Positions 1 to 62,016 of a stretch of DNA of 62,016 nt are shown here, piece after piece. The stretch spans positions 1 to 62,016 of the forward strand of contig JAFXIC010000033.1 in NCBI GenBank assembly GCA_017533485.1. Direction: 5' to 3'. This DNA is from Oscillospiraceae bacterium (lineage in GTDB: Bacteria > Bacillota > Clostridia > Oscillospirales > Ruminococcaceae). How positions within the stretch are numbered: position 1 is the first letter of the stretch; the number at the start of each line of letters is the position of its first letter. Position numbers and translations under genes: made by a program. The notes beneath the pieces were generated by a model that worked only from the letters and a program-made list of their open reading frames with translations, was not told the origin of the DNA and made no database searches.

Positions 1-160
1 AAGAAAAGAGGGAGTGTTCGAACTTTGTTCTCACGTCTCCTCACATACCCACGGGCAATCAATTGTCCACTGTTTTTCCCCTTTCAAACCCCTTTCCGTT
101 ACCCATCCCCCTCTATTCGCTATAAAGTCCGCCATTCTATCATTTTCCTAAAATGGGATT

Positions 161-204
161 CCAAAGGGATAGTATCCCTTTGGCGGGGCTTGGGGCAGCG
201 CCCC
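161..204. repeat. Palindromic intergenic element
   Basis: A 10-base perfect inverted repeat (161-170 with 174-183, three-base loop) is followed at once by a GGGGC/GCCCC hairpin (185-189 with 200-204). The compact double-hairpin form resembles REP-like intergenic elements of ruminococci, but only one copy lies in this window. The rest of 1-277 shows no convincing gene. Confidence 0.4.
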
Positions 205-227
205 ATTATCAATCCATCGAAGATACT

Positions 228-267
228 TAAAAACGCAGATCTCCGAAGGAACGGAAATCTGCGTTTT
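228..267 (-). terminator. Intrinsic terminator of the NfeD/SPFH/zinc-ribbon operon
   Basis: Inverted repeat AAAACGCAGAT (230-240) with ATCTGCGTTTT (257-267). Read on the minus strand the stem ends in a run of T. It lies about ten bases beyond the stop of the zinc-ribbon gene. Confidence 0.8.
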
Positions 268-277
268 GTTGTTTTGT

Positions 278-517
278 TCAGCGGTATCTTGGGGGACCGA
301 CACGGAGTGCCTTGGTGCTTTTCCGGATTTTTGAAATATCAGCCGGATCAATCCATTCTTCCGTAAATCCGCACCCTGCACAGACATACCGATGCACCAT
401 AATATTGGAGAACGGTCCCATGGCAATATTATTTCCGGAACCGTAAGCGCCCATATATCCATTGATGCGGTAAATTTCGGTACAGCCGCATTTCGGGCAG
501 GAGGCTGTGTACATCAT
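278..517 (-). CDS. Small zinc-ribbon protein
   Basis: A 79-residue protein with two CxxC-type knuckles: CPKCGC at residues 8-13 and CAGCG at about 46-50. This is a typical zinc-ribbon fold, and the stretch between is Gly/Asn-rich. It has no signal peptide or membrane segment, so it is probably cytosolic. Its ATG overlaps the stop of the SPFH gene by four bases (ATGA), so it is translationally coupled as the last gene of the NfeD-SPFH operon. Zinc binding is inferred from the cysteines. The function is unknown; the context suggests a link to the membrane microdomain proteins upstream. I do not recognise a named family. Confidence 0.75.
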   Translation of the reverse strand: MMYTASCPKCGCTEIYRINGYMGAYGSGNNIAMGPFSNIMVHRYVCAGCGFTEEWIDPADISKIRKSTKALRVGPPRYR

Positions 518-1488
518 GACTGGGGATTCTCCTCTGTTACAATGCTCTTGAGTGCGCCTGCAAGCCCGGCAAGACCCTGAATATCACTGGGGATGATGAG
601 CTTGGTGGCTCTGCCGTCCGCAGCCTTACCGAAGGCTTCGAGCGATTTGAGCTGAATGACCTGCTGGTTCGGGGCGACAGCATTGAGTTTTTCAATACTT
701 TCTGCAAGTGCCTGCTGGGTTTTCTGGATTGCCTCAGCCTCACCCTCTGCTTCGAGGATTTTCTGCTGGCGTACAGCCTCAGCGCGGAGGATCTGGGACT
801 CTTTATCTGCTTCCGCACGAAGAATCTTGGATTCCTTTTCACCCTCTGCAACAAGGATTGCGGACTTCTTTTCACCCTCAGCCTGAAGGATTTTTTCACG
901 GCGTTCACGCTCTGCCTTCATCTGCTTTTCCATTGCGTCCTGAATTTCACGCGGCGGGAGGATATTCTTGAGCTCAACACGATTGACCTTGATACCCCAG
1001 CGGTCAGTTGCCTGGTCAAGAATTGCGGTGATCTTGGTATTGATGACATCACGGGAGGTAAGGGTTGCGTCAAGTTCGAGTTCACCGATGATATTACGGA
1101 GTGTGGTAGCGGTGAGGTTCTCGATTGCAGCCATCGGGCGCTCGACACCATATGTGTATTGTTTTGCGTCAGTAATCTGGAAGAATACGACGGTATCAAT
1201 CTGCATCGTAACATTATCCTTGGTGATCACAGGCTGCGGCTTGAAGTCAACAACCTGTTCCTTGATAGAAACAGTTCTTGCGATACGGTCGATAAAGGGA
1301 ATCAGCGCATGAGGGCCGGTATGCCATTCCGCATGGAAGGATCCGAGTCGCTCAACGACATAGACCTTCGCCTGGGGAACGATTTTGATGTTTGCGATTG
1401 CAACGATAAAGAGAACGATGATAAGAACGAGAACTGTGATAAGCGCACCGTTGTTGACGAGCGCAAGCATTGCGAGAGAACTTGTCAT
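514..1488 (-). CDS. SPFH/band 7 membrane protein (stomatin/QmcA-like)
   Basis: A 324-residue SPFH-domain protein. One N-terminal membrane segment (about residues 8-30) is followed by the band-7 domain (about 35-200, with VYVVERLGSFHAEWHTGPHALIPF near its start). A charged Ala/Glu coiled coil follows (about 190-265, repeated AEGEKES / RAEADKES units), then a short tail. Length and layout match the stomatin/QmcA/HflC-like group, which form oligomers organising membrane microdomains. An AGGAGG site precedes the ATG. The NfeD-like gene lies 72 bases upstream; pairing of SPFH and NfeD genes is well known and supports the call. Which membrane process it serves cannot be read from the sequence. Confidence 0.92.
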   Translation of the reverse strand: MTSSLAMLALVNNGALITVLVLIIVLFIVAIANIKIVPQAKVYVVERLGSFHAEWHTGPHALIPFIDRIARTVSIKEQVVDFKPQPVITKDNVTMQIDTVVFFQITDAKQYTYGVERPMAAIENLTATTLRNIIGELELDATLTSRDVINTKITAILDQATDRWGIKVNRVELKNILPPREIQDAMEKQMKAERERREKILQAEGEKKSAILVAEGEKESKILRAEADKESQILRAEAVRQQKILEAEGEAEAIQKTQQALAESIEKLNAVAPNQQVIQLKSLEAFGKAADGRATKLIIPSDIQGLAGLAGALKSIVTEENPQS

Positions 1489-1560
1489 AAGTTTTTCCTC
1501 CTAGATGGTATGTTTTTCATGTTTTGGGAATCTGTGTCTTTGCAAAAAAGGGTGTCTGGC

Positions 1561-2013
1561 TCAGGATACTTTGGCGGCGGTCTGTTTGGAATGAACCACC
1601 AGCTTTGCACCGTCAATCTGGGAAATGATGACGACACTATCTTTCGGGATCACATCGCCCATCTCCGAAACTGCAATCCAATCGACGCCATTGACGCGGA
1701 CGCGGCCGGTACCGAGCGCAGGATTGATTTCTTCGATGACCTGTGCCGACGCACCGATATCGCGCTGTGCATTCATCACTGCGACATTTTTGACCTTTAA
1801 GCCGCGCAGCAGCGGGCGTGTCAGCAGCAGGAGCAGGAACGAAGCGAGAACGAAGATCGCGAACTGCGCCGTAAATCCCAGCCCGCAAAGCGCAGCGATG
1901 ACAGCGGCGAGTGCACCGACTGCGAACCAGATGGTAATGAGCTGCATGGTTGTACATTCGGCGATTGCGGCGAGGATAAATATGATCCCCCAGAAGATCA
2001 GATATTTCACCAT
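1561..2013 (-). CDS. NfeD-like membrane protein
   Basis: A 150-residue protein with hydrophobic helices in the first ~70 residues, then a soluble C-terminal domain (about 80-140) with the OB-fold pattern of NfeD: an IGASAQVIEEI strand, GTGRVRVNGVDWIA and a terminal KLVVHS strand. It is the short NfeD form, lacking the ClpP-like protease domain. It is first in an operon with the SPFH gene, the usual partner, and probably helps assemble or regulate SPFH microdomains. AAAGGAGG lies nine bases before the ATG, and a consensus promoter is about 70 bases upstream. Confidence 0.9.
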   Translation of the reverse strand: MVKYLIFWGIIFILAAIAECTTMQLITIWFAVGALAAVIAALCGLGFTAQFAIFVLASFLLLLLTRPLLRGLKVKNVAVMNAQRDIGASAQVIEEINPALGTGRVRVNGVDWIAVSEMGDVIPKDSVVIISQIDGAKLVVHSKQTAAKVS

Positions 2014-2084
2014 AGAACATTGCCTCCTTTCCGAGTGGATGATGCCGATTGGCAGGGTAACTGTTTATGTGAAACTATGGTTAT

Positions 2085-2113
2085 ATTATATCACAATCCG
2101 ACTGCAATTGCAA
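2085..2113 (-). promoter_or_regulatory. Sigma-A promoter of the NfeD operon
   Basis: Minus strand TTGCAA (2108-2113), 17-base spacer, TATAAT (2085-2090), about 70 bases upstream of the NfeD-like start codon. Confidence 0.8.
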
Positions 2114-2398
2114 CATACAAATTCAAACAAAATCGGGCGCAGGTGTCAGATTTTTAAAATTTCATGGCATTTCCTCCGTTTTTCTAATTGAAATCAGCGC
2201 TTTATACCGTTTTTCATCCGATGTGTTTCTGAATGAGAATGCATGAAAAACGATGTATTTCCGAAACAATGAAATTTATGCTCATTTTCGGATAATGGGA
2301 GAAAAAGCGGGTATACTGGTACTATGTTCGATCGGCTCCGCGGAGCTTGCGGGAAAACCGATGGGACATGAAATCTGCATCTAAGAGGAGCTGTTGTT
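2114..2398. other. Divergent intergenic region before the DUF1540 gene
   Basis: AT-rich spacer with no convincing reading frame. On the plus strand TATACT (2312-2317) is a plausible -10 element for the DUF1540 gene, but I see no good -35. AAGAGGAG at 2383-2390 is the ribosome binding site of the next gene. Confidence 0.5.
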
Positions 2399-2578
2399 AT
2401 GAACCGGAAGAAGAACCCGAATATTCACTGTACCGTAGACCAGTGCCGTCATCATATGTGCACCGAGAGCTATTGTACCCTCGACATGGTGAACATCGGT
2501 ACGCATGAAAGCAATCCGAGCGTAAAGGAATGCGTGGATTGTGATTCATTCGAAAAGCGTTCGGGCTGCTGCGAGTAA
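2399..2578 (+). CDS. DUF1540 domain small Cys-rich protein
   Basis: A 59-residue protein beginning MNRKKNPNIHCTVDQCRHH. It carries the DUF1540 signature: IHCTVDQC, YCTLDMVNIGTHE and ECVDCDSF, with eight cysteines in all (a CC pair at the C-terminus). The spacing suggests metal binding. The function of DUF1540 is not established; members are common small proteins of Clostridia. AAGAGGAG lies eight bases before the ATG. It is a single gene: a GC-rich hairpin follows 21 bases after the stop and the next gene has its own promoter. Confidence 0.85.
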   Translation: MNRKKNPNIHCTVDQCRHHMCTESYCTLDMVNIGTHESNPSVKECVDCDSFEKRSGCCE

Positions 2579-2598
2579 ATTCGAAGCAGCATCGGAAC

Positions 2599-2631
2599 AA
2601 AGGGGCTTTGGCATTCCAAAAAGCCCCTTGT
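2599..2631 (+). terminator. Hairpin after the DUF1540 gene
   Basis: AAGGGGCTTT (2600-2609) pairs with AAAGCCCCTT (2620-2629). The stem is strong but the following T-run is short, so termination is likely but perhaps incomplete. Confidence 0.6.
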
Positions 2632-2691
2632 ACATCCTGCACAAAAGACGCTGTGAAGATACAGCAAAACGACTAAATTTCCGGATATCGC

Positions 2692-2720
2692 TTGAAGAAT
2701 GAAGGGTTTTGCGGTATAAT
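2692..2720 (+). promoter_or_regulatory. Sigma-A promoter of the IreB-family gene
   Basis: TTGAAG (2692-2697), 17-base spacer, TATAAT (2715-2720), about 37 bases upstream of the start codon. Confidence 0.8.
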
Positions 2721-2757
2721 AGGAATATCCCAAGCGATAGAAAGGAGAGTCTATCTG

Positions 2758-3003
2758 ATGTCTGATAAAACGATTACGTTTTCCATTACCGAAGAAAAAG
2801 AGCTTGAAATGAAGCGTACCCTGCAAAAAGTCTATGACGCGCTTGTTGAGAAGGGCTATAATCCCATCAATCAGATCGTAGGGTATATTCTGTCCGAAGA
2901 TCCAACATACATAACCGTGCACAAAAATGCACGCAGTATGATCCGGCATCTCGACCGTGACGAGCTGATGCAGGTATTGGTGAAATCCTATCTCTCCGAA
3001 TAA
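2758..3003 (+). CDS. ireB: IreB family regulatory phosphoprotein (UPF0297)
   Basis: An 81-residue protein starting [13 protein letters not shown]. The ATG is chosen because AAAGGAGAG precedes it by a normal distance; a longer in-frame extension has no site. It matches the UPF0297/IreB family along its whole length ([38 protein letters not shown]). In Enterococcus, IreB is phosphorylated on N-terminal threonines by the PASTA kinase IreK and affects cephalosporin resistance; here the candidate threonines are Thr5 and Thr7. The gene usually sits with ruvX in Firmicutes, but here it is alone between its own promoter and terminator. Confidence 0.9.
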
Positions 3004-3015
3004 TTGATTTTCGTG

Positions 3016-3052
3016 AAAAAGGGAATCAGCCGAGGATGGCTGATTCCTTTTT
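3016..3052 (+). terminator. Terminator of the IreB-family gene
   Basis: GGAATCAGCC (3022-3031) pairs with GGCTGATTCC (3038-3047). The stem is flanked by an A-run and a T-run, so it may work in both directions. Confidence 0.88.
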
Positions 3053-3141
3053 GATATCCGGATCATGCGGAAATAGTGCTGAAAAGGCACGAAACAAACG
3101 ATATCCAATTTATAGGATACGCTGAATCTGAGGGAAAATGC

Positions 3142-3170
3142 TTTACATTTGATATCCTTTCTGATACTAT
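3142..3170 (+). promoter_or_regulatory. Sigma-A promoter of the amino-acid binding protein gene
   Basis: TTTACA (3142-3147), 17-base spacer, TACTAT (3165-3170), about 60 bases before the ATG. Confidence 0.65.
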
Positions 3171-3230
3171 ATGAAAGTAAAATGTACCGCGTGACGCGAT
3201 ACAAATGAGAATGAAATGAGGATATGAATC

Positions 3231-4085
3231 ATGAAAAAAAGACGCATCTTTGGAAAGCTCCTGACCGGTATGATGGCAGCGGCAATGCTCTTCAGCCTCA
3301 GCGGCTGCGGCGGCAATTCCGGCGCAGAAAATCCGCCCACAGAGCCGGAAACCTCCAATAGCGGAGAAGACCTTTCTCTGGAGAATGTGAAGAATGCCGG
3401 AAAGCTGGTTCTCGGTCTGGACGCAACCTTCGAGCCGATGGGTTATACCGATGAAAACGATGCGATCGTCGGCTTCGATATCGACCTTGCAGAAGAAGTC
3501 TGTAAGCGTATGGGCGTTGAGCTTGTGAAGCAGCCGATTAACTGGGATACCAAGGAAGAAGACCTTGATACCGGAAGAATCGACTGTATCTGGAACGGAA
3601 TGTCCGTGAATCCCTCCCGTCAGGAAAAGATGAACCTTTCCGAAGCATACATGAGAAATTCGATGGTCTTTGTCGTACCTGCCGACAGCGATGCGCAGAC
3701 AATGGCAGACCTCTCCGATCGGAAAATCGGCGTCCAGAACGGTTCGACTGCACAGGAAATCCTCGAAGCCTCCGAAATCGGTTCCTCTATCACCATGCAG
3801 ACCCTCGCAACCAATGTCGATGCACTGCTTCAGATGGACAGCGGTCTGCTGGATGCAGTATTCCTCGATTCTGTTGTCGCAGAGTATAAGATGACTGCGG
3901 ACGGAAAGGACTGGCGGATTCTGCCCGATGGTCTGGAGGAAGAAGAATATGCCATCGGCTTCCGTAAGAATGACCAGGCGCTCCGCGATGAAGTCCAGAA
4001 GATTCTGAGTGAGATGAAAGCGGACGGTGCGGTGGAGAGGATTTCGACCAAATGGTTCGGCTCGGATGTGACAACCATCAAATAA
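3231..4085 (+). CDS. Polar amino-acid ABC transporter, substrate-binding lipoprotein
   Basis: A 284-residue exported lipoprotein. It has a basic N-terminus, a hydrophobic core and lipobox LSGC (Cys near residue 25), followed by a Ser/Glu-rich linker. The rest is a bacterial extracellular solute-binding family 3 domain: KLVLGLDATFEPMGYTDE at the start, IVGFDIDLAEEV, the DCIWNGMSVNPSR segment, and KWFGSD at the end. It delivers a polar amino acid to the permease and ATPase encoded next. The substrate cannot be fixed from sequence; cystine, glutamine or arginine are typical. A terminator with an embedded promoter separates it from the permease gene. Confidence 0.93.
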   Translation: MKKRRIFGKLLTGMMAAAMLFSLSGCGGNSGAENPPTEPETSNSGEDLSLENVKNAGKLVLGLDATFEPMGYTDENDAIVGFDIDLAEEVCKRMGVELVKQPINWDTKEEDLDTGRIDCIWNGMSVNPSRQEKMNLSEAYMRNSMVFVVPADSDAQTMADLSDRKIGVQNGSTAQEILEASEIGSSITMQTLATNVDALLQMDSGLLDAVFLDSVVAEYKMTADGKDWRILPDGLEEEEYAIGFRKNDQALRDEVQKILSEMKADGAVERISTKWFGSDVTTIK

Positions 4086-4103
4086 GAAAAGAAATTGAAA
4101 AAA

Positions 4104-4137
4104 CCCCTCGAATGTGATTGCATTCGGGGGGCTTTTG
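4104..4137 (+). terminator. Terminator between binding protein and permease genes
   Basis: CCCCTCGAATG (4104-4114) pairs with CATTCGGGGG (4121-4130), followed by CTTTTGTG. The 3' arm also contains the -35 element of the next promoter. Confidence 0.75.
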
Positions 4138-4146
4138 TGTTATAAT
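4118..4146 (+). promoter_or_regulatory. Sigma-A promoter of permease-ATPase genes, inside the terminator
   Basis: TTGCAT (4118-4123), 17-base spacer, TATAAT (4141-4146). The -35 box overlaps the loop and 3' arm of the preceding terminator hairpin. The permease-ATPase pair can therefore be transcribed separately from the more strongly needed binding protein. Confidence 0.72.
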
Positions 4147-4179
4147 GGAAATATCTTTGTGAAAAGGAAGGGCTGAACG

Positions 4180-4884
4180 ATGTCAACCTCAGAAATTGGA
4201 AAAGTATTCCTGATCCTCCTGAAATATTTGCTGCCGACGCTGAAGGTATTCGGCATGACGCTTTTATTCTCGATTCCGCTCGGTATGATTGCCGCACTGC
4301 TGAAGATGTGCAAAATCAAGCCGATTTCGTGGCTGATGAATATCTATATTATGATTATGCGCGGTACGCCGCTGATGCTTCAGGTGATTGTCGCGTATTT
4401 CGCAATTCCGATGCTGACAGCAAATGATACGACGCCGCAATGGATTCAGAATCTGCTGTCGAATGTGGATATTAAGGGCGATGCCTATATGTTCCGGTCG
4501 GTGCTGGTCGCGTTTTCCCTCAATTACGCTGCATATTTTGCTGAAATCTTCCGCGGCGGCATCGAATCCATCCCGAAAGGTCAGTATGAAGCAGCGGCAT
4601 GTCTGGGCTTTACGAAAACACAGACCTTCTTCCGGATTGTCCTTCCGCAGGTCTTTAAACGTGTACTTCCGGCGAGTACCAACGAGATTATTACCCTCGT
4701 GAAGGATACATCCCTTGCAAATGTTGTCGCATATGCCGAGATTACGATGAAAGCCAAGCAGCAGATGCAGATTTACAGCTCCCTGACGCCGCTTGTGCTT
4801 GCAGGCGCATTCTATTTCGTGCTCGCAATGATTATCTCCATGCTTTCTTCGATGCTGGAGAAGAAGCTGAACTATTATAAATAA
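4180..4884 (+). CDS. Polar amino-acid ABC transporter, permease
   Basis: A 234-residue integral membrane protein of the HisM/GlnP type with about five hydrophobic helices. The cytoplasmic coupling loop is clear: EIFRGGIESIPKGQYEAAACLGFTKTQTF, continuing to RIVLPQVFKRVLP. This is the EAA loop that contacts the ATPase. An early MRGTPLMLQVIVAYF segment is also typical of the family. It forms the membrane channel for the substrate delivered by the upstream lipoprotein. AAGGAAGGG precedes the ATG, and the ATPase gene follows after 15 bases with its own ribosome binding site. Confidence 0.95.
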   Translation: MSTSEIGKVFLILLKYLLPTLKVFGMTLLFSIPLGMIAALLKMCKIKPISWLMNIYIMIMRGTPLMLQVIVAYFAIPMLTANDTTPQWIQNLLSNVDIKGDAYMFRSVLVAFSLNYAAYFAEIFRGGIESIPKGQYEAAACLGFTKTQTFFRIVLPQVFKRVLPASTNEIITLVKDTSLANVVAYAEITMKAKQQMQIYSSLTPLVLAGAFYFVLAMIISMLSSMLEKKLNYYK

Positions 4885-4899
4885 GGAGGGCTGTCGGAA

Positions 4900-5661
4900 A
4901 TGGCAATGCTGGAAGTCAAGAATTTATGTAAACGGTTCGGCAGCCTTGAGGTGCTGAAAGATATTTCCTTTGATGTGGAACAGGGGAATGTCATTGCAAT
5001 TATCGGCCCGTCAGGAAGCGGAAAATCAACCTTGCTGCGCTGTGTGAATCAGCTGGAGCGTGCAGACGGCGGAACGGTAAAGGTCTGCGGACTGGATATG
5101 CTGGAGCAAAAGGATGGAAAGACAATCTATGCTTCGGCAAAAACCTTGCAGGAAATCCGGCTGAAAATCGGGCTGGTGTTCCAGAATTTCAATCTCTTTC
5201 CGCATTTTTCTGTTCTTCGGAATATTACCGAGGCGCCGATTCATGTCTTAAACCAAAATCGTGCGGACGCGGAGAAAAATGCCATGCAGCTGCTCGAAAA
5301 GATGGGGCTTGCCGCGAAAGCGGACGCATATCCCTGTGAGCTTTCGGGCGGCCAGCAGCAGCGTGTATCAATTGCGCGTGCACTCGCGCTCAAACCGGAA
5401 ATTCTGTTTTTTGATGAGCCGACCTCCGCACTCGACCCTGAGCTGACGGGCGAAATCCTGAAAGTCATCAAGTCGCTTGCCAAGGAAGGGATGACGATGG
5501 TGATTGTGACGCATGAGATGGCATTTGCCAGAGATGTCGCGGACCATGTCATATTCATGGAAAACGGCGTGATTGTCGAGGAGGGCGCACCCTCTCTGCT
5601 CTTTGGCGATCAGGCTTCGGAGCGCACCAAACAGTTCTTGCAGCGGTTTAGTGAGGGCTGA
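4900..5661 (+). CDS. Polar amino-acid ABC transporter, ATPase
   Basis: A 253-residue ABC ATPase of the HisP/GlnQ family. It has Walker A GPSGSGKST (about residues 37-45), a Q-loop in LVFQNFNLFPH, the signature LSGGQQQRVSIARALA, Walker B EILFFDEPTSALDPE and the switch histidine in VTHEM. It powers the permease encoded just upstream. AAGGAGGG lies nine bases before the ATG. All catalytic motifs are intact and the length is normal. A strong terminator follows 23 bases after the stop, closing the transporter unit before the ribosomal protein operon. Confidence 0.96.
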   Translation: MAMLEVKNLCKRFGSLEVLKDISFDVEQGNVIAIIGPSGSGKSTLLRCVNQLERADGGTVKVCGLDMLEQKDGKTIYASAKTLQEIRLKIGLVFQNFNLFPHFSVLRNITEAPIHVLNQNRADAEKNAMQLLEKMGLAAKADAYPCELSGGQQQRVSIARALALKPEILFFDEPTSALDPELTGEILKVIKSLAKEGMTMVIVTHEMAFARDVADHVIFMENGVIVEEGAPSLLFGDQASERTKQFLQRFSEG

Positions 5662-5684
5662 GCAGAGGCGTCGTGAAAATACAC

Positions 5685-5728
5685 AAAAAACCGGCGGGAT
5701 GGAATCCGAAAATCTCTGCCGGTTTTTT
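5685..5728 (+). terminator. Terminator of the ABC transporter genes
   Basis: AAAAAACCGGC (5685-5695) pairs with GCCGGTTTTTT (5718-5728); the loop contains a second small hairpin. Confidence 0.85.
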
Positions 5729-5747
5729 CAGAAAATCTGATATGCAC

Positions 5748-5776
5748 TTGAAAAAATTTGCAGAATGTGGTATAAT
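5748..5776 (+). promoter_or_regulatory. Sigma-A promoter of rpsB-tsf
   Basis: TTGAAA (5748-5753), 17-base spacer, TATAAT (5771-5776), followed by a long leader of about 115 bases. Confidence 0.85.
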
Positions 5777-5782
5777 ATATTG

Positions 5783-5890
5783 TACTTCGCACGGAAGGCG
5801 CTGCCTGCCCGGTTCGGACATCTCGTCCGCTGCAGGTTCTCCCTGTGCCGTCCGGAGGAACATAAACCAAATTTTCTATTTATAGGAGGA
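5783..5890 (+). promoter_or_regulatory. Structured rpsB leader, possible autoregulatory site
   Basis: The 5' untranslated region can fold into nested hairpins: GGAC/GTCC around ATCTC, inside CCTGC/GCAGG, inside ACGG/CCGT. Folding was by eye. Ribosomal protein operons are often controlled by binding of their own product to such leaders; that this one binds S2 is inference. Confidence 0.4.
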
Positions 5891-5898
5891 TTACTCAT

Positions 5899-6648
5899 AT
5901 GGGCGTTGTATCTATGAAACAGCTCCTCGAAGCAGGTGTCCACTTCGGTCACCAGACCAGACGTTGGAACCCGAAAATGGCTCCGTATATCTTCACGGAG
6001 CGCAACGGCATCTACATCATCGACCTTCAGAAGACGGTTCGTAAGCTGGAAGATGCATATTCTTTCATCCGCGACCTGTCCGCACAGGGCAAGTCCGTTC
6101 TCTTCGTCGGTACGAAGAAGCAGGCTGCTGATTCCATCCGTGAGGAAGCAGTTCGCTCCGGTTCCTACTTCGTCAATGCTCGCTGGCTGGGCGGCATGAT
6201 GACCAACTACAAGACCATCCAGCAGAGAATTAAGCGCCTCGAACAGCTCCACGCAATGGAAGCTGACGGCACATTTGCTCTGCTCCCGAAGAAGGAAGTT
6301 GCAAAGCTTTCCCTCGAAATCGAAAAGCTCGAAAAGTTCCTCGGCGGTATCAAGGGCATGGATAAGCTCCCGGGCGCACTCTTCATCGTTGACCCGCGCA
6401 AGGAGAAGATTGCTGTTTCCGAAGCAAAGAAGCTCTGTATCCCGATCGTTGCAATCGTTGACACCAACTGTGATCCGGATGATGTTGACTACGTAATCCC
6501 CGGCAACGATGACGCAATCCGTGCAGTAAAGCTCATCGCCGGCACAATTGCAAATGCAGTCATCGAAGGCCGTCAGGGTGCTGACGCTGCTGCACAGGAA
6601 GATGCTGCTCCGGCAGAAGAAGCTGCATCGGAAGCTGCTGCTGAATAA
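5899..6648 (+). CDS. rpsB: 30S ribosomal protein S2
   Basis: A 249-residue S2 protein. It has the N-terminal signature [22 protein letters not shown], the [12 protein letters not shown] segment, [14 protein letters not shown], and the conserved [15 protein letters not shown] and NTNCDPD-like stretch ([19 protein letters not shown]). The C-terminal ~20 residues are an Ala/Glu-rich tail, which is common in Firmicutes. ATAGGAGG lies eight bases before the ATG. tsf follows after 59 bases, the usual gene order, so the pair is cotranscribed. Confidence 0.98.
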
Positions 6649-6707
6649 TTCAATCATTCATCAGGCGTGAATATGCGCCGATTATCTTGAAACGGAGGAT
6701 TCCTATC

Positions 6708-7631
6708 ATGGCTAATTTTACCGCAAAAGACGTAAATGATCTGCGTAAGTCCACCGGCGTAGGCCTCATGGACTGCAAGAAGGCTCTGACCGAGGCTGAC
6801 GGCGATGTCGAAAAGGCAATCGTGATTCTGCGTGAAAAGGGTCTTGCAAACCAGGCAAAGAAGGCTGACCGTATCGCAGCTGAGGGTGCTGTTGTTGCAG
6901 TCACCAATGCTGACAATACTGTTGGTGCAATCGTTGAAGTCAACTCTGAGACTGACTTCGTTGCACAGAACGAAGAGTTCACCGCTTTCTGTGAGGGCGT
7001 CGCTCAGACCATCCTCAGCGAGAATCCGGCTGACCTCGATGCACTCAAGGCTGCAAAGTTCAATGGCACCGAGATGACCGTTAAGGAAGCACTCGATGAG
7101 ATCTTCCTGAAGTTCCGCGAGAATCTCCAGATCCGCCGCTTTGCGCGTGTTGAGGGTACTGTAAAAGAGTATGTCCACTTCAATAAGAAGGAAGGCGTTC
7201 TCGTTGCTGCTACCTGCTCTGCCGGTGCAACTGCTGATGTTCTCGAGTGCCTCAATGATGTTGCACTCCAGGCTGACGCAATGAAGGCTACCTACCTCAC
7301 CAAGGAAGAGGTTCCTGCTGATATCATCGAGCAGGAGAAGAAGATCGTCATGGCTCAGATGGCTGATGATCCCAAGATGGCAAACAAGCCGGAAGCTGTT
7401 CTCGCAAAGATTGCTGAGGGTAAGCTTGGCGTTTACTACCGCGACAACTGCCTGCTCTGTCAGGAATATGTCAAGGGCGAGGGTGAGACCATCGAGCAGT
7501 ATGTCAAGGCTTGCGGCAAGAAGGCAGGCGCTGACATCACCATCAATCGCTTCGTTCGCTTCATCTGCGGCGAGGGCATTGAGAAGCGTGTGGATGATTT
7601 CGCTGGTGAAATCGCATCTATGCTGAAATAA
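6708..7631 (+). CDS. tsf: Translation elongation factor Ts
   Basis: A 307-residue EF-Ts, the nucleotide exchange factor for EF-Tu. The start MANFTAKDVNDLRKSTGVG is preceded by CGGAGGA, so it is preferred over an in-frame ATG seven codons upstream. It has the N-terminal UBA-like module with the TGVGLMDCKKAL signature, the VNSETDFVAQN motif of the core, and a C-terminal core segment ending with the RFICGEGIEKR stretch. It sits directly downstream of rpsB and is followed by two terminators. Confidence 0.98.
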   Translation: MANFTAKDVNDLRKSTGVGLMDCKKALTEADGDVEKAIVILREKGLANQAKKADRIAAEGAVVAVTNADNTVGAIVEVNSETDFVAQNEEFTAFCEGVAQTILSENPADLDALKAAKFNGTEMTVKEALDEIFLKFRENLQIRRFARVEGTVKEYVHFNKKEGVLVAATCSAGATADVLECLNDVALQADAMKATYLTKEEVPADIIEQEKKIVMAQMADDPKMANKPEAVLAKIAEGKLGVYYRDNCLLCQEYVKGEGETIEQYVKACGKKAGADITINRFVRFICGEGIEKRVDDFAGEIASMLK

Positions 7632-7654
7632 TCCGGCATTCCCTATGAACTGAA

Positions 7655-7706
7655 GATCCCCCGATTACTGCAAGTCAGGCGGCAGTCATCGGGGGATTCG
7701 TGTTTT
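7655..7706 (+). terminator. Terminator of rpsB-tsf
   Basis: ATCCCCCGAT plus ACTGC (7656-7671) pairs with GCAGT plus ATCGGGGGAT (7682-7697); TGTTTT follows. Confidence 0.85.
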
Positions 7707-7720
7707 AACCGGTATATATC

Positions 7721-7768
7721 AAATCTCCCGCAGCAGAAATGAGATCTGTTGCGGGAGATTTTGTTTTT
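7721..7768 (+). terminator. Second terminator, possibly bidirectional
   Basis: AAATCTCCCGCA (7721-7732) pairs with TGCGGGAGATTT (7750-7761), followed on the plus strand by a T-rich tract. It lies between the convergent tsf and glyS ends. The minus-strand T-run is weaker. Confidence 0.8.
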
Positions 7769-7775
7769 TGGTGAA

Positions 7776-9167
7776 TCAGAATGCGATGCGTTCGCTGATA
7801 TAGGAAAGAAGCTCGGAAATCGGAATACGAACCTGCTCCATGGTGTCACGGTCACGGACTGTGACGCAGCCATCGTTTTCTGCGGTATCAAAGTCATAGG
7901 TGATGCAGAAAGGCGTACCGATTTCGTCTTCCCGACGATAACGCTTGCCGATGGAACCGGTATCATCAAAGTCTACCATGAAATGCTTCGAGAGGACATC
8001 GTATACTTCGGTACGAGCCTTTTCGGAGAGCTTTTTGGAGAGCGGGAGGACTGCACACTTAAACGGTGCGAGCGCGGGATGGAAGCGCATAACAGTACGC
8101 TTATCCTCTTTTCCGTTTGCGGAGAGATCTTCCTCGTCGTATGCTTCGGTGAGGACAGAAAGGAAGAGACGCTCTACGCCCAGCGACGGCTCGATGACAT
8201 AGGGGATATATTTCTCGTTTGTTTCCGGATCGAAGTATTCAAGAGACTTACCGGAAGTATTGATATGCTGGGTCAGGTCATAGTCAGTACGGTCAGCAAC
8301 ACCCCAGAGCTCGCCCCAGCCGAACGGGAAGAGATATTCGAAGTCAGTGGTTGCCTTCGAATAGAAGCAAAGCTCCTCAGGAGAGTGGTCACGCAGACGG
8401 ATATTCTCCTCTTTGAGACCGATGTCGAGGAGGAACTGGCGGCAGTTTGCACGCCATGTCTGGAACCATTCGAGGTCTGTGCCGGGCTTGCAGAAGAACT
8501 CCAGCTCCATCTGTTCAAACTCACGCACACGGAAGATAAAGTTTCCGGGGGTGATTTCATTTCGGAAGGACTTACCGATCTGACCGACGCCGAACGGCAC
8601 CTTTTTACGGGTGGTACGCTGGATATTTGCAAAGTTGACGAAGATACCCTGTGCGGTTTCGGGGCGGAGATAGAGCTCAGACTTACTGTCCTCGGTAACG
8701 CCCTGGAAGGTCTTGAACATCAGGTTGAACTGACGGATATCGGTGAAATTCGCCTTACCGCAGTTGGGACAGGTAATTCCCTTTTCGCGGATGAAATCCA
8801 TCATCTGCTCGTTTGTCCAGCCTGCAACATTGGTACCGTCAAAATCCTCGATGAGGTTATCGGCACGGTGACGGGTCTTACATTCCTTACAGTCCATCAG
8901 CGGATCAGAGAAGCCGCCGATATGGCCGGAAGCGACCCAGGTCTGGGGGTTCATGAGGATGGCGCTGTCGAGACCGACGTTATACGGGCATTCCTGAACG
9001 AAACGCTTCCACCATGCTTTTTTGACATTGTTTTTCAGCTCGACGCCGAGGGGGCCGTAATCCCATGTATTCGCAAGACCGCCGTAGATTTCGGAGCCTG
9101 CATACACGAAGCCTCTGCCCTGACAAAGCGCAACGAGCTGTTCCATTTTTTTCTCGGTATTTTTCAT
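7776..9167 (-). CDS. glyS: Glycyl-tRNA synthetase, single-chain dimeric type
   Basis: A 463-residue class II synthetase of the alpha2 type, not the alpha2-beta2 GlyQ/GlyS form. It starts [22 protein letters not shown] and has [22 protein letters not shown]. Class II motif 2 is in [29 protein letters not shown], and motif 3 lies at the [11 protein letters not shown] segment. The C-terminal anticodon-binding domain (about 365-463) includes [20 protein letters not shown] perfect consensus promoter lies about 40 bases upstream, leaving no room for a T-box leader. It is a single gene between terminators. Confidence 0.97.
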
Positions 9168-9205
9168 TTCGGTGATTAACCGCCTTTCATTAGTCTATCT
9201 CTTAT

Positions 9206-9234
9206 ATTATATCGTTCTTTTGTCGAATTGTCAA
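9206..9234 (-). promoter_or_regulatory. Consensus sigma-A promoter of glyS
   Basis: Minus strand TTGACA (9229-9234), 17-base spacer, TATAAT (9206-9211): a full consensus match. Confidence 0.92.
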
Positions 9235-9267
9235 GCAGTTTTCGCATCACACGCGACATTTCGCAAT

Positions 9268-9300
9268 AAAAAATCCGACCGCATTTTCAAGCGGCCGGAG
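9268..9300 (-). terminator. Terminator of the PAP2 phosphatase gene
   Basis: GCGGCCGG (9291-9298) pairs with CCGACCGC (9275-9282, one mismatch). On the minus strand the stem runs into a T-tract. Confidence 0.8.
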
Positions 9301-9306
9301 CGGAGA

Positions 9307-9864
9307 TTATGAGGTTGCGGTACAGCCATCCCAGTCCTTTTTCCCACGGAAAAGACGGTTGGAAATCAGGAGTCCGATCGTTGCAAATAATAAGCCGAAG
9401 CAGATTCCGGCGAGCACATCGGTTGGGTAATGGACATAGAGATACATACGGGAGAATGCAATCAGGGAAGCGAGAATAAGTGCAGGAATGCCCCATTTCC
9501 GTTTCCAGAAACAGATTGCGGTGGCTGCGGCAAAAGAAGCCTGTGTATGGCCGGAAGGGAAGGAGTAGTCATGCGGCGGCTTGACCAAAAGGAGCGCACG
9601 CATCGCTTCGTTGACATCATAGGGGCGGATTCTGGCGATCAGCGGCTTTAGAATCACATTTCCGCAGAGCAGACAGAGGATCAAACCGATTGCTGCAACG
9701 TGTGCATATTTACGGGTTCTTTTGGGGATAAAGCCGAGAAGCGTCAGTGCGATCCAGAACCATCCGCCGTTTCCGAGGAATGTGACCGCGGGGAGCAGCG
9801 TATCCAGAAAATCACAGCGCAGATTGGCTTGGATCCAGTCGAGAAAAGCAAATTCCCAGTCCAT
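9307..9864 (-). CDS. PAP2 family phosphatase (membrane)
   Basis: A 185-residue membrane phosphatase with about five hydrophobic helices. All three catalytic motifs of the PAP2 superfamily are present: KPLIARIRP (motif 1), the FPSGHTQ segment (motif 2) and SRMYLYVHYPTD (motif 3 with the nucleophilic His). Such enzymes dephosphorylate lipid pyrophosphates or phosphatidyl glycerol phosphate at the outer membrane face; undecaprenyl pyrophosphate is one possibility. The fourth in-frame Met is taken as start because GAAAGG lies nine bases before it. The gene has its own promoter and terminator. Confidence 0.92.
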   Translation of the reverse strand: MDWEFAFLDWIQANLRCDFLDTLLPAVTFLGNGGWFWIALTLLGFIPKRTRKYAHVAAIGLILCLLCGNVILKPLIARIRPYDVNEAMRALLLVKPPHDYSFPSGHTQASFAAATAICFWKRKWGIPALILASLIAFSRMYLYVHYPTDVLAGICFGLLFATIGLLISNRLFRGKKDWDGCTATS

Positions 9865-9908
9865 TTCATACATCCTTTCGATTTCATCATAGATCAGGCA
9901 TCTTTTCC

Positions 9909-9937
9909 ATTATATCAGAGTTCGGGAATCTTGTCGA
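9909..9937 (-). promoter_or_regulatory. Sigma-A promoter of the PAP2 gene
   Basis: Minus strand TCGACA (9932-9937), 17-base spacer, TATAAT (9909-9914). Confidence 0.75.
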
Positions 9938-9957
9938 GAAACGGCGATGTTTTGTAA

Positions 9958-10245
9958 TCATTTTGTAACCACAAGCAATCGGATTCCCCAAAGCAGCAGC
10001 AATGCCGGAATACCGCCGATGGCACTGAGGGAAATCGTACCGAGGGTGAGGGGCGGCTGATATCCGAGGAAAGTTCCGTAGTGATGCCAGAGAAAGAGAC
10101 CGATGATACCGCTTGCGCTGCCGACAAGAAGGGAAAGAACGGGATGCTTCTGTCGGCGATACATGACCAGCATCCAGATACACCAGACGCCGAAGATGAG
10201 ATCCCGTATCAGTCGGGGTGTCAGGAACTGTTTCAGCTCGTCCAT
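9958..10245 (-). CDS. BofA-like small membrane protein
   Basis: A 95-residue protein with three hydrophobic segments (about residues 16-32, 37-54 and 70-92). The C-terminal half, with PPLTLGTISLSAIGGIP followed by a Leu-rich helix, resembles BofA (pro-sigma-K processing inhibitor) proteins, whose hallmark is a G-I-P-G-type turn before a last helix. Here it is GGIPA. The start MDELKQF is chosen because GAGGTGG lies eight bases upstream. It is last in a cassette of four small genes. Alternative: an unrelated small membrane protein. A role in sporulation is inference from the family only. Confidence 0.5.
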   Translation of the reverse strand: MDELKQFLTPRLIRDLIFGVWCIWMLVMYRRQKHPVLSLLVGSASGIIGLFLWHHYGTFLGYQPPLTLGTISLSAIGGIPALLLLWGIRLLVVTK

Positions 10246-10258
10246 ATCCATTTCCACC

Positions 10259-10558
10259 TCAAAGCATAATATAACCGAGTGCCAGCAGCAGTTTCCGATC
10301 ACAGCTCTCTTTGGATGCCAGCCAGAGAAAGATCAGCAGCAGCAGGGTATCTCCGTCAATCTGTCTGAGGATGGCGGAAAGGGGAGAAGTATCCGGGGAA
10401 GGCTTCGGAACGGGCTGAGGCTTGGAAGGGATGTGCGCGGATTTCGCAGGCAGTGGGATTTTCGGCGGTGGTGTGGGATGATCCGGACGCGGCGGCGGAC
10501 AGCTTTTTTCGTGCTTTGGCACCGGATGGGGGGAAGGAAAGGGGTAGCCATATGCCAT
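10259..10558 (-). CDS. Pro-rich small protein with Leu-rich C-terminus
   Basis: About 99 residues. An N-terminal Pro/Lys/His-rich region (residues 1-62) is followed by a compact C-terminal segment with DGDTLLLLIFLWLASKE, then DRKLLLALGYIML at the very end. Short proteins with this Asp-then-Leu-rich ending are frequent uncharacterised products of Clostridia; I know no function. AGGAGG lies seven bases before the ATG, which sits just after the stop of the preceding gene. The hydrophobic end is short and charged in the middle, so membrane association is uncertain. Confidence 0.65.
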   Translation of the reverse strand: MAYGYPFPSPHPVPKHEKSCPPPRPDHPTPPPKIPLPAKSAHIPSKPQPVPKPSPDTSPLSAILRQIDGDTLLLLIFLWLASKESCDRKLLLALGYIML

Positions 10559-10572
10559 ATCATCGCCTCCTC

Positions 10573-10956
10573 TCAAAAGCCTGCGAGCAGATCATCGAGC
10601 ATTCCCTGTTCTTTGAGTGCGGAAGCCGCCGAATAAATCCGAAGAAGCTTGATTGCGCGGTCTACACGTTCCTTGCGGGATGGACTGAGATGTGGTTTGA
10701 GTGCGAGGAGGAGTGTAATATTCTTATCGTCTTCCGCTGAGGACATGACCTGTCGGAGCGCAAAGAGCTTGGAAAGATCAGGAAGCGGCGGCTGCGGCGC
10801 AGATACGGTTGGCGCAGATGGCTCCTGTGGGGGCGTGGAGGAAGACAAAGGAACGGAATCGGAGTTTTCGCGGAGCATTGCGGAAAGCTCCTGAATATTC
10901 TGCATGGCTTCGGGGTCGGAGAGCAAAGCCTGAATTTTCTCCATCATATCATCCAT
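10573..10956 (-). CDS. Conserved-type hypothetical protein of the small-gene cassette
   Basis: A 127-residue soluble protein. The N-terminal helical part MEKIQALLSDPEAMQNIQEL is followed by a Ser/Pro-rich linker (about 33-60). A C-terminal helical domain then has ALKPHLSPSRKERVDRAIKL. The layout of a helical repeat of the 'ALKP-L-R-vDrAiklL' kind is one I associate with uncharacterised Oscillospirales proteins. No catalytic motif is visible. AAAGGAGGG precedes the start; the next gene starts around its stop codon, so the two are coupled. Confidence 0.7.
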   Translation of the reverse strand: MDDMMEKIQALLSDPEAMQNIQELSAMLRENSDSVPLSSSTPPQEPSAPTVSAPQPPLPDLSKLFALRQVMSSAEDDKNITLLLALKPHLSPSRKERVDRAIKLLRIYSAASALKEQGMLDDLLAGF

Positions 10957-10985
10957 ATGCGACCCTGCCCTCCTTTCGGTAGAAA

Positions 10986-11231
10986 TTATGACTGTGACAG
11001 CTTTTCGTAGAGTGCTTTTGCCTGTTTACTGTTCATGATCTGATCGAGCAGCTGGGGATGATTTAAGACCTGCTGGAAGGTCGCGGCATCCTGGGGCTTC
11101 ATCGCGGCGAGTGCACGATCAAATTTTCCGTTCTGGATATCCTGACGGAGTGTTTCGGGGGGGACACCCAATTTTGTGCTGACAGCATTCAAAAGCTCGG
11201 AAAACTTCTTGGAATCCTTCGGGATTTGCAT
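10986..11231 (-). CDS. Small helical hypothetical protein, first of the cassette
   Basis: An 81-residue, all-helical, soluble protein starting MQIPKDSKKFSELLNAVSTKLGV and ending with a QLLDQIMNSKQAKALYEKLS segment. Its helical LDQI/SKQAKAL ending is reminiscent of the N-terminal 'DPEAMQ' segment of the next protein, so the two may be distantly related. AAAGGAG lies ten bases before the ATG. It is the first of four codirectional small genes with spacings of about 29, 14 and 13 bases. No function is known to me. Confidence 0.7.
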   Translation of the reverse strand: MQIPKDSKKFSELLNAVSTKLGVPPETLRQDIQNGKFDRALAAMKPQDAATFQQVLNHPQLLDQIMNSKQAKALYEKLSQS

Positions 11232-11264
11232 TGCATCATAGCTCCTTTCGGGGGGGGCGTGAGG

Positions 11265-11294
11265 TTGACATCTGTTCTATTTCTATGCTATAAT
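11265..11294 (+). promoter_or_regulatory. Sigma-A promoter of the metallophosphoesterase gene
   Basis: TTGACA (11265-11270), 18-base spacer, TATAAT (11289-11294), 32 bases before the ATG. Confidence 0.8.
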
Positions 11295-11326
11295 CAGAGA
11301 AAACAGAACGAAAGGATGAAAAACTC

Positions 11327-11821
11327 ATGCAGATTCTTGTGCTGTCCGATACACACGGACGCTCCGAGGTTCTCAGCCGTATTCTGCTCCTCCACCCCGA
11401 TGCTGAACTGATTATACATTGCGGTGACGGGGAGGCAGAGCTGGATGAATTTATCGGAAATCATCCTGACTGGGCATATAAGATTTACCATGTCCGCGGA
11501 AACTGTGATTATAATTCGAGAAGTCCGCGCAGTCTGACGCTGGATTTGCCGCATGGTCATCGTCTGCTGGCGGTGCACGGCAATTATCTCGAATATGGAA
11601 ATTTCATGGAAAATCTCGCAAAAGCGGCGAAAGAGGAGGGTGCGGATCTTGCACTCTTCGGCCATTTTCATAAACGCTGCGATCATATGCTCCATGATAT
11701 CCGGCTGTTCAGCCCGGGGAGTGCGGCAAAACCGAGAGATGGATTACCGGCGTCTTACGGGCTGATCGACATTTTCGAGAACGGAATTCTGACATCTCAC
11801 GCTGAGGTTCCTCGTACATAA
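11327..11821 (+). CDS. YfcE/MJ0936-type metallophosphoesterase
   Basis: A 164-residue calcineurin-like phosphoesterase. All five metal-binding motifs are present in order: DTHG (8-11), GDGE (33-36), GNCD, AVHGN and GHFHK. The small size with no cap domain matches the YfcE/MJ0936 group of manganese-dependent phosphodiesterases. The physiological substrate is unknown. AAAGGATG lies before the ATG. It is divergent from the four-gene small-protein cassette and followed by its own terminator region. Confidence 0.93.
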   Translation: MQILVLSDTHGRSEVLSRILLLHPDAELIIHCGDGEAELDEFIGNHPDWAYKIYHVRGNCDYNSRSPRSLTLDLPHGHRLLAVHGNYLEYGNFMENLAKAAKEEGADLALFGHFHKRCDHMLHDIRLFSPGSAAKPRDGLPASYGLIDIFENGILTSHAEVPRT

Positions 11822-11912
11822 CCATTCTATGCGTCATCGGAATTTCTGTGCACGCGAAAGCTTTAGGAACATGAAAAATCGTAAGGTCAGATAAATCACG
11901 CGATATCGTAAA

Positions 11913-11948
11913 GAACCATCCCTGCTGAAATGGCGGGGATGGTTCTTT
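11913..11948 (+). terminator. Terminator of the metallophosphoesterase gene
   Basis: GAACCATCCC (11913-11922) pairs with GGGATGGTTC (11936-11945), followed by TTT. It lies about 90 bases after the stop codon. Confidence 0.75.
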
Positions 11949-12146
11949 ATCCATCAAAAGGAAGAAGGCGTGTTCGGGCGGACTGCGAAAACAACGCCGT
12001 CAGATATCGTTCGGTATCCAGCCCATTCGCCGTACTGCTGAACGGACATTCCGTTTGCCTGACGCGATACATCTGAGCTGACTATTCACGCACAGAGGAA
12101 ATATACGGATGATTTGACGCTCAGGAATCAGCGGTCAGAGTAAGAG

Positions 12147-12176
12147 AAAGCCTCGCCGGAATTCCGGTGAGGCTTT
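12147..12176 (-). terminator. Terminator of the BspA-type dockerin gene
   Basis: AAAGCCTCGCCGG (12147-12159) pairs with CCGGTGAGGCTTT (12164-12176) around AATT. The hairpin and its spacing to the stop codon closely resemble the hairpin at 61680-61720, beside another dockerin gene. Confidence 0.8.
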
Positions 12177-12194
12177 GTTCATATACTGATATGC

Positions 12195-14348
12195 TTAGAT
12201 CAGTTTCGCGATTTTCTTTAGAATTATTACGGTATCTGCGGCATTGATTGTACCATCGTTGTTGACGTCCGCATTTTCCTCATGATAATTCGACATATCC
12301 ATAGTTGTATCCTCAGCGACTATACGTGCGAGGAAGATTGCGTCGGAAATATCGAGGATGCCGTCGCCATTGACATCACCGGATGCGGTTTGGATCATTT
12401 GTGCAGATGTGGTTTCGGTTGTTGTGGATTCCGTGGGGGTTGTTTCCATGCTTGTGGATTCTGCGGCTGCTGTTGTTTCTGTCGTTGTTTCGATGACAGT
12501 CGTTTCCGTGGATTCCGTTGTGGTTTCGGTGATTGCGGTTGTCGTTTCAGGTAATTGGTCGAGCGCGATAAACTCTATCTGATTGTCTTCGGCATATTTT
12601 TGTGCTGTGGAATTGCTGTATCCATAGATGATTATATTGGAAAAGCGTTCAATTGCGCGAAAGGCAAACCGACATTCCGGATTATAGATCGTGATGCTGT
12701 TTAAAGCGGTGCAGGCGTCGAATGCATCCTCACCGATTATGTTCACATTTTTGGAAAGTGTTATGGAAGTCAGTTTCTTACATTCCCGGAATGCGTGATC
12801 GCCGATGCTTGTAACAGTTTCGGGGATTGTGATGTCTTCGAGATTCGGACAGTCCGAGAACAAAGAAGGCGCGATGCAGGGAATGGTATCGGGAAGGTCA
12901 ACGCTTGTGAGTGCATCGCATTCCGCGAATGCACCAGCGCCAATGCTTTTCACACTATCCGGAATTGTAATGGAAGTGATACCGGCGCAACATCCGAATG
13001 CGCTTGCGCCAATGCTTGTGATGGTATCGGGGATTGTGATTTCAGTCAGTGCCGCGCAGGAAGAAAATGTCCGGGGTTCAATCGTCGTGATGGTATCGGG
13101 GATTGTGATTTCAGTTAATGATAAACAGCCGTCAAACGCAGAAGCACCGATACTGGTGACAGCTTCCGGCATAGCGAATGCAGTTAATTGCATACACACA
13201 CCGAAAGCATTGGCTCCGATACGCTGGATGCTGTTCGGCACATGGATTTCTGTCATAGTGTCACAATAATAAAATGCATAGTTTCCGATTTCAGTGACCG
13301 TATCGGGGAGTGAAATTTTTGTTAATTCCGCTGCGTACTCAAAAGCGTGTCCTCCAATGGTCTTAATGCCGTCGGGAATGACAACTTCGCCGATGCAGTT
13401 TTTACCGTCTACTACAATATCATTGACGATGACGAGCGGATCTTCGCTTTGTTTTGCGGCGAGCCACGGCGTTTCAAGAAATGCTCTGTCACCGATGCTT
13501 GTGATATTTTCCGAAAACGAAACGGATGTTAAGTTCCGACAGCTTCGGAATGCATCGTCTCCGATTTCTGTGATGGTACTTGGCATGGTGACAGCAGTAA
13601 CGCGGGTGCTGTAGTAAAAAGCGTAGCCGGCGATCGAACGGACACCTTCGGGGATAACAGCATGTCCCTGATACGCCTGACCATCCACCAGGATGTGATT
13701 GACAATGACGAGCGGATTTTCTTTTTGTTGTGCTGCGACCCACGGCGTATAGAAGAACACACAATTTCCGATTTCGGTCACAGATGTGGGAATCTCAATT
13801 TTCTCCAGGCAGATGGAGTTATAGAATACACCGTCTTCGAGTTCGGTGATACTTTCCGGAATGATGATTTCGGTTAAGGCGTCACACTGTGAAAACGCAT
13901 AGGTCCCGATTTTGCTGACATGATCGGGGAGATCAATCGCCTCTAATGATCGGCATCTCTGAAACGCCGATGCGCCGATGCTTGTGACATCATCCGTAAT
14001 CTCAATTTCTTTTAGTTCTTTGCAATTCTGAAATGCATATGTGCCGATATGGCTGACGCCGTCTTCAATCACAACGGAAGCAATCTCATCACGGATTGGA
14101 TACCAGGGTGCGCTTTTTTCGGACCAGTCCGCCATCATACCGTCTCCGCGAATGGTGAGCGTACCCGCTTCATCCAGTTCCCATGTGAGATTTGAGTCTT
14201 TTGTACCGCAGCTGCCGGATGTCGCGGTATCTTCCGCCGCTGCACGCAGAATGCAGGTTGAAAAATTGTTCTCCGGCAAAGCCGTGATACCGGAGGAAAC
14301 GAGCAGTACGCCCGCAGTTACAATTGCAAAGTTTTGCTTGATATTCAA
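12195..14348 (-). CDS. Secreted BspA-type leucine-rich-repeat protein with dockerin
   Basis: About 717 residues. The likely start is TTG at 14348 (MNIKQNFAIVTAGVLLVSSG), because AAAGGATGG lies seven bases before it and this gives a clean signal peptide; an ATG 12 codons upstream lacks a site. After a SGSCGTKDSNLTWELDEAGTL entry motif come some twenty BspA/LRR_5 repeats (IGDHAFREC, SIGASAF, and so on). A Thr/Glu-rich linker (about 625-660) leads to a type I dockerin with two calcium loops (DVNGDGILD and DVNNDGTIN) ending AKLI. It is probably attached to a scaffold and mediates surface or protein binding. A sigma-A promoter lies 60 bases upstream. Confidence 0.93.
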   Translation of the reverse strand: MNIKQNFAIVTAGVLLVSSGITALPENNFSTCILRAAAEDTATSGSCGTKDSNLTWELDEAGTLTIRGDGMMADWSEKSAPWYPIRDEIASVVIEDGVSHIGTYAFQNCKELKEIEITDDVTSIGASAFQRCRSLEAIDLPDHVSKIGTYAFSQCDALTEIIIPESITELEDGVFYNSICLEKIEIPTSVTEIGNCVFFYTPWVAAQQKENPLVIVNHILVDGQAYQGHAVIPEGVRSIAGYAFYYSTRVTAVTMPSTITEIGDDAFRSCRNLTSVSFSENITSIGDRAFLETPWLAAKQSEDPLVIVNDIVVDGKNCIGEVVIPDGIKTIGGHAFEYAAELTKISLPDTVTEIGNYAFYYCDTMTEIHVPNSIQRIGANAFGVCMQLTAFAMPEAVTSIGASAFDGCLSLTEITIPDTITTIEPRTFSSCAALTEITIPDTITSIGASAFGCCAGITSITIPDSVKSIGAGAFAECDALTSVDLPDTIPCIAPSLFSDCPNLEDITIPETVTSIGDHAFRECKKLTSITLSKNVNIIGEDAFDACTALNSITIYNPECRFAFRAIERFSNIIIYGYSNSTAQKYAEDNQIEFIALDQLPETTTAITETTTESTETTVIETTTETTAAAESTSMETTPTESTTTETTSAQMIQTASGDVNGDGILDISDAIFLARIVAEDTTMDMSNYHEENADVNNDGTINAADTVIILKKIAKLI

Positions 14349-14409
14349 AAACAATCCATCCTTTCTGCCGAAATAATATCCCATAAACCTACGTTATTTC
14401 GGCTTTATA

Positions 14410-14438
14410 ATCATATCACAGTTTACCGAAAGATTCAA
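14410..14438 (-). promoter_or_regulatory. Sigma-A promoter of the BspA-type gene
   Basis: Minus strand TTGAAT (14433-14438), 17-base spacer, TATGAT (14410-14415). Confidence 0.7.
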
Positions 14439-14644
14439 ATTGGCGGCAGAACGAAATATGGCTGTCATTTTCGAAAAACCACGGTTTTTCTTTCGTTTTC
14501 ATCAGAATGCTTCTATTTCCATATATCTGCGATTTGACTAATTATTCCATCGCAATTCTTAGAGCTATTATGAATTACCGAAATTTCCCGTTCTCTTTCC
14601 GATCGCCGCATCATCAAAAAACTTTGGGAACTGCAAATTTTATC

Positions 14645-14673
14645 TTGTATTTCCATAATATTTGTGTTATACT
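14645..14673 (+). promoter_or_regulatory. Sigma-A promoter of the RTX-dockerin gene
   Basis: TTGTAT (14645-14650), 17-base spacer, TATACT (14668-14673), 55 bases before the chosen ATG. The remainder of 14439-14644 holds only a small GAAAAACC/GGTTTTTC hairpin near 14475. Confidence 0.78.
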
Positions 14674-14728
14674 GAATATGAGTTTGCAACCCGTGGATCA
14701 TATGCAATGAGAAAGGATGGAATCGAAC

Positions 14729-17599
14729 ATGAAAAAGCTGGTAGCTTATCTGACTGCGGCATCTCTGATGTTTTCGTCTCTCTCGCTTCCGATTTTTGCG
14801 GAGGATACTGCGGAGACCGATAATCCGCCGGAGCCGACGCTGGAGGAACGGATTGCGGAGGGGATTTCGGTATATGAGCAGGAGTTGGCATATCAATACA
14901 CAGTACCGCTTGCGCCGATTGAAGAAACACTTGCGCTTTGGGATGAATATATCGAATATTTTAATAATCGGTATTATGGCGGTTTGAGTGCAGATGCTGC
15001 AATGAAAGAATTGCTGGAAATTGCACGTTCATCCGATTCTTTCGAGGGAAAAACTACCGAAGAGACAACCTATACAACGACACAGTCTACAGAGGATTTA
15101 TCAGTCGATAACCCGAAACAGATTAATAAAAAATATATTGCCCAGGAGTTTCATGATGCAGTCAAGGCTGTAATGCCGGAAAATGAGTATCAGAGACTGG
15201 TAGAAGATCCGGATTCCTATACGCTTTATTATCTGGATGGAAATCTAATTGTTGCTGCAAAAATCGTACATGGCGTCTCTATCGCATATGATGTTCTGAA
15301 CTTGCTCTCCACTGGAATTGTTGCAGTTCAGAACATGGATATTTCGGGGATTTTGCAAGAGTTGGACATAGCCATCATGGGTATTTATCAACCGAGCGGA
15401 GCAGATGCAATCAAACGACTCTATAATCTTTTCTTTTTAGTGAATGAACGAAACCGCGAACTTTTGCAAATTGAACAGGAAATGACGGAAATGGGACTTT
15501 GGAATGTGATTCCAGAAGAGATTCAGATTCCGGATACATCTGAGAGTCATTTTGATTATAGTCCGGAATCCGTCAATTCGATTCTAGGTGGTGCGGACGG
15601 TGTTTCGGATGAGGACTTGCGTGCATGGTATAATGCACTTCCGAAATTGATTCATGATCTGGGTTCGGACGATGACCTCTATCGGATTGTGGAATCAGAT
15701 GAGCCAGTGTTCGCGATCATCTCGGAAAGCGGTAAGGGCGAGTCCGGTGATGATACGCTGTTGCTGGATTATGAAGTTACAAGAGACCATCTGCAATTTC
15801 TGCGGCTTAGTGGTGATTTGTATATAAACGATCCGACCAATGAGGTCTATCTGTTGATAACCGGCTATTTTTCTGATGCGAATAAGCGAGTCGAAACAAT
15901 CCGCTTCCGTAACGGGGATGAGATGAAATATGCAGATGTCTGTGATATTGCCAATTCTCAGCGCGGAACTGAGAAAGATGATGTGATTATAGGTTATCCT
16001 GAAACCAATCATATTTGGGGTAATGGCGGAAATGATACCCTCTATGGAAATAAGAATGTAGATTATCTACTTGGCGGAGGCGGCGATGATATTCTGACAC
16101 TGGATGACAGCTGTCTTGGCAAGCTCTTTGGTGTCGGCGGCAATAATTTTGTCTACGGAATGGATGGAAATGATACTGTGATCCTCGATAATGGAAACGA
16201 CTTCATCTGGGGCGGAAAAGGTGACGATATCATCCGCAGCGGCGCCGGTAATGACATCATTTACTATGAGCTGGGTGACGGAAACGATACGGTTGATGAT
16301 TCGCGCGGAGAATCTACCCTTCCGTATGAGGGACAGGATGTCCTTTACCTGAGTGAAGGTATCCTGCCGGAGGAAGTCAGTGTGACGCTTTCCCCGAATA
16401 CCAAAATCTTCTATCTCCATATCAACAAAACCGGCGATATCATTACGCTTCCTGGCAATCTGATTTCCGGTATCACACCGGTATTCCCGATTGAAGAAAT
16501 CCGGTTTGCGGACGGCACACTCTGGACACGGAACGATCTGCTCGAATGTGCACGCTTCTTCTACGGCACAGAGCAGGACGATACGCTGGAATGCTATCTC
16601 GACAGCAATGCAGAATTCTACGGCAATGACGGAAACGATACTATGATCGGAAAAGACGGAAATGACAGCTTCTACGGCGGCAAGGGTGATGATTACCTGC
16701 GCGGCGGTAACGGCGATGATACCTTCTACTATGAGTTGGGCGACGGAAACGATACGATTGATATGGGCAACGGAAAATCAAGTTATCCGCAGAACGGTTA
16801 TAATGTGCTTTGTCTGGGAGAAGGGATTCTTCCGGAAGATATCGTGATTGAGCGGTCGTATAACAATTATTCCTATACGCTCTGGCTGACAAAAACAAAC
16901 GAATCCATTACGATGACCGGCAATGTCATATCGGGCATTACGAATTATTTCCCGATCAAAGAAATCCGGTTTGCGGACGGAACAATCTGGAAACGCACCG
17001 ATCTGGAAGCGAATTATGTGAAATGGATTCGCGGCACAGACGGAAATGATACCGTAAGGGATTCTACGGATAATGATACGGTATACTGCGGAAAGGGCAA
17101 TGACTGGATTGACGGCGGTGAGGGAGATGACCTCTATATCTACGAAACCGGCGATGGACGCGATTCGATTTGTGACAGCTCCATCTGGGGAAATGGTCAT
17201 AATACACTCCGCTTTGGAGAAGGCATTACAGCAGAAGACCTGTATATTGAAACCGTAAAGGTCAGATCGGAGAAGTTCAGCAGACTGTATGTCAGGGATC
17301 GCGCTTCATTTGTAGAGCTTCGTGGTGTTGCGGATATTCTCCTTGCGGACGGCACGATGATGACCGTTTCAGAAGCGGCAGAGCTGCTGAAACCGGCTGC
17401 GGAGCTGACATCCGAGCTGACAGGAGACCTGAGCTGTGACGGCGCACTGACAGGCGATGATGTCCGACTCTTTCTGGAGCATCTCACGGGAGAAAGCACA
17501 CTCAGATATTGGGAGACTGCGGATCTGAATGCGGACGGTGTACTGAATGCATTGGATCTGACCGTCCTCAAACAGCTGATATGTGCGGCAGCTTCCTGA
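14729..17599 (+). CDS. Secreted RTX-type calcium-binding repeat protein with dockerin
   Basis: A 956-residue exported protein. MKKLVAYLTAASLMFSSLSL is a signal peptide; this ATG is used because AAAGGATGG precedes it by a normal distance, while the ATG four codons earlier lies inside that site. Residues ~30-410 form an N-terminal region I do not recognise, with a Thr-rich stretch near 110-125. Residues ~413-830 hold many GGxGxD nonapeptides (GNGGNDTLYG, GGKGDDII) in blocks, separated by three copies of a ~70-residue module ending in a FADGT-W-R-DL motif (haemolysin-type calcium-binding-related). A dockerin closes the protein (~893-956, loops DLSCDGALT and DLNADGVLN). No type I secretion genes are nearby. 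Function unknown; calcium-dependent folding and scaffold attachment are inferred. Confidence 0.9.
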   Translation: MKKLVAYLTAASLMFSSLSLPIFAEDTAETDNPPEPTLEERIAEGISVYEQELAYQYTVPLAPIEETLALWDEYIEYFNNRYYGGLSADAAMKELLEIARSSDSFEGKTTEETTYTTTQSTEDLSVDNPKQINKKYIAQEFHDAVKAVMPENEYQRLVEDPDSYTLYYLDGNLIVAAKIVHGVSIAYDVLNLLSTGIVAVQNMDISGILQELDIAIMGIYQPSGADAIKRLYNLFFLVNERNRELLQIEQEMTEMGLWNVIPEEIQIPDTSESHFDYSPESVNSILGGADGVSDEDLRAWYNALPKLIHDLGSDDDLYRIVESDEPVFAIISESGKGESGDDTLLLDYEVTRDHLQFLRLSGDLYINDPTNEVYLLITGYFSDANKRVETIRFRNGDEMKYADVCDIANSQRGTEKDDVIIGYPETNHIWGNGGNDTLYGNKNVDYLLGGGGDDILTLDDSCLGKLFGVGGNNFVYGMDGNDTVILDNGNDFIWGGKGDDIIRSGAGNDIIYYELGDGNDTVDDSRGESTLPYEGQDVLYLSEGILPEEVSVTLSPNTKIFYLHINKTGDIITLPGNLISGITPVFPIEEIRFADGTLWTRNDLLECARFFYGTEQDDTLECYLDSNAEFYGNDGNDTMIGKDGNDSFYGGKGDDYLRGGNGDDTFYYELGDGNDTIDMGNGKSSYPQNGYNVLCLGEGILPEDIVIERSYNNYSYTLWLTKTNESITMTGNVISGITNYFPIKEIRFADGTIWKRTDLEANYVKWIRGTDGNDTVRDSTDNDTVYCGKGNDWIDGGEGDDLYIYETGDGRDSICDSSIWGNGHNTLRFGEGITAEDLYIETVKVRSEKFSRLYVRDRASFVELRGVADILLADGTMMTVSEAAELLKPAAELTSELTGDLSCDGALTGDDVRLFLEHLTGESTLRYWETADLNADGVLNALDLTVLKQLICAAAS

Positions 17600-17655
17600 T
17601 TGCGGTGCTTACCGTATGCGGAGAAGACGACACTGTAAAATCATAGTCCGATATA

Positions 17656-17686
17656 GCAAAAGCTCCCCATTGCGGGAGCTTTTGCT
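17656..17686 (+). terminator. Terminator of the RTX-dockerin gene
   Basis: AAAAGCTCCC (17659-17668) pairs with GGGAGCTTTT (17674-17683). Confidence 0.85.
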
Positions 17687-17811
17687 TGGCTTACCGTTAT
17701 TCGTAAGGCAATAGAATATGTGTGCAATATTTGGAATTGGGAACGTGCTTTTTTCGATAATGTTTATCTCAGGTGCCTCAATATTCTTGAAGAAAAATAA
17801 GGGAGTAGATC

Positions 17812-18162
17812 ATGTTTCAAACCAAGAAAATCGCACATCATCTTGACAGTATTTCTGCTGATCAGTTTACACCGTTTGAGCATCTGCTGTATGACTATCT
17901 GCATGGAGAATTGAATGCAAGACTTTCGCAGATGCACATCAGCAAATTGAAATACCATATTGATTGGTTGGATGACTACAGGTGTATTGCGGTTGACGGT
18001 GAATGTAATCAGCTTTTCATCAATATACAAATCGAATCATCTGAATTCTCCATCGCATACGATGCAGATGAACCCGACGACTACATATCCCATACACTGC
18101 ATGAGAAAGAACAATTCTATCAGACAGTGGAAGCAGCAGTCAATGAAATATTACGGAGTTAA
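17812..18162 (+). CDS. Hypothetical protein, AT-richer small gene
   Basis: A 116-residue acidic soluble protein with no signal peptide or recognised motif. It begins MFQTKKIAHHLDSISADQF and has DEPDDYISHTLHEKEQFYQ near its end. AAGGGAG lies a few bases before the ATG. Its composition is visibly richer in A and T than the flanking genes, as is that of the following membrane protein gene, suggesting acquisition. Small acidic proteins of this kind beside secreted proteins can be immunity proteins, but no toxin is seen here, so no function is assigned. Confidence 0.65.
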   Translation: MFQTKKIAHHLDSISADQFTPFEHLLYDYLHGELNARLSQMHISKLKYHIDWLDDYRCIAVDGECNQLFINIQIESSEFSIAYDADEPDDYISHTLHEKEQFYQTVEAAVNEILRS

Positions 18163-18166
18163 GCAT

Positions 18167-18430
18167 ATGACAATTATAAATTGGATGATTGCAATTATAA
18201 CTGGTTTCATAGGATGTTTGTGCGTCTGTGCGAATTGGTTTGGAATCATTCGCTGGTTCATTTGCCAAAAAAGTTATTCTCAAATTATGTTTGTGGGTGG
18301 AATACTGCTTTGTATTTGCCTATGGAATACACTATGGAATCGCTTCTGGTATTTCGGCCTTTTAATTGATCCGGGAGTATGGATTGGAATTTATAGCCTA
18401 CCAGCACTTTTCAAAGGAATTAAAAAATAA
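18167..18430 (+). CDS. Small membrane protein, hypothetical
   Basis: An 87-residue protein starting MTIINWMIAIITGFIGCLC, with three hydrophobic segments and many Trp, Ile and Cys residues. GGAG precedes the ATG, which lies four bases after the stop of the preceding gene, so the two are probably cotranscribed and function together. The AT-rich codon use matches the preceding gene and differs from the neighbours. Not recognised. Confidence 0.6.
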   Translation: MTIINWMIAIITGFIGCLCVCANWFGIIRWFICQKSYSQIMFVGGILLCICLWNTLWNRFWYFGLLIDPGVWIGIYSLPALFKGIKK

Positions 18431-18459
18431 TTGTTGCAACGAAGCGAGATATATGTACA

Positions 18460-18497
18460 AGCCGTAATCGGAGAGCACTCCAATTACGGCTTTCTCT
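18460..18497 (+). terminator. Terminator of the two small genes
   Basis: AGCCGTAAT...GGAG (18460-18472) pairs with CTCC...ATTACGGCT (18478-18491), then TTCTC. Confidence 0.7.
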
Positions 18498-18511
18498 ATT
18501 TGATACAGAAT

Positions 18512-18557
18512 AAAAATCATGCCCACCGTTGGTATGCGGTGAGCATGATTGTTTTAT
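18512..18557. terminator. Bidirectional terminator between convergent units
   Basis: ATCATGCCCACCG (18517-18528) pairs with CGGTGAGCATGAT (18537-18549). T-rich flanks lie on both sides, so it serves the small genes and, on the minus strand, the PASTA protein gene. Confidence 0.8.
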
Positions 18558-18629
18558 TTGGGTGGATTGGACGGATACTATGCAGCATCGTCTGGGTGTC
18601 GCATATCGGTTTGATATTGGAATCATAGA

Positions 18630-20792
18630 TTATGTTTCCGGAGCATCGCCGTTTCCGTTATCCGCCGGGGGTGGGGGCGGAGGCGGCGGTGCTGTGGATG
18701 CAGACGTTGTCGGCGGTGCAGTAGAAGGAGAGGTTGCCGGAGGTTCCGGCGTTGTCGACTGTGTGGACGCGGACGTACTCGAACCACTGGTTGCAGACGG
18801 CGTTGTTTTGGTACTTCCGGATGCACTGCTGCCTGTGCCGGAGCCGGTACCACTCTTCGTTGTGGTGGTAGAGGTGCCGGAGGTTGTCGATGTGGATTTT
18901 GTTGTGCTGGAATCGGAGCCTTGTACATAGTATACGATGATCGTATAATCCTTCTGGAGGTCGATTGCGGATCCGACGCCGGGATCTACGCCGCAGACAA
19001 ACCCCTTTTTGTATGTGCTGTCTTTCCGAGCACGATAGATAACCTTCTGGTCGAGCTTGCTGCCCTCGCCGGTACCGGATGTGGTTGTTGTGGTGGTAGT
19101 GGATTTTTTCTTTTTCTGTACATCCTCAACCGCCTCGACAAATCCCATTTCATGGAGTTTTCCGAGATATGCCTGAAGCTGGAAGCCTTCGAAGTCGGGG
19201 ATATTTTTCTTTGAGGAACCGAGGCTGACCTTAACCTGAACGGTGCTTCCGCTCATGAATCCGTCGCCTTCTTTGAGATCCTGATCGAAAATAATATCCT
19301 TATCGTATTCATCGTTATATTCGTATACGGGTTCGAGATCGAGCCAGCCTGCCATCTGACTTTTTTTGACGCGGAAATTCATGCCGACGAGATTGGGCAT
19401 CACGCTGTCATATCTTGTCGGCTGGGTGGAATCATCGGTGCCGACGGGAATGATATTGGTGGCGTTGGTGGTTGTGTCAGCATAATTGGGGAGCGTCTGG
19501 TTTTTATTGCTTGGGAATTGTTCTTGGAAGGCGATGAGCACAATCGCGAAAATCACGAGCACAAGAATCGCAATGAGAATGGACACACGGATTTTATCCA
19601 TCAGTGTAACCATCGAATTTTCCTGTTCGACAACCGTAACGGATTGTTTTTGGGGGCGAGGTTTTTTCTGGGGGTTTTTCTTGGCTGCCGGCTGTGAAGC
19701 AGAGGATTTGACGGGGACTTTCTTGGTTGCCTGGACACCCGAAGCAGAAGAAGCGGATTTTTTCGGACTTGCAGGGGTTGCCGCAACAGCTTTTCGGGGT
19801 GTCGGCGTGACAGCAGGTGCTGTGTCCTCGGCATCTCCGCTTTCAAAGAGAATGGTTACGAGGTCAGTGATGGTACGGATACGCTGGTTGCTGTCGAGCG
19901 CAAGTCCCTTCATAATTCCGTCGGAAACATTCTTCGGCACATGAGGATTGAGGTCATGGGGCGGAATGATGTTGTCATAATTCTGGCGGGTATTGGCATC
20001 GGTTGCGCGGCATCCGGTCAGAATCCGATAGAGTACGGCACAAATGCCGTATACATCCGTCCAGGTACCCTGCTGACGGTTTGCGAAATACTGTTCGGGA
20101 GCGGCATAGCCCTCGTAGAGTTCATCATCGAGCTCGCTGTCATTGGTGCGCACAGCCGAGATACAGAAGTTTGTGAGCTTGATATCGCCTTTATCGGTGA
20201 CAAAGATGGTTTCGGGGCTGATACCTCTGTGGAGGACGCCTGCATTATGCAGGATGCTGAGGGTTGTAAAGAGGGGCGGGAACATTCTGCTGACGGTACG
20301 CCAGCTCAGTTCTCCGGCATTTTCCTTGAGATAATCGAGGAGATTTCTTCCCTCGATGAATTCATAAACCGCGTAGGTGGTATTATTGGCGGCAAAGAGG
20401 TCGAGTGCAGGATTGAGGTGGACAAGGCTGCGCTGACGGGCGAGGGATTTATTGAGTTCGGTATACTCCGCCATCAGAGACTTATACTGTGCGAGGTGGT
20501 TATAGTCCACGTTCACCAGACAGGAGTCCTTTACACGTTCACAGAGCTGAACGGGGAGGTATTCACGGACTGCGACCTTACAGCCGATATTGGTATCATA
20601 GGCGAGATAGGTAATGCCCTCGCCATTGGAATCGAGAACCTTTCCGACTACATAGCGTTCATGCAGCTTGGAACCGGGTTTCAATGCATTTGGCATGACA
20701 GATGCCGTTGCGTTATGGTAGCCGCAGTGCGGACATTCCTCGTTCTGAGGATTCGGCAGCATACAGCCGTAACACAGTTTCAATTCGCCCAT
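18630..20792 (-). CDS. PASTA-domain membrane protein with degenerate (pseudo)kinase domain
   Basis: 720 residues starting MGELKLCYGC, with AAAGGAG eight bases upstream. Order: N-terminal four-Cys zinc ribbon (C7, C10, C20, C23); Ser/Thr kinase-like domain (~42-315); basic Ala/Ser/Lys-rich linker; one membrane helix (~403-422); two PASTA domains (~463-525 and ~529-625, the second with a Lys/Thr-rich insertion); and a Ser/Thr/Pro-rich tail (~626-720). The catalytic residues are gone: the VAIK lysine is Arg76 (VAVREYLP), the HRD aspartate is Gly190 (LHRGIS), the catalytic-loop Asn is Thr194, and the DFG Asp is Asn208 (TNFC). The fold landmarks APEQ (231-234) and TDVYG remain. It is probably a pseudokinase that senses or binds peptidoglycan outside and scaffolds a partner inside. 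Confidence 0.9.
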   Translation of the reverse strand: MGELKLCYGCMLPNPQNEECPHCGYHNATASVMPNALKPGSKLHERYVVGKVLDSNGEGITYLAYDTNIGCKVAVREYLPVQLCERVKDSCLVNVDYNHLAQYKSLMAEYTELNKSLARQRSLVHLNPALDLFAANNTTYAVYEFIEGRNLLDYLKENAGELSWRTVSRMFPPLFTTLSILHNAGVLHRGISPETIFVTDKGDIKLTNFCISAVRTNDSELDDELYEGYAAPEQYFANRQQGTWTDVYGICAVLYRILTGCRATDANTRQNYDNIIPPHDLNPHVPKNVSDGIMKGLALDSNQRIRTITDLVTILFESGDAEDTAPAVTPTPRKAVAATPASPKKSASSASGVQATKKVPVKSSASQPAAKKNPQKKPRPQKQSVTVVEQENSMVTLMDKIRVSILIAILVLVIFAIVLIAFQEQFPSNKNQTLPNYADTTTNATNIIPVGTDDSTQPTRYDSVMPNLVGMNFRVKKSQMAGWLDLEPVYEYNDEYDKDIIFDQDLKEGDGFMSGSTVQVKVSLGSSKKNIPDFEGFQLQAYLGKLHEMGFVEAVEDVQKKKKSTTTTTTTSGTGEGSKLDQKVIYRARKDSTYKKGFVCGVDPGVGSAIDLQKDYTIIVYYVQGSDSSTTKSTSTTSGTSTTTTKSGTGSGTGSSASGSTKTTPSATSGSSTSASTQSTTPEPPATSPSTAPPTTSASTAPPPPPPPPADNGNGDAPET

Positions 20793-20892
20793 AGCGTCAA
20801 CTCCTTTGTCGCTGCGCGCCGAACTGCTCCGGGCAATGGGGAAGCAGGGCGGTGGGATGCGCAGACTGAAACGATATGATTTTCCATATATC

Positions 20893-20921
20893 ATTTTATC
20901 AGGATTTTACGATGCTGTCAA
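20893..20921 (-). promoter_or_regulatory. Sigma-A promoter of the PASTA pseudokinase gene
   Basis: Minus strand TTGACA (20916-20921), 17-base spacer, TAAAAT (20893-20898), giving an untranslated leader of about 95 bases. The gene can be expressed apart from the genes upstream. Confidence 0.82.
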
Positions 20922-21024
20922 TCATTTTGAGCCCAAAACACTGTTTTGCTTTCAAATTGTATCTAGTTTGTAATGATTCCTGTGGAATTCACCAAAATCT
21001 GAATATGATTTACGGAAAATTTAT

Positions 21025-21816
21025 TCACTCCATGCTGGTGCGGAGGATCGCGGTCAGGAAATCAACGCGGCGGTCATCCTGCTGGAGGAGGGTTTCGGAT
21101 TTATCCCATGTTGCGGTAATAATATACGCGGAGAGGTTATTGGTTTCCGCGTCTTCAAAGCAGTAGCGGTATTCGCGAGTCTGGGAGAAATCGGAATTGT
21201 AGTGGATACAGTAGGGCTTCAGTCCGAGTACATCCTCAAAGCTTGCGATATTGGAATCGGAAGCGATCTGAGTAATATCGAGATAAGCCTTCCGCTTGGT
21301 GCCGTAGGGGGTGCTTTCGAGCACGGTATAGTCATAGAACCAGACCTCCGAGAGCACATCCTCATTGGTACGGCAGATAATATTCCATTCCGGTACATGA
21401 ACGCCCTGGACGACAGCCTCTTTCCGGCTGGTGACACAGGCAGCAAACGGCTGGAGCATCTGGTCAATGGCTGCATAATCGGACTGATTGAGAAGCGAGA
21501 CATTCTTCGCATTTTTCTGGGTATCCTGCATACTGCTTCCGATACAGTCCGCGAGATTTTTTGCGAAGCGTTTTCCGTCATTCTTACGCTTTGAGATAAA
21601 TACCACAAGCGATACGATCAAAATGACAGCAATCAGGGCGACTAAAATGATAAGGAAATATTTTCCCGCCGCTGCACGTTTTTTCTGCTTGCCGGAGGGT
21701 GTGGTATTCTTGGATTTTCTGGGATGATTGGAGGGGACTTCGGGCGTTTCACGGAGCATACCGTTTGCATAGTAGTCTTCCGTCGAGAATTCATCCTGAT
21801 ACTGTTTGCCTGCCAT
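21025..21816 (-). CDS. Single-pass membrane protein, unknown function
   Basis: A 263-residue protein: a polar N-terminal cytoplasmic region of about 50 residues rich in Ser, Lys and Pro, one strong membrane helix (about 52-74), then an extracytoplasmic domain of about 190 residues without recognised motif (WFYDYTVLESTPYGTKRKAY, and a YCFEDAETNN stretch). There is no cleavable signal. It lies 35 bases after the methionine gamma-lyase-like gene and just before the promoter of the PASTA pseudokinase. The similar topology makes it a candidate partner of that protein; this is inference from position only. Confidence 0.75.
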   Translation of the reverse strand: MAGKQYQDEFSTEDYYANGMLRETPEVPSNHPRKSKNTTPSGKQKKRAAAGKYFLIILVALIAVILIVSLVVFISKRKNDGKRFAKNLADCIGSSMQDTQKNAKNVSLLNQSDYAAIDQMLQPFAACVTSRKEAVVQGVHVPEWNIICRTNEDVLSEVWFYDYTVLESTPYGTKRKAYLDITQIASDSNIASFEDVLGLKPYCIHYNSDFSQTREYRYCFEDAETNNLSAYIITATWDKSETLLQQDDRRVDFLTAILRTSME

Positions 21817-21850
21817 ATTGATTCATCCTTTCCATTTTATCATGATGTAT

Positions 21851-23125
21851 TTACGGTGCGAGGGAAATGAGTCCTGCGTCGAGCATTGTCTGTGCCGCCG
21901 TCAGAACGCCGATTTTTCCGCTTGTATAGGTAAGACCGCCCTGGAGATAGACGGCATATGGTTCACGGATGGGTGCGTCGGCGGAGAGCTCGATGGACGC
22001 ACCGTTTGTGAATGCGCCTGCCGCCATGATGATCTTACTCTCGTAGCCTGCCATATCCCATGGTTCGGGGGTTACGAAGGAGTCAACGGGTGAGCCTGCC
22101 TGAATACCCTTACAGAACGCACAGACTGCATCTTCGGAGCCGAGCTGGATGACGGTAATGATATCGCCGGCAGTCCGTTCTTTTCCGGGGAGCACAGTAA
22201 AGCCGAGTCTGCGGAATAATTCGGCAGCAAACGCACCGGTTTTCTTGGCATTTGCGACAACCTCCGGTGCAAAGAACAATCCGAGATACATTTCTCTGGA
22301 GTGAGTCAGCGAGCAGCCGATTTCCTTACCGCCGCCGACACAGGTCAACCGACACGCACACTGTTCGATGAGATCTGCTCTGCCGGCGATATAGCCGCCG
22401 GTCTGTGCGATACCGCCGCCGGCATTCTTGATGAGAGAGCCGATGGCAACGTCTGCGCCGACCTCGGTCGGTTCCTCATAATCCACGAATTCGCCGTAGC
22501 AGTTATCGAGCATAATGATGGCATCGGGGCGTGTCTGACGGATGAGGGAAACAGCCGCCCGGATTTCCGCGATGGTGAGTGCGGGACGCAGGGAATAGCC
22601 GCGGGAACGCTGGAGATAGACAACCTTAGCATTTTGAATGGCAGCGGGGATGGCGTCAAAATCGAGGGTGCCGTCTGATCTGAGGTCACATTTTTCATAG
22701 CGGATGCCGTAGTCGGCGAGTGAGCCATAGCCTTCGCCGCGGATACCGATGACTTCCTCGAGCGTATCATATGGTGCGCCGGTAATCGAAACCATCAGGT
22801 CGCCCGGACGGAGCACACCAAAGAGTGCCGTTGAAAGCGTATGGGTACCGGAAACGAACTGATGGCGGACGAGCGCATCCTCTGTACCGAAGACGCGTGC
22901 CCAGACGCGGTCGAGGGTATCTCTGCCGACATCATCGTGACCGTATCCGTTGGAGCCTGCAAAGCAGGCAGCGCTGACGTGTTCCTCCTGAAGTGCACGC
23001 AGCACCTTTGCGCTGCAATGTTCTGCGATGCGGTCAATTTCTTTGAACTGTGCGCTTGCAGCCTGCTGAGCTTCTTCGGCGAGCGCGAGAAGTTTTTGGT
23101 CAATCCGGAAATACTGGTCAACCAT
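21851..23125 (-). CDS. Methionine gamma-lyase-like PLP enzyme (YnbB / aluminium-resistance family)
   Basis: A 424-residue fold-type I PLP enzyme of the Met_gamma_lyase/YnbB family. It has FAGSNGYGHDDVGRDTLDRV, RHQFVSGTHTLSTALFGVLRPGD, the Asp-containing IIMLDNCYGEFVDYEEP segment, and the probable PLP lysine in GSLIKNAGGGIAQTGGYIAG. Length is typical. Members are annotated as carbon-sulfur lyases or aluminium-resistance proteins, without a firm in vivo role. The gene starts four bases after the stop of the GNAT gene. Confidence 0.92.
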   Translation of the reverse strand: MVDQYFRIDQKLLALAEEAQQAASAQFKEIDRIAEHCSAKVLRALQEEHVSAACFAGSNGYGHDDVGRDTLDRVWARVFGTEDALVRHQFVSGTHTLSTALFGVLRPGDLMVSITGAPYDTLEEVIGIRGEGYGSLADYGIRYEKCDLRSDGTLDFDAIPAAIQNAKVVYLQRSRGYSLRPALTIAEIRAAVSLIRQTRPDAIIMLDNCYGEFVDYEEPTEVGADVAIGSLIKNAGGGIAQTGGYIAGRADLIEQCACRLTCVGGGKEIGCSLTHSREMYLGLFFAPEVVANAKKTGAFAAELFRRLGFTVLPGKERTAGDIITVIQLGSEDAVCAFCKGIQAGSPVDSFVTPEPWDMAGYESKIIMAAGAFTNGASIELSADAPIREPYAVYLQGGLTYTSGKIGVLTAAQTMLDAGLISLAP

Positions 23126-23128
23126 AAA

Positions 23129-23926
23129 TTAAAGTGCCTCCTTTTGTTTTGCATTCGGTTCGGAGTCGAGCTGTTCCCAGACATATTCCGTTCCGACGAG
23201 TGAAAATCCGATTTCCTGATAAAAGCTGGCACGAAGATCGAGTGCATAGAGGATGCCATCCTTGCCCTGTTCCGAGAGATTTCCGGCGATCCAGCGGAGA
23301 AAATCTCTGGCGTAGCCTTTTCCGCGTGCGGCAGCTTTCGTGGCGACCTGTCCGATCAGCACATGGTTTTCGTAATCGTAGACAGCCGTTGCCGCAGTCA
23401 CGCCGAAATAAGTATAACAGCTGCGGAGTCCGCGGCGAACCATGTGTGAGGTATCGGTGAGCCAGATATCATAGCCGATGAGATTCGGAAAGCCTTCGGA
23501 AAGGATCTGATATACATCATCGAGCTTTGGATTGGTATTGATTTGCGTGCGGTCAAAGACCGGCGAAAGGGGATAGGGTCTGAGGGCGAAGATCGAACGG
23601 CGAAGCGTCTGATATTCGGATAATCTCAGTCCCATCAGCAGGGATTGATTGCCTTCGACGCGAAACGGCTGATGCATCTCGATAAAGAGCGTCAGTTCCC
23701 GATGGGTATCCTCATATTCCGAGAAATCATCCTGTGTGCTGATGAGGAGGGTACTGTTCTGGAGCATCAGGTATGCAGTTGCGCCGTGGTCAGTGAGACG
23801 GAAGAAGCGGCAGAATGAATAGCCGATGCCGTAGCCTTCCAGACAGGAGAGCATTTTTCTGCCGTAATGGCAGACGCGGAGCATCTCACGGTCGATGAGG
23901 GAGATGGATTGGATTTCAGCAATCAT
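23129..23926 (-). CDS. GNAT family N-acetyltransferase
   Basis: A 265-residue protein. The C-terminal half (~165-255) is a GNAT fold with the acetyl-CoA loop in GQVATKAAARGKGYARDFLRWIA and the closing strand LDLRASFYQEIGFSLVG. The N-terminal ~150 residues form a second domain with only weak resemblance to the fold. The substrate is unknown. The start overlaps the end of the upstream M42 peptidase gene by 11 bases and the next gene starts four bases after its stop, so it is translationally coupled inside an operon. Confidence 0.88.
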   Translation of the reverse strand: MIAEIQSISLIDREMLRVCHYGRKMLSCLEGYGIGYSFCRFFRLTDHGATAYLMLQNSTLLISTQDDFSEYEDTHRELTLFIEMHQPFRVEGNQSLLMGLRLSEYQTLRRSIFALRPYPLSPVFDRTQINTNPKLDDVYQILSEGFPNLIGYDIWLTDTSHMVRRGLRSCYTYFGVTAATAVYDYENHVLIGQVATKAAARGKGYARDFLRWIAGNLSEQGKDGILYALDLRASFYQEIGFSLVGTEYVWEQLDSEPNAKQKEAL

Positions 23927-24962
23927 CGTCGGAATCTCCTATGTTCTGAATCATTGGGATCAGGGCGGCAGCGAGCTGCTCACAAGCCTCCGCGTCGGAC
24001 AGCTTGACGACAGATACGGGGGAATGGAGATAGCGGCAGGGGATGCTGACCGCGAGAACGCGGACACCGCCTGCAGCAGACTGAATCGCACCGGCATCAT
24101 TTCCGCCGGCGATTCTGGTTTTTGTTTGCCAGGGGATACCGAGCTGCTGTGCGGTATCGGCAGCTTTTTGGTAAAGCGCTGCGTCATAAATCGTTCTGCC
24201 GTCCATAAAGCTGATGACGGCGCCGTTTCCGAGCTGACAGACAGCGTTTGTGCCTTTACAGCCTGCGACATCCGCGGCGGTTGTGGCTTCGATGACGACA
24301 GCAAATTCCGGGGCTGCGGTATTTGCGGCAACGCCTGCGCCGCGCAGCCCGACTTCTTCCTGTACAACGAATGCAAAATCCGTATCATAGGGTAAATCCT
24401 GACGGATCAGGGAAAGCAGCAGCGCACATCCGAATCGGTCATCGAGTGCCTTGGCAGCGATACAGCCGTCACCGAATGTACGGTATTCCGGAAGAAAATA
24501 GATGACATCGCCGCGCCGGACGTGTGTTTGCGCATCGGCTTTGGATGCGGCACCGATATCGACATGAAGCGCCGACATTCTGACGGATTGTTTTTTTTCT
24601 TCTGAAGATAAGTGGTGGATCGGCTTTGTGCCGATGACGCCGGGGATTTTCTTCTGACCGACAAGCACCTGTCTGCCGATGACTGCCGCCGCGCTCACGC
24701 CGCCGACCATGTCAAATTTCAGAGAACCGTCCTCGGTGATATCGGTTACCATCAGTGCGACCTCGTCCATATGAGCGGAAAACAGCAGTTTATGGTTCGC
24801 GGGTGCGGCACCTTGTTTACGGACGAGAATATTGCCCAGCCTGTCCACCTGCGGCGCCAGACCGAGCGCAAGCAGCTCCTTTACAATATAATCCCGTACC
24901 GCCTGTTCTCTGCCGGATGTGCCGCAGAGCTGACAGAGTGTTTTCAGTTCATTTGTATTCAT
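23916..24962 (-). CDS. M42 family metallopeptidase (aminopeptidase), copy 2
   Basis: A 348-residue M42 peptidase (glutamyl-aminopeptidase/endoglucanase-like). Metal and catalytic residues are visible: SAHMDEVAL, KALDDRFG, FVVQEEVGLRGAG and the late metal histidine in RYLHSPVSVV. The start is the ATG overlapping the stop of the upstream M42 gene by four bases (ATGA). The two neighbours are paralogues, presumably from tandem duplication, and may form mixed oligomeric shells of the TET type. It trims peptides in the cytosol. Confidence 0.93.
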   Translation of the reverse strand: MNTNELKTLCQLCGTSGREQAVRDYIVKELLALGLAPQVDRLGNILVRKQGAAPANHKLLFSAHMDEVALMVTDITEDGSLKFDMVGGVSAAAVIGRQVLVGQKKIPGVIGTKPIHHLSSEEKKQSVRMSALHVDIGAASKADAQTHVRRGDVIYFLPEYRTFGDGCIAAKALDDRFGCALLLSLIRQDLPYDTDFAFVVQEEVGLRGAGVAANTAAPEFAVVIEATTAADVAGCKGTNAVCQLGNGAVISFMDGRTIYDAALYQKAADTAQQLGIPWQTKTRIAGGNDAGAIQSAAGGVRVLAVSIPCRYLHSPVSVVKLSDAEACEQLAAALIPMIQNIGDSDDDC

Positions 24963-25993
24963 ACTCTGCCGCACTCCTTTGCAAACGCGGATAACAGCTC
25001 CGCAGTATATTCGACATCTTTCAGGGAAATGACCTCAACAGGTGTATGCATATACCGCTGGGGGATGGAAACCGTCGCGGTTTTCGCACCGCCATTGGGT
25101 GTGATCGCAAGAATATCGGCGTCCGTGCCGGTAGATTCGGGCATCACTTCAACCTGATAGGGGATATTGGCGGATTCGGCGAGATCCATCAGTTTTTGTG
25201 ACATCGCAGCGTCAAGTACCGAAGAAATCCCGATCGCAGGCCCGCCGCCGAGTTGATAGCAGTCCGTTCCGTTGTCTGCTGCGGAAGCCGCGAAGGTTAC
25301 GTCCACGGCAATGGCATATTCGGGCTGTTCGAGTGTCGCAGCCATTCTCGCACCTCTATGGCCGCTTCGTTCTTCCTGTGTGCTGCAAACAATTGTGACA
25401 TTACAAGGGAGTTTCGGTTCTTCCGCCAGCATTTTTGCTGCAAGTATCAGCGCGCCGATACCGCAGCGGTCATCGAGTGCCGCGCCTGTCACACGATCGG
25501 CTTCCAGTGCCTTACAGCAGGTATCGAAATAGACTGCATCACCGATGCGCACCTTACCTTTGAGCGCCTCAGCGGAGGAATATCCCGTATCGACACAAAG
25601 CTGTTCCATATCGGGGACAGCCTGTTCGCCGTGGAGGAGGTGGGGCGGAAGGATGGAGATGACACCATACATTGGTTCAGTTCCCATGATCTGAACCGCC
25701 TGGCCGAGGAGGAGTCTGCGGTCGATGCCGCCGACATTGCCGATACGGAGGAAGCCGTCCTCGGTGAGATCCGTGACAAAGAAACCGACCTGATCGATGT
25801 GTGCACAGAGCAGGAGCGTCGGGCGATCCGGATTCTTTTGCCCATGGATATGTCCGATCACTTCCCCGTCCTTGCAGATACAGTCGGGGGCATAGGGACG
25901 CAGCATTTCACAGACTTTTTTTGCTGCGGAATGCTCTCTGCCCGATACACCGCGCAGGTCAGCGAGTGTTTGAATCAAGGAAAAAGTCGTCAT
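24959..25993 (-). CDS. M42 family metallopeptidase (aminopeptidase), copy 1
   Basis: A 344-residue M42 peptidase. The start MTTFSLIQTLADLRGVSGRE is supported by family length and a weak AGAAAG site; a longer extension of 36 codons is not. Motifs: CAHIDQVGF, AALDDRCG, STQEERSGHRGAR and RYMHTPVEV. In copy 1 the first motif has Gln where copy 2 has Glu (AHIDQ versus AHMDE), and the base-glutamate motif reads EERSGHRG rather than EEVGLRG, so specificity has probably diverged. It is the first gene of the unit M42-M42-GNAT-PLP enzyme-membrane protein, and has a promoter about 50 bases upstream. Confidence 0.92.
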   Translation of the reverse strand: MTTFSLIQTLADLRGVSGREHSAAKKVCEMLRPYAPDCICKDGEVIGHIHGQKNPDRPTLLLCAHIDQVGFFVTDLTEDGFLRIGNVGGIDRRLLLGQAVQIMGTEPMYGVISILPPHLLHGEQAVPDMEQLCVDTGYSSAEALKGKVRIGDAVYFDTCCKALEADRVTGAALDDRCGIGALILAAKMLAEEPKLPCNVTIVCSTQEERSGHRGARMAATLEQPEYAIAVDVTFAASAADNGTDCYQLGGGPAIGISSVLDAAMSQKLMDLAESANIPYQVEVMPESTGTDADILAITPNGGAKTATVSIPQRYMHTPVEVISLKDVEYTAELLSAFAKECGRV

Positions 25994-26041
25994 AAAACGA
26001 GTCACACTTTCTACACAAAATGAGATAGCAATACATCTTAT

Positions 26042-26070
26042 ATTATACCAAATCCCGTCACAAAATGCAA
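26042..26070 (-). promoter_or_regulatory. Sigma-A promoter of the M42 peptidase operon
   Basis: Minus strand TTGCAT (26065-26070), 17-base spacer, TATAAT (26042-26047). Confidence 0.82.
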
Positions 26071-26168
26071 GATGCGGATTCGCTTTTGTATTATCCGACA
26101 AACAGGATGAAAGAGTTTCGTGTAAAATGATGAAATCCAGCCGAAATGTCCGTCATGCGTTCTGTGAT

Positions 26169-26197
26169 TTGACTTTCGGAGCGGATTATGGTATACT
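26169..26197 (+). promoter_or_regulatory. Sigma-A promoter of the cupin gene
   Basis: TTGACT (26169-26174), 17-base spacer, TATACT (26192-26197). Confidence 0.8.
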
Positions 26198-26204
26198 GAG
26201 CTTC

Positions 26205-26252
26205 AGGCAACACCGCACAAAGTCCGCCTGACGGCTCTGTGCGTTATTGCCT
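26205..26252 (+). promoter_or_regulatory. Long hairpin at the 5' end of the cupin mRNA
   Basis: AGGCAA..GCACA (26205-26219) pairs imperfectly with TGTGC..TTGCCT (26238-26252), with a small CCGCC/GGCGG-like tip. It begins at the expected transcription start, lacks a T-run and leaves the ribosome binding site free. It could stabilise the mRNA, be a small leader regulator, or be a palindromic repeat inserted at the promoter. Confidence 0.5.
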
Positions 26253-26279
26253 TAAACATGATAATGGGAGGGCATTGGA

Positions 26280-26654
26280 ATGGAATTGATTTTACGTGAT
26301 ACGATTGCAGAATTTTCGAATACAGGTGTTATATCCCGCCAGCTTCTCAATCCCGATAATTCTTCGAGTACGCGTGTTACCATGACCGAAGTGCATCTTG
26401 CATCGGGCGCCTGTCAGCCGCGGCATACGCACGAAACATCCGAACAGATCTGGTATGCGACGAAGGGCAGCGGAACACTTCTGCTGGCGGACGATCGGGA
26501 ACAGCCATTTCACGCAGGCGATGTTGTACGGTTTGCGGAAGGGGATGTCCATGGTCTTCGCAATGACGGCGAGGCGGAGTTTGTATATATTTCTGTGACG
26601 ACACCGCCGATTCATTTTGGTTATGCATACCGGAACCGGTCAGAAAAAAGATGA
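26280..26654 (+). CDS. Cupin-domain protein
   Basis: A 124-residue single-domain cupin. Cupin motif 1 is in PRHTHETSEQIWYATKGSG (two His and a Glu as metal ligands) and motif 2 in FHAGDVVRFAEGDVHGLRN, with its His. It is a small cytosolic beta-barrel; substrate or sensing function is unknown, though such proteins are often sugar isomerases or antibiotic-biosynthesis-type enzymes. GGGAGG lies ten bases before the ATG. It is a single gene with its own promoter, leader hairpin and terminator. Confidence 0.9.
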   Translation: MELILRDTIAEFSNTGVISRQLLNPDNSSSTRVTMTEVHLASGACQPRHTHETSEQIWYATKGSGTLLLADDREQPFHAGDVVRFAEGDVHGLRNDGEAEFVYISVTTPPIHFGYAYRNRSEKR

Positions 26655-26662
26655 ATAAAAGA

Positions 26663-26696
26663 AAAAGCTCCTGCTGAACGAATCAGCAGGAGTTTT
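26663..26696 (+). terminator. Terminator of the cupin gene
   Basis: CTCCTGCTGA (26669-26678) pairs with TCAGCAGGAG (26683-26692), then TTTT. Confidence 0.87.
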
Positions 26697-26749
26697 CCCT
26701 ATATATAGGGGAAGTGGAGGAAATAAATCGTGTATCGTAGAAGCCGGTT

Positions 26750-28270
26750 TCAGATCAGCTTTGCGATGCGTTTGATAATCAGTGTGGCATCCAGTGCGTT
26801 CACTTTTCCGTCACCGTTGACATCGGCACGCTCCTTCAGCGCGGAAGTGTCAATCGCACGCTGGGGGAGGAACTGATTGAGATCGAGAGAGGTGTCCTCC
26901 GCGGCAATGCGGCAGAGCAGAATGACATCCGAGATATCTGTGCTGTTGTCCGCATTGATATCACCCGCGTCTTCCGGAATCGTCAGCGGTGCAGTGGTTG
27001 TGGTGGTGGTAGTCGCGGTTGCGTTGTGTATGGATTCAATCAGACTGGAGCAATACGGACAGTCATCGCCGCCGGTGATATGTGTGGTGGTAGTTGTGGT
27101 CGTTGTTGTGCCGAAATAGTCCGATGTGATCTGCGGTGCATGGATAGAGAATTGGAGCGGCGCGATTTCCTTGTTCCATTCAGGAATGGTGTAATCGACA
27201 TATACGTATACGGCGTATTCATTCTTACCGGTATAGTAGTATGGATAGCCGGTTTCGATTTTGGAAATCTTATGGCTGACATCATGATGAATGATATTGA
27301 AGCGGCGTTCTTCGACGAGTACGATGTCGAGCGGGTGTTCATTAAAATCGAGCGGTTCGCCGCCGATGAACCAGAGATCGGGTTCTGTGCGGAATTCGAG
27401 ACGCACATCCATGAGTGCATTCGTACCGCGGTAGTTGCCATTTTCATCCCAGACGGGGATAGTGGCTTCGCTGACGCAGGTTGTTTCGACCGTTCCTTCC
27501 TGATATTCCGGATACTGGGAGGGATCGAGGGTAACAACCGGAACGATGTAGGGGATGGTGGTCATGGATGTTGTTGCGGTTGTGGTCGGGGTCGTCGGGA
27601 TTGTTGTGGTCATGATAAAGTCATCGGGCGCGGTCGTAACCATCGGGAGCGATTCATCGACGTCGACCGTAAAGCTGATGCAGCTTACGGATAAGTCGCA
27701 TTCGGTGAAATCATAAGTTGTGGAAAGTTCGATGGTGTAGGTGCCGGGGGTGTAGGGATCATAATCTGTCCATACATCAACCATACCTGTGACATCATGA
27801 TGCCATGTGTTAAAGCGGCGCTGTTCGACGACAACGAGCTTCATATCAGTCAGATCGAGCTTTTCGCCGACAGCATAGGTCATCTTCGGCTTTTTTTCGA
27901 GATAGAGATAGGCGTCAAAGATTGCATTGGTACCGCGGTAGCGGCCGTCCTCATCCCATACCGGAATATCGGAATCGCTGACGCAGGTTGTTGTGACGCC
28001 GGTGGAAGGTGCCGTCTCAAACGGCGGATAATCCGGTATGCAGTTGTTTGTGTCATAGGTGGTGCTGATACCGCTCAGGGATTCAAAGTAGCTGGAACAG
28101 CCGGGACAGCAGCCATAATCGTATGGGTCTGTTGTGATGGTCGTCATCCATGTTGTGGATTGGACAGGACTCGAAGTGGTTGTGGATAAGGCGGAGGCAG
28201 ATACTGCAAAGGCAGAAGTGCCGATGCAGAGTGCCGCAGCAAATCCGAGACAAAGCTTGTAGGGTTTCAT
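26750..28270 (-). CDS. Secreted dockerin protein with two repeated Ig-like modules
   Basis: 506 residues starting MKPYKLCLGFAAALCIG, a signal peptide, with a perfect AAAGGAGG upstream. Two homologous modules of about 110 residues follow. Each starts near IPVWDE-G-YRGTNA, has a YAVGEKLDL / FIGGEPLDF turn and a VVEQRRFNTWHHDV / LVEERRFNIIHHDV motif; the pattern resembles bacterial Ig-like domains. A CPGCSSYFESLSG segment precedes the first module and CPYCSSLIESIH follows the second. Thr-rich linkers separate the parts. The C-terminal dockerin has a degenerate first calcium loop (DINADNSTD), an unusually long inter-loop insert and a good second loop (DVNGDGKVN). It is controlled by tandem ECF-type promoters. 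No catalytic motif is seen. Confidence 0.9.
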   Translation of the reverse strand: MKPYKLCLGFAAALCIGTSAFAVSASALSTTTSSPVQSTTWMTTITTDPYDYGCCPGCSSYFESLSGISTTYDTNNCIPDYPPFETAPSTGVTTTCVSDSDIPVWDEDGRYRGTNAIFDAYLYLEKKPKMTYAVGEKLDLTDMKLVVVEQRRFNTWHHDVTGMVDVWTDYDPYTPGTYTIELSTTYDFTECDLSVSCISFTVDVDESLPMVTTAPDDFIMTTTIPTTPTTTATTSMTTIPYIVPVVTLDPSQYPEYQEGTVETTCVSEATIPVWDENGNYRGTNALMDVRLEFRTEPDLWFIGGEPLDFNEHPLDIVLVEERRFNIIHHDVSHKISKIETGYPYYYTGKNEYAVYVYVDYTIPEWNKEIAPLQFSIHAPQITSDYFGTTTTTTTTTHITGGDDCPYCSSLIESIHNATATTTTTTTAPLTIPEDAGDINADNSTDISDVILLCRIAAEDTSLDLNQFLPQRAIDTSALKERADVNGDGKVNALDATLIIKRIAKLI

Positions 28271-28336
28271 AAGACATCCTCCTTTAAATATGTTGTTTGG
28301 CATTGCGTGAAGTGGTTTTTCGCTTCTAACCATATA

Positions 28337-28363
28337 GACGGGATTTTCCATTGTTGCGTCACA
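28337..28363 (-). promoter_or_regulatory. ECF-sigma-type promoter P1 of the dockerin gene
   Basis: Minus strand TGTGAC (28358-28363), 17-base spacer, CGTC (28337-28340) followed by TATA. An A-tract/T-tract segment lies immediately upstream. The TGNNAC-17-CGTC layout is the pattern of extracytoplasmic-function sigma factors. The start codon is about 60 bases downstream. Confidence 0.65.
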
Positions 28364-28442
28364 TATTTTTAAAAATTTTTTTGGCGCGTATTTTCGTGAA
28401 AAATATGTCAGGCTGAAAAATATTTCCGCTTCTGTTTTAATA

Positions 28443-28469
28443 GACGGAAATTTTTTGAGATGCGTCACA
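28443..28469 (-). promoter_or_regulatory. ECF-sigma-type promoter P2 of the dockerin gene
   Basis: Minus strand TGTGAC (28464-28469), 17-base spacer, CGTC (28443-28446) followed by TATT, again preceded by A/T tracts. P1 and P2 share AGAAGCG just downstream of the -10, so they look like a tandem duplication. The 28271-28597 gap holds no gene. Confidence 0.6.
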
Positions 28470-28540
28470 TATTTTCCGAAAAATTTTTCTTCCTGTTTTT
28501 ATCGTACCACAGTTTGCGTTTCATTGCAAGGCTTTTCGAT

Positions 28541-28578
28541 AAAAATTCCCCCGATGCCATAAAACGGCATCGGGGGAA
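28541..28578 (-). terminator. Terminator of valS
   Basis: CCCCCGATGCC (28548-28558) pairs with GGCATCGGGGG (28566-28576). On the minus strand a T-run follows. Confidence 0.9.
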
Positions 28579-28597
28579 GCGGAAGGTTTCGATATTA

Positions 28598-31219
28598 TCA
28601 GGCTTTCCAGCTCTGGATAGATTCCAGTACCTTAGAAAGCTTTTCTTCTGCCTTTGCGAGTTTCTCGCGCTCTGCGGCAATGAGATGTGCCGGAGCTTTT
28701 TCGCAGAATCCGGGGTTATTGAGCTTGCCCTGAATGAAGCTGATGTCCTTACGAACCTTGGCTTCTTCCTTTTCGAGTCTTGCGATTTCCTTTTCGATAT
28801 CAACAAGCTGTTCCATGGGGATAAAGATACGTGCCGCATCCGTGACGACAGTGAGTGCATTCTTGAACTGATAATTCTGACCGAACTCCAGCTCGGACGC
28901 CGAAACCATATTCTCGAAGAACATGGAACAGGAGGAGAATACATCGACTTCCAGTGTTTCGAAATAGAGCTTTGCCTTTACAGAATTGGGAACATTCAGC
29001 TCGGTACGGCTCATACGGATTGCCTTGATCGCAGCGATGACCTTTTCGAAATCGGAAGCTGTTGCAGAGAAATCGAGGGCTTCGGAATAGGTCGGGAATT
29101 CTTCGAGCATAATCATGCTTTCGCCGTCTGTGAGCACCTGCCAGATTTCCTCGGTGATAAACGGCATGAACGGGTGGAGCAGCTTGAGCATACCGCGGAG
29201 GACATAGACCAGTACCTGTTCCGCGTCAGCCTTGCTCTGACCGCCGGCACGCATTCTGGGCTTTGTCAGCTCGATATACCAGTCACAGTATACATCCCAG
29301 ATGAAATCATAGAGCTTTGTGGAAGCGACGCCAAGCTCATAGTGGTCGAGGTTGTCGTTCACATCCTTTGCGAGCTGATTGAACTTCGAGATAATCCACT
29401 TATCTTCGATCGCAAGCTTTTCGGGGATTCCGGTGAACTTGAAATCATCCGGAAGATTCATCATAACGAAACGGGATGCATTCCAGAGCTTATTGGCAAA
29501 ATTACGTGCAGCCTTTACCTTATCGTCGGTAAAGCGCATATCATTTCCGGGAGAGTTTCCGGTTGCGAGCATAAAGCGGAGGGCGTCCGCACCGAAGTTA
29601 TCAATAATTTCGAGCGGGTCGATACCGTTTCCGAGGGACTTGGACATTTTTCTGCCCTGTGCGTCACGAACAAGACCGTGGATCAGGACAGTCTTGAACG
29701 GAACCTCATCCATATGTTCCAGACCGGCAACGATCATTCTGGAGACCCAGAAGGTGATAATATCATATCCGGTTACGAGGGTATCGGTGGGATAGAAGTA
29801 GCGGAGATCATCTGTCTTTTCCGGCCAGCCCAGTGTAGAGAACGGCCAGAGTGCGGAGGAGAACCAGGTATCGAGTGTATCGGGATCCTGACGCATTTCC
29901 TTTCCGCATTTCGGACAGACAGCCTTTGTGTCCTTTGTAACGACGAGCTCGCCGCAGTCATCACAGTAGAAGGCAGGAATCTGATGCCCCCACCAGAGCT
30001 GACGGGAGATACACCAGTCACGGATATCTTCCATCCAGTTGAAATAGAGCTTATCGAAGCGTTCGGGGACGAACTTGATTTTTCCTTCGCGCACTGCATT
30101 GATTGCCGGCTTCGCCAGCTCGTCCATCTTCACGAACCACTGGAGTGAAACTCTCGGCTCGACGGTTGTGCCGCAGCGATAGCAGGTTCCGACATTATGT
30201 GCGTGGGGTTCGACCTTGATGAGGAAGCCGCCGGCTTCGAGGTCAGCCACAATGGCTTTTCTCGCTTCATATCTGTCCATACCGGCATATTTCGGGTAAT
30301 CCTCGGTAATTTTTGCGTCATCGGTCATGACGTTCAGCACCGGAAGATTGTGGCGCTGACCAACCATAAAGTCGTTGGGGTCATGTGCGGGGGTAATTTT
30401 TACAACACCCGTACCGAATTCCATATCGACATATGCATCGGCAACCACAGGAATTTCACGTCCGACGAGGGGAAGAATGAGCTTTTTGCCGACTGCATTC
30501 TTGTAGCGTTCGTCCTTGGGGTTGACAGCAACCGCCGTATCGCCCAGCAGGGTTTCGGGACGCGTTGTCGCAAGCTCCAGATAGCCTGAACCATCTGCGA
30601 ACGGATAGCGGAGATGCCAGAAATGGCCTTCCTGTTCCTCATAGGTAACCTCGGCATTGGAAATCGAGGTGAGGCAGTGCGGACACCAGTTGATGATACG
30701 CTCGCCGCGGTAGATCAGTCCTTTTTCATAATACTTGACAAAGACTTCCTTAACGGCTTCGGAACAGCCCTCGTCCATTGTGAAGCGTTCGCGCTCCCAG
30801 TCACAGGAGGAACCGAGCTTCATGAGCTGCTGGTCGATTCTTCCGGCATATTTTTCTTTCCATGCCCATGCACGCTCCATGAAACCATCTCTGCCGATAT
30901 CATCTTTTGTGATACCTTCCTCGCGCATTGCGGCAACGATTTTGGCTTCGGTTGCGATTGCGGCATGGTCGGTACCGGGGAGCCAGTGGGTAGAATATCC
31001 GCTCATGCGCTTCCAGCGGATGAGGATATCCTGTAAGGTTTCGTCGAGGGCATGGCCCATATGCAGCTGACCTGTGACATTGGGCGGCGGGATCACGATG
31101 GTATAGGGGATTTTTTTCGGATCAACCTCTGCGTGGAAGCAGCGCTTTTCCATCCATCCCTGATAGATCCGGTCTTCAAACGAACTGGGGTCATAGTTTT
31201 TGGCAAGTTCTTTTGCCAT
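28598..31219 (-). CDS. valS: Valyl-tRNA synthetase
   Basis: An 873-residue class I synthetase. The HIGH motif appears in PPPNVTGQLHMGHALD (HMGH) and the KMSKS motif in GRKMSKSLGNGIDPLE. The editing domain lies between them (ATTRPETLLGDTAVAVNP, the typical TTRPET motif), and a C-terminal coiled coil (EKEIARLEKEEAKVRKDI...) is characteristic of ValRS. A zinc-type cysteine pair, CPKCG, is seen near residue 430. GGAGTG lies before the ATG. Expression is controlled by the T-box leader directly upstream. Confidence 0.98.
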   Translation of the reverse strand: MAKELAKNYDPSSFEDRIYQGWMEKRCFHAEVDPKKIPYTIVIPPPNVTGQLHMGHALDETLQDILIRWKRMSGYSTHWLPGTDHAAIATEAKIVAAMREEGITKDDIGRDGFMERAWAWKEKYAGRIDQQLMKLGSSCDWERERFTMDEGCSEAVKEVFVKYYEKGLIYRGERIINWCPHCLTSISNAEVTYEEQEGHFWHLRYPFADGSGYLELATTRPETLLGDTAVAVNPKDERYKNAVGKKLILPLVGREIPVVADAYVDMEFGTGVVKITPAHDPNDFMVGQRHNLPVLNVMTDDAKITEDYPKYAGMDRYEARKAIVADLEAGGFLIKVEPHAHNVGTCYRCGTTVEPRVSLQWFVKMDELAKPAINAVREGKIKFVPERFDKLYFNWMEDIRDWCISRQLWWGHQIPAFYCDDCGELVVTKDTKAVCPKCGKEMRQDPDTLDTWFSSALWPFSTLGWPEKTDDLRYFYPTDTLVTGYDIITFWVSRMIVAGLEHMDEVPFKTVLIHGLVRDAQGRKMSKSLGNGIDPLEIIDNFGADALRFMLATGNSPGNDMRFTDDKVKAARNFANKLWNASRFVMMNLPDDFKFTGIPEKLAIEDKWIISKFNQLAKDVNDNLDHYELGVASTKLYDFIWDVYCDWYIELTKPRMRAGGQSKADAEQVLVYVLRGMLKLLHPFMPFITEEIWQVLTDGESMIMLEEFPTYSEALDFSATASDFEKVIAAIKAIRMSRTELNVPNSVKAKLYFETLEVDVFSSCSMFFENMVSASELEFGQNYQFKNALTVVTDAARIFIPMEQLVDIEKEIARLEKEEAKVRKDISFIQGKLNNPGFCEKAPAHLIAAEREKLAKAEEKLSKVLESIQSWKA

Positions 31220-31257
31220 AGGGAATCACTCCTTTTCATAGATTTCCGATAGAAACA

Positions 31258-31595
31258 AAAACGTCCTGAACATAGGACAAATCGTCTATGTTCAGGACGA
31301 AGCTTTACGAATTGTAAAGTCCGCGGTACCACCTGAATTCAGCGGCTGCATATTTTTTTGCAGTCTGCTGCACTCTGCGGCAGCAAGAAAACTACTGCCT
31401 GTCCGCTCACGAGGGACGCCCGTCAAACAGTTGTCCGCAGTCGGTCAAAGGGGATGGAGGATGACCGGCTTCGGCTTTTCCATTCGCAGCTCGGAACGCG
31501 ACTTCACAGCCTGCACGGGAATGCTTTCACCAACCGCATTCTCTCTTGACCATGCCACAGCAGCTACTACTCGTTCGTCATAGCATTTTTCAGAT
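31258..31595 (-). promoter_or_regulatory. T-box riboswitch of valS
   Basis: Minus-strand leader of about 340 bases. The T-box core reads AGGTGGTACCGCGG (31321-31334). Just downstream lies a terminator, CGTCCTGAACATAG pairing with CTATGTTCAGGACG, followed by TTTTTG (31257-31301). Upstream, the ACGAGTAGTAG segment and a GGTTGGTGAAA loop match Stem I landmarks. GUC at 31502-31500 lies in the right part of Stem I to be the valine specifier codon. Uncharged tRNA-Val would stabilise the antiterminator and allow valS transcription. Confidence 0.93.
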
Positions 31596-31601
31596 ATCGT
31601 T

Positions 31602-31630
31602 ATTATAACAGAGATTTCAGATGCCGTCAA
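31602..31630 (-). promoter_or_regulatory. Sigma-A promoter of the valS T-box transcript
   Basis: Minus strand TTGACG (31625-31630), 17-base spacer, TATAAT (31602-31607). Confidence 0.88.
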
Positions 31631-31659
31631 GCTGTTTTGAGAAATTCGGCTTTCTGCAC

Positions 31660-31692
31660 AAAAACAAGGCTGCCCGTTTTGAGCAGCCTTGC
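31660..31692 (-). terminator. Terminator of ileS
   Basis: CAAGGCTGC (31665-31673) pairs with GCAGCCTTG (31683-31691), with a T-run on the minus strand. It separates ileS from the valS promoter. Confidence 0.87.
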
Positions 31693-31703
31693 AGTTTATT
31701 TGA

Positions 31704-34700
31704 TTATGCCTTTGCGATGGAGATGGTCATTGTGCCGTCAGCGGTTTCCACTTCGGAAGTTGCCGCAGGCGCTGTGACATCACCCATGGTTGCGAGTGTT
31801 TCCTTGCAGATATATTCCTCGAACATCTTGGGATAATTGCCGTCAATCCGGAGGATGATGCGGTCGGAAATCTCACAGCCGCTCTGTTTTCTTGCATCCT
31901 GGATATTACGGACAAGCTCTCTTGCGATGCCTTCGGCTTTCAGCTCCTCGGTAATGGTGAGGTCGAGGGAAACGACAACGCCGTGCTCGCTCATCACATG
32001 ACCGCCATCCTTTGCCTGATAGGTGACAAGGATAATTGACGGGTCGAAGGATTCTTCCGTGCCGTCGATTTCGAGGATTGCGGCATCATCGGTCAGTCTG
32101 AACTTACCGGATTTAATCGCCTTGATGAGAACCGGAACGCGGCTGCCGTAGTGTGTACGGATCGCCATGAAATCGGGTGCATAGCTGACGGAAGCGATCT
32201 CGGATACATCATCGACAATCTCAACCGTCTTGACATTCAGTTCTTCTGCGATGACATCGGTGAAATCGCGTACAACTGCCGCAGCTTCCTTTGAAGCGAG
32301 TGCAACGCGCAGGGTAGAAAGCGGCTGACGGTTCTTGATGCGGTTTTTATTTCTCAGCGAGTGGCTGAGGGAGATAACATTCTGTACCAGACCGATCTGA
32401 CCGAGGAGTTCCGTGTTCTCGTAGCAGCCGCAGATTTCGGGCCATTCTGCGAGGTGAACGGATTCCTTGCCGGTGAGGGTGCGGTAAACGAATTCTGACA
32501 TGACCGGAGCGACCGGAGCCATGAGCTTACAGGTGCTGACGAGGACATAGAGGAGGGTGTCGTAAGCATTCTTCTTATCCTCGGTCATGCCTTCGCCCCA
32601 GAAGCGTCTGCGGCTGCGGCGGATATACCAGTTGGTCATGCCGTCGATCAGAGCTGCGAGTGCATCGACATAGCGGTTGACCTGATAATCGTTCATATTC
32701 TCGGTAATGGTCTTGCGGGTCTGGTAGAGGAGTGCGAGCATCCATTTATCGAGCTGGTTTTCGGACTTCGGTGCCGGAAGGGAATCCGGACCATAGCCGT
32801 CGATATTGGCATAGGAAATATAGAAGTTGCAGGCATTCCAGAACGGGAGGAGAATCTGCTGGAGGGAATCCTGGAGACCGGATTCATCGAACTGGAGATC
32901 GCCGATGAGCATTGCGCCCGACTGATACATATAGAGACGGAAAGCGTCAGTGCCGTACTTCTTCATCAGATCCATCGGGTCGGTATAGTTCTTGGAGGAC
33001 TTGGAGAGCTTCTTGCCGTCCTTCGCGAGAACGGTACCGTGAACGACACAGTTGGAGAATGCGGGGCGGTCAAAGAGTGCGGTTGCGAGGACATGGAGAT
33101 AGTAGAACCAGCAGCGGATCTGACCGGTATATTCGACGATGAAATCACAGGGGAAGTGGGATTCGAACCATTCTTTATTTTCGAACGGATAATGCTTTTG
33201 GGCGAACGGTACACAGCCCGATTCGAACCAGCAGTCGAGCACTTCCGGAATTCTGTGCATCGTATGGCCGCATTCGCAGGGGAAGGAAATCTCGTCTACA
33301 TACTGACGGTGGAGGTTATCGAGGCGTACACCGCTCTTTTCCTCGATTTCATCAATACTGCCGAGCGCGATCCGCTTATGACATTCGTCACATTCCCAGA
33401 TCGGAATCGGGGTGGACCAGTAGCGGTTTCTGGAGATATTCCAGTCGCGGGCATTTTCGAGCCATTTTCCGAATCTTCCGTTTTTGACGGTTTCGGGAAC
33501 CCAGCGGACATCCTGATTGCGTGCAATGAGTCTGTTCTTGATTTTGTCGATATTGAAGTACCAGGCATTCATTGCCTTGTAGATGAGAGGCTGCTTGCAG
33601 CGCCAGCAGTGGGGGTAGTTATGCTCGATGGTACCGTCAGCAACCGCCTTGCCTGCATCGTAGAGGAAGCGGATGATTGCCGGGTTCATCTCGATGACAT
33701 TCTTGGTGTTTTCGGGGTCATAGAAATCGGTAATTTCTTCGGTGAAGCGGCCCTTTGCGTCAACCGGATTGACGAGCGGGATTCCCCATTTCTTACAGGT
33801 CCAGTAGTCATCCTCACCGAATGCCGGTGCGGTATGAACGATACCGACACCCTCGTCTGATCCGACATAATCTGCGGAAACGACCTTGAACGCGCCATTT
33901 TCCTTGAGTTCCGCGAAATAGGGGAACAGCGGCTCATAGGTTTTTCCGAGGAGATCCGTACCCTTGCATTCCTTCACGATCACAGGTTCTTTTCCGAAGA
34001 CTTTCGGGAAGTTTCCGAGGACATTCTTACAAGCGATGTAGATACCGTCCTCGACCTCGACATAGGCATAGTCGAGCTGTTCGCCGACAGCGAGACAGAG
34101 GTTCGAAGGGAGTGTCCAGGGTGTGGTTGTCCAGGCGAGGAAATAAACGGTCTTTTCGTTGATGATCTCATCGGTTTTGAAGCGTGCGATAATCCATCTG
34201 TCCTGACGCGGGCGGGTGGAGTCGGATTCACGCGTATCGGAAATAGAGAGGGATGTTTCACATCTTGTGCAGTAGGGGGTGACGCGGTAATCCTGATAGA
34301 TGAGGCCTTGGTCGTAGCACTGCTTGAATGCCCACATGACAGATTCCATGTAGGAGAGGTTCATCGTTTTATATGCGCCGTCGTAATCGACCCAGCGGCA
34401 CATTTCTTCGACATATTCTTTCCAGGCTTCGTTGTTGCCGGAAACGATGTCGTGACAGGCGTCATTGAATTTTGCGATACCGATGGTACGTTCGATGGCA
34501 GTTTTATCGTCGATGCCGAGTGCTTTTTCAGCCTGTGTTTCGATGGGGAGACCGTGACAGTCCCAGCCCCAGACACGCGGAACGGAATAGCCCTGCATCG
34601 TCCAGTAACGGGCGATCATATCCTTGATAAAGGAGACGAGAACCGTACCATGATGGGGCTTACCGGTCGGGAACGGAGGGCCGTCATAGAACACGACCTC

Positions 34701-34817
34701 GTTATCGCCTTTTTCACGCACCGAGCGTTCAAAGACATTATTTTCCTTCCAAAGCGCGAGCATTTCGGATTGGATTTTCGGCAAATCGGGTTTGCCTGCG
34801 AGCGGCTGATAATGCAT
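31704..34817 (-). CDS. ileS: Isoleucyl-tRNA synthetase
   Basis: About 1037 residues. MHYQPLAGKPDLPKIQ is taken as start because AAAGGAAG lies nine bases before it. It is a class I synthetase with the HIGH-equivalent in FPTGKPHHGTVLVS (HHGT in place of HIGH), the KMSKS-equivalent GKKLSKSSKNYTDP, the WGWDCHGLPIE motif and the editing-domain segment LAWTTTPWTLPSN. The long form and KLSKS variant fit the eukaryote-like type 2 IleRS, a group often insensitive to mupirocin; that property is inferred. It has no T-box: the promoter lies about 50 bases from the start codon. Confidence 0.97.
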   Translation of the reverse strand: MHYQPLAGKPDLPKIQSEMLALWKENNVFERSVREKGDNEVVFYDGPPFPTGKPHHGTVLVSFIKDMIARYWTMQGYSVPRVWGWDCHGLPIETQAEKALGIDDKTAIERTIGIAKFNDACHDIVSGNNEAWKEYVEEMCRWVDYDGAYKTMNLSYMESVMWAFKQCYDQGLIYQDYRVTPYCTRCETSLSISDTRESDSTRPRQDRWIIARFKTDEIINEKTVYFLAWTTTPWTLPSNLCLAVGEQLDYAYVEVEDGIYIACKNVLGNFPKVFGKEPVIVKECKGTDLLGKTYEPLFPYFAELKENGAFKVVSADYVGSDEGVGIVHTAPAFGEDDYWTCKKWGIPLVNPVDAKGRFTEEITDFYDPENTKNVIEMNPAIIRFLYDAGKAVADGTIEHNYPHCWRCKQPLIYKAMNAWYFNIDKIKNRLIARNQDVRWVPETVKNGRFGKWLENARDWNISRNRYWSTPIPIWECDECHKRIALGSIDEIEEKSGVRLDNLHRQYVDEISFPCECGHTMHRIPEVLDCWFESGCVPFAQKHYPFENKEWFESHFPCDFIVEYTGQIRCWFYYLHVLATALFDRPAFSNCVVHGTVLAKDGKKLSKSSKNYTDPMDLMKKYGTDAFRLYMYQSGAMLIGDLQFDESGLQDSLQQILLPFWNACNFYISYANIDGYGPDSLPAPKSENQLDKWMLALLYQTRKTITENMNDYQVNRYVDALAALIDGMTNWYIRRSRRRFWGEGMTEDKKNAYDTLLYVLVSTCKLMAPVAPVMSEFVYRTLTGKESVHLAEWPEICGCYENTELLGQIGLVQNVISLSHSLRNKNRIKNRQPLSTLRVALASKEAAAVVRDFTDVIAEELNVKTVEIVDDVSEIASVSYAPDFMAIRTHYGSRVPVLIKAIKSGKFRLTDDAAILEIDGTEESFDPSIILVTYQAKDGGHVMSEHGVVVSLDLTITEELKAEGIARELVRNIQDARKQSGCEISDRIILRIDGNYPKMFEEYICKETLATMGDVTAPAATSEVETADGTMTISIAKA

Positions 34818-34869
34818 AGCAGTCATCTTCCTTTCATATCCTGCTGAATTTAGGCTCATAGATACAATT

Positions 34870-34898
34870 ATTATAACATAACCGCGAAAGAATGTCAA
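34870..34898 (-). promoter_or_regulatory. Sigma-A promoter of ileS
   Basis: Minus strand TTGACA (34893-34898), 17-base spacer, TATAAT (34870-34875): a full consensus match. Confidence 0.9.
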
Positions 34899-34972
34899 GC
34901 CATAAATTTCAGCGGAAACGGGGCGGGAATCGGTTTGTCATCGGAATGTAAGATTCTGTAAGAAAATAGAAG

Positions 34973-35001
34973 TTGCAATAGAAAACGGAGTATGGTATAA
35001 T
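34973..35001 (+). promoter_or_regulatory. Sigma-A promoter of the MoxR operon
   Basis: TTGCAA (34973-34978), 17-base spacer, TATAAT (34996-35001). Confidence 0.87.
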
Positions 35002-35063
35002 GGTTATATTCTTTGCGTAATGCAGAGGCGAAACAAATTATCGAGAACAGGAGTGAACAAAAC

Positions 35064-36050
35064 TTGTATCAGGAAACAAAGCTGCTTTCTCCGAAGGACG
35101 CTGCATATATGGTGCAGGAGATTCTGCACGAGGTACGAAAGGTTGTTGTTGGAAAGGACATCGTGATTTTAAAGGTGCTGCTGGCGATTCTGGCGAAAGG
35201 TCATGTGCTGCTGGAGGATATGCCGGGCGTTGGAAAAACAACGCTTGCACTTGCCTTCGCCAAGATTCTCGACCTTGATTACCATCGTCTTCAGCTGACG
35301 CCGGATGTATTGCCGACAGATATCACAGGCTTCTCGGTTTACCGGAAGGATTCCGGAAGCTTTGAATTTAAAAAGGGAATTGCTTTCTGCAATCTGCTTT
35401 TGGCGGACGAGATTAACCGTACATCGTCCAAAACACAGGCTGCATTGCTTGAGGTTATGGAGGAGAGCAGTGTGACGGTAGACGGAACGACATATCCGAT
35501 GCCGACGCCTTACTGTGTGCTCGCGACACAGAATCCGATTGGCTGTGTCGGAACCCAGATGCTTCCCGAATCTCAGCTTGACCGCTTCATGCTTCAGCTT
35601 CATATCGGTTATCCTGATCTGGAGAGCGAGATTCAGATTATGCAGGCGCGCAGCAATACGAATCCGCTGGATGATGTGCGGCAGGTTGCAACGATTGATG
35701 ATCTGCTTGCGCTGCAAAGCGTCGTGGAGAATGTTCATGTTGCGGAGTCGGTCTACCGGTATATCGCAACGCTTGCCGAATCGACCCGCCACCATGAGAT
35801 GCTGCGGCTCGGCATTTCGCCGAGAGGATCGCTGGCATTGATTGCAGCTGCGAAAGCGGTTGCCGTAGTACGCGGCAGAGATTATGTGATTCCGGATGAT
35901 ATTTCGGTTGTGGTGCATGAGGTATTCGCCCACAGACTTGTACTGAGCTCCCGTGCGAGAATGGCAGGACTGAGTGCAGATGATATACTGGATGAGATTC
36001 TGGAGGCTGTCAGCATTCCGCCGCTGGAAAAGGACAAGAAGTCATGCTGA
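35064..36050 (+). CDS. MoxR family AAA+ ATPase
   Basis: About 328 residues. TTG at 35064 is the likely start because AACAGGAGTG lies just upstream; an earlier in-frame TTG has no site. It has Walker A MPGVGKTTLA (~53-61), the TPDVLPTDITGFSVY segment typical of MoxR, Walker B LLLADEINR (~110-118), sensor 1 ATQNPI and a lid domain with sensor 2 in RGSLAL. MoxR ATPases act as chaperones for maturation of complexes together with the DUF58 partner encoded next. The stop overlaps the next start. Confidence 0.94.
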   Translation: MYQETKLLSPKDAAYMVQEILHEVRKVVVGKDIVILKVLLAILAKGHVLLEDMPGVGKTTLALAFAKILDLDYHRLQLTPDVLPTDITGFSVYRKDSGSFEFKKGIAFCNLLLADEINRTSSKTQAALLEVMEESSVTVDGTTYPMPTPYCVLATQNPIGCVGTQMLPESQLDRFMLQLHIGYPDLESEIQIMQARSNTNPLDDVRQVATIDDLLALQSVVENVHVAESVYRYIATLAESTRHHEMLRLGISPRGSLALIAAAKAVAVVRGRDYVIPDDISVVVHEVFAHRLVLSSRARMAGLSADDILDEILEAVSIPPLEKDKKSC

Positions 36051-37252
36051 TTCCGAAAATCCTGTATGCAGTATTGTTGTGCATTCTGGTCATCTTTTGG
36101 ATTCTGTACCGTGGAACGCTCTCGCTGCAATTATTCATACTGGCTGCGGCGGTACCGTTTGTGATGCTGGGGATTGTGCTGATGCAGCGGTTTCTGTTGG
36201 ATGCGGCTGTACGGCGAAGCAGTGCGGAAGTCCGGAAGGGGGATACCTTCCAATGGATTTTACAGCTTCGCAATCGTTCTCTGATACCGGTATCCAATGC
36301 GGAGGTACAGCTGGAATACGGTTCGAATCTGGAGGGCGCTGCGCATCGGATGAAGCTAGGGGTTTCGCTTCTGTCGCTGAACACCCAGAAAGTCAAGCTG
36401 ACATTTCATGCCGGCACCTGTGGAATGATGGAAATGCGGCTTTGTTCGGTTAAAATTTATGATCCGTTGCGGCTGTTTTCCCAGACCATCCGCTTTCGGG
36501 CATCCGATACCTTTCTGGTCATGCCGGAATGTATGGAGCTGGAACTTACGGAACATCAGTTTTCGGAAGCGGCAGAGGAAGACAATCCGGAATATTCGAA
36601 GAATAAAAGCGGCGATGATCCGTCCGAAGTCTTTGAGATTCATGAATATCGTTCGGGGGATGCAGTTTCGCGGATTCACTGGAAATTAAGCTCCAAGCTG
36701 GACGAGCTGATGGTAAAGGCATACAGCCTTCCGATTCCGTCGAATACATTGCTGATGCCGGACTATCGGATGGTCGGGAACGGGGCTGACGGCTGTGCAC
36801 GCCTCGATACGATGCTGTCGGCAGTCTATGCGGTGTCAAACGAGTTCCGGAGCCAGAGTCTGTCGCATAGTGCGCTCTGGTATCGGAATGCACAGAATGC
36901 CTTTGCCGTCTGTCAGCTGACAGAGCCGGAGGATACGGAAGAGATGCTGCGCCAGATCTTACAGAACACGCCCTCCGATTATGATCCGGAAGCGATGCTG
37001 GATGTGATCGAACAGGAGGTTCGTGCGGCAAGAATCATACTCTTTACGCCGAAGCTGGATGACCGGCTGATTGCGCTGCTGCCGCAGCTTTCGAACCACC
37101 GTGCGCTCACGGTATTTTATGTGATTTCGGGCGGGGAATCCGAAGAACTTCCCGCCGGTGCGGAAGGATATGACTGTGTTCCGGTTCGGATATTGTCCGA
37201 ATCGCTGGAGGATGACAGCCACCCGGATCGGGAAGGAGAGGATGAATGTTGA
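36044..37252 (+). CDS. DUF58 domain membrane protein
   Basis: A 402-residue protein with two N-terminal membrane helices (about residues 8-25 and 28-48). The DUF58 signature lies around residues 200-228: EIHEYRSGDAVSRIHWKLSS. The region after it is von Willebrand A-like. The ATG overlaps the MoxR stop by seven bases, and its stop overlaps the next start in the same way, so all three are coupled. MoxR-DUF58-transglutaminase is a widespread arrangement of unclear physiological role, probably in envelope or export functions. Confidence 0.93.
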   Translation: MLIPKILYAVLLCILVIFWILYRGTLSLQLFILAAAVPFVMLGIVLMQRFLLDAAVRRSSAEVRKGDTFQWILQLRNRSLIPVSNAEVQLEYGSNLEGAAHRMKLGVSLLSLNTQKVKLTFHAGTCGMMEMRLCSVKIYDPLRLFSQTIRFRASDTFLVMPECMELELTEHQFSEAAEEDNPEYSKNKSGDDPSEVFEIHEYRSGDAVSRIHWKLSSKLDELMVKAYSLPIPSNTLLMPDYRMVGNGADGCARLDTMLSAVYAVSNEFRSQSLSHSALWYRNAQNAFAVCQLTEPEDTEEMLRQILQNTPSDYDPEAMLDVIEQEVRAARIILFTPKLDDRLIALLPQLSNHRALTVFYVISGGESEELPAGAEGYDCVPVRILSESLEDDSHPDREGEDEC

Positions 37253-39795
37253 AGCAGAAAACACTCAGACACGCCCTTCCGGAGAATGCTTCCGTACCGC
37301 TTCAGCTGCAGGACAAGATCTCTATGACCGTACAGCGTCGGTGGATGATTCCGAAACCGCTGATCCGGATCCTGATTGCGATGGTCGGCATATACAGCGC
37401 ATGGATGACACTGTATGGGTTTTACCGGTTCCCGATGAACCTGCGGACAGTCAGTGCAGCCTGTATCGGTTTTGCGGTGCTGTTCGGTGCGATCTGTCAC
37501 TTTCCGCGATGCCTGCGCGGGCTTGCCCAGATTCTTCTGCTGGGGCTGGAGGCAGCAATCTACCTGAAATGGGACGGATTTCTTGCAGGCTACCGCGCGG
37601 TCTATCGTACATTCTGGGAGCGGATCTGCAAACAGAAGCTGTCGGAAGTGAGCAATGCCCCCTGGGCGTCCGGCACGATGACGTCAACGGAGCTCTGGTC
37701 GGAAGAACAGTGTACGACATTTTTTATATGCTGTGTGATATTTCTTCTGGCGATGCTCGTGACATATTTTGTGAGTGTGCGGCCGAATTTTATCGTATGC
37801 TTTCTGGGAACATTTCCGTTTCTGGAATGCGGACTGCTGTTTGGATACCGGACGGATTCCATGTCTGTTTTCGGGCTGGCAGCATTCTGGATGGCGGTAC
37901 TGGCGATACAGTGTGCAAGCGGAAAACGATCCGGAAAAGAGAAAGATGATCTGATCCGCGTCGGGACAAAACCGATTGCGGCTGAATCAGCAGCGTTCTG
38001 GATGCTGCTGCTCGCACTCATCGGCGGCAGCTGGATTGTCCGGAAAACTGCGGATTATGAGCGAAGCGAAGCGATTGACGCAAAACGACTGGAACTTCGT
38101 GCGACATTCTCCAATCTGTCGGTGAATTCGGTAACAGAGATGCTGAGCCAGATTCCGCTGCCGTTTGAATCAGCAATGCTGGTGGACGAAATCGACCTGT
38201 CTTCCCGCGGCAATCTTCAGTTTGACGGAGCGGATGTGCTGACGGTAGAAATAAACGGGCCGGTTCCGGTTGCGGATTTTTACCTGAAAGGGATCTGCCG
38301 CAGTACCTATACCGGAAGCGGATGGACGCTCGATAAAAAGGCGCTGCGTCAGCAAAAAGAGCTGTTTGAAGCGTTGGAGAAAAAGGGACGCCTTCCGCAG
38401 ACGATGACGTATTATCAGCCTGTCGGCGAATCGGAATTGACGATGAAGATTGCGGCACTGCAATCGGAGCCGGTGAATTATCTGCCGTATTCCGCCGTCT
38501 ATGAGGGGATAGACTGTACGCCGATTGACCGTGCTGTTTATGATAGTGAAATACGGTTGAAAAGCCAGAAGAATTATGAGATCATGCTGGATCGTGCGTA
38601 TATTGCAAACGATGGCTGGGGCTTTGAAAAAGTGTCGCTGAGTCAGCAGAGCGTGCGTTCACCCGATCCCGATATGGCGGCTTACGAGGACTTTGCGCTT
38701 TCATACTATACGAAGCTGGACGAGCTGTCGCCGGAGCTTCAGACAGTCAGGGCGGATTTTCTCCGGAATCTCGAATACAGCGGCACCTATGGTTCTGTAC
38801 TGGAATATATCCGCGAATATATCTGGGCACAGGCGGATTATACGCTGAATCCGGGAGATACGCCGGAAGGAAAGGATCTGGCGGCATATTTTCTGACGGA
38901 AAACCACGCAGGCTATTGTGCGCATTATGCAACAGCCGCGGCACTGCTTTGTCGGATGGCAGGCATTCCCGCACGATATTGTCAGGGGTATGTTGTCCAT
39001 AAAACGGACCTCAACAATTCCAATTTTGATAAAGAAACCAACGGCTATCGGATTTCGGTTCCGAATTACCGTGCACACGCATGGGTAGAGATTTTTATTC
39101 CGATGTATGGCTGGCTGCCCTATGAGTTTACAGAGGGCGTGGAAGATTTCTGGTATTCGGCGGCTTTAGAGCCCGACTATCTTTCGAGTCTGACAGCGAT
39201 GACCTCGACGACGCTGCTCAGTACCACGACGACTACGACAACAACGACCACGACAACAACGACCGTCACCTCTGCTTCGCAAAGCAGCAATCCGACATCC
39301 GGTCATGGAAATGGCACAGATGATCCGACACCTATGAAAAAGCCGCTGCTGACAGCAAAACAAAAAGCCGTTCTGACCGCAGTGCTCCTGTGCGCGGCAG
39401 GCATCTGGCTCTTATGGATGCTGTTTCGTCAGAATCATTATCGGATTGTGCGGAAGCGAAAGCATCAGATGTTTTCTGCACAGGCGAATGACGCGGCGAA
39501 TACAAGCTATGCATTTTTGATGAAGCTGCTGCGGATGCAGGGCATCTCACAGGGCAATCGGACGCATGAAGCGTTTGCGGCGTATGCACAGCAAAAATGC
39601 GGTTTACTGCCGGAAGGCGCGATGGAAACGATTCTCTCGGTTCAGCAGGCGGTTATATTCGGAAACAGGGAAATTCCGCGTCAGGATGCCGAGAAGGTCG
39701 CAAAGCTTGTATCGGATTATGCGGCGGAGCTTTATGCGAAAGCAGCACCGCGTGAGCGGCTGAAACTTCGCTGGCTGTATCATATCGTTGCATAA
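37246..39795 (+). CDS. Membrane transglutaminase-like protein
   Basis: 849 residues. About five or six hydrophobic helices fill the first ~275 residues. The extracytoplasmic transglutaminase-like domain has the catalytic Cys in GYCAHYATAAALLCRMAG (~555) and His in YRAHAWVEIF (~608); the third position is Glu in WLPYEFTEG, as is common in this branch. A run of about 17 Thr residues with mixed codons (~660-677) joins it to a last membrane helix (~708-728) and a cytoplasmic DUF4129-like helical tail. A protease or cross-linking role outside the membrane is inferred. Last gene of the operon. Confidence 0.92.
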   Translation: MLKQKTLRHALPENASVPLQLQDKISMTVQRRWMIPKPLIRILIAMVGIYSAWMTLYGFYRFPMNLRTVSAACIGFAVLFGAICHFPRCLRGLAQILLLGLEAAIYLKWDGFLAGYRAVYRTFWERICKQKLSEVSNAPWASGTMTSTELWSEEQCTTFFICCVIFLLAMLVTYFVSVRPNFIVCFLGTFPFLECGLLFGYRTDSMSVFGLAAFWMAVLAIQCASGKRSGKEKDDLIRVGTKPIAAESAAFWMLLLALIGGSWIVRKTADYERSEAIDAKRLELRATFSNLSVNSVTEMLSQIPLPFESAMLVDEIDLSSRGNLQFDGADVLTVEINGPVPVADFYLKGICRSTYTGSGWTLDKKALRQQKELFEALEKKGRLPQTMTYYQPVGESELTMKIAALQSEPVNYLPYSAVYEGIDCTPIDRAVYDSEIRLKSQKNYEIMLDRAYIANDGWGFEKVSLSQQSVRSPDPDMAAYEDFALSYYTKLDELSPELQTVRADFLRNLEYSGTYGSVLEYIREYIWAQADYTLNPGDTPEGKDLAAYFLTENHAGYCAHYATAAALLCRMAGIPARYCQGYVVHKTDLNNSNFDKETNGYRISVPNYRAHAWVEIFIPMYGWLPYEFTEGVEDFWYSAALEPDYLSSLTAMTSTTLLSTTTTTTTTTTTTTTVTSASQSSNPTSGHGNGTDDPTPMKKPLLTAKQKAVLTAVLLCAAGIWLLWMLFRQNHYRIVRKRKHQMFSAQANDAANTSYAFLMKLLRMQGISQGNRTHEAFAAYAQQKCGLLPEGAMETILSVQQAVIFGNREIPRQDAEKVAKLVSDYAAELYAKAAPRERLKLRWLYHIVA

Positions 39796-39852
39796 GACAT
39801 CAGAATCAAATCCGGCATTCTTTTTTGCTGCATCTGTATTTCTGAATATTTC

Positions 39853-39900
39853 AAAAAAATCAGCCGACTGTACTGGGGGGAACAGTCGGCTGATTTTGTT
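39853..39900. terminator. Bidirectional terminator between transglutaminase and acyltransferase genes
   Basis: AAATCAGCCGACTG (39857-39870) pairs with CAGTCGGCTGATTT (39883-39896), with A- and T-runs on either side. Confidence 0.9.
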
Positions 39901-39913
39901 TATATCGGGGGGG

Positions 39914-41104
39914 TTAGCCGTCATGGGACGGTTCGGATGTTTTTTCCGGTTCTGCGGTTTGGGTTTGGGATTCTGCCGATGCAGACGTCGGAACGGGCAG
40001 CGGTGTTTTCGCCGCGGCTTCCGGTTCATCACTGATGGCGTTGATGGAACGGATACCGAGTACAAGTCCCTGATAGAGGAACTGGATGAGTATACCGCCG
40101 AGCATGGAGCAGGCAAAGATTTTAAAGATGACGGGTGTGAGATAATGGAGTCTGTCGGGGAAGGCATATTTTATGTTGTAGGGATCGTAGAACAGCTGAT
40201 CGAAGACATAGGAAATCAAGTAGCATCCAAGTGTTGCGCTTCCGAAGGTTTTCAGCATCCCACAGACAAAGCGGTTGGAGATACGGATATCGAAAAGCAG
40301 CAGGAAAATACCGGTTGCAGTCAGACATACGGGGAACGAGCCGTAGTCATTGAAGTGTTTTGAATAGAAGATATAGTTGTTTGCGATATTCTGCGTGGAG
40401 TCACGGAATGACGAGAGACTGAGCCAGAGGAGTCCGCCTGCAATCATACCGACCGCAAGGAGCTTCGAAATCAGCTTCTTTTTCGGCGGATATTCCCGGA
40501 AGTAACAGCCGATGAGGTGGTAGGCGAAGGGGTAGACGCGAAGAAAATAGCCCGGGAAGACTTTGAATTCATAGAGATCACCGGCATAGAAGGTCTGGGA
40601 ACAGATTGTGAGACACAGTACCGTCAGCACAAAAGCCAGATGATGCATTCGGGAGCGCAGTCCGTTCCATGCCATGTTGATAAAGGGGATGAGGAGGAAG
40701 ATACAGAGATAATACTCCACATACCAGGCATACGGTGCATTGGTGAACATAAACATACCCTTGACAATTTCGGGGAACGTATAGGTTACGTGATCATGCA
40801 CCGACTGGAAGATGATACAGATACAGCTTGCAATCAGGTAGACAAATAAAACCGGCAGCAGCCCCAGATAATATTTTTTGGAAAGCGTTTTATTCTTTGT
40901 GAGATAGCCCGTACACATCATAAAGAGCGGTACACAGGTATAGGAAAGCCACCGCATGGTAATTGCCGGTATTTCAATGGGGTCATTGGGGATAGAATAG
41001 CTATAATATCCGGTATTATAAAAGCTGTGGATGCCGATGACAAACAGTGCGGCAAGGATTTTTATAATGTCGATGCCGGCGAGACGTTTGGAATTTGATG
41101 CCAT
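39914..41104 (-). CDS. Acyltransferase 3 family membrane protein (OafA-like)
   Basis: A 396-residue protein with about ten hydrophobic helices. It starts with the acyltransferase-3 signature: GIDIIKILAALFVIGIHSFYN (catalytic His in the first helix region), followed by CVPLFMMCTGYLT. Such enzymes O-acylate cell-wall or surface glycans or exported peptides. The C-terminal ~45 residues are a Pro/Ala/Thr/Glu-rich cytoplasmic tail that is not part of the family. Its upstream region contains the third copy of the ECF-type promoter shared with the dockerin gene at 26750-28270. The glycan substrate is unknown. Confidence 0.93.
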   Translation of the reverse strand: MASNSKRLAGIDIIKILAALFVIGIHSFYNTGYYSYSIPNDPIEIPAITMRWLSYTCVPLFMMCTGYLTKNKTLSKKYYLGLLPVLFVYLIASCICIIFQSVHDHVTYTFPEIVKGMFMFTNAPYAWYVEYYLCIFLLIPFINMAWNGLRSRMHHLAFVLTVLCLTICSQTFYAGDLYEFKVFPGYFLRVYPFAYHLIGCYFREYPPKKKLISKLLAVGMIAGGLLWLSLSSFRDSTQNIANNYIFYSKHFNDYGSFPVCLTATGIFLLLFDIRISNRFVCGMLKTFGSATLGCYLISYVFDQLFYDPYNIKYAFPDRLHYLTPVIFKIFACSMLGGILIQFLYQGLVLGIRSINAISDEPEAAAKTPLPVPTSASAESQTQTAEPEKTSEPSHDG

Positions 41105-41187
41105 TTACACTCCTCCGTTTTTCATATGTTTTATATCATACCACAGCGGATGTACAAAGTCAATCCCCCGTGTTTTTCTTATGTATA

Positions 41188-41214
41188 GACGGAAAAACGA
41201 AACGCTGCGTCACA
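41188..41214 (-). promoter_or_regulatory. ECF-sigma-type promoter P3 of the acyltransferase gene
   Basis: Minus strand TGTGAC (41209-41214), 17-base spacer, CGTC (41188-41191) followed by TATA, preceded by AAAAAAATTTTTC-type tracts. It matches P1 and P2 in every fixed position and lies about 80 bases from the start codon. Confidence 0.65.
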
Positions 41215-41270
41215 TATTTTTTGAAAAATTTTTTTGTGTGCCGATGTGTGCCGAAATCCGCGAAAAGCTA

Positions 41271-41299
41271 TTGACGAATGGCGGCGGATGTGGTATAAT
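41271..41299 (+). promoter_or_regulatory. Sigma-A promoter of the leader peptide and DAHP synthase genes
   Basis: TTGACG (41271-41276), 17-base spacer, TATAAT (41294-41299). It is the only good promoter I see upstream of the DAHP synthase gene. Confidence 0.85.
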
Positions 41300-41335
41300 A
41301 ACTCCGGAATATTGTATGGAAAGGATGGAGCCGGA

Positions 41336-41452
41336 ATGGACGAAAAACAGTTCTATGAGCTTCCGACATTGGAAATTGTGACATTCGCGTCAGATGATAT
41401 CCTGACGACCAGCGGAGAAGACGATATTGTTCTGCCGCCTGTGTGGTTTTAA
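41336..41452 (+). CDS. 38-residue peptide, possible regulatory leader peptide
   Basis: A short gene beginning MDEKQFYELPTLEIVTF and ending LPPVWF-stop. AAAGGATGG lies a normal distance before the ATG and a consensus promoter 37 bases upstream, so it is very likely translated. The middle has DDILTTSGEDD. It has no signal peptide. Two readings are possible. One is a leader peptide controlling the DAHP synthase gene downstream, suggested by the terminal Pro-Pro-Val-Trp-Phe. The other is a member of the short clostridial peptides of the form Y-x-x-P-x-L-E-(I/V)-V-x-F...D-I-x-T-T-S-G, of unknown function; I recall that form but cannot verify it here. Confidence 0.7.
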   Translation: MDEKQFYELPTLEIVTFASDDILTTSGEDDIVLPPVWF

Positions 41453-41491
41453 TCACTTCGCAGCGTGTCCGGAGATGATGGGCATATCCTT

Positions 41492-41568
41492 AGAATCTGA
41501 TCGAATCATACAACGCATACAACGGATTCTTATCTGTACACCGACCGGTATAGATGAGAATCTTTTTT
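41492..41568 (+). terminator. Attenuator-like terminator with competing hairpin before DAHP synthase
   Basis: GATTCTTATCTGTAC (41525-41539) pairs with GTATAGATGAGAATC (41548-41562), followed by six T: a full intrinsic terminator. AGAATC at 41492-41497 is identical to the 3' arm AGAATC at 41557-41562 and can pair with the same GATTCT, so an alternative antiterminator fold exists. No clear promoter lies between this hairpin and the next start codon. Confidence 0.7.
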
Positions 41569-41623
41569 CCGCCTATATTATGTTTATGATATATGCAAAA
41601 ACACAGAGAGGAAGTAATGAATT

Positions 41624-42658
41624 ATGATGAACATGGATTTTGAACGCAAGCTTACAATCCCGATGGAAGTCAAGAAAATGTATCCGGTGAGCGCGGAAAT
41701 GCAGAAGATTGTAGGAGCGCGTGCCAATGCACTGAAGGACATCTTCGAGGGGAGAGATTCCCGACTGGTGCTGATGATCGGACCCTGTTCGGCTGACCAT
41801 GAGGACAGTGTACTGGACTATATCTCCCGACTCGTCAGGGTTCAGGAAAAGGTTGCGGATAAAATCCTGATTGTACCGCGAATCTATACGAATAAGCCCC
41901 GTACCACGGGTGCCGGCTATAAGGGCTTGCTGCATCAGCCCGATCCGCATGGAAAGCCGGATATGTTCAAGGGTATTCTTGCGACACGTTCTCTCCATAT
42001 GCGTGCATTGCAGGAAACCGGTTTTTCCTGTGCAGACGAGATGCTGTATCCGGATAATTATAAGTATGTCGATGACCTGCTGGCATATGTTGCGGTGGGT
42101 GCACGTTCTGTCGAGAATCAGGAGCATCGTCTGGTTGCAAGCGGTATTTCGATTCCGGTTGGCATGAAGAACCCGACCGGCGGAGATTTGTCTGTTATGA
42201 TGAATGCGATTACCGCCGCACAGCACGGTCATACCTTTATCTACCGCGGCTGGGAGGTTCATTCCCACGGCAATCCGCTTGCACACGCAATTCTGCGCGG
42301 CTATATGAATAAACACGGACAGTCGTTACCGAATTATCATTATGAGGATATCGCCCAGCTTGCCGCATTGTATGCTGCGGGTAATTATCAGAATCCTGCT
42401 GTTGTGATTGATACCAACCATGCCAATTCGGGTAAGAATCCGCTCGAACAGCCGCGTATTGCACTGGAAGTACTGGATGGCTGCCGCCGCAACAGCGAAA
42501 TCCGTAAGCTTGTAAAGGGCTTTATGATCGAGAGCTATATCGAAGACGGTGCACAGAAGCCGGATGACAGCTGTTACGGAAAATCCATCACCGATCCTTG
42601 TCTTGGATGGGAGAAATCCGAGCGGCTGATCTATGATATCGCGGATCATATCGCATAA
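41624..42658 (+). CDS. aroF: 3-deoxy-7-phosphoheptulonate (DAHP) synthase, type I alpha
   Basis: A 344-residue AroF/G/H-type DAHP synthase, condensing phosphoenolpyruvate and erythrose-4-phosphate in the first step of aromatic amino-acid synthesis. Motifs: LMIGPCSADHEDSVLDY, VPRIYTNKPRTTGAGYKGL, the Lys in GMKNPTGGD, VIDTNHANSGKNP, and a SYIEDGAQ segment. Length is typical of the alpha subfamily, whose members are usually feedback-inhibited by Phe, Tyr or Trp; the controlling amino acid cannot be read here. AGAGGAAG lies about ten bases before the ATG. It is cotranscribed with the next gene. Confidence 0.96.
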   Translation: MMNMDFERKLTIPMEVKKMYPVSAEMQKIVGARANALKDIFEGRDSRLVLMIGPCSADHEDSVLDYISRLVRVQEKVADKILIVPRIYTNKPRTTGAGYKGLLHQPDPHGKPDMFKGILATRSLHMRALQETGFSCADEMLYPDNYKYVDDLLAYVAVGARSVENQEHRLVASGISIPVGMKNPTGGDLSVMMNAITAAQHGHTFIYRGWEVHSHGNPLAHAILRGYMNKHGQSLPNYHYEDIAQLAALYAAGNYQNPAVVIDTNHANSGKNPLEQPRIALEVLDGCRRNSEIRKLVKGFMIESYIEDGAQKPDDSCYGKSITDPCLGWEKSERLIYDIADHIA

Positions 42659-42679
42659 GAATCAAGAGAAAGGGAAACG

Positions 42680-42982
42680 ATGAAGACTGTATTGCTGAGC
42701 GCAGACGGACCGTGGATGGCATATTCGGTACCGGATTGTGTCGCGGATCACCTGAAAGAATACTGCATTGAGTTTTGTGACGGCTGGCTGCGGACGAGTC
42801 CGGATGCCGCGAAATACCGCATGGATGATCTGATCCGTTATGATGAATCGGATTTCATCGAATACCTGAACCGTTGGCAGTTTCCGGAGGAGCCGTCGGA
42901 ATTTCTGGAAAATCTGGGATTTCCGGATTCCGGGCGTGCGCTGCCGGAAGCATATCGGAATTGTCCGCGGTTCAATTTCTGA
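42680..42982 (+). CDS. Hypothetical protein downstream of DAHP synthase
   Basis: A 100-residue acidic cytosolic protein with many aromatic residues: MKTVLLSADGPWMAYSVPD at the start, RYDESDFIEYLNRWQFPEE in the middle. There is no known motif. GAAAGGG precedes the ATG, which lies 21 bases after the DAHP synthase stop, so it is probably cotranscribed. I know no function. Confidence 0.75.
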   Translation: MKTVLLSADGPWMAYSVPDCVADHLKEYCIEFCDGWLRTSPDAAKYRMDDLIRYDESDFIEYLNRWQFPEEPSEFLENLGFPDSGRALPEAYRNCPRFNF

Positions 42983-43011
42983 TCCGGAGTTCTTTTTTAT
43001 GAAGTGCAGAC

Positions 43012-43060
43012 AAAAAGCGCCATAACACCTATGATAATTCATGCGTGTTATGGCGTTTTT
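43012..43060 (+). terminator. Terminator of the DAHP synthase transcript
   Basis: AAAAAGCGCCATAACAC (43012-43028) pairs with GTGTTATGGCGTTTTT (43045-43060). The symmetric flanks allow use from both sides, including the small minus-strand gene. Confidence 0.92.
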
Positions 43061-43083
43061 GTGTTGGAATCCGAACCCGGAAA

Positions 43084-43215
43084 TTATTTTTTACGTGTCA
43101 GTTTTCCGAGAATGATCGAGCCGATGAGGAGTAAAAGTGCGACGATACCGACAATTGTATAGAGTAAAACAGGTGCGTCGTCACCCAGCGGCATTGCAGC
43201 AATCAGAGCCAGCAT
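43084..43215 (-). CDS. Small single-pass membrane protein
   Basis: About 43 residues starting MLALIAAMPLGDDAPVLLYT, with one hydrophobic helix and a KLTRKK ending, like the membrane anchor half of a sorted protein but without an LPxTG motif. The start is tentative: AGGAAAGG lies 13 bases upstream, and a longer form adds 18 polar residues. A promoter lies just upstream. It is divergent from copA and could be related to it, but nothing else supports this. Confidence 0.5.
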   Translation of the reverse strand: MLALIAAMPLGDDAPVLLYTIVGIVALLLLIGSIILGKLTRKK

Positions 43216-43240
43216 GATAATATCACAACCTTTCCTAAGT

Positions 43241-43269
43241 AGTGTATCATATTCGGCGGGATTTGTCAA
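43241..43269 (-). promoter_or_regulatory. Sigma-A promoter of the small membrane protein gene
   Basis: Minus strand TTGACA (43264-43269), 17-base spacer, TACACT (43241-43246). Confidence 0.78.
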
Positions 43270-43285
43270 TCAGATTTTTGAATGC

Positions 43286-43314
43286 TTGAAATCGGAGAAA
43301 GATTGTGTTATACT
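43286..43314 (+). promoter_or_regulatory. Sigma-A promoter of copA
   Basis: TTGAAA (43286-43291), 17-base spacer, TATACT (43309-43314), 33 bases before the ATG. It is back to back with the minus-strand promoter, and I see no obvious CsoR or CopY operator. Confidence 0.82.
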
Positions 43315-43347
43315 GGATATATAGAAATGTCGAAAGGAAGGTAACCT

Positions 43348-45540
43348 ATGAAACAGATTTTTCCGGTCGCAGGTATGACTTGTTCGGCTTGTGCGGCAAG
43401 AATCGAACGAAAGCTTCGCAAACAGTCGGGTATCCTGACGGCGGATGTGAATTTTGCGATCGAACAGCTTACGGTTGAATATGACGAACAGGCGATTACG
43501 GAAGCACAGATTCGGGAATGCGTTGAAAAAATCGGATATCAGCTGCCGCTCCCGACCACGGAAAAACCAAAGCTTACGATGCATCAGAAGCTTTTGTACC
43601 GGCTGATCGGATCGCTCTGCTTTGCGGTACCGCTGCTGTTGATCAGTATGGGTCATATGGTCGGGCTGCCGCTGCCGCGTGCGGTATCTCCGGATGTGCA
43701 TCCGCTTGCGTTTTCCTTGCTGCAGTTCTTTCTGACGATTCCGCCTGTGGTGCTGGGATTTCCGTTTTACCGTGCCGGAATCCGGAATCTGCTGGGACGG
43801 AGCCCGAATATGGACAGTCTGATTGCGGTCGGCACACTTTCCGCCCTGATTTACAGCCTGTATGCGGTGATTCGGATTGCCGGCGGTCAGACGGAATATG
43901 TGCATAGTCTGTATTTTGAATCGGCAGCCATGATTCTGACGCTGATTACACTCGGAAAGCTGCTCGAATCGAAGGCGAAATCCAAGTCTGCCGAAGCGAT
44001 CAAAGCCCTTTCTTCCCTTGCACCAAAGCTTGCGAGTGTACTCGATCACGGAACGGAAATCCAGATGAAGCTGGAAATGGTTCGCGTTGGAATGATCTTG
44101 CTGGTACGTCCGGGCGAGAAAATTCCAACGGACGGTGTTGTGCTGGAGGGAAGCTCCTCATGCGATGAGTCGATGCTGACGGGAGAAAGCCTGCCGGTCG
44201 ATAAACAGGAAGGGGATTCGGTAACCGGCGGTACCCTGAATGGCATGGGAATGCTGAAAATCCGCGCAGAAAAAGTCGGTGCGGATACTGCGCTTGCCCG
44301 TATGATCCAGATGGTCGAGGAAGCACAGGGCAGAAAAGCACCGATTTCCCGTCTGGCAGATCAGGTCGCGGCATATTTTGTGCCGACCGTCATCGTGCTG
44401 GCATTGCTGGGCGCAGGTATCTGGGCGATTTCTGGTGCGTCCGTACAGTTCGTACTTCAGATTTTTATTTCGGTTATGGTCATCGCTTGTCCTTGTGCGC
44501 TGGGGCTTGCGACGCCAACAGCCATTGTGACGGCAACCGGAAAAGGTGCGTCTATGGGCATACTGTTCCGGGGGGGCGATACCCTCGAACAGGCACGGCG
44601 TGTGGATACGATTGTCCTCGATAAAACGGGAACGCTGACCGAGGGAACACCATCCGTCGTTGGGGTATATCCGAAGAATATGGATGCGCGGCTGCTGATG
44701 CAGCTTCTGGCTTCTGCTGAGGCGGCATCGGAGCATCCGCTGGCAAAGGCAATCCGCAGCTATGCGGAGGAACAGGAGATCTCCTTTGCGGAATGCACGG
44801 ATTTTCGTGCAGATACAGGTTTTGGTGTGTCGTGCAGTACGGACGGAAAAAAGCTTTTGGTCGGAAGTCCGCGTTATTTGCTGTCGCATGGGATTGCGGT
44901 GGATGAAACGCTGGTGACGGAAATCACATCCGCCGGTGCAACGCCGGTGCTGCTGGCAGCGGACGGTGCATTCTGCGGCGGTGCGGCAGTCGCTGATACG
45001 CTGCGAGCGGAAGCGGTGGAAGCTGTCCGGGCACTCAGAGAACAAGGGCTGAATGTTGTGATGCTGACGGGCGACCATCATCAGACGGCTGCTGCGATTG
45101 CAAAGAAAGCCGGAATTGACACCTTTGTCGCAGAAGTGCTTCCGAGCGGAAAAACCGAGGAAATTGCGAGGCTCCAGTCGGAAGGCAGATGCGTGATGAT
45201 GGTGGGTGACGGTATGAATGACGCGCCCGCACTCGTACAGGCGGATATCGGAACAGCCATGGGCAGCGGTACAGATGTTGCGATGGAAAGTGCAGATATT
45301 GTGCTGATGCGATCGGATTTGCGGCTGCTGGCAGACGCGCTCGATCTCAGTAAACGGACCGTGCGGAACATTAAGGAGAATCTTTTCTGGGCATTCGGCT
45401 ACAATTGTCTTGGGATTCCGATTGCGATGGGCGCATTATATCCCGCGTTCGGCATCCTTCTGAATCCGATGATCGGAGCGGCTTGCATGAGCTTCAGTTC
45501 GGTGTCGGTATTGCTGAATGCACTGCGGCTGAGGAGGTAA
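43348..45540 (+). CDS. copA: Copper-translocating P1B-type ATPase
   Basis: A 730-residue heavy-metal ATPase. It has a single N-terminal HMA domain with [12 protein letters not shown] (residues 9-20), the actuator TGES motif ([11 protein letters not shown]), the transmembrane metal site [12 protein letters not shown], the phosphorylation motif DKTGTLTEG, the nucleotide-binding SEHPLAKAI and the hinge [19 protein letters not shown] plus the HMA CxxC identify a Cu(I) exporter. AAAGGAAGG precedes the ATG. The dGTPase-like gene follows after six bases. Confidence 0.96.
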
Positions 45541-45546
45541 GACGGA

Positions 45547-46761
45547 ATGCGGAAGTATTATGAATCGCTGACAAAGGAACTGGAAGCAGAGATTCTGGAA
45601 AACCGGAAGCTGGGTTGGACATCGCCCTATGCCTGTCGGAATGCGGATGTTCTCCGCCGGACAGAAAGAGAAAGTGATCGTCCGAAAATCTATCGTCCGC
45701 CGTTTTCGAAGGATGCCGATAAAATCCTGAACAGCCTTTTCTATAATCGCTATGCGGATAAAACGCAGGTATTTTCCTTTTACCGGAATGATGATTTATC
45801 GCGGCGTGCACTCCATGTTCAGCTTGTTTCCCGGATTGCACGCAATATCGGCGCGGTATTAGGACTCAATCTGGATCTGATAGAAGCGATTGCGATCGGA
45901 CATGATATGGGGCATACGCCGTTTGGTCATGCCGGCGAACACGCGCTGCATGATCTGTATTATGCACGGACAGGCCGCTGCTTCCGCCATAATCTGCATG
46001 GTGTACGGGTACTGGATGAGATTGTGCGGTATAATATTTCGCTGCAAACGCTGGACGGGATTTTATGTCATAACGGAGAGCTGCCGAAAGAGAGTTATAT
46101 GCCCCGGCCGATTGCATCCTTTGAAGAATTCGACAAAAGAACGGAAGCTTGTCTGTATGATGTGAATGGGGACGCGAAGCTGATTCCCTGTACCTTGGAG
46201 GGCTGTCTGGTACGAATCTGCGATATGCTGGCATATCTCGGAAAGGACAGACAGGATGCGCTGCGTGCACATCTGGTGGAATCGGAGTCAGTGTTTCCTG
46301 AAACAGAAATCGGAAGCACCAATGCGGAGATTATCAATAATCTGGAAGTGAACCTGATTGAGCAGAGCTACGGAAAGCCCTATTTACAGTTCGATGATGT
46401 GCATTTTCAGGCGATGCTCCGACTCAAGCAGGAGAATTATCGGAGTATTTACCTGCAGGAGCAGGTGCAGGTTCAGGTTCGGGAAAATGTGCTGCCGATG
46501 ATGGCACAGATGTATGAACGGATTTATGATGACGCAGTCCATCACCGCAGAGATTCCTGTCTCTATCAGCATCATATTGCGCTCGTTGCAGAAAAACGCC
46601 AGTGGTATCGTGACGGAATTCCTTATGAGGAACAGGATCCCAACGACCTGACCGTAGATTTTATTGCCGCAATGACGGATGATTATTTTGTGGATTATTA
46701 CGCCCATCTTTTCCCTGACAGCCGTTATCGGATTTCCTATGTCGGATATTTTGATACATAA
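45547..46761 (+). CDS. dgt: dGTPase-like HD-domain triphosphohydrolase
   Basis: A 404-residue HD-superfamily protein of the Dgt/SAMHD1-like group. The first His is in SRRALHVQLVSRIAR and the HD pair in AIAIGHDMGHTPFGHAGE. The N-terminal segment SPYACRNADVLRR and RPPFSKDADKILNSLFYNR fit the deoxyguanosinetriphosphate triphosphohydrolase family, which controls dNTP pools. It is coupled to copA by a six-base gap, an unusual partnership that probably reflects cotranscription rather than shared function. A strong terminator follows the stop. Confidence 0.9.
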   Translation: MRKYYESLTKELEAEILENRKLGWTSPYACRNADVLRRTERESDRPKIYRPPFSKDADKILNSLFYNRYADKTQVFSFYRNDDLSRRALHVQLVSRIARNIGAVLGLNLDLIEAIAIGHDMGHTPFGHAGEHALHDLYYARTGRCFRHNLHGVRVLDEIVRYNISLQTLDGILCHNGELPKESYMPRPIASFEEFDKRTEACLYDVNGDAKLIPCTLEGCLVRICDMLAYLGKDRQDALRAHLVESESVFPETEIGSTNAEIINNLEVNLIEQSYGKPYLQFDDVHFQAMLRLKQENYRSIYLQEQVQVQVRENVLPMMAQMYERIYDDAVHHRRDSCLYQHHIALVAEKRQWYRDGIPYEEQDPNDLTVDFIAAMTDDYFVDYYAHLFPDSRYRISYVGYFDT

Positions 46762-46806
46762 AAAATGCCCGTATGACCTTGCGATCATACGGGCATTTGG
46801 TTTTGA
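46761..46806. terminator. Bidirectional terminator between dgt and the LCP-like gene
   Basis: AAATGCCCGTATGA (46763-46776) pairs with TCATACGGGCATTT (46785-46798), with A- and T-rich flanks. Confidence 0.9.
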
Positions 46807-46843
46807 TCTGTCTATGCGCAGAGCAAAATTCCGGGAAGCGGTA

Positions 46844-47758
46844 TTATTTGGAGGAAGATTTCTGGGAGAATGCGACCTTGAGTGCATCCGTAAAATCTTC
46901 GGTGAGATGGAAGACGCCGTCCTTATCCTCTTCGCCGACAACAGTAAGGGTTTTCGCGGGTGCCGAGCAGTGTTCAAAGACATATTCGATGGCATGGCGG
47001 TGTGCGGAGAAGTCCATCGCGGTAATATCGGTTGTACAGGCATTGACGAACGCATTGAAATAGCCGTCGAGATTGGAGGCGATACGCTCCGCCTTGCATT
47101 GGTTGATGAGGGAAGAGATTGCGATACCGATGATTGCGGTACGCTCGGATTCATTAAAGAATTTATTGCTGGTTAAGAGGGTTTCGAGCTGCGTGCTGTC
47201 AAGGTTCTGTGCGGTATCGCTGGGGCTGATGCCATAGTCATGGATGGTAACGATGACAGCGGCATTGCCGAAGATACTGGTAACCTTCTGGAAGCCTGCG
47301 CTGTCGAGTTCAACATAGCGGTCGATGGTCTGGTCGAGTGCGACGCCGACTGCGTCACGCAGAACGGACGGGCCGTAGGTTGCAGCACATTGTTCTACCG
47401 TCATTTTCTTCTTATTATGCTCGACTTCGAGGTTATTGGGGATACCGATACAGTATTCTGTTTTCCGGATCGGGTCAAATCGAAGGAGCATGACGACCAT
47501 TTCACGGATTTCTTCGTCGGGCGTCATCACGAACAGGATTTCATTGATATCATCCTCTGTGATACTGGCAGTTGCAGTCGGCATAGCGGCAAGTTCCTTG
47601 TTATCCGCGCTCAGCATCCGATAATAGTACATGGCAATGCCGCCGATGATGATTGTAGAGAGAAGGATGGTGACGAGGAACGGGATAGCAATCGTGCCGG
47701 TTTTTCTTCTTCTTACGCGCTTGTAGCCGCCGCGATATGCGTTTGCTTTTGCAGCCAT
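46844..47758 (-). CDS. Divergent LytR-CpsA-Psr (LCP)-like membrane protein
   Basis: A 304-residue protein: basic N-terminus (RVRRRK), one membrane helix (~22-45), and an extracytoplasmic domain matching the LCP core in layout (MVVMLLRFDP, YCIGIPNNLEVE, the VEQCAATYGPSVLRDAVGVALD helix, DRYVELDSAGFQKV). LCP enzymes attach polymers to peptidoglycan using conserved Arg and Asp residues, usually in SDTM and SIPRD motifs. Here these read IREMVVM and IGIPNN, so the canonical residues are missing and catalysis is doubtful. Last gene of the dnaD operon. Confidence 0.7.
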   Translation of the reverse strand: MAAKANAYRGGYKRVRRRKTGTIAIPFLVTILLSTIIIGGIAMYYYRMLSADNKELAAMPTATASITEDDINEILFVMTPDEEIREMVVMLLRFDPIRKTEYCIGIPNNLEVEHNKKKMTVEQCAATYGPSVLRDAVGVALDQTIDRYVELDSAGFQKVTSIFGNAAVIVTIHDYGISPSDTAQNLDSTQLETLLTSNKFFNESERTAIIGIAISSLINQCKAERIASNLDGYFNAFVNACTTDITAMDFSAHRHAIEYVFEHCSAPAKTLTVVGEEDKDGVFHLTEDFTDALKVAFSQKSSSK

Positions 47759-47761
47759 AAT

Positions 47762-48328
47762 CTAAAATTCCTTTCTGATTGTAGGTGTTTCGAATGCGGA
47801 TTGTGCCTGAGCTTCCGGCAAAAGGAGCGACTCAAGCTGTTTGATATCAATGATACGCAGTGAGATACCGCGTTTTTGTGCCATACGGATGGTCTGACCG
47901 GTACCGGAGTGCATATCGGATACGACGGCAATGAGACGTTCGCTGTGGTCGATCATATACTGATTGCGGAGCCGGTAACAGCCGCGATGGTAATGCGGAC
48001 TGATACAGATGACCTGATCGGCAGCCGTTTCGACTGTCTGACAGCGTGCCGCAAGAGCACCGCTGAGGGATTCATTCTGTTTTGCAAACGGTTTGACGCC
48101 GATTAAGCGGATCTGCGGATGCAGCAGGCGCTGTGTCAGGACTGTTTCCGCAGCCATCAGGTCAATACCGGTTGCAAGTCCGGAGTAAAATATAGATGCG
48201 CCGTCACGGATTGCGGTTTGGATTTCATCGAGCAGAATGCTTTGGAGGACGCGCTGTAAGGGTTCGGAGGGAAGTTTTTTCTGTCTGTGTCCTGAAAAGC
48301 AGACGGCAAAGCCATCCGGCGCGGTCAT
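47762..48328 (-). CDS. SLOG-family protein (YpsA/DUF1273-like)
   Basis: A 188-residue protein with a Rossmann-like SLOG domain: CFSGHRQKKLPSE at the start (the FTGHR-type motif), FYSGLATGIDLMAAETVL, and a VVSDMHSGTGQTIRMAQKRGI segment that would line a nucleotide-ligand pocket. SLOG proteins of the YpsA/DprA group bind nucleotide-derived ligands; the ligand and function here are unknown. Its ATG overlaps the stop of the nucleoside kinase gene by four bases, and the LCP-like gene starts four bases after its stop. Confidence 0.85.
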   Translation of the reverse strand: MTAPDGFAVCFSGHRQKKLPSEPLQRVLQSILLDEIQTAIRDGASIFYSGLATGIDLMAAETVLTQRLLHPQIRLIGVKPFAKQNESLSGALAARCQTVETAADQVICISPHYHRGCYRLRNQYMIDHSERLIAVVSDMHSGTGQTIRMAQKRGISLRIIDIKQLESLLLPEAQAQSAFETPTIRKEF

Positions 48329-49266
48329 TCCTCTGTGATAGCAGAACCGCCGATGAATTCGCGAATGACAGAAATATCGGGAATCCAGTCGTGATCTTCT
48401 GCATTGGAGAGCCGCTGCATAAAATCGTAGAGGAGGGGAATTCCGCTGTCCGCAGGTGCGGCTTCAGCAAGCGGCTTCAGGATATCCATCAGGAACGGGC
48501 GATAGAACGCCAGCTCATATGGTAGGAAGGTATCGAGCTCGAAATCAGCGAGATGCTTATAGGGCATAATATAGAGATTCTCGCCGCGGGAAACGCTGGA
48601 GAGCATCTTTGCAGATTCTTCGGGACTTCTGCCGCGGCATCGGCTGTCGCGCAGCAATCGTCTTGCAAATCGGATGAGGGAGGGATGGAGGCGCTGTGTC
48701 CCATCGGTAATACGGGTACGGACGCTGAGGTAGATTTTATTGGCGCAGTCCTTTACGCCTGCGGTGACATCGGGATTGAGGGCATGAATACCTTCCATCA
48801 GGATGAGCTCACCTTTTTTCCGCTGGATAATCTTACCGGATCTGCATTGTTTCTGGGCGGTAAAATCGAAGCGCGGAAGCTCCACACGTTCGCCGCGTGC
48901 CAGCTGCTGGAGCTGGGTATTGAGGAGATCCATGTCGAGTCTCAGCGGAGATTCATAATCGGGATTTCCGTTCTGGTCAACGATATTGATATTTCTCGTA
49001 CCGTCCGCGAAATAATTATCCATCGAAAGGGTATGGGTTTCGAATCCGCAGGCATCAAGAATCTGTTCGATGCGGTGCGCGGTGGTTGTTTTTCCGGAAG
49101 CAGAAGGACCGGCGATGAGGGTGATGGGGTTATCGCTTGCGCGGCGGCAGATTTTATCTGCGACATCGCGGATCATTTTATCGTATCCGGCTTCACAGTC
49201 GATGATAAACGATTCTGCGGAAGCGGCAATCTGGTGATTGATATCGGCAAGGGACCATTCGTTCAT
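48325..49266 (-). CDS. Nucleoside (uridine) kinase family protein
   Basis: 313 residues starting MNEWSLADINHQIAAS, with GGAGG seven bases upstream. The P-loop GPSASGKTTTA (~52-62) is followed by SMDNYFADG and RLDMDLLNTQL, the nucleoside-binding region of uridine kinase/phosphoribulokinase-type P-loop kinases, then LILMEGIHALNP. It is longer than UdK; a C-terminal extension of about 100 residues is typical of the clostridial 'nucleoside kinase' form. It lies in an operon with DNA-replication loader genes. Confidence 0.9.
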   Translation of the reverse strand: MNEWSLADINHQIAASAESFIIDCEAGYDKMIRDVADKICRRASDNPITLIAGPSASGKTTTAHRIEQILDACGFETHTLSMDNYFADGTRNINIVDQNGNPDYESPLRLDMDLLNTQLQQLARGERVELPRFDFTAQKQCRSGKIIQRKKGELILMEGIHALNPDVTAGVKDCANKIYLSVRTRITDGTQRLHPSLIRFARRLLRDSRCRGRSPEESAKMLSSVSRGENLYIMPYKHLADFELDTFLPYELAFYRPFLMDILKPLAEAAPADSGIPLLYDFMQRLSNAEDHDWIPDISVIREFIGGSAITEE

Positions 49267-49283
49267 GATGTATCCTCCAAGTG

Positions 49284-50276
49284 TTAGGTCTGGTTCAGTT
49301 GTTTCTTCCATTTTTTGAAACGGATATCCGAGCCGTAGAAGAGCATATTCTGACAGGAAGCGATGAGGCGGGAAACGATGCGGTCGCCATACCGTTCCTG
49401 TAAATCCTTGAGTTCGAGATTGGTGCTGATGATGGTGGGCTTTCCGTTGCTCAGTCTGCCGTTAAAGAGCGTATAGAGGACACTCTTGGTAAAGGACGTA
49501 TCGAATTCCGTGCCGAAGTCATCGAAGATGAGCAGGTCGCAGTCGAGCAGCATACCGAGTGTATCGGAGGTCTGTGCATCAGGCGTGCGGGAGAATTTTT
49601 CCTGTTCAATCTTCCGGATCAGCGCACTTGCACTGTCATAGATCACGCTCCAGCCTTTTTCGAGAACGACATTGGCGATTGCAAGGGAAAGATGTGTTTT
49701 ACCGAGTCCGGTTCTGCCGCTCATGAAGATGCTGGGGGAATTGGGGGAGAACTGTTCGGCATAGGTTTTGCACTGGGTAAAAATTTTCTGCATGGCAGTG
49801 AATTGTTCTGCCGGCAGATCGGCATAATAGTCGAGCGAGAAGCTTTCGAAATTACAAAGCGTCAGCATGGCGTTGGCATTCATGCGTTCGGCGCCGACTT
49901 TTGCGATTTCCCGTTTCAGACATTCGCAGGGGATGCCGTTCGAGAAGCCGCTGTCGTTACAGATTCCGCAGGTATATTTCACATCCAGATAATCCGTCGG
50001 GTAGCCGTTTTCCGTAAGAATGATACGAAGCATCTGATCGGCGGTTTCGGTTTTTTTCCGGATATCCTCCAATCGTTTTTTTCGGGAAGCCTCGTCTGTA
50101 TCACGAGAAACCTGAAGAACGGAAAAACAGGTCTGATGGAGCTGGCGTTCGATTTCGGCAGCTTCGGGGAATTCCTGACGGATCTGATCGGTATGCTGTT
50201 CCTGTGTCAGCCGTGCCAACTGTCTGCGTTTGTCGATGCGAGCGATGGCTTCGGCATAGATTTCACGCTGATACAT
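49284..50276 (-). CDS. dnaI: DnaI/DnaC-like helicase loader ATPase
   Basis: About 330 residues. The N-terminal ~95-residue domain is followed by a zinc-binding segment YTCGICNDSGFSNGIPCECL, as in DnaI. The AAA+ domain has Walker A SGRTGLGKTHLSLAIA, Walker B LLIFDDFGTE and an arginine-finger region in GDRIVSRLIA. It loads the replicative helicase. The start is the ATG at 50276; an in-frame GTG four codons upstream is possible. It lies directly downstream of dnaD in the operon. The symbol follows the Bacillus name by similarity. Confidence 0.9.
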   Translation of the reverse strand: MYQREIYAEAIARIDKRRQLARLTQEQHTDQIRQEFPEAAEIERQLHQTCFSVLQVSRDTDEASRKKRLEDIRKKTETADQMLRIILTENGYPTDYLDVKYTCGICNDSGFSNGIPCECLKREIAKVGAERMNANAMLTLCNFESFSLDYYADLPAEQFTAMQKIFTQCKTYAEQFSPNSPSIFMSGRTGLGKTHLSLAIANVVLEKGWSVIYDSASALIRKIEQEKFSRTPDAQTSDTLGMLLDCDLLIFDDFGTEFDTSFTKSVLYTLFNGRLSNGKPTIISTNLELKDLQERYGDRIVSRLIASCQNMLFYGSDIRFKKWKKQLNQT

Positions 50277-50296
50277 AGATTTCACCACGTTTCATG

Positions 50297-51379
50297 TTAG
50301 ATTTTTTTCATGAGCGCTTCGATTTCATTGAGATCATAGGAATGTGCGGCAGGCTGATACGGCTCTTTTGTGCCTTTGCGAGGCGTCTGCTGCGGTTCGG
50401 GCACTTTCCGTTTCGCTTCATGATATGCGGCATCGGCGGCAGATGCCTCCGCGACAGTGCGGATGCCTTCGGTGTGCCATGCCTGTAAGATTTTATGCAG
50501 ATAGGGGAAGGAGAGCTGGTCATTGGCATTGTCGCGGGTTTTATGGTATGCATATTCGACCAGTTCCGGTGAAAGATTCATCTGCTGCCATTTGTCGATA
50601 TAATCCTGCTGTTTGGGGGTTGGTCTGCGCTTCATCTCGAAGATGCGCATAATTTTTCTTGTAAAGGAACGGGAAGCGGTGCGGAATTCGATATCCTCGA
50701 CCGCAAGTTCATGCGTCAGGATTCCGCGCTTGCACCATTCGACCGCGATTGTTTCCATATACCGGACAGAAAACCGTTCAATTTCGACGCAGTATGCGAC
50801 AATCATAAAAATGAGATCCGGCGCGAGTCCGAGATATTCGTGCATCCAGAAGATGCTGCGGAGTTCGGTATGGATCAGCGGATGTCCGACGCGCTGTTCT
50901 GCGGCTGTCAGCATAGCGGCGATTGCAGGATTTTCCTGTTTCCGCGCAGCAATTTCCGATGGAAGGAGATGGAAGCCGCTGCTGGTTGTCTGCACATTGG
51001 CTTCAACGGATTCTGAGGAATCGCTGACCGCAGCAGGCGGAGCTGTCACAGAAGAAGGCTCTGTCTTCGGTGCCGCAGACGAAGCTTGGAATGCAGCAGG
51101 AGAAGGCTGTGCAGGTGTTTGTGCAGTGACATGGCAGATTGTTGGCTGAGCATCATTTTGCAGCACATTGACGCTCTGCCAGAATACAAGTGCTTCCTCG
51201 ACCGCTTCCGCACGTACTTTACAGGCTCTTGCGATATCGGTATCCGAGAGTTTCTGATTGGAGTGCGCGAGAATATAGAGTAAAATTTTGAGCTGGTCAT
51301 GGGAAGCGATTCCGAGCAGATGGTCAGCGACCGTAGTCGGAACGGAAAAGAGTTGCGATGTGCCGAGATAAACTTCCAT
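50297..51379 (-). CDS. dnaD: DnaD-domain replication initiation protein
   Basis: 360 residues. An N-terminal winged-helix-like region (~25-75, with LLYILAHSNQKLSDTDIARAC), a Ser/Ala/Pro/Thr-rich linker (~88-150), a DnaB2/DnaD-type domain (~155-235, with EIERFSVRYMETIAVEWCKRGI) and a second C-terminal segment (~265-310, with YIDKWQQMNLSPELVEYAYHKT) match Firmicute DnaD/DnaB primosome proteins. It acts with the loader encoded next. A promoter lies about 40 bases upstream. Confidence 0.92.
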   Translation of the reverse strand: MEVYLGTSQLFSVPTTVADHLLGIASHDQLKILLYILAHSNQKLSDTDIARACKVRAEAVEEALVFWQSVNVLQNDAQPTICHVTAQTPAQPSPAAFQASSAAPKTEPSSVTAPPAAVSDSSESVEANVQTTSSGFHLLPSEIAARKQENPAIAAMLTAAEQRVGHPLIHTELRSIFWMHEYLGLAPDLIFMIVAYCVEIERFSVRYMETIAVEWCKRGILTHELAVEDIEFRTASRSFTRKIMRIFEMKRRPTPKQQDYIDKWQQMNLSPELVEYAYHKTRDNANDQLSFPYLHKILQAWHTEGIRTVAEASAADAAYHEAKRKVPEPQQTPRKGTKEPYQPAAHSYDLNEIEALMKKI

Positions 51380-51414
51380 GATGATTCATCCTATTTTTAA
51401 TGTTCGTAATCTTT

Positions 51415-51443
51415 ATTATATCATATTCCGCAGAGATTGTAAA
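51415..51443 (-). promoter_or_regulatory. Sigma-A promoter of the dnaD operon
   Basis: Minus strand TTTACA (51438-51443), 17-base spacer, TATAAT (51415-51420). No clear terminator separates rnr upstream, so readthrough is also possible. Confidence 0.83.
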
Positions 51444-51477
51444 GAGCAGAATGCATTTCTCGCGGGATTATTTTCTG

Positions 51478-53721
51478 TCAGGAAGCGGATGCTTGCGGAT
51501 CGGGGCTGTCCGCAGGGGAAAAATCAATATTGCCGCTTGCGACATTGACGCGCACACAGGTAACACGCATCGGCTGACCGAGGGTATATTTCTGACCGCC
51601 TGAGAGTGCGGAGAGGGTAAAGAAGCCGTCGAATGCATAGTCATCATTGGGGAGTGCGTCAAGGGGAACCAGTCCTTCCGCTGTATTCGGGAGCATGACA
51701 TAGATTCCGAAATCGGTGACGCCGGAAATCACACCATCAAAGCTTTCTCCGATATGGTTCCGCATATATTCGGCGCGGTAGCAATCCTCACAGTCACGTT
51801 CTGTCTGTACCGCACGCTGTTCGGTCATTGTGCCTGCGATTGCGGCGGTTTTCGCGAACTGCATCGTATTTTCGAGCTTTTCACCACAGATATCTGCCGA
51901 AAGGATGCGGTGAATCGCAAGATCCGGATAACGGCGGATGGGGGAAGTGAAATGCGAATAATCATCGAGTGCAAGACCGAAATGTCCGATCGGATCGGTT
52001 TCGTAGTCTGCCTTTGCCATGCTCCGCAGTACGAGATGATGCACCACGACTTTTCGGGGGTCATCAGCCACATTTTCCAGAATCTTCGAGAAATCCTTGG
52101 GCTTTGGCGCATCCAGCGAGGGATGCGGCACGCCGAGACGGTCGAGTGCTTCGGCGAGTCTCTGGCATTTCTCCTCGGGCGGCAGGGCGTGTGCACGGTA
52201 TACAAAGGGCAGGTGCTTTTGTTTTGCGGTTTTTGCAGCAGCTTCGTTGGCGAGCAGCATACATTCTTCGATCAGTTCCTCTGCATCGCCGCGTGTTCTG
52301 GGGACGATTCCGGTACAGACGCCGTTTTCGTCCAGCAGGAATGCACTTTCTTCAGTTTCGAGAGAAGGTGCACCGCGTTTTTTTCGTTCCGCGGCGCGTA
52401 TCGCACGCAGCTGATTGAGGAGAAGGAGTGCGTCCTTGACCGTATGATATTTTTCTTCGGTTTCAGCATCCGCCGTACCGTCAAAGATTGCGTTTACCTC
52501 CCGATATACACCTTTTACACAGGAACGGATGACTGATTTCCGGAACGAGAATTCCACCAGCTCACCCTTTTCGTCCAGTTCCATCAGTGCAGAGAAAGCG
52601 AGGCGGTCTGCATCCGGCAAGAGGGAACAGATGCCGTTGCTGAGGGCTTTCGGGAGCATCGGGATGACCTGATCGGCATAATAGACGCTGGTGCCGCGCT
52701 TGATTGCTTCCTGATCGAGCGGGGAATCGGGTCTGACATAATGGGAGACATCCGCGATATGGACGCCGAGCCGGTAGCCGGTATCGGTTCTGGCAATGGA
52801 AATGGCGTCGTCGAGATCCTTGGCATCCCAGCCGTCAATCGTGAAAATGGGATCGCTGCTGTCACGCAGATCGAGTCTGCCATTGAGATCTTCGGGGAGA
52901 ATGCCGCGTTCTGCGTATTGGTCGGCTTCCGCACATACATCTTCCGGGAATGCGGTGGGGATGCCGCTGACCGCGACGATCGCTTCACAGCACGCTTTTG
53001 CACTTTCTGCGCTTCCGAGAGAAGCGTCGATCCGTACTTCATGCTCACTGTGGCGTTTTCCGCGGCGAACAACGGTGGCGATGACCTTATCGCCTTCATA
53101 GCCCTCAAAATCCCTGAGATTGGTAATTTTCAGCGGTTGGCGGCAGATTGTGTCCGGAAGAAACCGCAGTTCTCCGTTCTCTGATACCAGTACGCCGGCT
53201 GTCTGCACCTGCGCGGCTTCGATGATTGTGACAACGGCAGCCTCCGGTGCGCCGTCACGCGTTCCTGTTGGTTTCAGCAATACCGTATCTCCGTTCATCG
53301 CGCCGCATAAATCGCGTCCGGGGATGAAGATACGGGTGGTATCTTCCTCTTTTGCCGCATATCCATAGGTTTTGTGGAGTGCGGTGATTGTGGCACGGTA
53401 CATACCGACCTGTGCGGCAAGAACATATCCGGTGTGACGCGGAACAATCACGCCTTCGCGCGTCAGCCGGTCGAGTGCACGCAGATAGGCACGCTGACCT
53501 CTTGCACGGCATTTTGCTGCCAGATCCTTTCGGGATACAGGCTTGCCTTTGGATTTGGTCAGGAAGGTGATGATTTTATGAGAGAAGCTGCTGACAGCTT
53601 CGGGATTGACCGTATCGGGTTCAAGTGTCAGCTGACGGCCCGTTTCATTCTGAGCAGCTTGTGCGGCGAGGCGTTTTTTGATGCGGTTGGTATGCTTTCC
53701 GACTTTCATTTTTCTAGCCAT
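51478..53721 (-). CDS. rnr: Ribonuclease R
   Basis: A 747-residue 3'-5' exoribonuclease. It has a basic N-terminus, a winged-helix region (KPVSRKDLAAKCR), cold-shock domains, the RNB catalytic domain with FTIDGWDAKDLDDAISIAR (the catalytic Asp cluster) and FTSPIRRYPDLAIHR, and a C-terminal S1 domain (GVISGVTDFGIYVMLPNTAEGLV). Compared with longer RNase R it lacks an extended basic tail. AAAAGAGG lies before the ATG. It lies downstream of secG, the usual Gram-positive order (secG-rnr-smpB); smpB does not follow here. Confidence 0.96.
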   Translation of the reverse strand: MARKMKVGKHTNRIKKRLAAQAAQNETGRQLTLEPDTVNPEAVSSFSHKIITFLTKSKGKPVSRKDLAAKCRARGQRAYLRALDRLTREGVIVPRHTGYVLAAQVGMYRATITALHKTYGYAAKEEDTTRIFIPGRDLCGAMNGDTVLLKPTGTRDGAPEAAVVTIIEAAQVQTAGVLVSENGELRFLPDTICRQPLKITNLRDFEGYEGDKVIATVVRRGKRHSEHEVRIDASLGSAESAKACCEAIVAVSGIPTAFPEDVCAEADQYAERGILPEDLNGRLDLRDSSDPIFTIDGWDAKDLDDAISIARTDTGYRLGVHIADVSHYVRPDSPLDQEAIKRGTSVYYADQVIPMLPKALSNGICSLLPDADRLAFSALMELDEKGELVEFSFRKSVIRSCVKGVYREVNAIFDGTADAETEEKYHTVKDALLLLNQLRAIRAAERKKRGAPSLETEESAFLLDENGVCTGIVPRTRGDAEELIEECMLLANEAAAKTAKQKHLPFVYRAHALPPEEKCQRLAEALDRLGVPHPSLDAPKPKDFSKILENVADDPRKVVVHHLVLRSMAKADYETDPIGHFGLALDDYSHFTSPIRRYPDLAIHRILSADICGEKLENTMQFAKTAAIAGTMTEQRAVQTERDCEDCYRAEYMRNHIGESFDGVISGVTDFGIYVMLPNTAEGLVPLDALPNDDYAFDGFFTLSALSGGQKYTLGQPMRVTCVRVNVASGNIDFSPADSPDPQASAS

Positions 53722-53761
53722 AGGAAACCTCTTTTCTGGATATCTGTATCAGGATGAAATA

Positions 53762-53797
53762 CGCCCTGTTCTCCGGAACCGGAAAACAGGGCGGCAT
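53762..53797 (-). terminator. Hairpin between secG and rnr
   Basis: CGCCCTGTTCTCCGG (53762-53775) pairs with CCGGAAAACAGGGCG (53779-53792). The T-run on the minus strand is weak, so it may be a partial terminator or an mRNA-processing hairpin in a secG-rnr transcript. Confidence 0.6.
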
Positions 53798-53813
53798 TTG
53801 GGTTCATTTTGGA

Positions 53814-54071
53814 TTAGTTGAAGTGAACGGGAATGATGGTGACGACCAGGATGGAGACGAAAAAGAGTACAGTCAGCCAAAATGTCCATCTCTTCAGGAT
53901 TGCTTCCTTGGTACGGCCCTCATTCTTGCTGAACTGGGAGTCGTAGGTAGTACCGGTGATTGCAGAAGCCATATTCTGGTTCTGCTTCTGATCCTGCATG
54001 AGGCAGAATAAGATCAGGAAGGTACTTGCAATCAGCAACAAAATGCCGCCAATGATTTCGATGATACTCAT
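53814..54071 (-). CDS. secG: Preprotein translocase subunit SecG
   Basis: An 85-residue membrane protein with two hydrophobic helices (SIIEIIGGILLLIASTFLILF and WTFWLTVLFFVSILVVTI). They are joined by a loop with SQFSKNEGRTKEAILKR, the SecG-typical F-x-x-x-x-G-R-T-K-E segment. The second in-frame Met is taken as start (AAAGGA 12 bases upstream); the first Met lies right on that site. It is part of the SecYEG channel for protein export. Confidence 0.93.
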   Translation of the reverse strand: MSIIEIIGGILLLIASTFLILFCLMQDQKQNQNMASAITGTTYDSQFSKNEGRTKEAILKRWTFWLTVLFFVSILVVTIIPVHFN

Positions 54072-54127
54072 AGTTTCAGACATTCCTTTCTTTGCAGCTA
54101 TAATCAGCAGTTGAAATTATCCTCATT

Positions 54128-54156
54128 AGTATAACACACTTTTTTCAAAAATGCAA
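54128..54156 (-). promoter_or_regulatory. Sigma-A promoter of secG with A/T-rich upstream element
   Basis: Minus strand TTGCAT (54151-54156), 17-base spacer, TATACT (54128-54133). AAAAAAATTTTTGAAAA lies immediately upstream and could act as an UP element. The 54084-54406 gap holds no other feature except the next promoter. Confidence 0.78.
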
Positions 54157-54344
54157 GCGTTTTTCAAAAATTTTTTTCACTGGGCAGAGTAGGGGGGCGG
54201 AAGATCCTTCGTTTCAGCCGCCTGCGGATTCCGGAAATCACAAAAAATGGTCAGAATCCATGCTAAGGCGCACAGAAAAACATGGGAAAAATCGGGAGAT
54301 TTCTGGTGAAATGGTGAAGATTTGGGGAAAAGCCTGTGATTTGC

Positions 54345-54373
54345 TTGTAAATTGAATGAAAATGTGATACAAT
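54345..54373 (+). promoter_or_regulatory. Sigma-A promoter of the RING-finger protein gene
   Basis: TTGTAA (54345-54350), 17-base spacer, TACAAT (54368-54373). Confidence 0.72.
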
Positions 54374-54406
54374 AGAAAATAAAACAATGAAAAGGACTGA
54401 GGATTT

Positions 54407-55285
54407 GTGATTGCATATGAAGGTCAGAAATGTCTTTTCTGCGAGAAGGAGATGCAAAAGAACGAAGATATTGCCGTCTGTCCGGAATGCGGCACACCGT
54501 ACCACAGAGCCTGCTATCTGGAAAATGGCCATTGTGTGAATACCGCGCTGCACGAAACCGGCGGAAGCTGGCAGGTACAGCAGGAGAAAATTGCTGTGGA
54601 GAAAAAGTGCGAGGAAAAGCGTGCGGAAGAGGCGGAACAGGCTGCTGCACGAGAACGCGGTGATGTCCCGCCGATGTTTCAGGGCGGACTTTACGACGGG
54701 GTCAGAATTGATCCTGCCGCACCCTGTGCCGGACTGGATCCTTCCGAAGAAATGGACGGCGTTACCATGGGTGAGCTGTCCGAATTTGTACGGACGAATT
54801 GTTTTTATTATCTGCCGCTGTTTCGTCTGATGAAGCGGACGGGGAAGCGGGTTTCCTTTAATACCACAAGCCTGTTCTTTCCGGAGCTGTTTTTTGCGAA
54901 CCGGAAAATGTGGGCGATGACAATGGTTTCGATCTTCTTTAAGGTCTTGTTTACACTCCCGAATTATCTGGTGCTTGCGGTACAGGAGCTTGGGCTGGAG
55001 CTTGCATGGCTGGATCTCGAAAATTCAGTCTTCCAGGGCCTGTTTCATGCGTCCGCCTACGGTTCGCTGATATTCTCGGTCATCTGCTCTTTGTTTGCGA
55101 ATTATCTGTATTACCGCCATGCTGTCCGGAAAATCCGTGAGCTGAAAAAGAAGGCACCGTCGGAGACTGCATTCCATTCCGGCATGAAACTTGTCGGCGG
55201 AACAAAGCTTTCCAATATCGCGATTGTATTTGTGGTTGAAATGGCAGTCTGGTCGATTGTACTGTTTGTGATCCAGAATATATGA
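54407..55285 (+). CDS. Prokaryotic RING-finger-like membrane protein
   Basis: 292 residues from a GTG start (GAGGA just upstream; no alternative nearby). Residues 9-43 form a RING/PHD-type zinc finger: CLFC, CPEC, HRAC and HC, in C4HC3-like order. A charged, Glu/Ala-rich coiled coil follows (~58-85). A membrane domain with two or three helices (~160-285) starts after the RLMKRTGKRVSFN segment. It resembles the Prok-RING_1 group of bacterial membrane proteins of unknown function. In eukaryotes RING domains recruit ubiquitin ligation; bacteria of this kind have no such system, so a scaffolding or sensing role is more likely. Confidence 0.8.
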   Translation: MIAYEGQKCLFCEKEMQKNEDIAVCPECGTPYHRACYLENGHCVNTALHETGGSWQVQQEKIAVEKKCEEKRAEEAEQAAARERGDVPPMFQGGLYDGVRIDPAAPCAGLDPSEEMDGVTMGELSEFVRTNCFYYLPLFRLMKRTGKRVSFNTTSLFFPELFFANRKMWAMTMVSIFFKVLFTLPNYLVLAVQELGLELAWLDLENSVFQGLFHASAYGSLIFSVICSLFANYLYYRHAVRKIRELKKKAPSETAFHSGMKLVGGTKLSNIAIVFVVEMAVWSIVLFVIQNI

Positions 55286-55339
55286 TGCCGCGTCTAAAAA
55301 ATATTTCAGAGAAGTAACCGTATTGTAACAAAATATTGC

Positions 55340-55368
55340 TTGCAATCCACCGTGCACCATGTTATAAT
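55340..55368 (+). promoter_or_regulatory. Sigma-A promoter of the GT2-GtrA operon
   Basis: TTGCAA (55340-55345), 17-base spacer, TATAAT (55363-55368). A small TTTTTTG/CAAAAAA hairpin lies in the ~90-base leader. Confidence 0.88.
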
Positions 55369-55459
55369 ATTTGGTGGCGAATTTTTTGTTTTTACAAAAA
55401 ATCGGCTTGTTTTTACAGGGGGAAATAAGAAATATCCCGAACGGAGGATTTCAATCACC

Positions 55460-56536
55460 ATGAAAACATATGATGATATCACGGTCATTATCCCATCGCT
55501 CGATCCGGATGACCGGCTGCTGGAAGTAATTTCCGGCGTCCGGGCACAGGGATTTACCGATATTCTGCTTATAGACGACGGCTCGTCAGCCGAGAATCAG
55601 CACTTCTTCGAGGAAGCACAGGCACAGTACGGCTGTGAGCTGCTCCACCATCCGCATAATCTCGGTAAGGGCCGTGCCCTCAAAACAGCATTCGCATGGG
55701 TCACGGAACATCGTCCGGACATCCGCGGATGCGTCACAATCGACGGCGATAATCAGCATCATCCGGAAGATATTGCTGCTTGTACCGATAAAATGCTTGA
55801 AGGCGGCTGTAAGGCATTGGTGCTGGGGGTACGTGATTTTGATTCAGAGAATGTGCCGCCGAAAAGTAAGTTCGGAAATAAATGTACGTCGTTTGTCTTC
55901 CGGGCATTCTGCGGACTGAAGGTTTCGGATACCCAGACGGGTCTGCGTGTATTCCCGAAATTTACGCTTCCGACAATGCTGGAAATTTCCGGCGAGCGGT
56001 TTGAGTATGAAACGAATATGCTGCTTGTCTGTAAACAGGCGAAAATTCCGCTCGTGGAACAGACCATCCGTACGATCTATATCGACGAAAATGCAACAAC
56101 ACATTTTCATCCGATTAAGGATTCGCTGCGGATTTACGGAATTATTATCCGCTTCTTCCTCAGCTCAATTTTATCCTTTGTGCTTGATTACGGCTTCTTT
56201 AACCTGCTGTACGCGCTGACAAAGTATCTCTTCCTTGCAACCATAATTGCGCGTGTGACAAGCTCACTCTTTAATTTTACGGTCAACCGTACCGCTGTGT
56301 TCCAGAGTAAAGCACCGCTTGCCGCAACGATGGTGCGGTATTATCTTCTGTGTGCGGTACAGATGCTGACCTCCTACGGACTGGTGGCATTGCTGTCGCT
56401 GCTGTTCGGAGACGGCTCGGTCACTGTGGCAGTCCTGAAGCTCGTTGTAGACATTTTCCTTTACTTCATCAGCTTCCGGATCCAGCAGGCATGGGTGTTT
56501 GCAAACAAGCCCGCCGAATCCGAATCCGAATCATAA
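55460..56536 (+). CDS. Glycosyltransferase family 2 fused to GtrA-like membrane domain
   Basis: 358 residues. The start MKTYDDITVIIPSLDPDDRL is preceded by ACGGAGG. The N-terminal GT-A domain (~1-230) has ILLIDDGSSA, the HHPHNLGKGRALKTAF segment, the metal-binding TIDGDNQHHPED and TQTGLRVFP. The C-terminal ~120 residues form four hydrophobic helices of the GtrA type (SFVLDYGFFNLLYALTKYLF). Such fusions make polyprenyl-phosphate sugars and probably flip them across the membrane, for use by an outer glycosyltransferase. A phosphodiester glycosidase gene follows after 38 bases. Confidence 0.93.
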   Translation: MKTYDDITVIIPSLDPDDRLLEVISGVRAQGFTDILLIDDGSSAENQHFFEEAQAQYGCELLHHPHNLGKGRALKTAFAWVTEHRPDIRGCVTIDGDNQHHPEDIAACTDKMLEGGCKALVLGVRDFDSENVPPKSKFGNKCTSFVFRAFCGLKVSDTQTGLRVFPKFTLPTMLEISGERFEYETNMLLVCKQAKIPLVEQTIRTIYIDENATTHFHPIKDSLRIYGIIIRFFLSSILSFVLDYGFFNLLYALTKYLFLATIIARVTSSLFNFTVNRTAVFQSKAPLAATMVRYYLLCAVQMLTSYGLVALLSLLFGDGSVTVAVLKLVVDIFLYFISFRIQQAWVFANKPAESESES

Positions 56537-56574
56537 TTTTTCTATCCGATATCTCTATATGAAAGGTGAGCATT

Positions 56575-57798
56575 ATGTCGAAACCGAAGAAGCCGATGCA
56601 TCTTGCGCTGATGATTCCGCTGGATATCGCGCTGCTGGCAGTCTGCATTCTTTCCTTTGCCTATTTCCATCATGTAAAGCCGCAGTCGCTGGAGAGTGAC
56701 CCGTCGAAGCTGCCGCAGGCGAATATCCCGACCGGAAATCAGTACGGCAGCCAGACAACAGCTCCGCTTACGTCGGACAGCACTGATCTGACGACGCTGT
56801 TATCCGAGCTGACCGCAAAAACCGAAGCAACCGGAACTGATCTTACATCTGTCGGCTCCGATACCCAGACCGGAAGTGAAACAACCGGCGTATCCACCGA
56901 TGGTTCCGCCGGATCGGATACAACCGGAAGCAGTGATGCTTCTGCGTCTACCGAATCCCAGTCGTCGCTTACGACAACCTCAACCACTTCCGCTGCAACC
57001 ACTACGACCACAACCACGACCGCACTCGAATATGATTTAAGCGGCTGGGGCTATAAATGGCCCGATCGCTTCCGTGCGGATTATGAGGTGGAGATCACCG
57101 AGAATTCCTATCGGAGCCATGATATCTCCATCAATGTGGAAACACGCAATGTCGGATCGAGTGTGGCATATATTGCCGATATCTACATCCGCTATATCGA
57201 GAATTTCAAGTCTGCATTTGCGAATGACCAGTACGGAAAGAATATCGTCGAGAATACACAGTCTATGGCACAGCGTCATAATGCGGTGCTGGCAGTCAAC
57301 GGCGATTATTACGGCATCCGGGATACCGGTGTGATCGTCAGAAACTATACGCTTTACCGTGATACACCGAAGGGTGAGCTTTGCGGAATTTATTATGACG
57401 GTACGGTTGTCAACTATTTTAAGGACACGCTGGATGTGCATTACGCACTCGACTGCGGTCTTTACCAGACCATGACCTTCGGCCCGTACCTGATTATGGA
57501 CGGCAATGTGCGTACCAATATTGTATCTGCGGTAACCGAAACCAATCCCCGTACCGGATTCGGCTACTATGAGCCGGGTCACTACTGCTTCATCGTGGTT
57601 GACGGCAGACAGAGCGGCTATTCCGATGGACTGACGCTCGATGAATATGCACAGCTCTTTGCAAGTCTTGGCTGTACCAATGCATACAATCTCGATGGCG
57701 GTCAGAGCTCTATGATGATCTTTAATAACAATGTTTATAACAGACCGTATAACGGCGGCCGTTCCACAAGTGATATTTTCTTTATCGCGGAACGCTGA
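56575..57798 (+). CDS. Phosphodiester glycosidase (NAGPA-domain) exported protein
   Basis: 407 residues starting MSKPKKPMHLAL, with AAAGGTGAG upstream. One N-terminal membrane helix (~9-30) is followed by a Ser/Thr-rich linker of about 100 residues including a poly-Thr tract, then the NAGPA domain (~170-407): VLAVNGDYYG at its start, MTFGPYLIMDG, GYYEPGHYCFIVVDGR, and the closing AYNLDGGQSSMM. These enzymes cleave sugar phosphodiesters on surface polymers. With the GT2-GtrA gene upstream it suggests a module for adding and removing sugar modifications at the cell surface. Confidence 0.92.
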   Translation: MSKPKKPMHLALMIPLDIALLAVCILSFAYFHHVKPQSLESDPSKLPQANIPTGNQYGSQTTAPLTSDSTDLTTLLSELTAKTEATGTDLTSVGSDTQTGSETTGVSTDGSAGSDTTGSSDASASTESQSSLTTTSTTSAATTTTTTTTALEYDLSGWGYKWPDRFRADYEVEITENSYRSHDISINVETRNVGSSVAYIADIYIRYIENFKSAFANDQYGKNIVENTQSMAQRHNAVLAVNGDYYGIRDTGVIVRNYTLYRDTPKGELCGIYYDGTVVNYFKDTLDVHYALDCGLYQTMTFGPYLIMDGNVRTNIVSAVTETNPRTGFGYYEPGHYCFIVVDGRQSGYSDGLTLDEYAQLFASLGCTNAYNLDGGQSSMMIFNNNVYNRPYNGGRSTSDIFFIAER

Positions 57799-57823
57799 TC
57801 CCGAAAGGAGTATTTTTGTCAGC

Positions 57824-58291
57824 ATGAAAGAACAATCTTTGATTCGTCGTATCTGCGGCGGTATGGATGCGTTTGCACCGCATCTGCTTCTGACATTCTC
57901 CGTGATGGCGATGACATTCTGTTTCATCAATCTGGTGAACGACGCGATGGGATTCCTGACGGCAGGCATCTCGATCCGGTTTCAGCTGCTCTATTATGTA
58001 CTGAGTGTTTTGACGGCACTGGTCTGTCTGATCGCGGACAGAGTCCGTATCCTGTCGGTATTGTCGATGGTGCTCGGTGCGGTTTTGTTTGTGCCGGCGG
58101 TCATCTCGCTTGCAAAACAAAATACTGAGCTGATTTCGATGCCGCTTTATCAGAATTCTCTTCTTGCATTTTCATTTCTGACCTTGCTGCTTGCGATCGT
58201 GGATATTGTCGTGATCCGCAAGAAGGCAATGGCTGAATATCGTGCCGCCGCAGCAGCTTCGGATGGTGAAGAAGAGGCTGCGAACGCATAA
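57824..58291 (+). CDS. Small four-helix membrane protein
   Basis: 155 residues with four hydrophobic segments (~20-40, 45-65, 70-92 and 103-125). A short basic N-terminus (MKEQSLIRRIC) and an Ala/Glu tail flank them. AAAGGAG lies 13 bases before the ATG, a long distance. The gene is 25 bases after the NAGPA stop and closes the operon. I recognise no family; membrane partner of the GT2-GtrA system is inferred from position. Confidence 0.75.
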   Translation: MKEQSLIRRICGGMDAFAPHLLLTFSVMAMTFCFINLVNDAMGFLTAGISIRFQLLYYVLSVLTALVCLIADRVRILSVLSMVLGAVLFVPAVISLAKQNTELISMPLYQNSLLAFSFLTLLLAIVDIVVIRKKAMAEYRAAAAASDGEEEAANA

Positions 58292-58302
58292 AATAAAAAA
58301 AT

Positions 58303-58331
58303 AACGCCCACAGCCGGAACTGTTGGGCGTT
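58303..58331 (+). terminator. Weak hairpin after the GT2-GtrA operon
   Basis: AACGCCCA (58303-58310) pairs with TGGGCGTT (58324-58331). There is no good T-run, so its role as a terminator is uncertain. Confidence 0.45.
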
Positions 58332-58513
58332 GCCGATTCTGCGGCAGTAAGGGTGTGTGTGTGCGGGTATGATGAAAAGATCGTATCCGTATGTTATGAT
58401 TATACAGCATGAAACCTGCGAAATATGTCAAAGCAGCGCAGAAAGAATGATTTTCTTTGCTGTGCATATCATACATGAAAGCAAATACATTTTTACGACG
58501 AAAGGATGATTTC

Positions 58514-59923
58514 ATGAAAAAGCATTGGTTCCTTGCATGGGTACTGACCATGGCGATGCTTCTGATGACAGGCTGTGAATGCCGTCATAAGGAGTGGAAG
58601 GAAGCGGATTGCACGAATCCGAAAACCTGCGTCAAGTGCGGTACAACAGAGGGAGAACCGCTGGAACATGAATGGGTGGATGCGACCTGTGATAAACCGC
58701 AGACCTGTTCACGCTGCGGCGGAAAACTCGGTGAACCGATCGGACATTGCTGGAAGGGGGCGACCTGTGAAGCACCGAAAACCTGTGAGGTCTGTGGTGC
58801 AACAGAAGGCGATCCGGTAGGTCATGTCTGGATGGAAGCAACCTGTATGGCACCGAAAACCTGTGCGGTATGTGGCGCAACGGAAGGCGAATCGGTCAGC
58901 CATTCCTGGTCAGATCCGACCTGTGAGAACCCCAAGACCTGCGATGTCTGCGGATTGACGGAGGGCGAAGCGCTCGGCCATCAGTGGTCTCAGGCAACCC
59001 TCAATATGCCGGCAGTCTGTTCGGTCTGTGGGGCGATTGACGGTACGGCACTCAACTATGTCTATGCCGGTCATGGTACTGTAAAATGGAATGAAACCGG
59101 ATATATACCGTTCTATACCGCTGAAAGCGAAACCTCGGAAGTTCTGACCTCGATTCCGGTCGGCACAGATCTCCGCTGTTATTTCCCGAAAACCAACGGC
59201 TGGTACTGCACGACCTATAACGACCAGTGCGGTTATATCCAGGCGATTTATATGAATGAGCTGATTAACGAAAATCCGACGGATACCGGCCATTCCAGTT
59301 CCGACCGTCTGTTTGATCTCTCGACGATTGCGAATGCAAGCATCGGTTCTAAGGTTCAGTTCGGTCAGTTTACGCTCAACAGTGAGTTCATTACCAAGAA
59401 AAAATCGCCGGTAGAATGGATTGTGCTGGATAAGAGCGCATCGAGAATGCTGCTGCTGGCGGATCGTTCACTGGAATGTCTCCCGTACAGCGACCTCAAG
59501 ACCAATACCTCATGGGAAACCTCGACGCTGCGGAAATGGCTCAACAACGAGTTTATCAATACCACATTCTCCTCGCAGGAGCAGCGGTATATCCTTTCCA
59601 CAACCCTGACCAATGCGGCGAATCCCAATGGCGGAACCGCCGGAAACGGTACAACCGATAAGGTCTTCCTGCTGAGCTACGACGAGTTCTTTAAGTATGT
59701 CAATAAGACACCCCATGCCACAACGCAGATTACCTACTATGCACTCTGGCATCGTAAGGGTGCACTGAGCGGAATGCCGAGCGCATGGTGGCTGCGTACA
59801 CCGGGTGCGAATGCCGGAACAGCGTGTGAAGTCGGAACGAATGGATATCCTGTGACGAACTACTGTACAGATGTCACAGAACGCCGTGATGTCCGTCCGG
59901 CAATCTGGGTAACGCTCCAGTAA
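58514..59923 (+). CDS. Lipoprotein with Cys-pair repeats and DUF6273 domain
   Basis: 469 residues. MKKHWFLAWVLTMAMLLMTGC is a lipoprotein signal. Residues ~24-185 hold six tandem repeats of about 24 residues, of the form C-x4-KTC-x2-CG-x2-EG-x-P-x-GH-x-W. The C-x-x-C pairs and His would suit metal binding. An SH3-like stretch (~190-255) follows, then a DUF6273 domain (~285-469): FGQFTLNSEF, SPVEWIVLDKSASRMLLLADR, RKWLNNEF, the WWLRTPGAN stretch and RRDVRPAIWVTLQ. It is membrane anchored outside the cell. Function unknown. GAAAGGATG precedes the ATG. Confidence 0.88.
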   Translation: MKKHWFLAWVLTMAMLLMTGCECRHKEWKEADCTNPKTCVKCGTTEGEPLEHEWVDATCDKPQTCSRCGGKLGEPIGHCWKGATCEAPKTCEVCGATEGDPVGHVWMEATCMAPKTCAVCGATEGESVSHSWSDPTCENPKTCDVCGLTEGEALGHQWSQATLNMPAVCSVCGAIDGTALNYVYAGHGTVKWNETGYIPFYTAESETSEVLTSIPVGTDLRCYFPKTNGWYCTTYNDQCGYIQAIYMNELINENPTDTGHSSSDRLFDLSTIANASIGSKVQFGQFTLNSEFITKKKSPVEWIVLDKSASRMLLLADRSLECLPYSDLKTNTSWETSTLRKWLNNEFINTTFSSQEQRYILSTTLTNAANPNGGTAGNGTTDKVFLLSYDEFFKYVNKTPHATTQITYYALWHRKGALSGMPSAWWLRTPGANAGTACEVGTNGYPVTNYCTDVTERRDVRPAIWVTLQ

Positions 59924-59937
59924 AATCATCTCAGAAA

Positions 59938-59970
59938 ACAGCGTGATGCGAAATGCGTCACGCTGTTTTT
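59938..59970 (+). terminator. Terminator of the DUF6273 lipoprotein gene
   Basis: ACAGCGTGA (59938-59946) pairs with TCACGCTGT (59958-59966), then TTTT. Confidence 0.88.
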
Positions 59971-60179
59971 ATATACAGAGCAAGGATAGAAAAAGGATAA
60001 GATATTACCATTTCTGTGGGTATTCTGGTAGGAAAAGGCGCCGGATTATGGCATAATAACAGCATAGAACAGGCATAAAGCTGCGATATGCACAGAGGCT
60101 ACGGTATGGCTGCCCCTTCGGCTGTTCCGGCGCTGTGTAAAATGGCATCTTGGAAGCTGTTCGGAAAGGAACGAAGAAT

Positions 60180-61604
60180 ATGATGCAAAAGCGAATCCGG
60201 AAGCGTGCTGCGGCAGCTTCGCTTGCGTTGCTGATGGCAATGCTGTGCGGCTGTGAAAGCGGCGGAACCAGTTCCACCAGCACGGAGCCTGCGGAAACGA
60301 CGCTGACGACAGCACCGCAGGAGAAAACCGAAGCTCCGATACTTGACGGCTATCAGCTCCTCTGGAATGATGAATTTGAGGATGAAGCACTGCGCGAGGA
60401 TATCTGGAGCTACGATCCCCATGAACCGGGCTGGACAAATCAGGAACTTCAGGAGTACACAACCTCTACCGACAATGTATTTATCCGGGACGGAAAGCTT
60501 GTGCTGAAAGCCATTCAGACCAAGGCTGATGATGGAAGTGACTACTATACTTCCGGAAAAATCAAATCACAGGGTAAAAAAGATTTCATGTACGGAAAGG
60601 TTGTCGTAAGCGCAAAGGTTCCCGAAGGTCAGGGACTCTGGCCGGCTATCTGGATGATGCCGACCGACGAATCCTATTATGGCCAGTGGCCGAAGTGCGG
60701 AGAAATCGACATCATGGAAGTCCTCGGAAACGATGTATCGACCGCGTACAGCACCATTCATTACGGGGAACCGCATGGTGAACAGCAGGGTACGCTTGCG
60801 CTGACGGACGGAAATACATTCGCAAATTCGTTCCATGAATATTCTGTGGAATGGGAGCCGGGTGAATTCCGCTGGTATATCGACGGAAACCATGTACTGA
60901 CTGTCAATGATTGGTTTACGGCAGTAGAGGGTGAAGATGAGAAACCCTATCCCGCACCCTTTAACCAGACCTTCTTTGTACAGATGAATCTGGCGGTTGG
61001 CGGAACCTGGCCCGGAAATCCCGATGAGACAACAGATTTCGACAAAGCGGAATTTGAAGTGGACTTTGTCCGCGTTTATCAGAAGGATTCCTATGACACG
61101 AATGTAAAGAAGCCGGAGAAAAACTACCGTGAACCGCTCGAAGACGGAAACTATATCTTTAACGGTGATTTCGCGGAAGCAGAGGATTTGACAGATGATG
61201 TCAACTGGAAATTCCTGCTGTTCAACGGCGGTGTCGGTGCTGCGGAAATTAAGGATAATATGATCGTGATTTCCTCGGAAAATGCCGGCACAGAAGAATA
61301 TTCCGTTCAGCTCGTACAACCGGAGCTGCCGATGATAAAGGGCAAGAAATATCGTGTATCCTTTGACGCAAAAGCGGATGCGGATCGTAATATGATCGTA
61401 TGTGTTTCCGCGCCGACCGCAGGCTGGATCCGTTATCTCCCCGATACAACCCAGCCGATTACAACGGAAATGCAGACCTATACCTTTGAGTTCGAGATGA
61501 CACAAAAAGACGACAACAACGGACGACTGGAATTTAATATGGGAAAATACGGCGAAACCGCTACTATCTATATTACCAATGTCCGCGTCGAAGAGATTAA
61601 ATAA
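60180..61604 (+). CDS. GH16 beta-glucanase lipoprotein with CBM4/9-like module
   Basis: 474 residues; ATG at 60180 with AAAGGA nine bases upstream. The lipobox Cys lies in LLMAMLCGC. A Thr-rich linker is followed by the GH16 domain (~55-315). The catalytic motif is CGEIDIMEVLG (ExDxxE, nucleophile and acid/base Glu), with PEGQGLWPAIWMMP before it and NQTFFVQMNLAVGGTWPGNP near its end. A second module (~330-474), NGDFAEAEDLTDDVNWKF to YITNVRVEEI, is a jelly roll like CBM4/9. It probably cuts beta-1,3/1,4- or beta-1,3-glucans at the cell surface. Unlike its neighbours it has no dockerin but a lipid anchor. Confidence 0.95.
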   Translation: MMQKRIRKRAAAASLALLMAMLCGCESGGTSSTSTEPAETTLTTAPQEKTEAPILDGYQLLWNDEFEDEALREDIWSYDPHEPGWTNQELQEYTTSTDNVFIRDGKLVLKAIQTKADDGSDYYTSGKIKSQGKKDFMYGKVVVSAKVPEGQGLWPAIWMMPTDESYYGQWPKCGEIDIMEVLGNDVSTAYSTIHYGEPHGEQQGTLALTDGNTFANSFHEYSVEWEPGEFRWYIDGNHVLTVNDWFTAVEGEDEKPYPAPFNQTFFVQMNLAVGGTWPGNPDETTDFDKAEFEVDFVRVYQKDSYDTNVKKPEKNYREPLEDGNYIFNGDFAEAEDLTDDVNWKFLLFNGGVGAAEIKDNMIVISSENAGTEEYSVQLVQPELPMIKGKKYRVSFDAKADADRNMIVCVSAPTAGWIRYLPDTTQPITTEMQTYTFEFEMTQKDDNNGRLEFNMGKYGETATIYITNVRVEEIK

Positions 61605-61679
61605 ATCGGAGCCGATGTTCTGAACTAATCCGATGACAAATGAATGAATTGGGCAGAACCGCCTGTGCGGTTCTCACAT

Positions 61680-61720
61680 AACAACGAAGCCTCGCCAAAT
61701 TCCGGCGAGGCTTCGTTGTT
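61680..61720. terminator. Bidirectional terminator between GH16 and dockerin genes
   Basis: AACAACGAAGCCTCGCC (61680-61696) pairs with GGCGAGGCTTCGTTGTT (61704-61720), a 17-base perfect stem. A second hairpin AGAACCGC/GCGGTTCT (61655-61674) lies before it. The core is similar to the terminator at 12147-12176. Confidence 0.9.
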
Positions 61721-61737
61721 ATATTGGATTTATATGC

Positions 61738-62016
61738 TTAGATGAGTTTTGCAATCATTCGGATGATATATACGGTGTCCGCAGCGGTCGTCAGTCCGTC
61801 ACCATTGATATCTGCATTCTGGACATTAAAGTTTGACATATCCAGTGTCGAATCTTCTGCAACAAAGCGTGCGAGGAAGATTGCGTCGGAAATATCGAGA
61901 ATGCCGTCACCGTTGACATCACCATCTATGGCTTCCGTATTCGGAGCATTGGATGCGCTATTTGTTTGGAATGTTATAAATGGGGTTACCTGTGTTTCAT
62001 CAAATGCATCCGTAAT
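61738..62016 (-). CDS. C-terminal part of a fourth dockerin protein (cut by window end)
   Basis: The last 92 residues of a protein that runs off the window. A short Thr/Asn-rich linker leads into a type I dockerin with both calcium loops (DVNGDGILD and DINGDGLTT), the ISDAIFLARFVAEDSTLDMSN helix and a terminal AKLI. It is nearly identical in the first half to the dockerin of the BspA-type protein at 12195-14348, including the ending and the neighbouring terminator, so the 3' modules share a recent origin. The catalytic or binding part lies outside the window. Confidence 0.9.
   Translation of the reverse strand: MTDAFDETQVTPFITFQTNSASNAPNTEAIDGDVNGDGILDISDAIFLARFVAEDSTLDMSNFNVQNADINGDGLTTAADTVYIIRMIAKLI

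Follow-up and report, generated by a model that had tools for sequence, protein, structure and literature searches.

Three copies of one sequence element in a 62,016-nucleotide stretch of DNA from an Oscillospiraceae bacterium (contig JAFXIC010000033.1; the whole stretch is called the window here) are very probably promoters of a small, autoregulated ECF/anti-sigma regulon that comprises an Ig-like dockerin protein and a membrane acyltransferase. The sequence-level support shown here consists of the motif itself, a site before a sigma gene, the layout of the sigma operon and the recurrence of these elements in a second species. ECF/anti-sigma regulons are known in kind; what is new here is this particular regulon.

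On the minus strand of the window, TGTGAC-N17-CGTC occurs exactly at 28337-28363, 28443-28469 and 41188-41214, as a sequence-only reading of this DNA had stated. Altogether, the window contains four matches to this short motif versus 0.11 expected, and none of 100 shuffles reached four. The fourth match (44526-44552, plus strand) was absent from that earlier reading. It falls within a 730-aa open reading frame for a heavy-metal P-type ATPase (Pfam: HMA, E1-E2_ATPase) and has 34% A+T upstream. We consider it chance-like. The conserved element at the other three positions is TGTGACGCA-N13-CCGTCTAT, always on the minus strand. Two copies stand in tandem, 106 bp apart, before the dockerin gene, where the distal promoter P1 (28440-28469) ends 169 nt and the proximal promoter P2 (28334-28363) ends 63 nt before the ATG. 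The third (41185-41214) ends 80 nt before the ATG of the acyltransferase gene. These distances agree with the 60-170 bases reported previously. The spacers had been described as differing freely, and the remaining spacer and the flanks are indeed unrelated, but the conserved block is longer than assumed, so that the 17-base spacer is partly constrained.

All three copies are preceded by the A-tract/T-tract that had already been noticed, which reads A5-7T5 and is accompanied by an A-rich stretch ending in TA. Only six tracts of A4T4 or longer occur in the window, and three of them are those at the motif copies. Just upstream of the -35 element, 13 of 14 positions agree with the UP-element consensus AAAWWTWTTTTNNNAAA (as given in the available excerpt of PMC2412878) at each of the three sites, namely in the tracts of P1 (28470-28488), P2 (28364-28382) and the acyltransferase promoter (41215-41235, all minus strand). 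A fraction of 0.0005 of the window positions reached this score, as did 2 to 6 out of 2000 shuffles with the same base composition. UP elements are bound by the alpha subunit of RNA polymerase, and such near-consensus copies should strengthen the three window promoters. Separately, an A5T7 tract was seen at 54166-54177, 5' of a small minus-strand membrane ORF that looks SecG-like by eye; inspection by eye revealed no ECF-type -35/-10 at this tract.

The dockerin gene (26750-28270, minus strand) encodes an Ig-like protein of 506 aa with a signal peptide, recognized by eye, and a C-terminal type I dockerin (Pfam Dockerin_1, E 1.2e-10). Its Big_3 match is weak and below the cut-off (E 0.012), and Pfam detected no catalytic domain in it. 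The acyltransferase gene (39914-41104, minus strand) encodes a membrane protein of 396 aa (Pfam Acyl_transf_3, E 9.1e-27), which may act on a surface glycan, as the sequence-only reading proposed. Sigma-A-like promoters, of which the earlier reading had none, exist at both genes. TTGCAA-N17-TACGAT (28501-28529, minus strand) lies upstream of P1 and was found by eye, not being part of the promoter scan output. TTGACT-N17-TATGAT (41135-41163, minus strand) was found by the scan in the interval from the ECF promoter to the acyltransferase start codon. The ECF input therefore probably comes on top of basal expression. For xylanase genes of C. thermocellum, a dual SigA/SigI6 arrangement is reported. 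An intrinsic-terminator-like hairpin (28546-28578, minus strand) 3' of valS (28598-31219, identified by Pfam) should keep valS transcription from running into the dockerin gene.

With 11 cohesin and 78 dockerin matches, the genome to which the window belongs (G000; 2.1 Mb, 88% complete) is probably that of a cellulosome-type organism. Since the exact motif was found to precede a single dockerin gene in this genome, the element is not a general cellulosome switch.

The sequence-only reading took the 10-base motif as sufficient, which did not hold genome-wide: TGTGAC-N16-18-CGTC matched 16 times in G000 versus 10 times for the reversed control, and the short form is thus near background. The extended form proved specific. 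Allowing up to three mismatches, the 17-base pattern gave 20 matches in G000 versus 6 control matches; no mismatch was found at the three window sites only, two mismatches at one site on contig C21 only, and three at sixteen sites. The 17-base spacing was fixed in all scans except one own-genome scan that allowed 16-18, and there every long-form site had 17. We inspected all sixteen three-mismatch sites and claim none of them. In every case an open frame of no fewer than 244 codons runs through the site, which by itself is not decisive as long frames also cross some accepted sites, and the upstream A+T content was 26-71% versus 63-86% at the nine accepted sites.

With three mismatches, the 15-base core was at background in G000 (44+36 versus 38+45 for the reversed control) and in G012 (57+39 versus 51+55), a congener represented by the public MAG JAKSPL01 from horse faeces. 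Exact 15-base cores, by comparison, occurred six times in both genomes together versus about 0.008 expected under even base use, and each of the six is followed closely by a gene in the same orientation. Among 61 genomes scanned with at most one mismatch, five contained matches (G000, G012, G008, G011 and G023). The single matches in the last three are within open frames, have an upstream A+T content of 46-49% and were set aside as chance-like, and a scan of viral contigs gave no match to the extended motif. We aligned nine sites, four from G000 and five from G012, with the coding match at 44526 excluded. Pairwise identity was 94% in the core, a value raised by the motif-based selection of sites, so that the weight rests on which genes follow the selected sites. 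It was 37% in the spacer, 39% upstream and 31% downstream, and these low spacer and flank identities exclude the duplication of a longer segment.

An ECF sigma gene with the same promoter, which the sequence-only reading had proposed to look for, is present on C21. The two-mismatch site (G000:C21:17381-17410, minus strand) starts 52 nt upstream of the ATG of this gene (G000:C21:16798-17358, minus strand) and stops 22 nt short of it. The 187-aa gene product matched PF04542 and PF08281 (regions 2 and 4) above cut-off and TIGR02937 with 76.6 bits (cut-off 42.9). Sigma-2 and sigma-4 are the only promoter-binding domains of this protein and of its G012 orthologue, in keeping with the definition of ECF (group IV) factors in the available excerpt of PMC8103513. 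The C21 gene is one of 16 sigma-region-2 matches in the genome. None of the 16 lies on the window contig, just as no sigma gene had been noticed in the window before, and the extended motif (at most two mismatches) was found upstream of the C21 gene only. In both G000 and G012, a target-type promoter begins at -52 relative to the sigma ATG, the arrangement expected of an autoregulated gene; positive autoregulation is common among ECF factors but not required of them. We infer that the C21 sigma factor reads the three window sites.

Alternatively, these promoters could be read by, or shared with, another ECF factor of the genome, for example that of C44. Its gene (L050) has TGTGACTTTTTCGGATAGATTCCGTTAATAG upstream, that is TGTGAC-N16-CGTTAA with the same -35 hexamer, and overlap among B. 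subtilis ECF regulons is mentioned in the available excerpt of PMC6056542. However, the C44 site has a spacing of 16 instead of 17, a -10 of CGTTAA instead of CGTCTA and no GCA after the -35. Together with the confinement of the extended motif to the C21 gene among the 16 sigma-domain genes, these differences make a reading by C44 or a similar factor unlikely, and we retain the C21 factor as the one that would act on the window.

The ORF next to the C21 sigma gene starts within the sigma stop codon (ATGA overlap). It consists of about 40 residues, a strong hydrophobic segment, a Ser/Thr-rich stretch of about 200 residues and, at the C-terminus, some 75 further residues. This partner protein matched no Pfam or NCBIfam family in G000 and no Pfam family in G012. 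In both species the ORF overlaps its ECF gene and encodes a hydrophobic segment, and in neither did it match a recognised family of anti-sigma factors. We examined 33 distinct ECF places, leaving out 10 own sigma genes for which tblastn gave no match. At all 33, the longest ORF that begins near the end of the sigma gene contained a 19-residue stretch with a mean hydropathy of at least 1.7. Position, layout and these similar neighbours at all 33 places suggest that the partner is likely an anti-sigma factor, which would inhibit the sigma factor and cross the membrane once. Structure prediction of its outer C-terminal part (two sequences) gave no confident fold, with a mean pLDDT of 39. Directly before the sigma gene lies a VanY-like gene in G000 and a 71-aa Cro/C1-type HTH gene in G012. 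Matches to the C21 ECF protein were found in 30 of 30 genomes of the genus, with 2 to 37 per genome, many of them with a membrane-protein neighbour.

In G012, the ECF orthologue (71%) is preceded by TGTGACG-N15-CCGTCTAT with 0 mismatches and the same start at -52, despite the differing upstream gene. The promoter is also found at the G012 orthologues of the acyltransferase (58%) and the Ig-like dockerin protein (36%). The genes for the ECF factor, the dockerin protein and the acyltransferase thus all carry it in both species, in support of the earlier proposal of a regulon that joins the latter two. Other G012 genes with a site are a BspA-LRR/Big_3/dockerin gene and a radical-SAM operon, and two further promoter-like sites with two mismatches lie at C3:25336 and C23:10632. 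Besides its radical-SAM gene, the radical-SAM operon encodes a small protein with a C-terminus that appears dockerin-like by eye, without a Pfam dockerin match. As the orthologue of the radical-SAM gene in G000 (89%) lacks the motif in its 260 upstream bases, we rejected this operon as part of the core regulon, and the regulon content is not fully conserved.

Acyltransferase matches were obtained in 26 of 30 congener genomes (29 places), with the motif promoter in G000 and G012 only. Among the 61 genomes scanned with at most one mismatch, the regulon is apparent in no more than two species. The acyltransferase genes of G026 and G005 have exact TGTAACC-N16-TGTCTATATAAG upstream, and G021 shows a looser form by eye. 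Across the nine sites, the UP score was 13 at five and 7-10 at the others, so a full element is clear at only five of nine. The site of the own sigma gene on C21 scored 7/14, a value reached by 1965 of 2000 shuffles, and the sigma, dockerin and acyltransferase sites of G012 scored 10/14, reached by 409 to 727 of 2000.

As a side observation, a radical-SAM/SPASM-type protein lies beside a small repeat protein at L062:71-1688 (G012:C23) and at G000:C1:523-1494 (L152). Its best NCBIfam relative is the PapB ranthipeptide maturase (107.5 bits versus a cut-off of 340). The small protein has repeated Y-E-I-G-T-T-T-like units and, by eye, a C-terminus resembling a dockerin (again without a Pfam dockerin match), and is possibly a RiPP-like modified surface protein; similar neighbours occur in G015, G025 and G029. 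In open-licence literature, we found no description of dockerin, radical SAM and RiPP together.

Could the motif instead be the bipartite site of an ordinary transcription factor, with sigma-A promoters driving both genes? Sigma-A-like promoters do exist at both window genes. Yet the halves of the motif are neither palindromic nor direct repeats, and CGTC at -10 next to a UP-like tract resembles a promoter. The element also precedes the ECF sigma gene in two species, where the 22 nt left to the ATG are too short for a sigma-A promoter, and the own-genome scan at spacings of 16-18 returned long-form sites at 17 only. We therefore give this explanation little credence. That the motif represents chance or copied repeats without function is so very unlikely that we dismiss it: the 10-base motif is near background genome-wide and two copies are just 106 bp apart, but spacers and flanks are unrelated, the sites are kept at orthologous genes in a second species, the next-best G000 site is the ECF sigma gene promoter on C21 and the G012 sigma gene has a perfect core at -52.

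If the three motifs are promoters of an ECF/anti-sigma regulon, as we favour, RNA polymerase with one ECF sigma factor, encoded at C21, would read them all. The membrane partner would hold the sigma factor until an outside signal frees it, and the membrane location and anti-sigma-like nature of this partner suggest that the signal may come from the envelope. The freed sigma factor would activate its own operon (positive autoregulation), whose promoter has little of an UP element, as well as the Ig-like dockerin gene through its two tandem promoters and the membrane acyltransferase gene. Sigma-A-like promoters would supply basal expression of both window genes, with the ECF input being additive. 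A non-catalytic dockerin protein would in this way be tied to a membrane acyltransferase via one signal.

Compared with known ECF (group IV)/membrane anti-sigma regulons, the system is alike in having regions 2 and 4, a predicted membrane neighbour, an autoregulatory promoter, a -10 of CGTC and few surface genes. It differs in its -35 TGTGAC (GAC, not AAC), in the near-consensus UP elements at the window targets, in a partner with a Ser/Thr-rich stretch of about 200 residues and without a known anti-sigma domain, and in its targets, a dockerin protein and an acyltransferase. According to the available excerpt of PMC8103513, AAC in the -35 and CGT in the -10 were an early hallmark of ECF promoters that was later dropped as defining. 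At our sites the CGT of the -10 fits, and the -35 has GAC for AAC in the nine aligned sites, which were selected with that motif. In Bacillus subtilis, SigW, SigX and SigM act on ECF promoters at cell-envelope genes, and in this respect the systems resemble each other. We know of no dockerin targets in the SigW, SigX and SigM regulons, and the C21 protein scored 56 bits against the SigW equivalog, far below its cut-off of 209.

SigI/RsgI of Acetivibrio (Clostridium) thermocellum would act alike, with a membrane partner that has an outer part, autoregulation, control of dockerin genes and promoters combined with sigma-A promoters (available excerpt of PMC6056542). Nevertheless, the regulon is not a member of the SigI/RsgI type. 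Its C21 protein retains sigma-4, where SigI factors have a SigI-C domain instead, and there was no SigI model among the matches listed for it; in addition, the partner is without a Pfam match and the promoters are of another type. SigI promoters carry AAAA at the 3' end of the -35 and CGAA in the -10 (same excerpt), whereas our sites read TGTGACG and CCGTCTAT. A comparison of all 16 own sigma-domain proteins with NCBIfam revealed one SigI-like protein (L052, on C46), with an E-value of 8.6e-43 against TIGR02895, below the cut-off of that model. In the accessible portion of open-licence literature, we found no description of ECF control of dockerin genes in Ruminococcus or Ruminococcaceae. According to the excerpt of PMC6056542, C. 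thermocellum has 7 ECF sigma factors and P. cellulosolvens at least 22. Many ECF factors beside SigI are thus already known in cellulosome producers, which counts against the distinctness of an ECF-based system.

A bolder reading, which we regard as tentative and rather doubtful, is that expanded ECF/anti-sigma pairs in this cohesin/dockerin-rich genus switch small sets of scaffold-bound surface genes, by analogy a counterpart to SigI/RsgI. Each pair would have its own -35/-10 code, partly with UP elements, and would sense the outside. When 10 congeners were searched for TGTAACC-N16-TGTCTATATAAG with at most two mismatches, five matches were obtained versus one for the reversed control. Two of these belong to the acyltransferase genes of G026 and G005. 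In G009 the match begins 67 nt before an ORF that looks like an ECF sigma gene by eye, in G007 it reads TGTGAC-N17-TGTCTATATAAG with an A6T7 tract and precedes the gene of a secreted protein in which a dockerin-like calcium motif can be recognized by eye, and in G022 it is without such context. Three of the 28 ECF genes examined (G000, G012 and G015) are preceded by the strict ECF pattern TGNRAC-N15-18-CGTC, and many of the others show an A/T-tract plus a TGTAAT-type sequence upstream by eye. These patterns may point to several paralogous ECF codes that serve surface genes. We also observed a TGAAGCGCTTCA palindrome, possibly an operator, just 3' of the presumed -10 upstream of L072, L073, L074, L085 and L086; looser forms occur at other sister ECF genes, and it was not seen at the own C21 gene.

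Using sequence data only, our analysis links a small regulon to one particular ECF sigma factor of an uncultured bacterium. Should pairs of this kind prove general in the genus, they would hint at how cohesin/dockerin gut bacteria that have few SigI factors adjust their surface machinery, and they would offer ready sigma/promoter pairs for testing.
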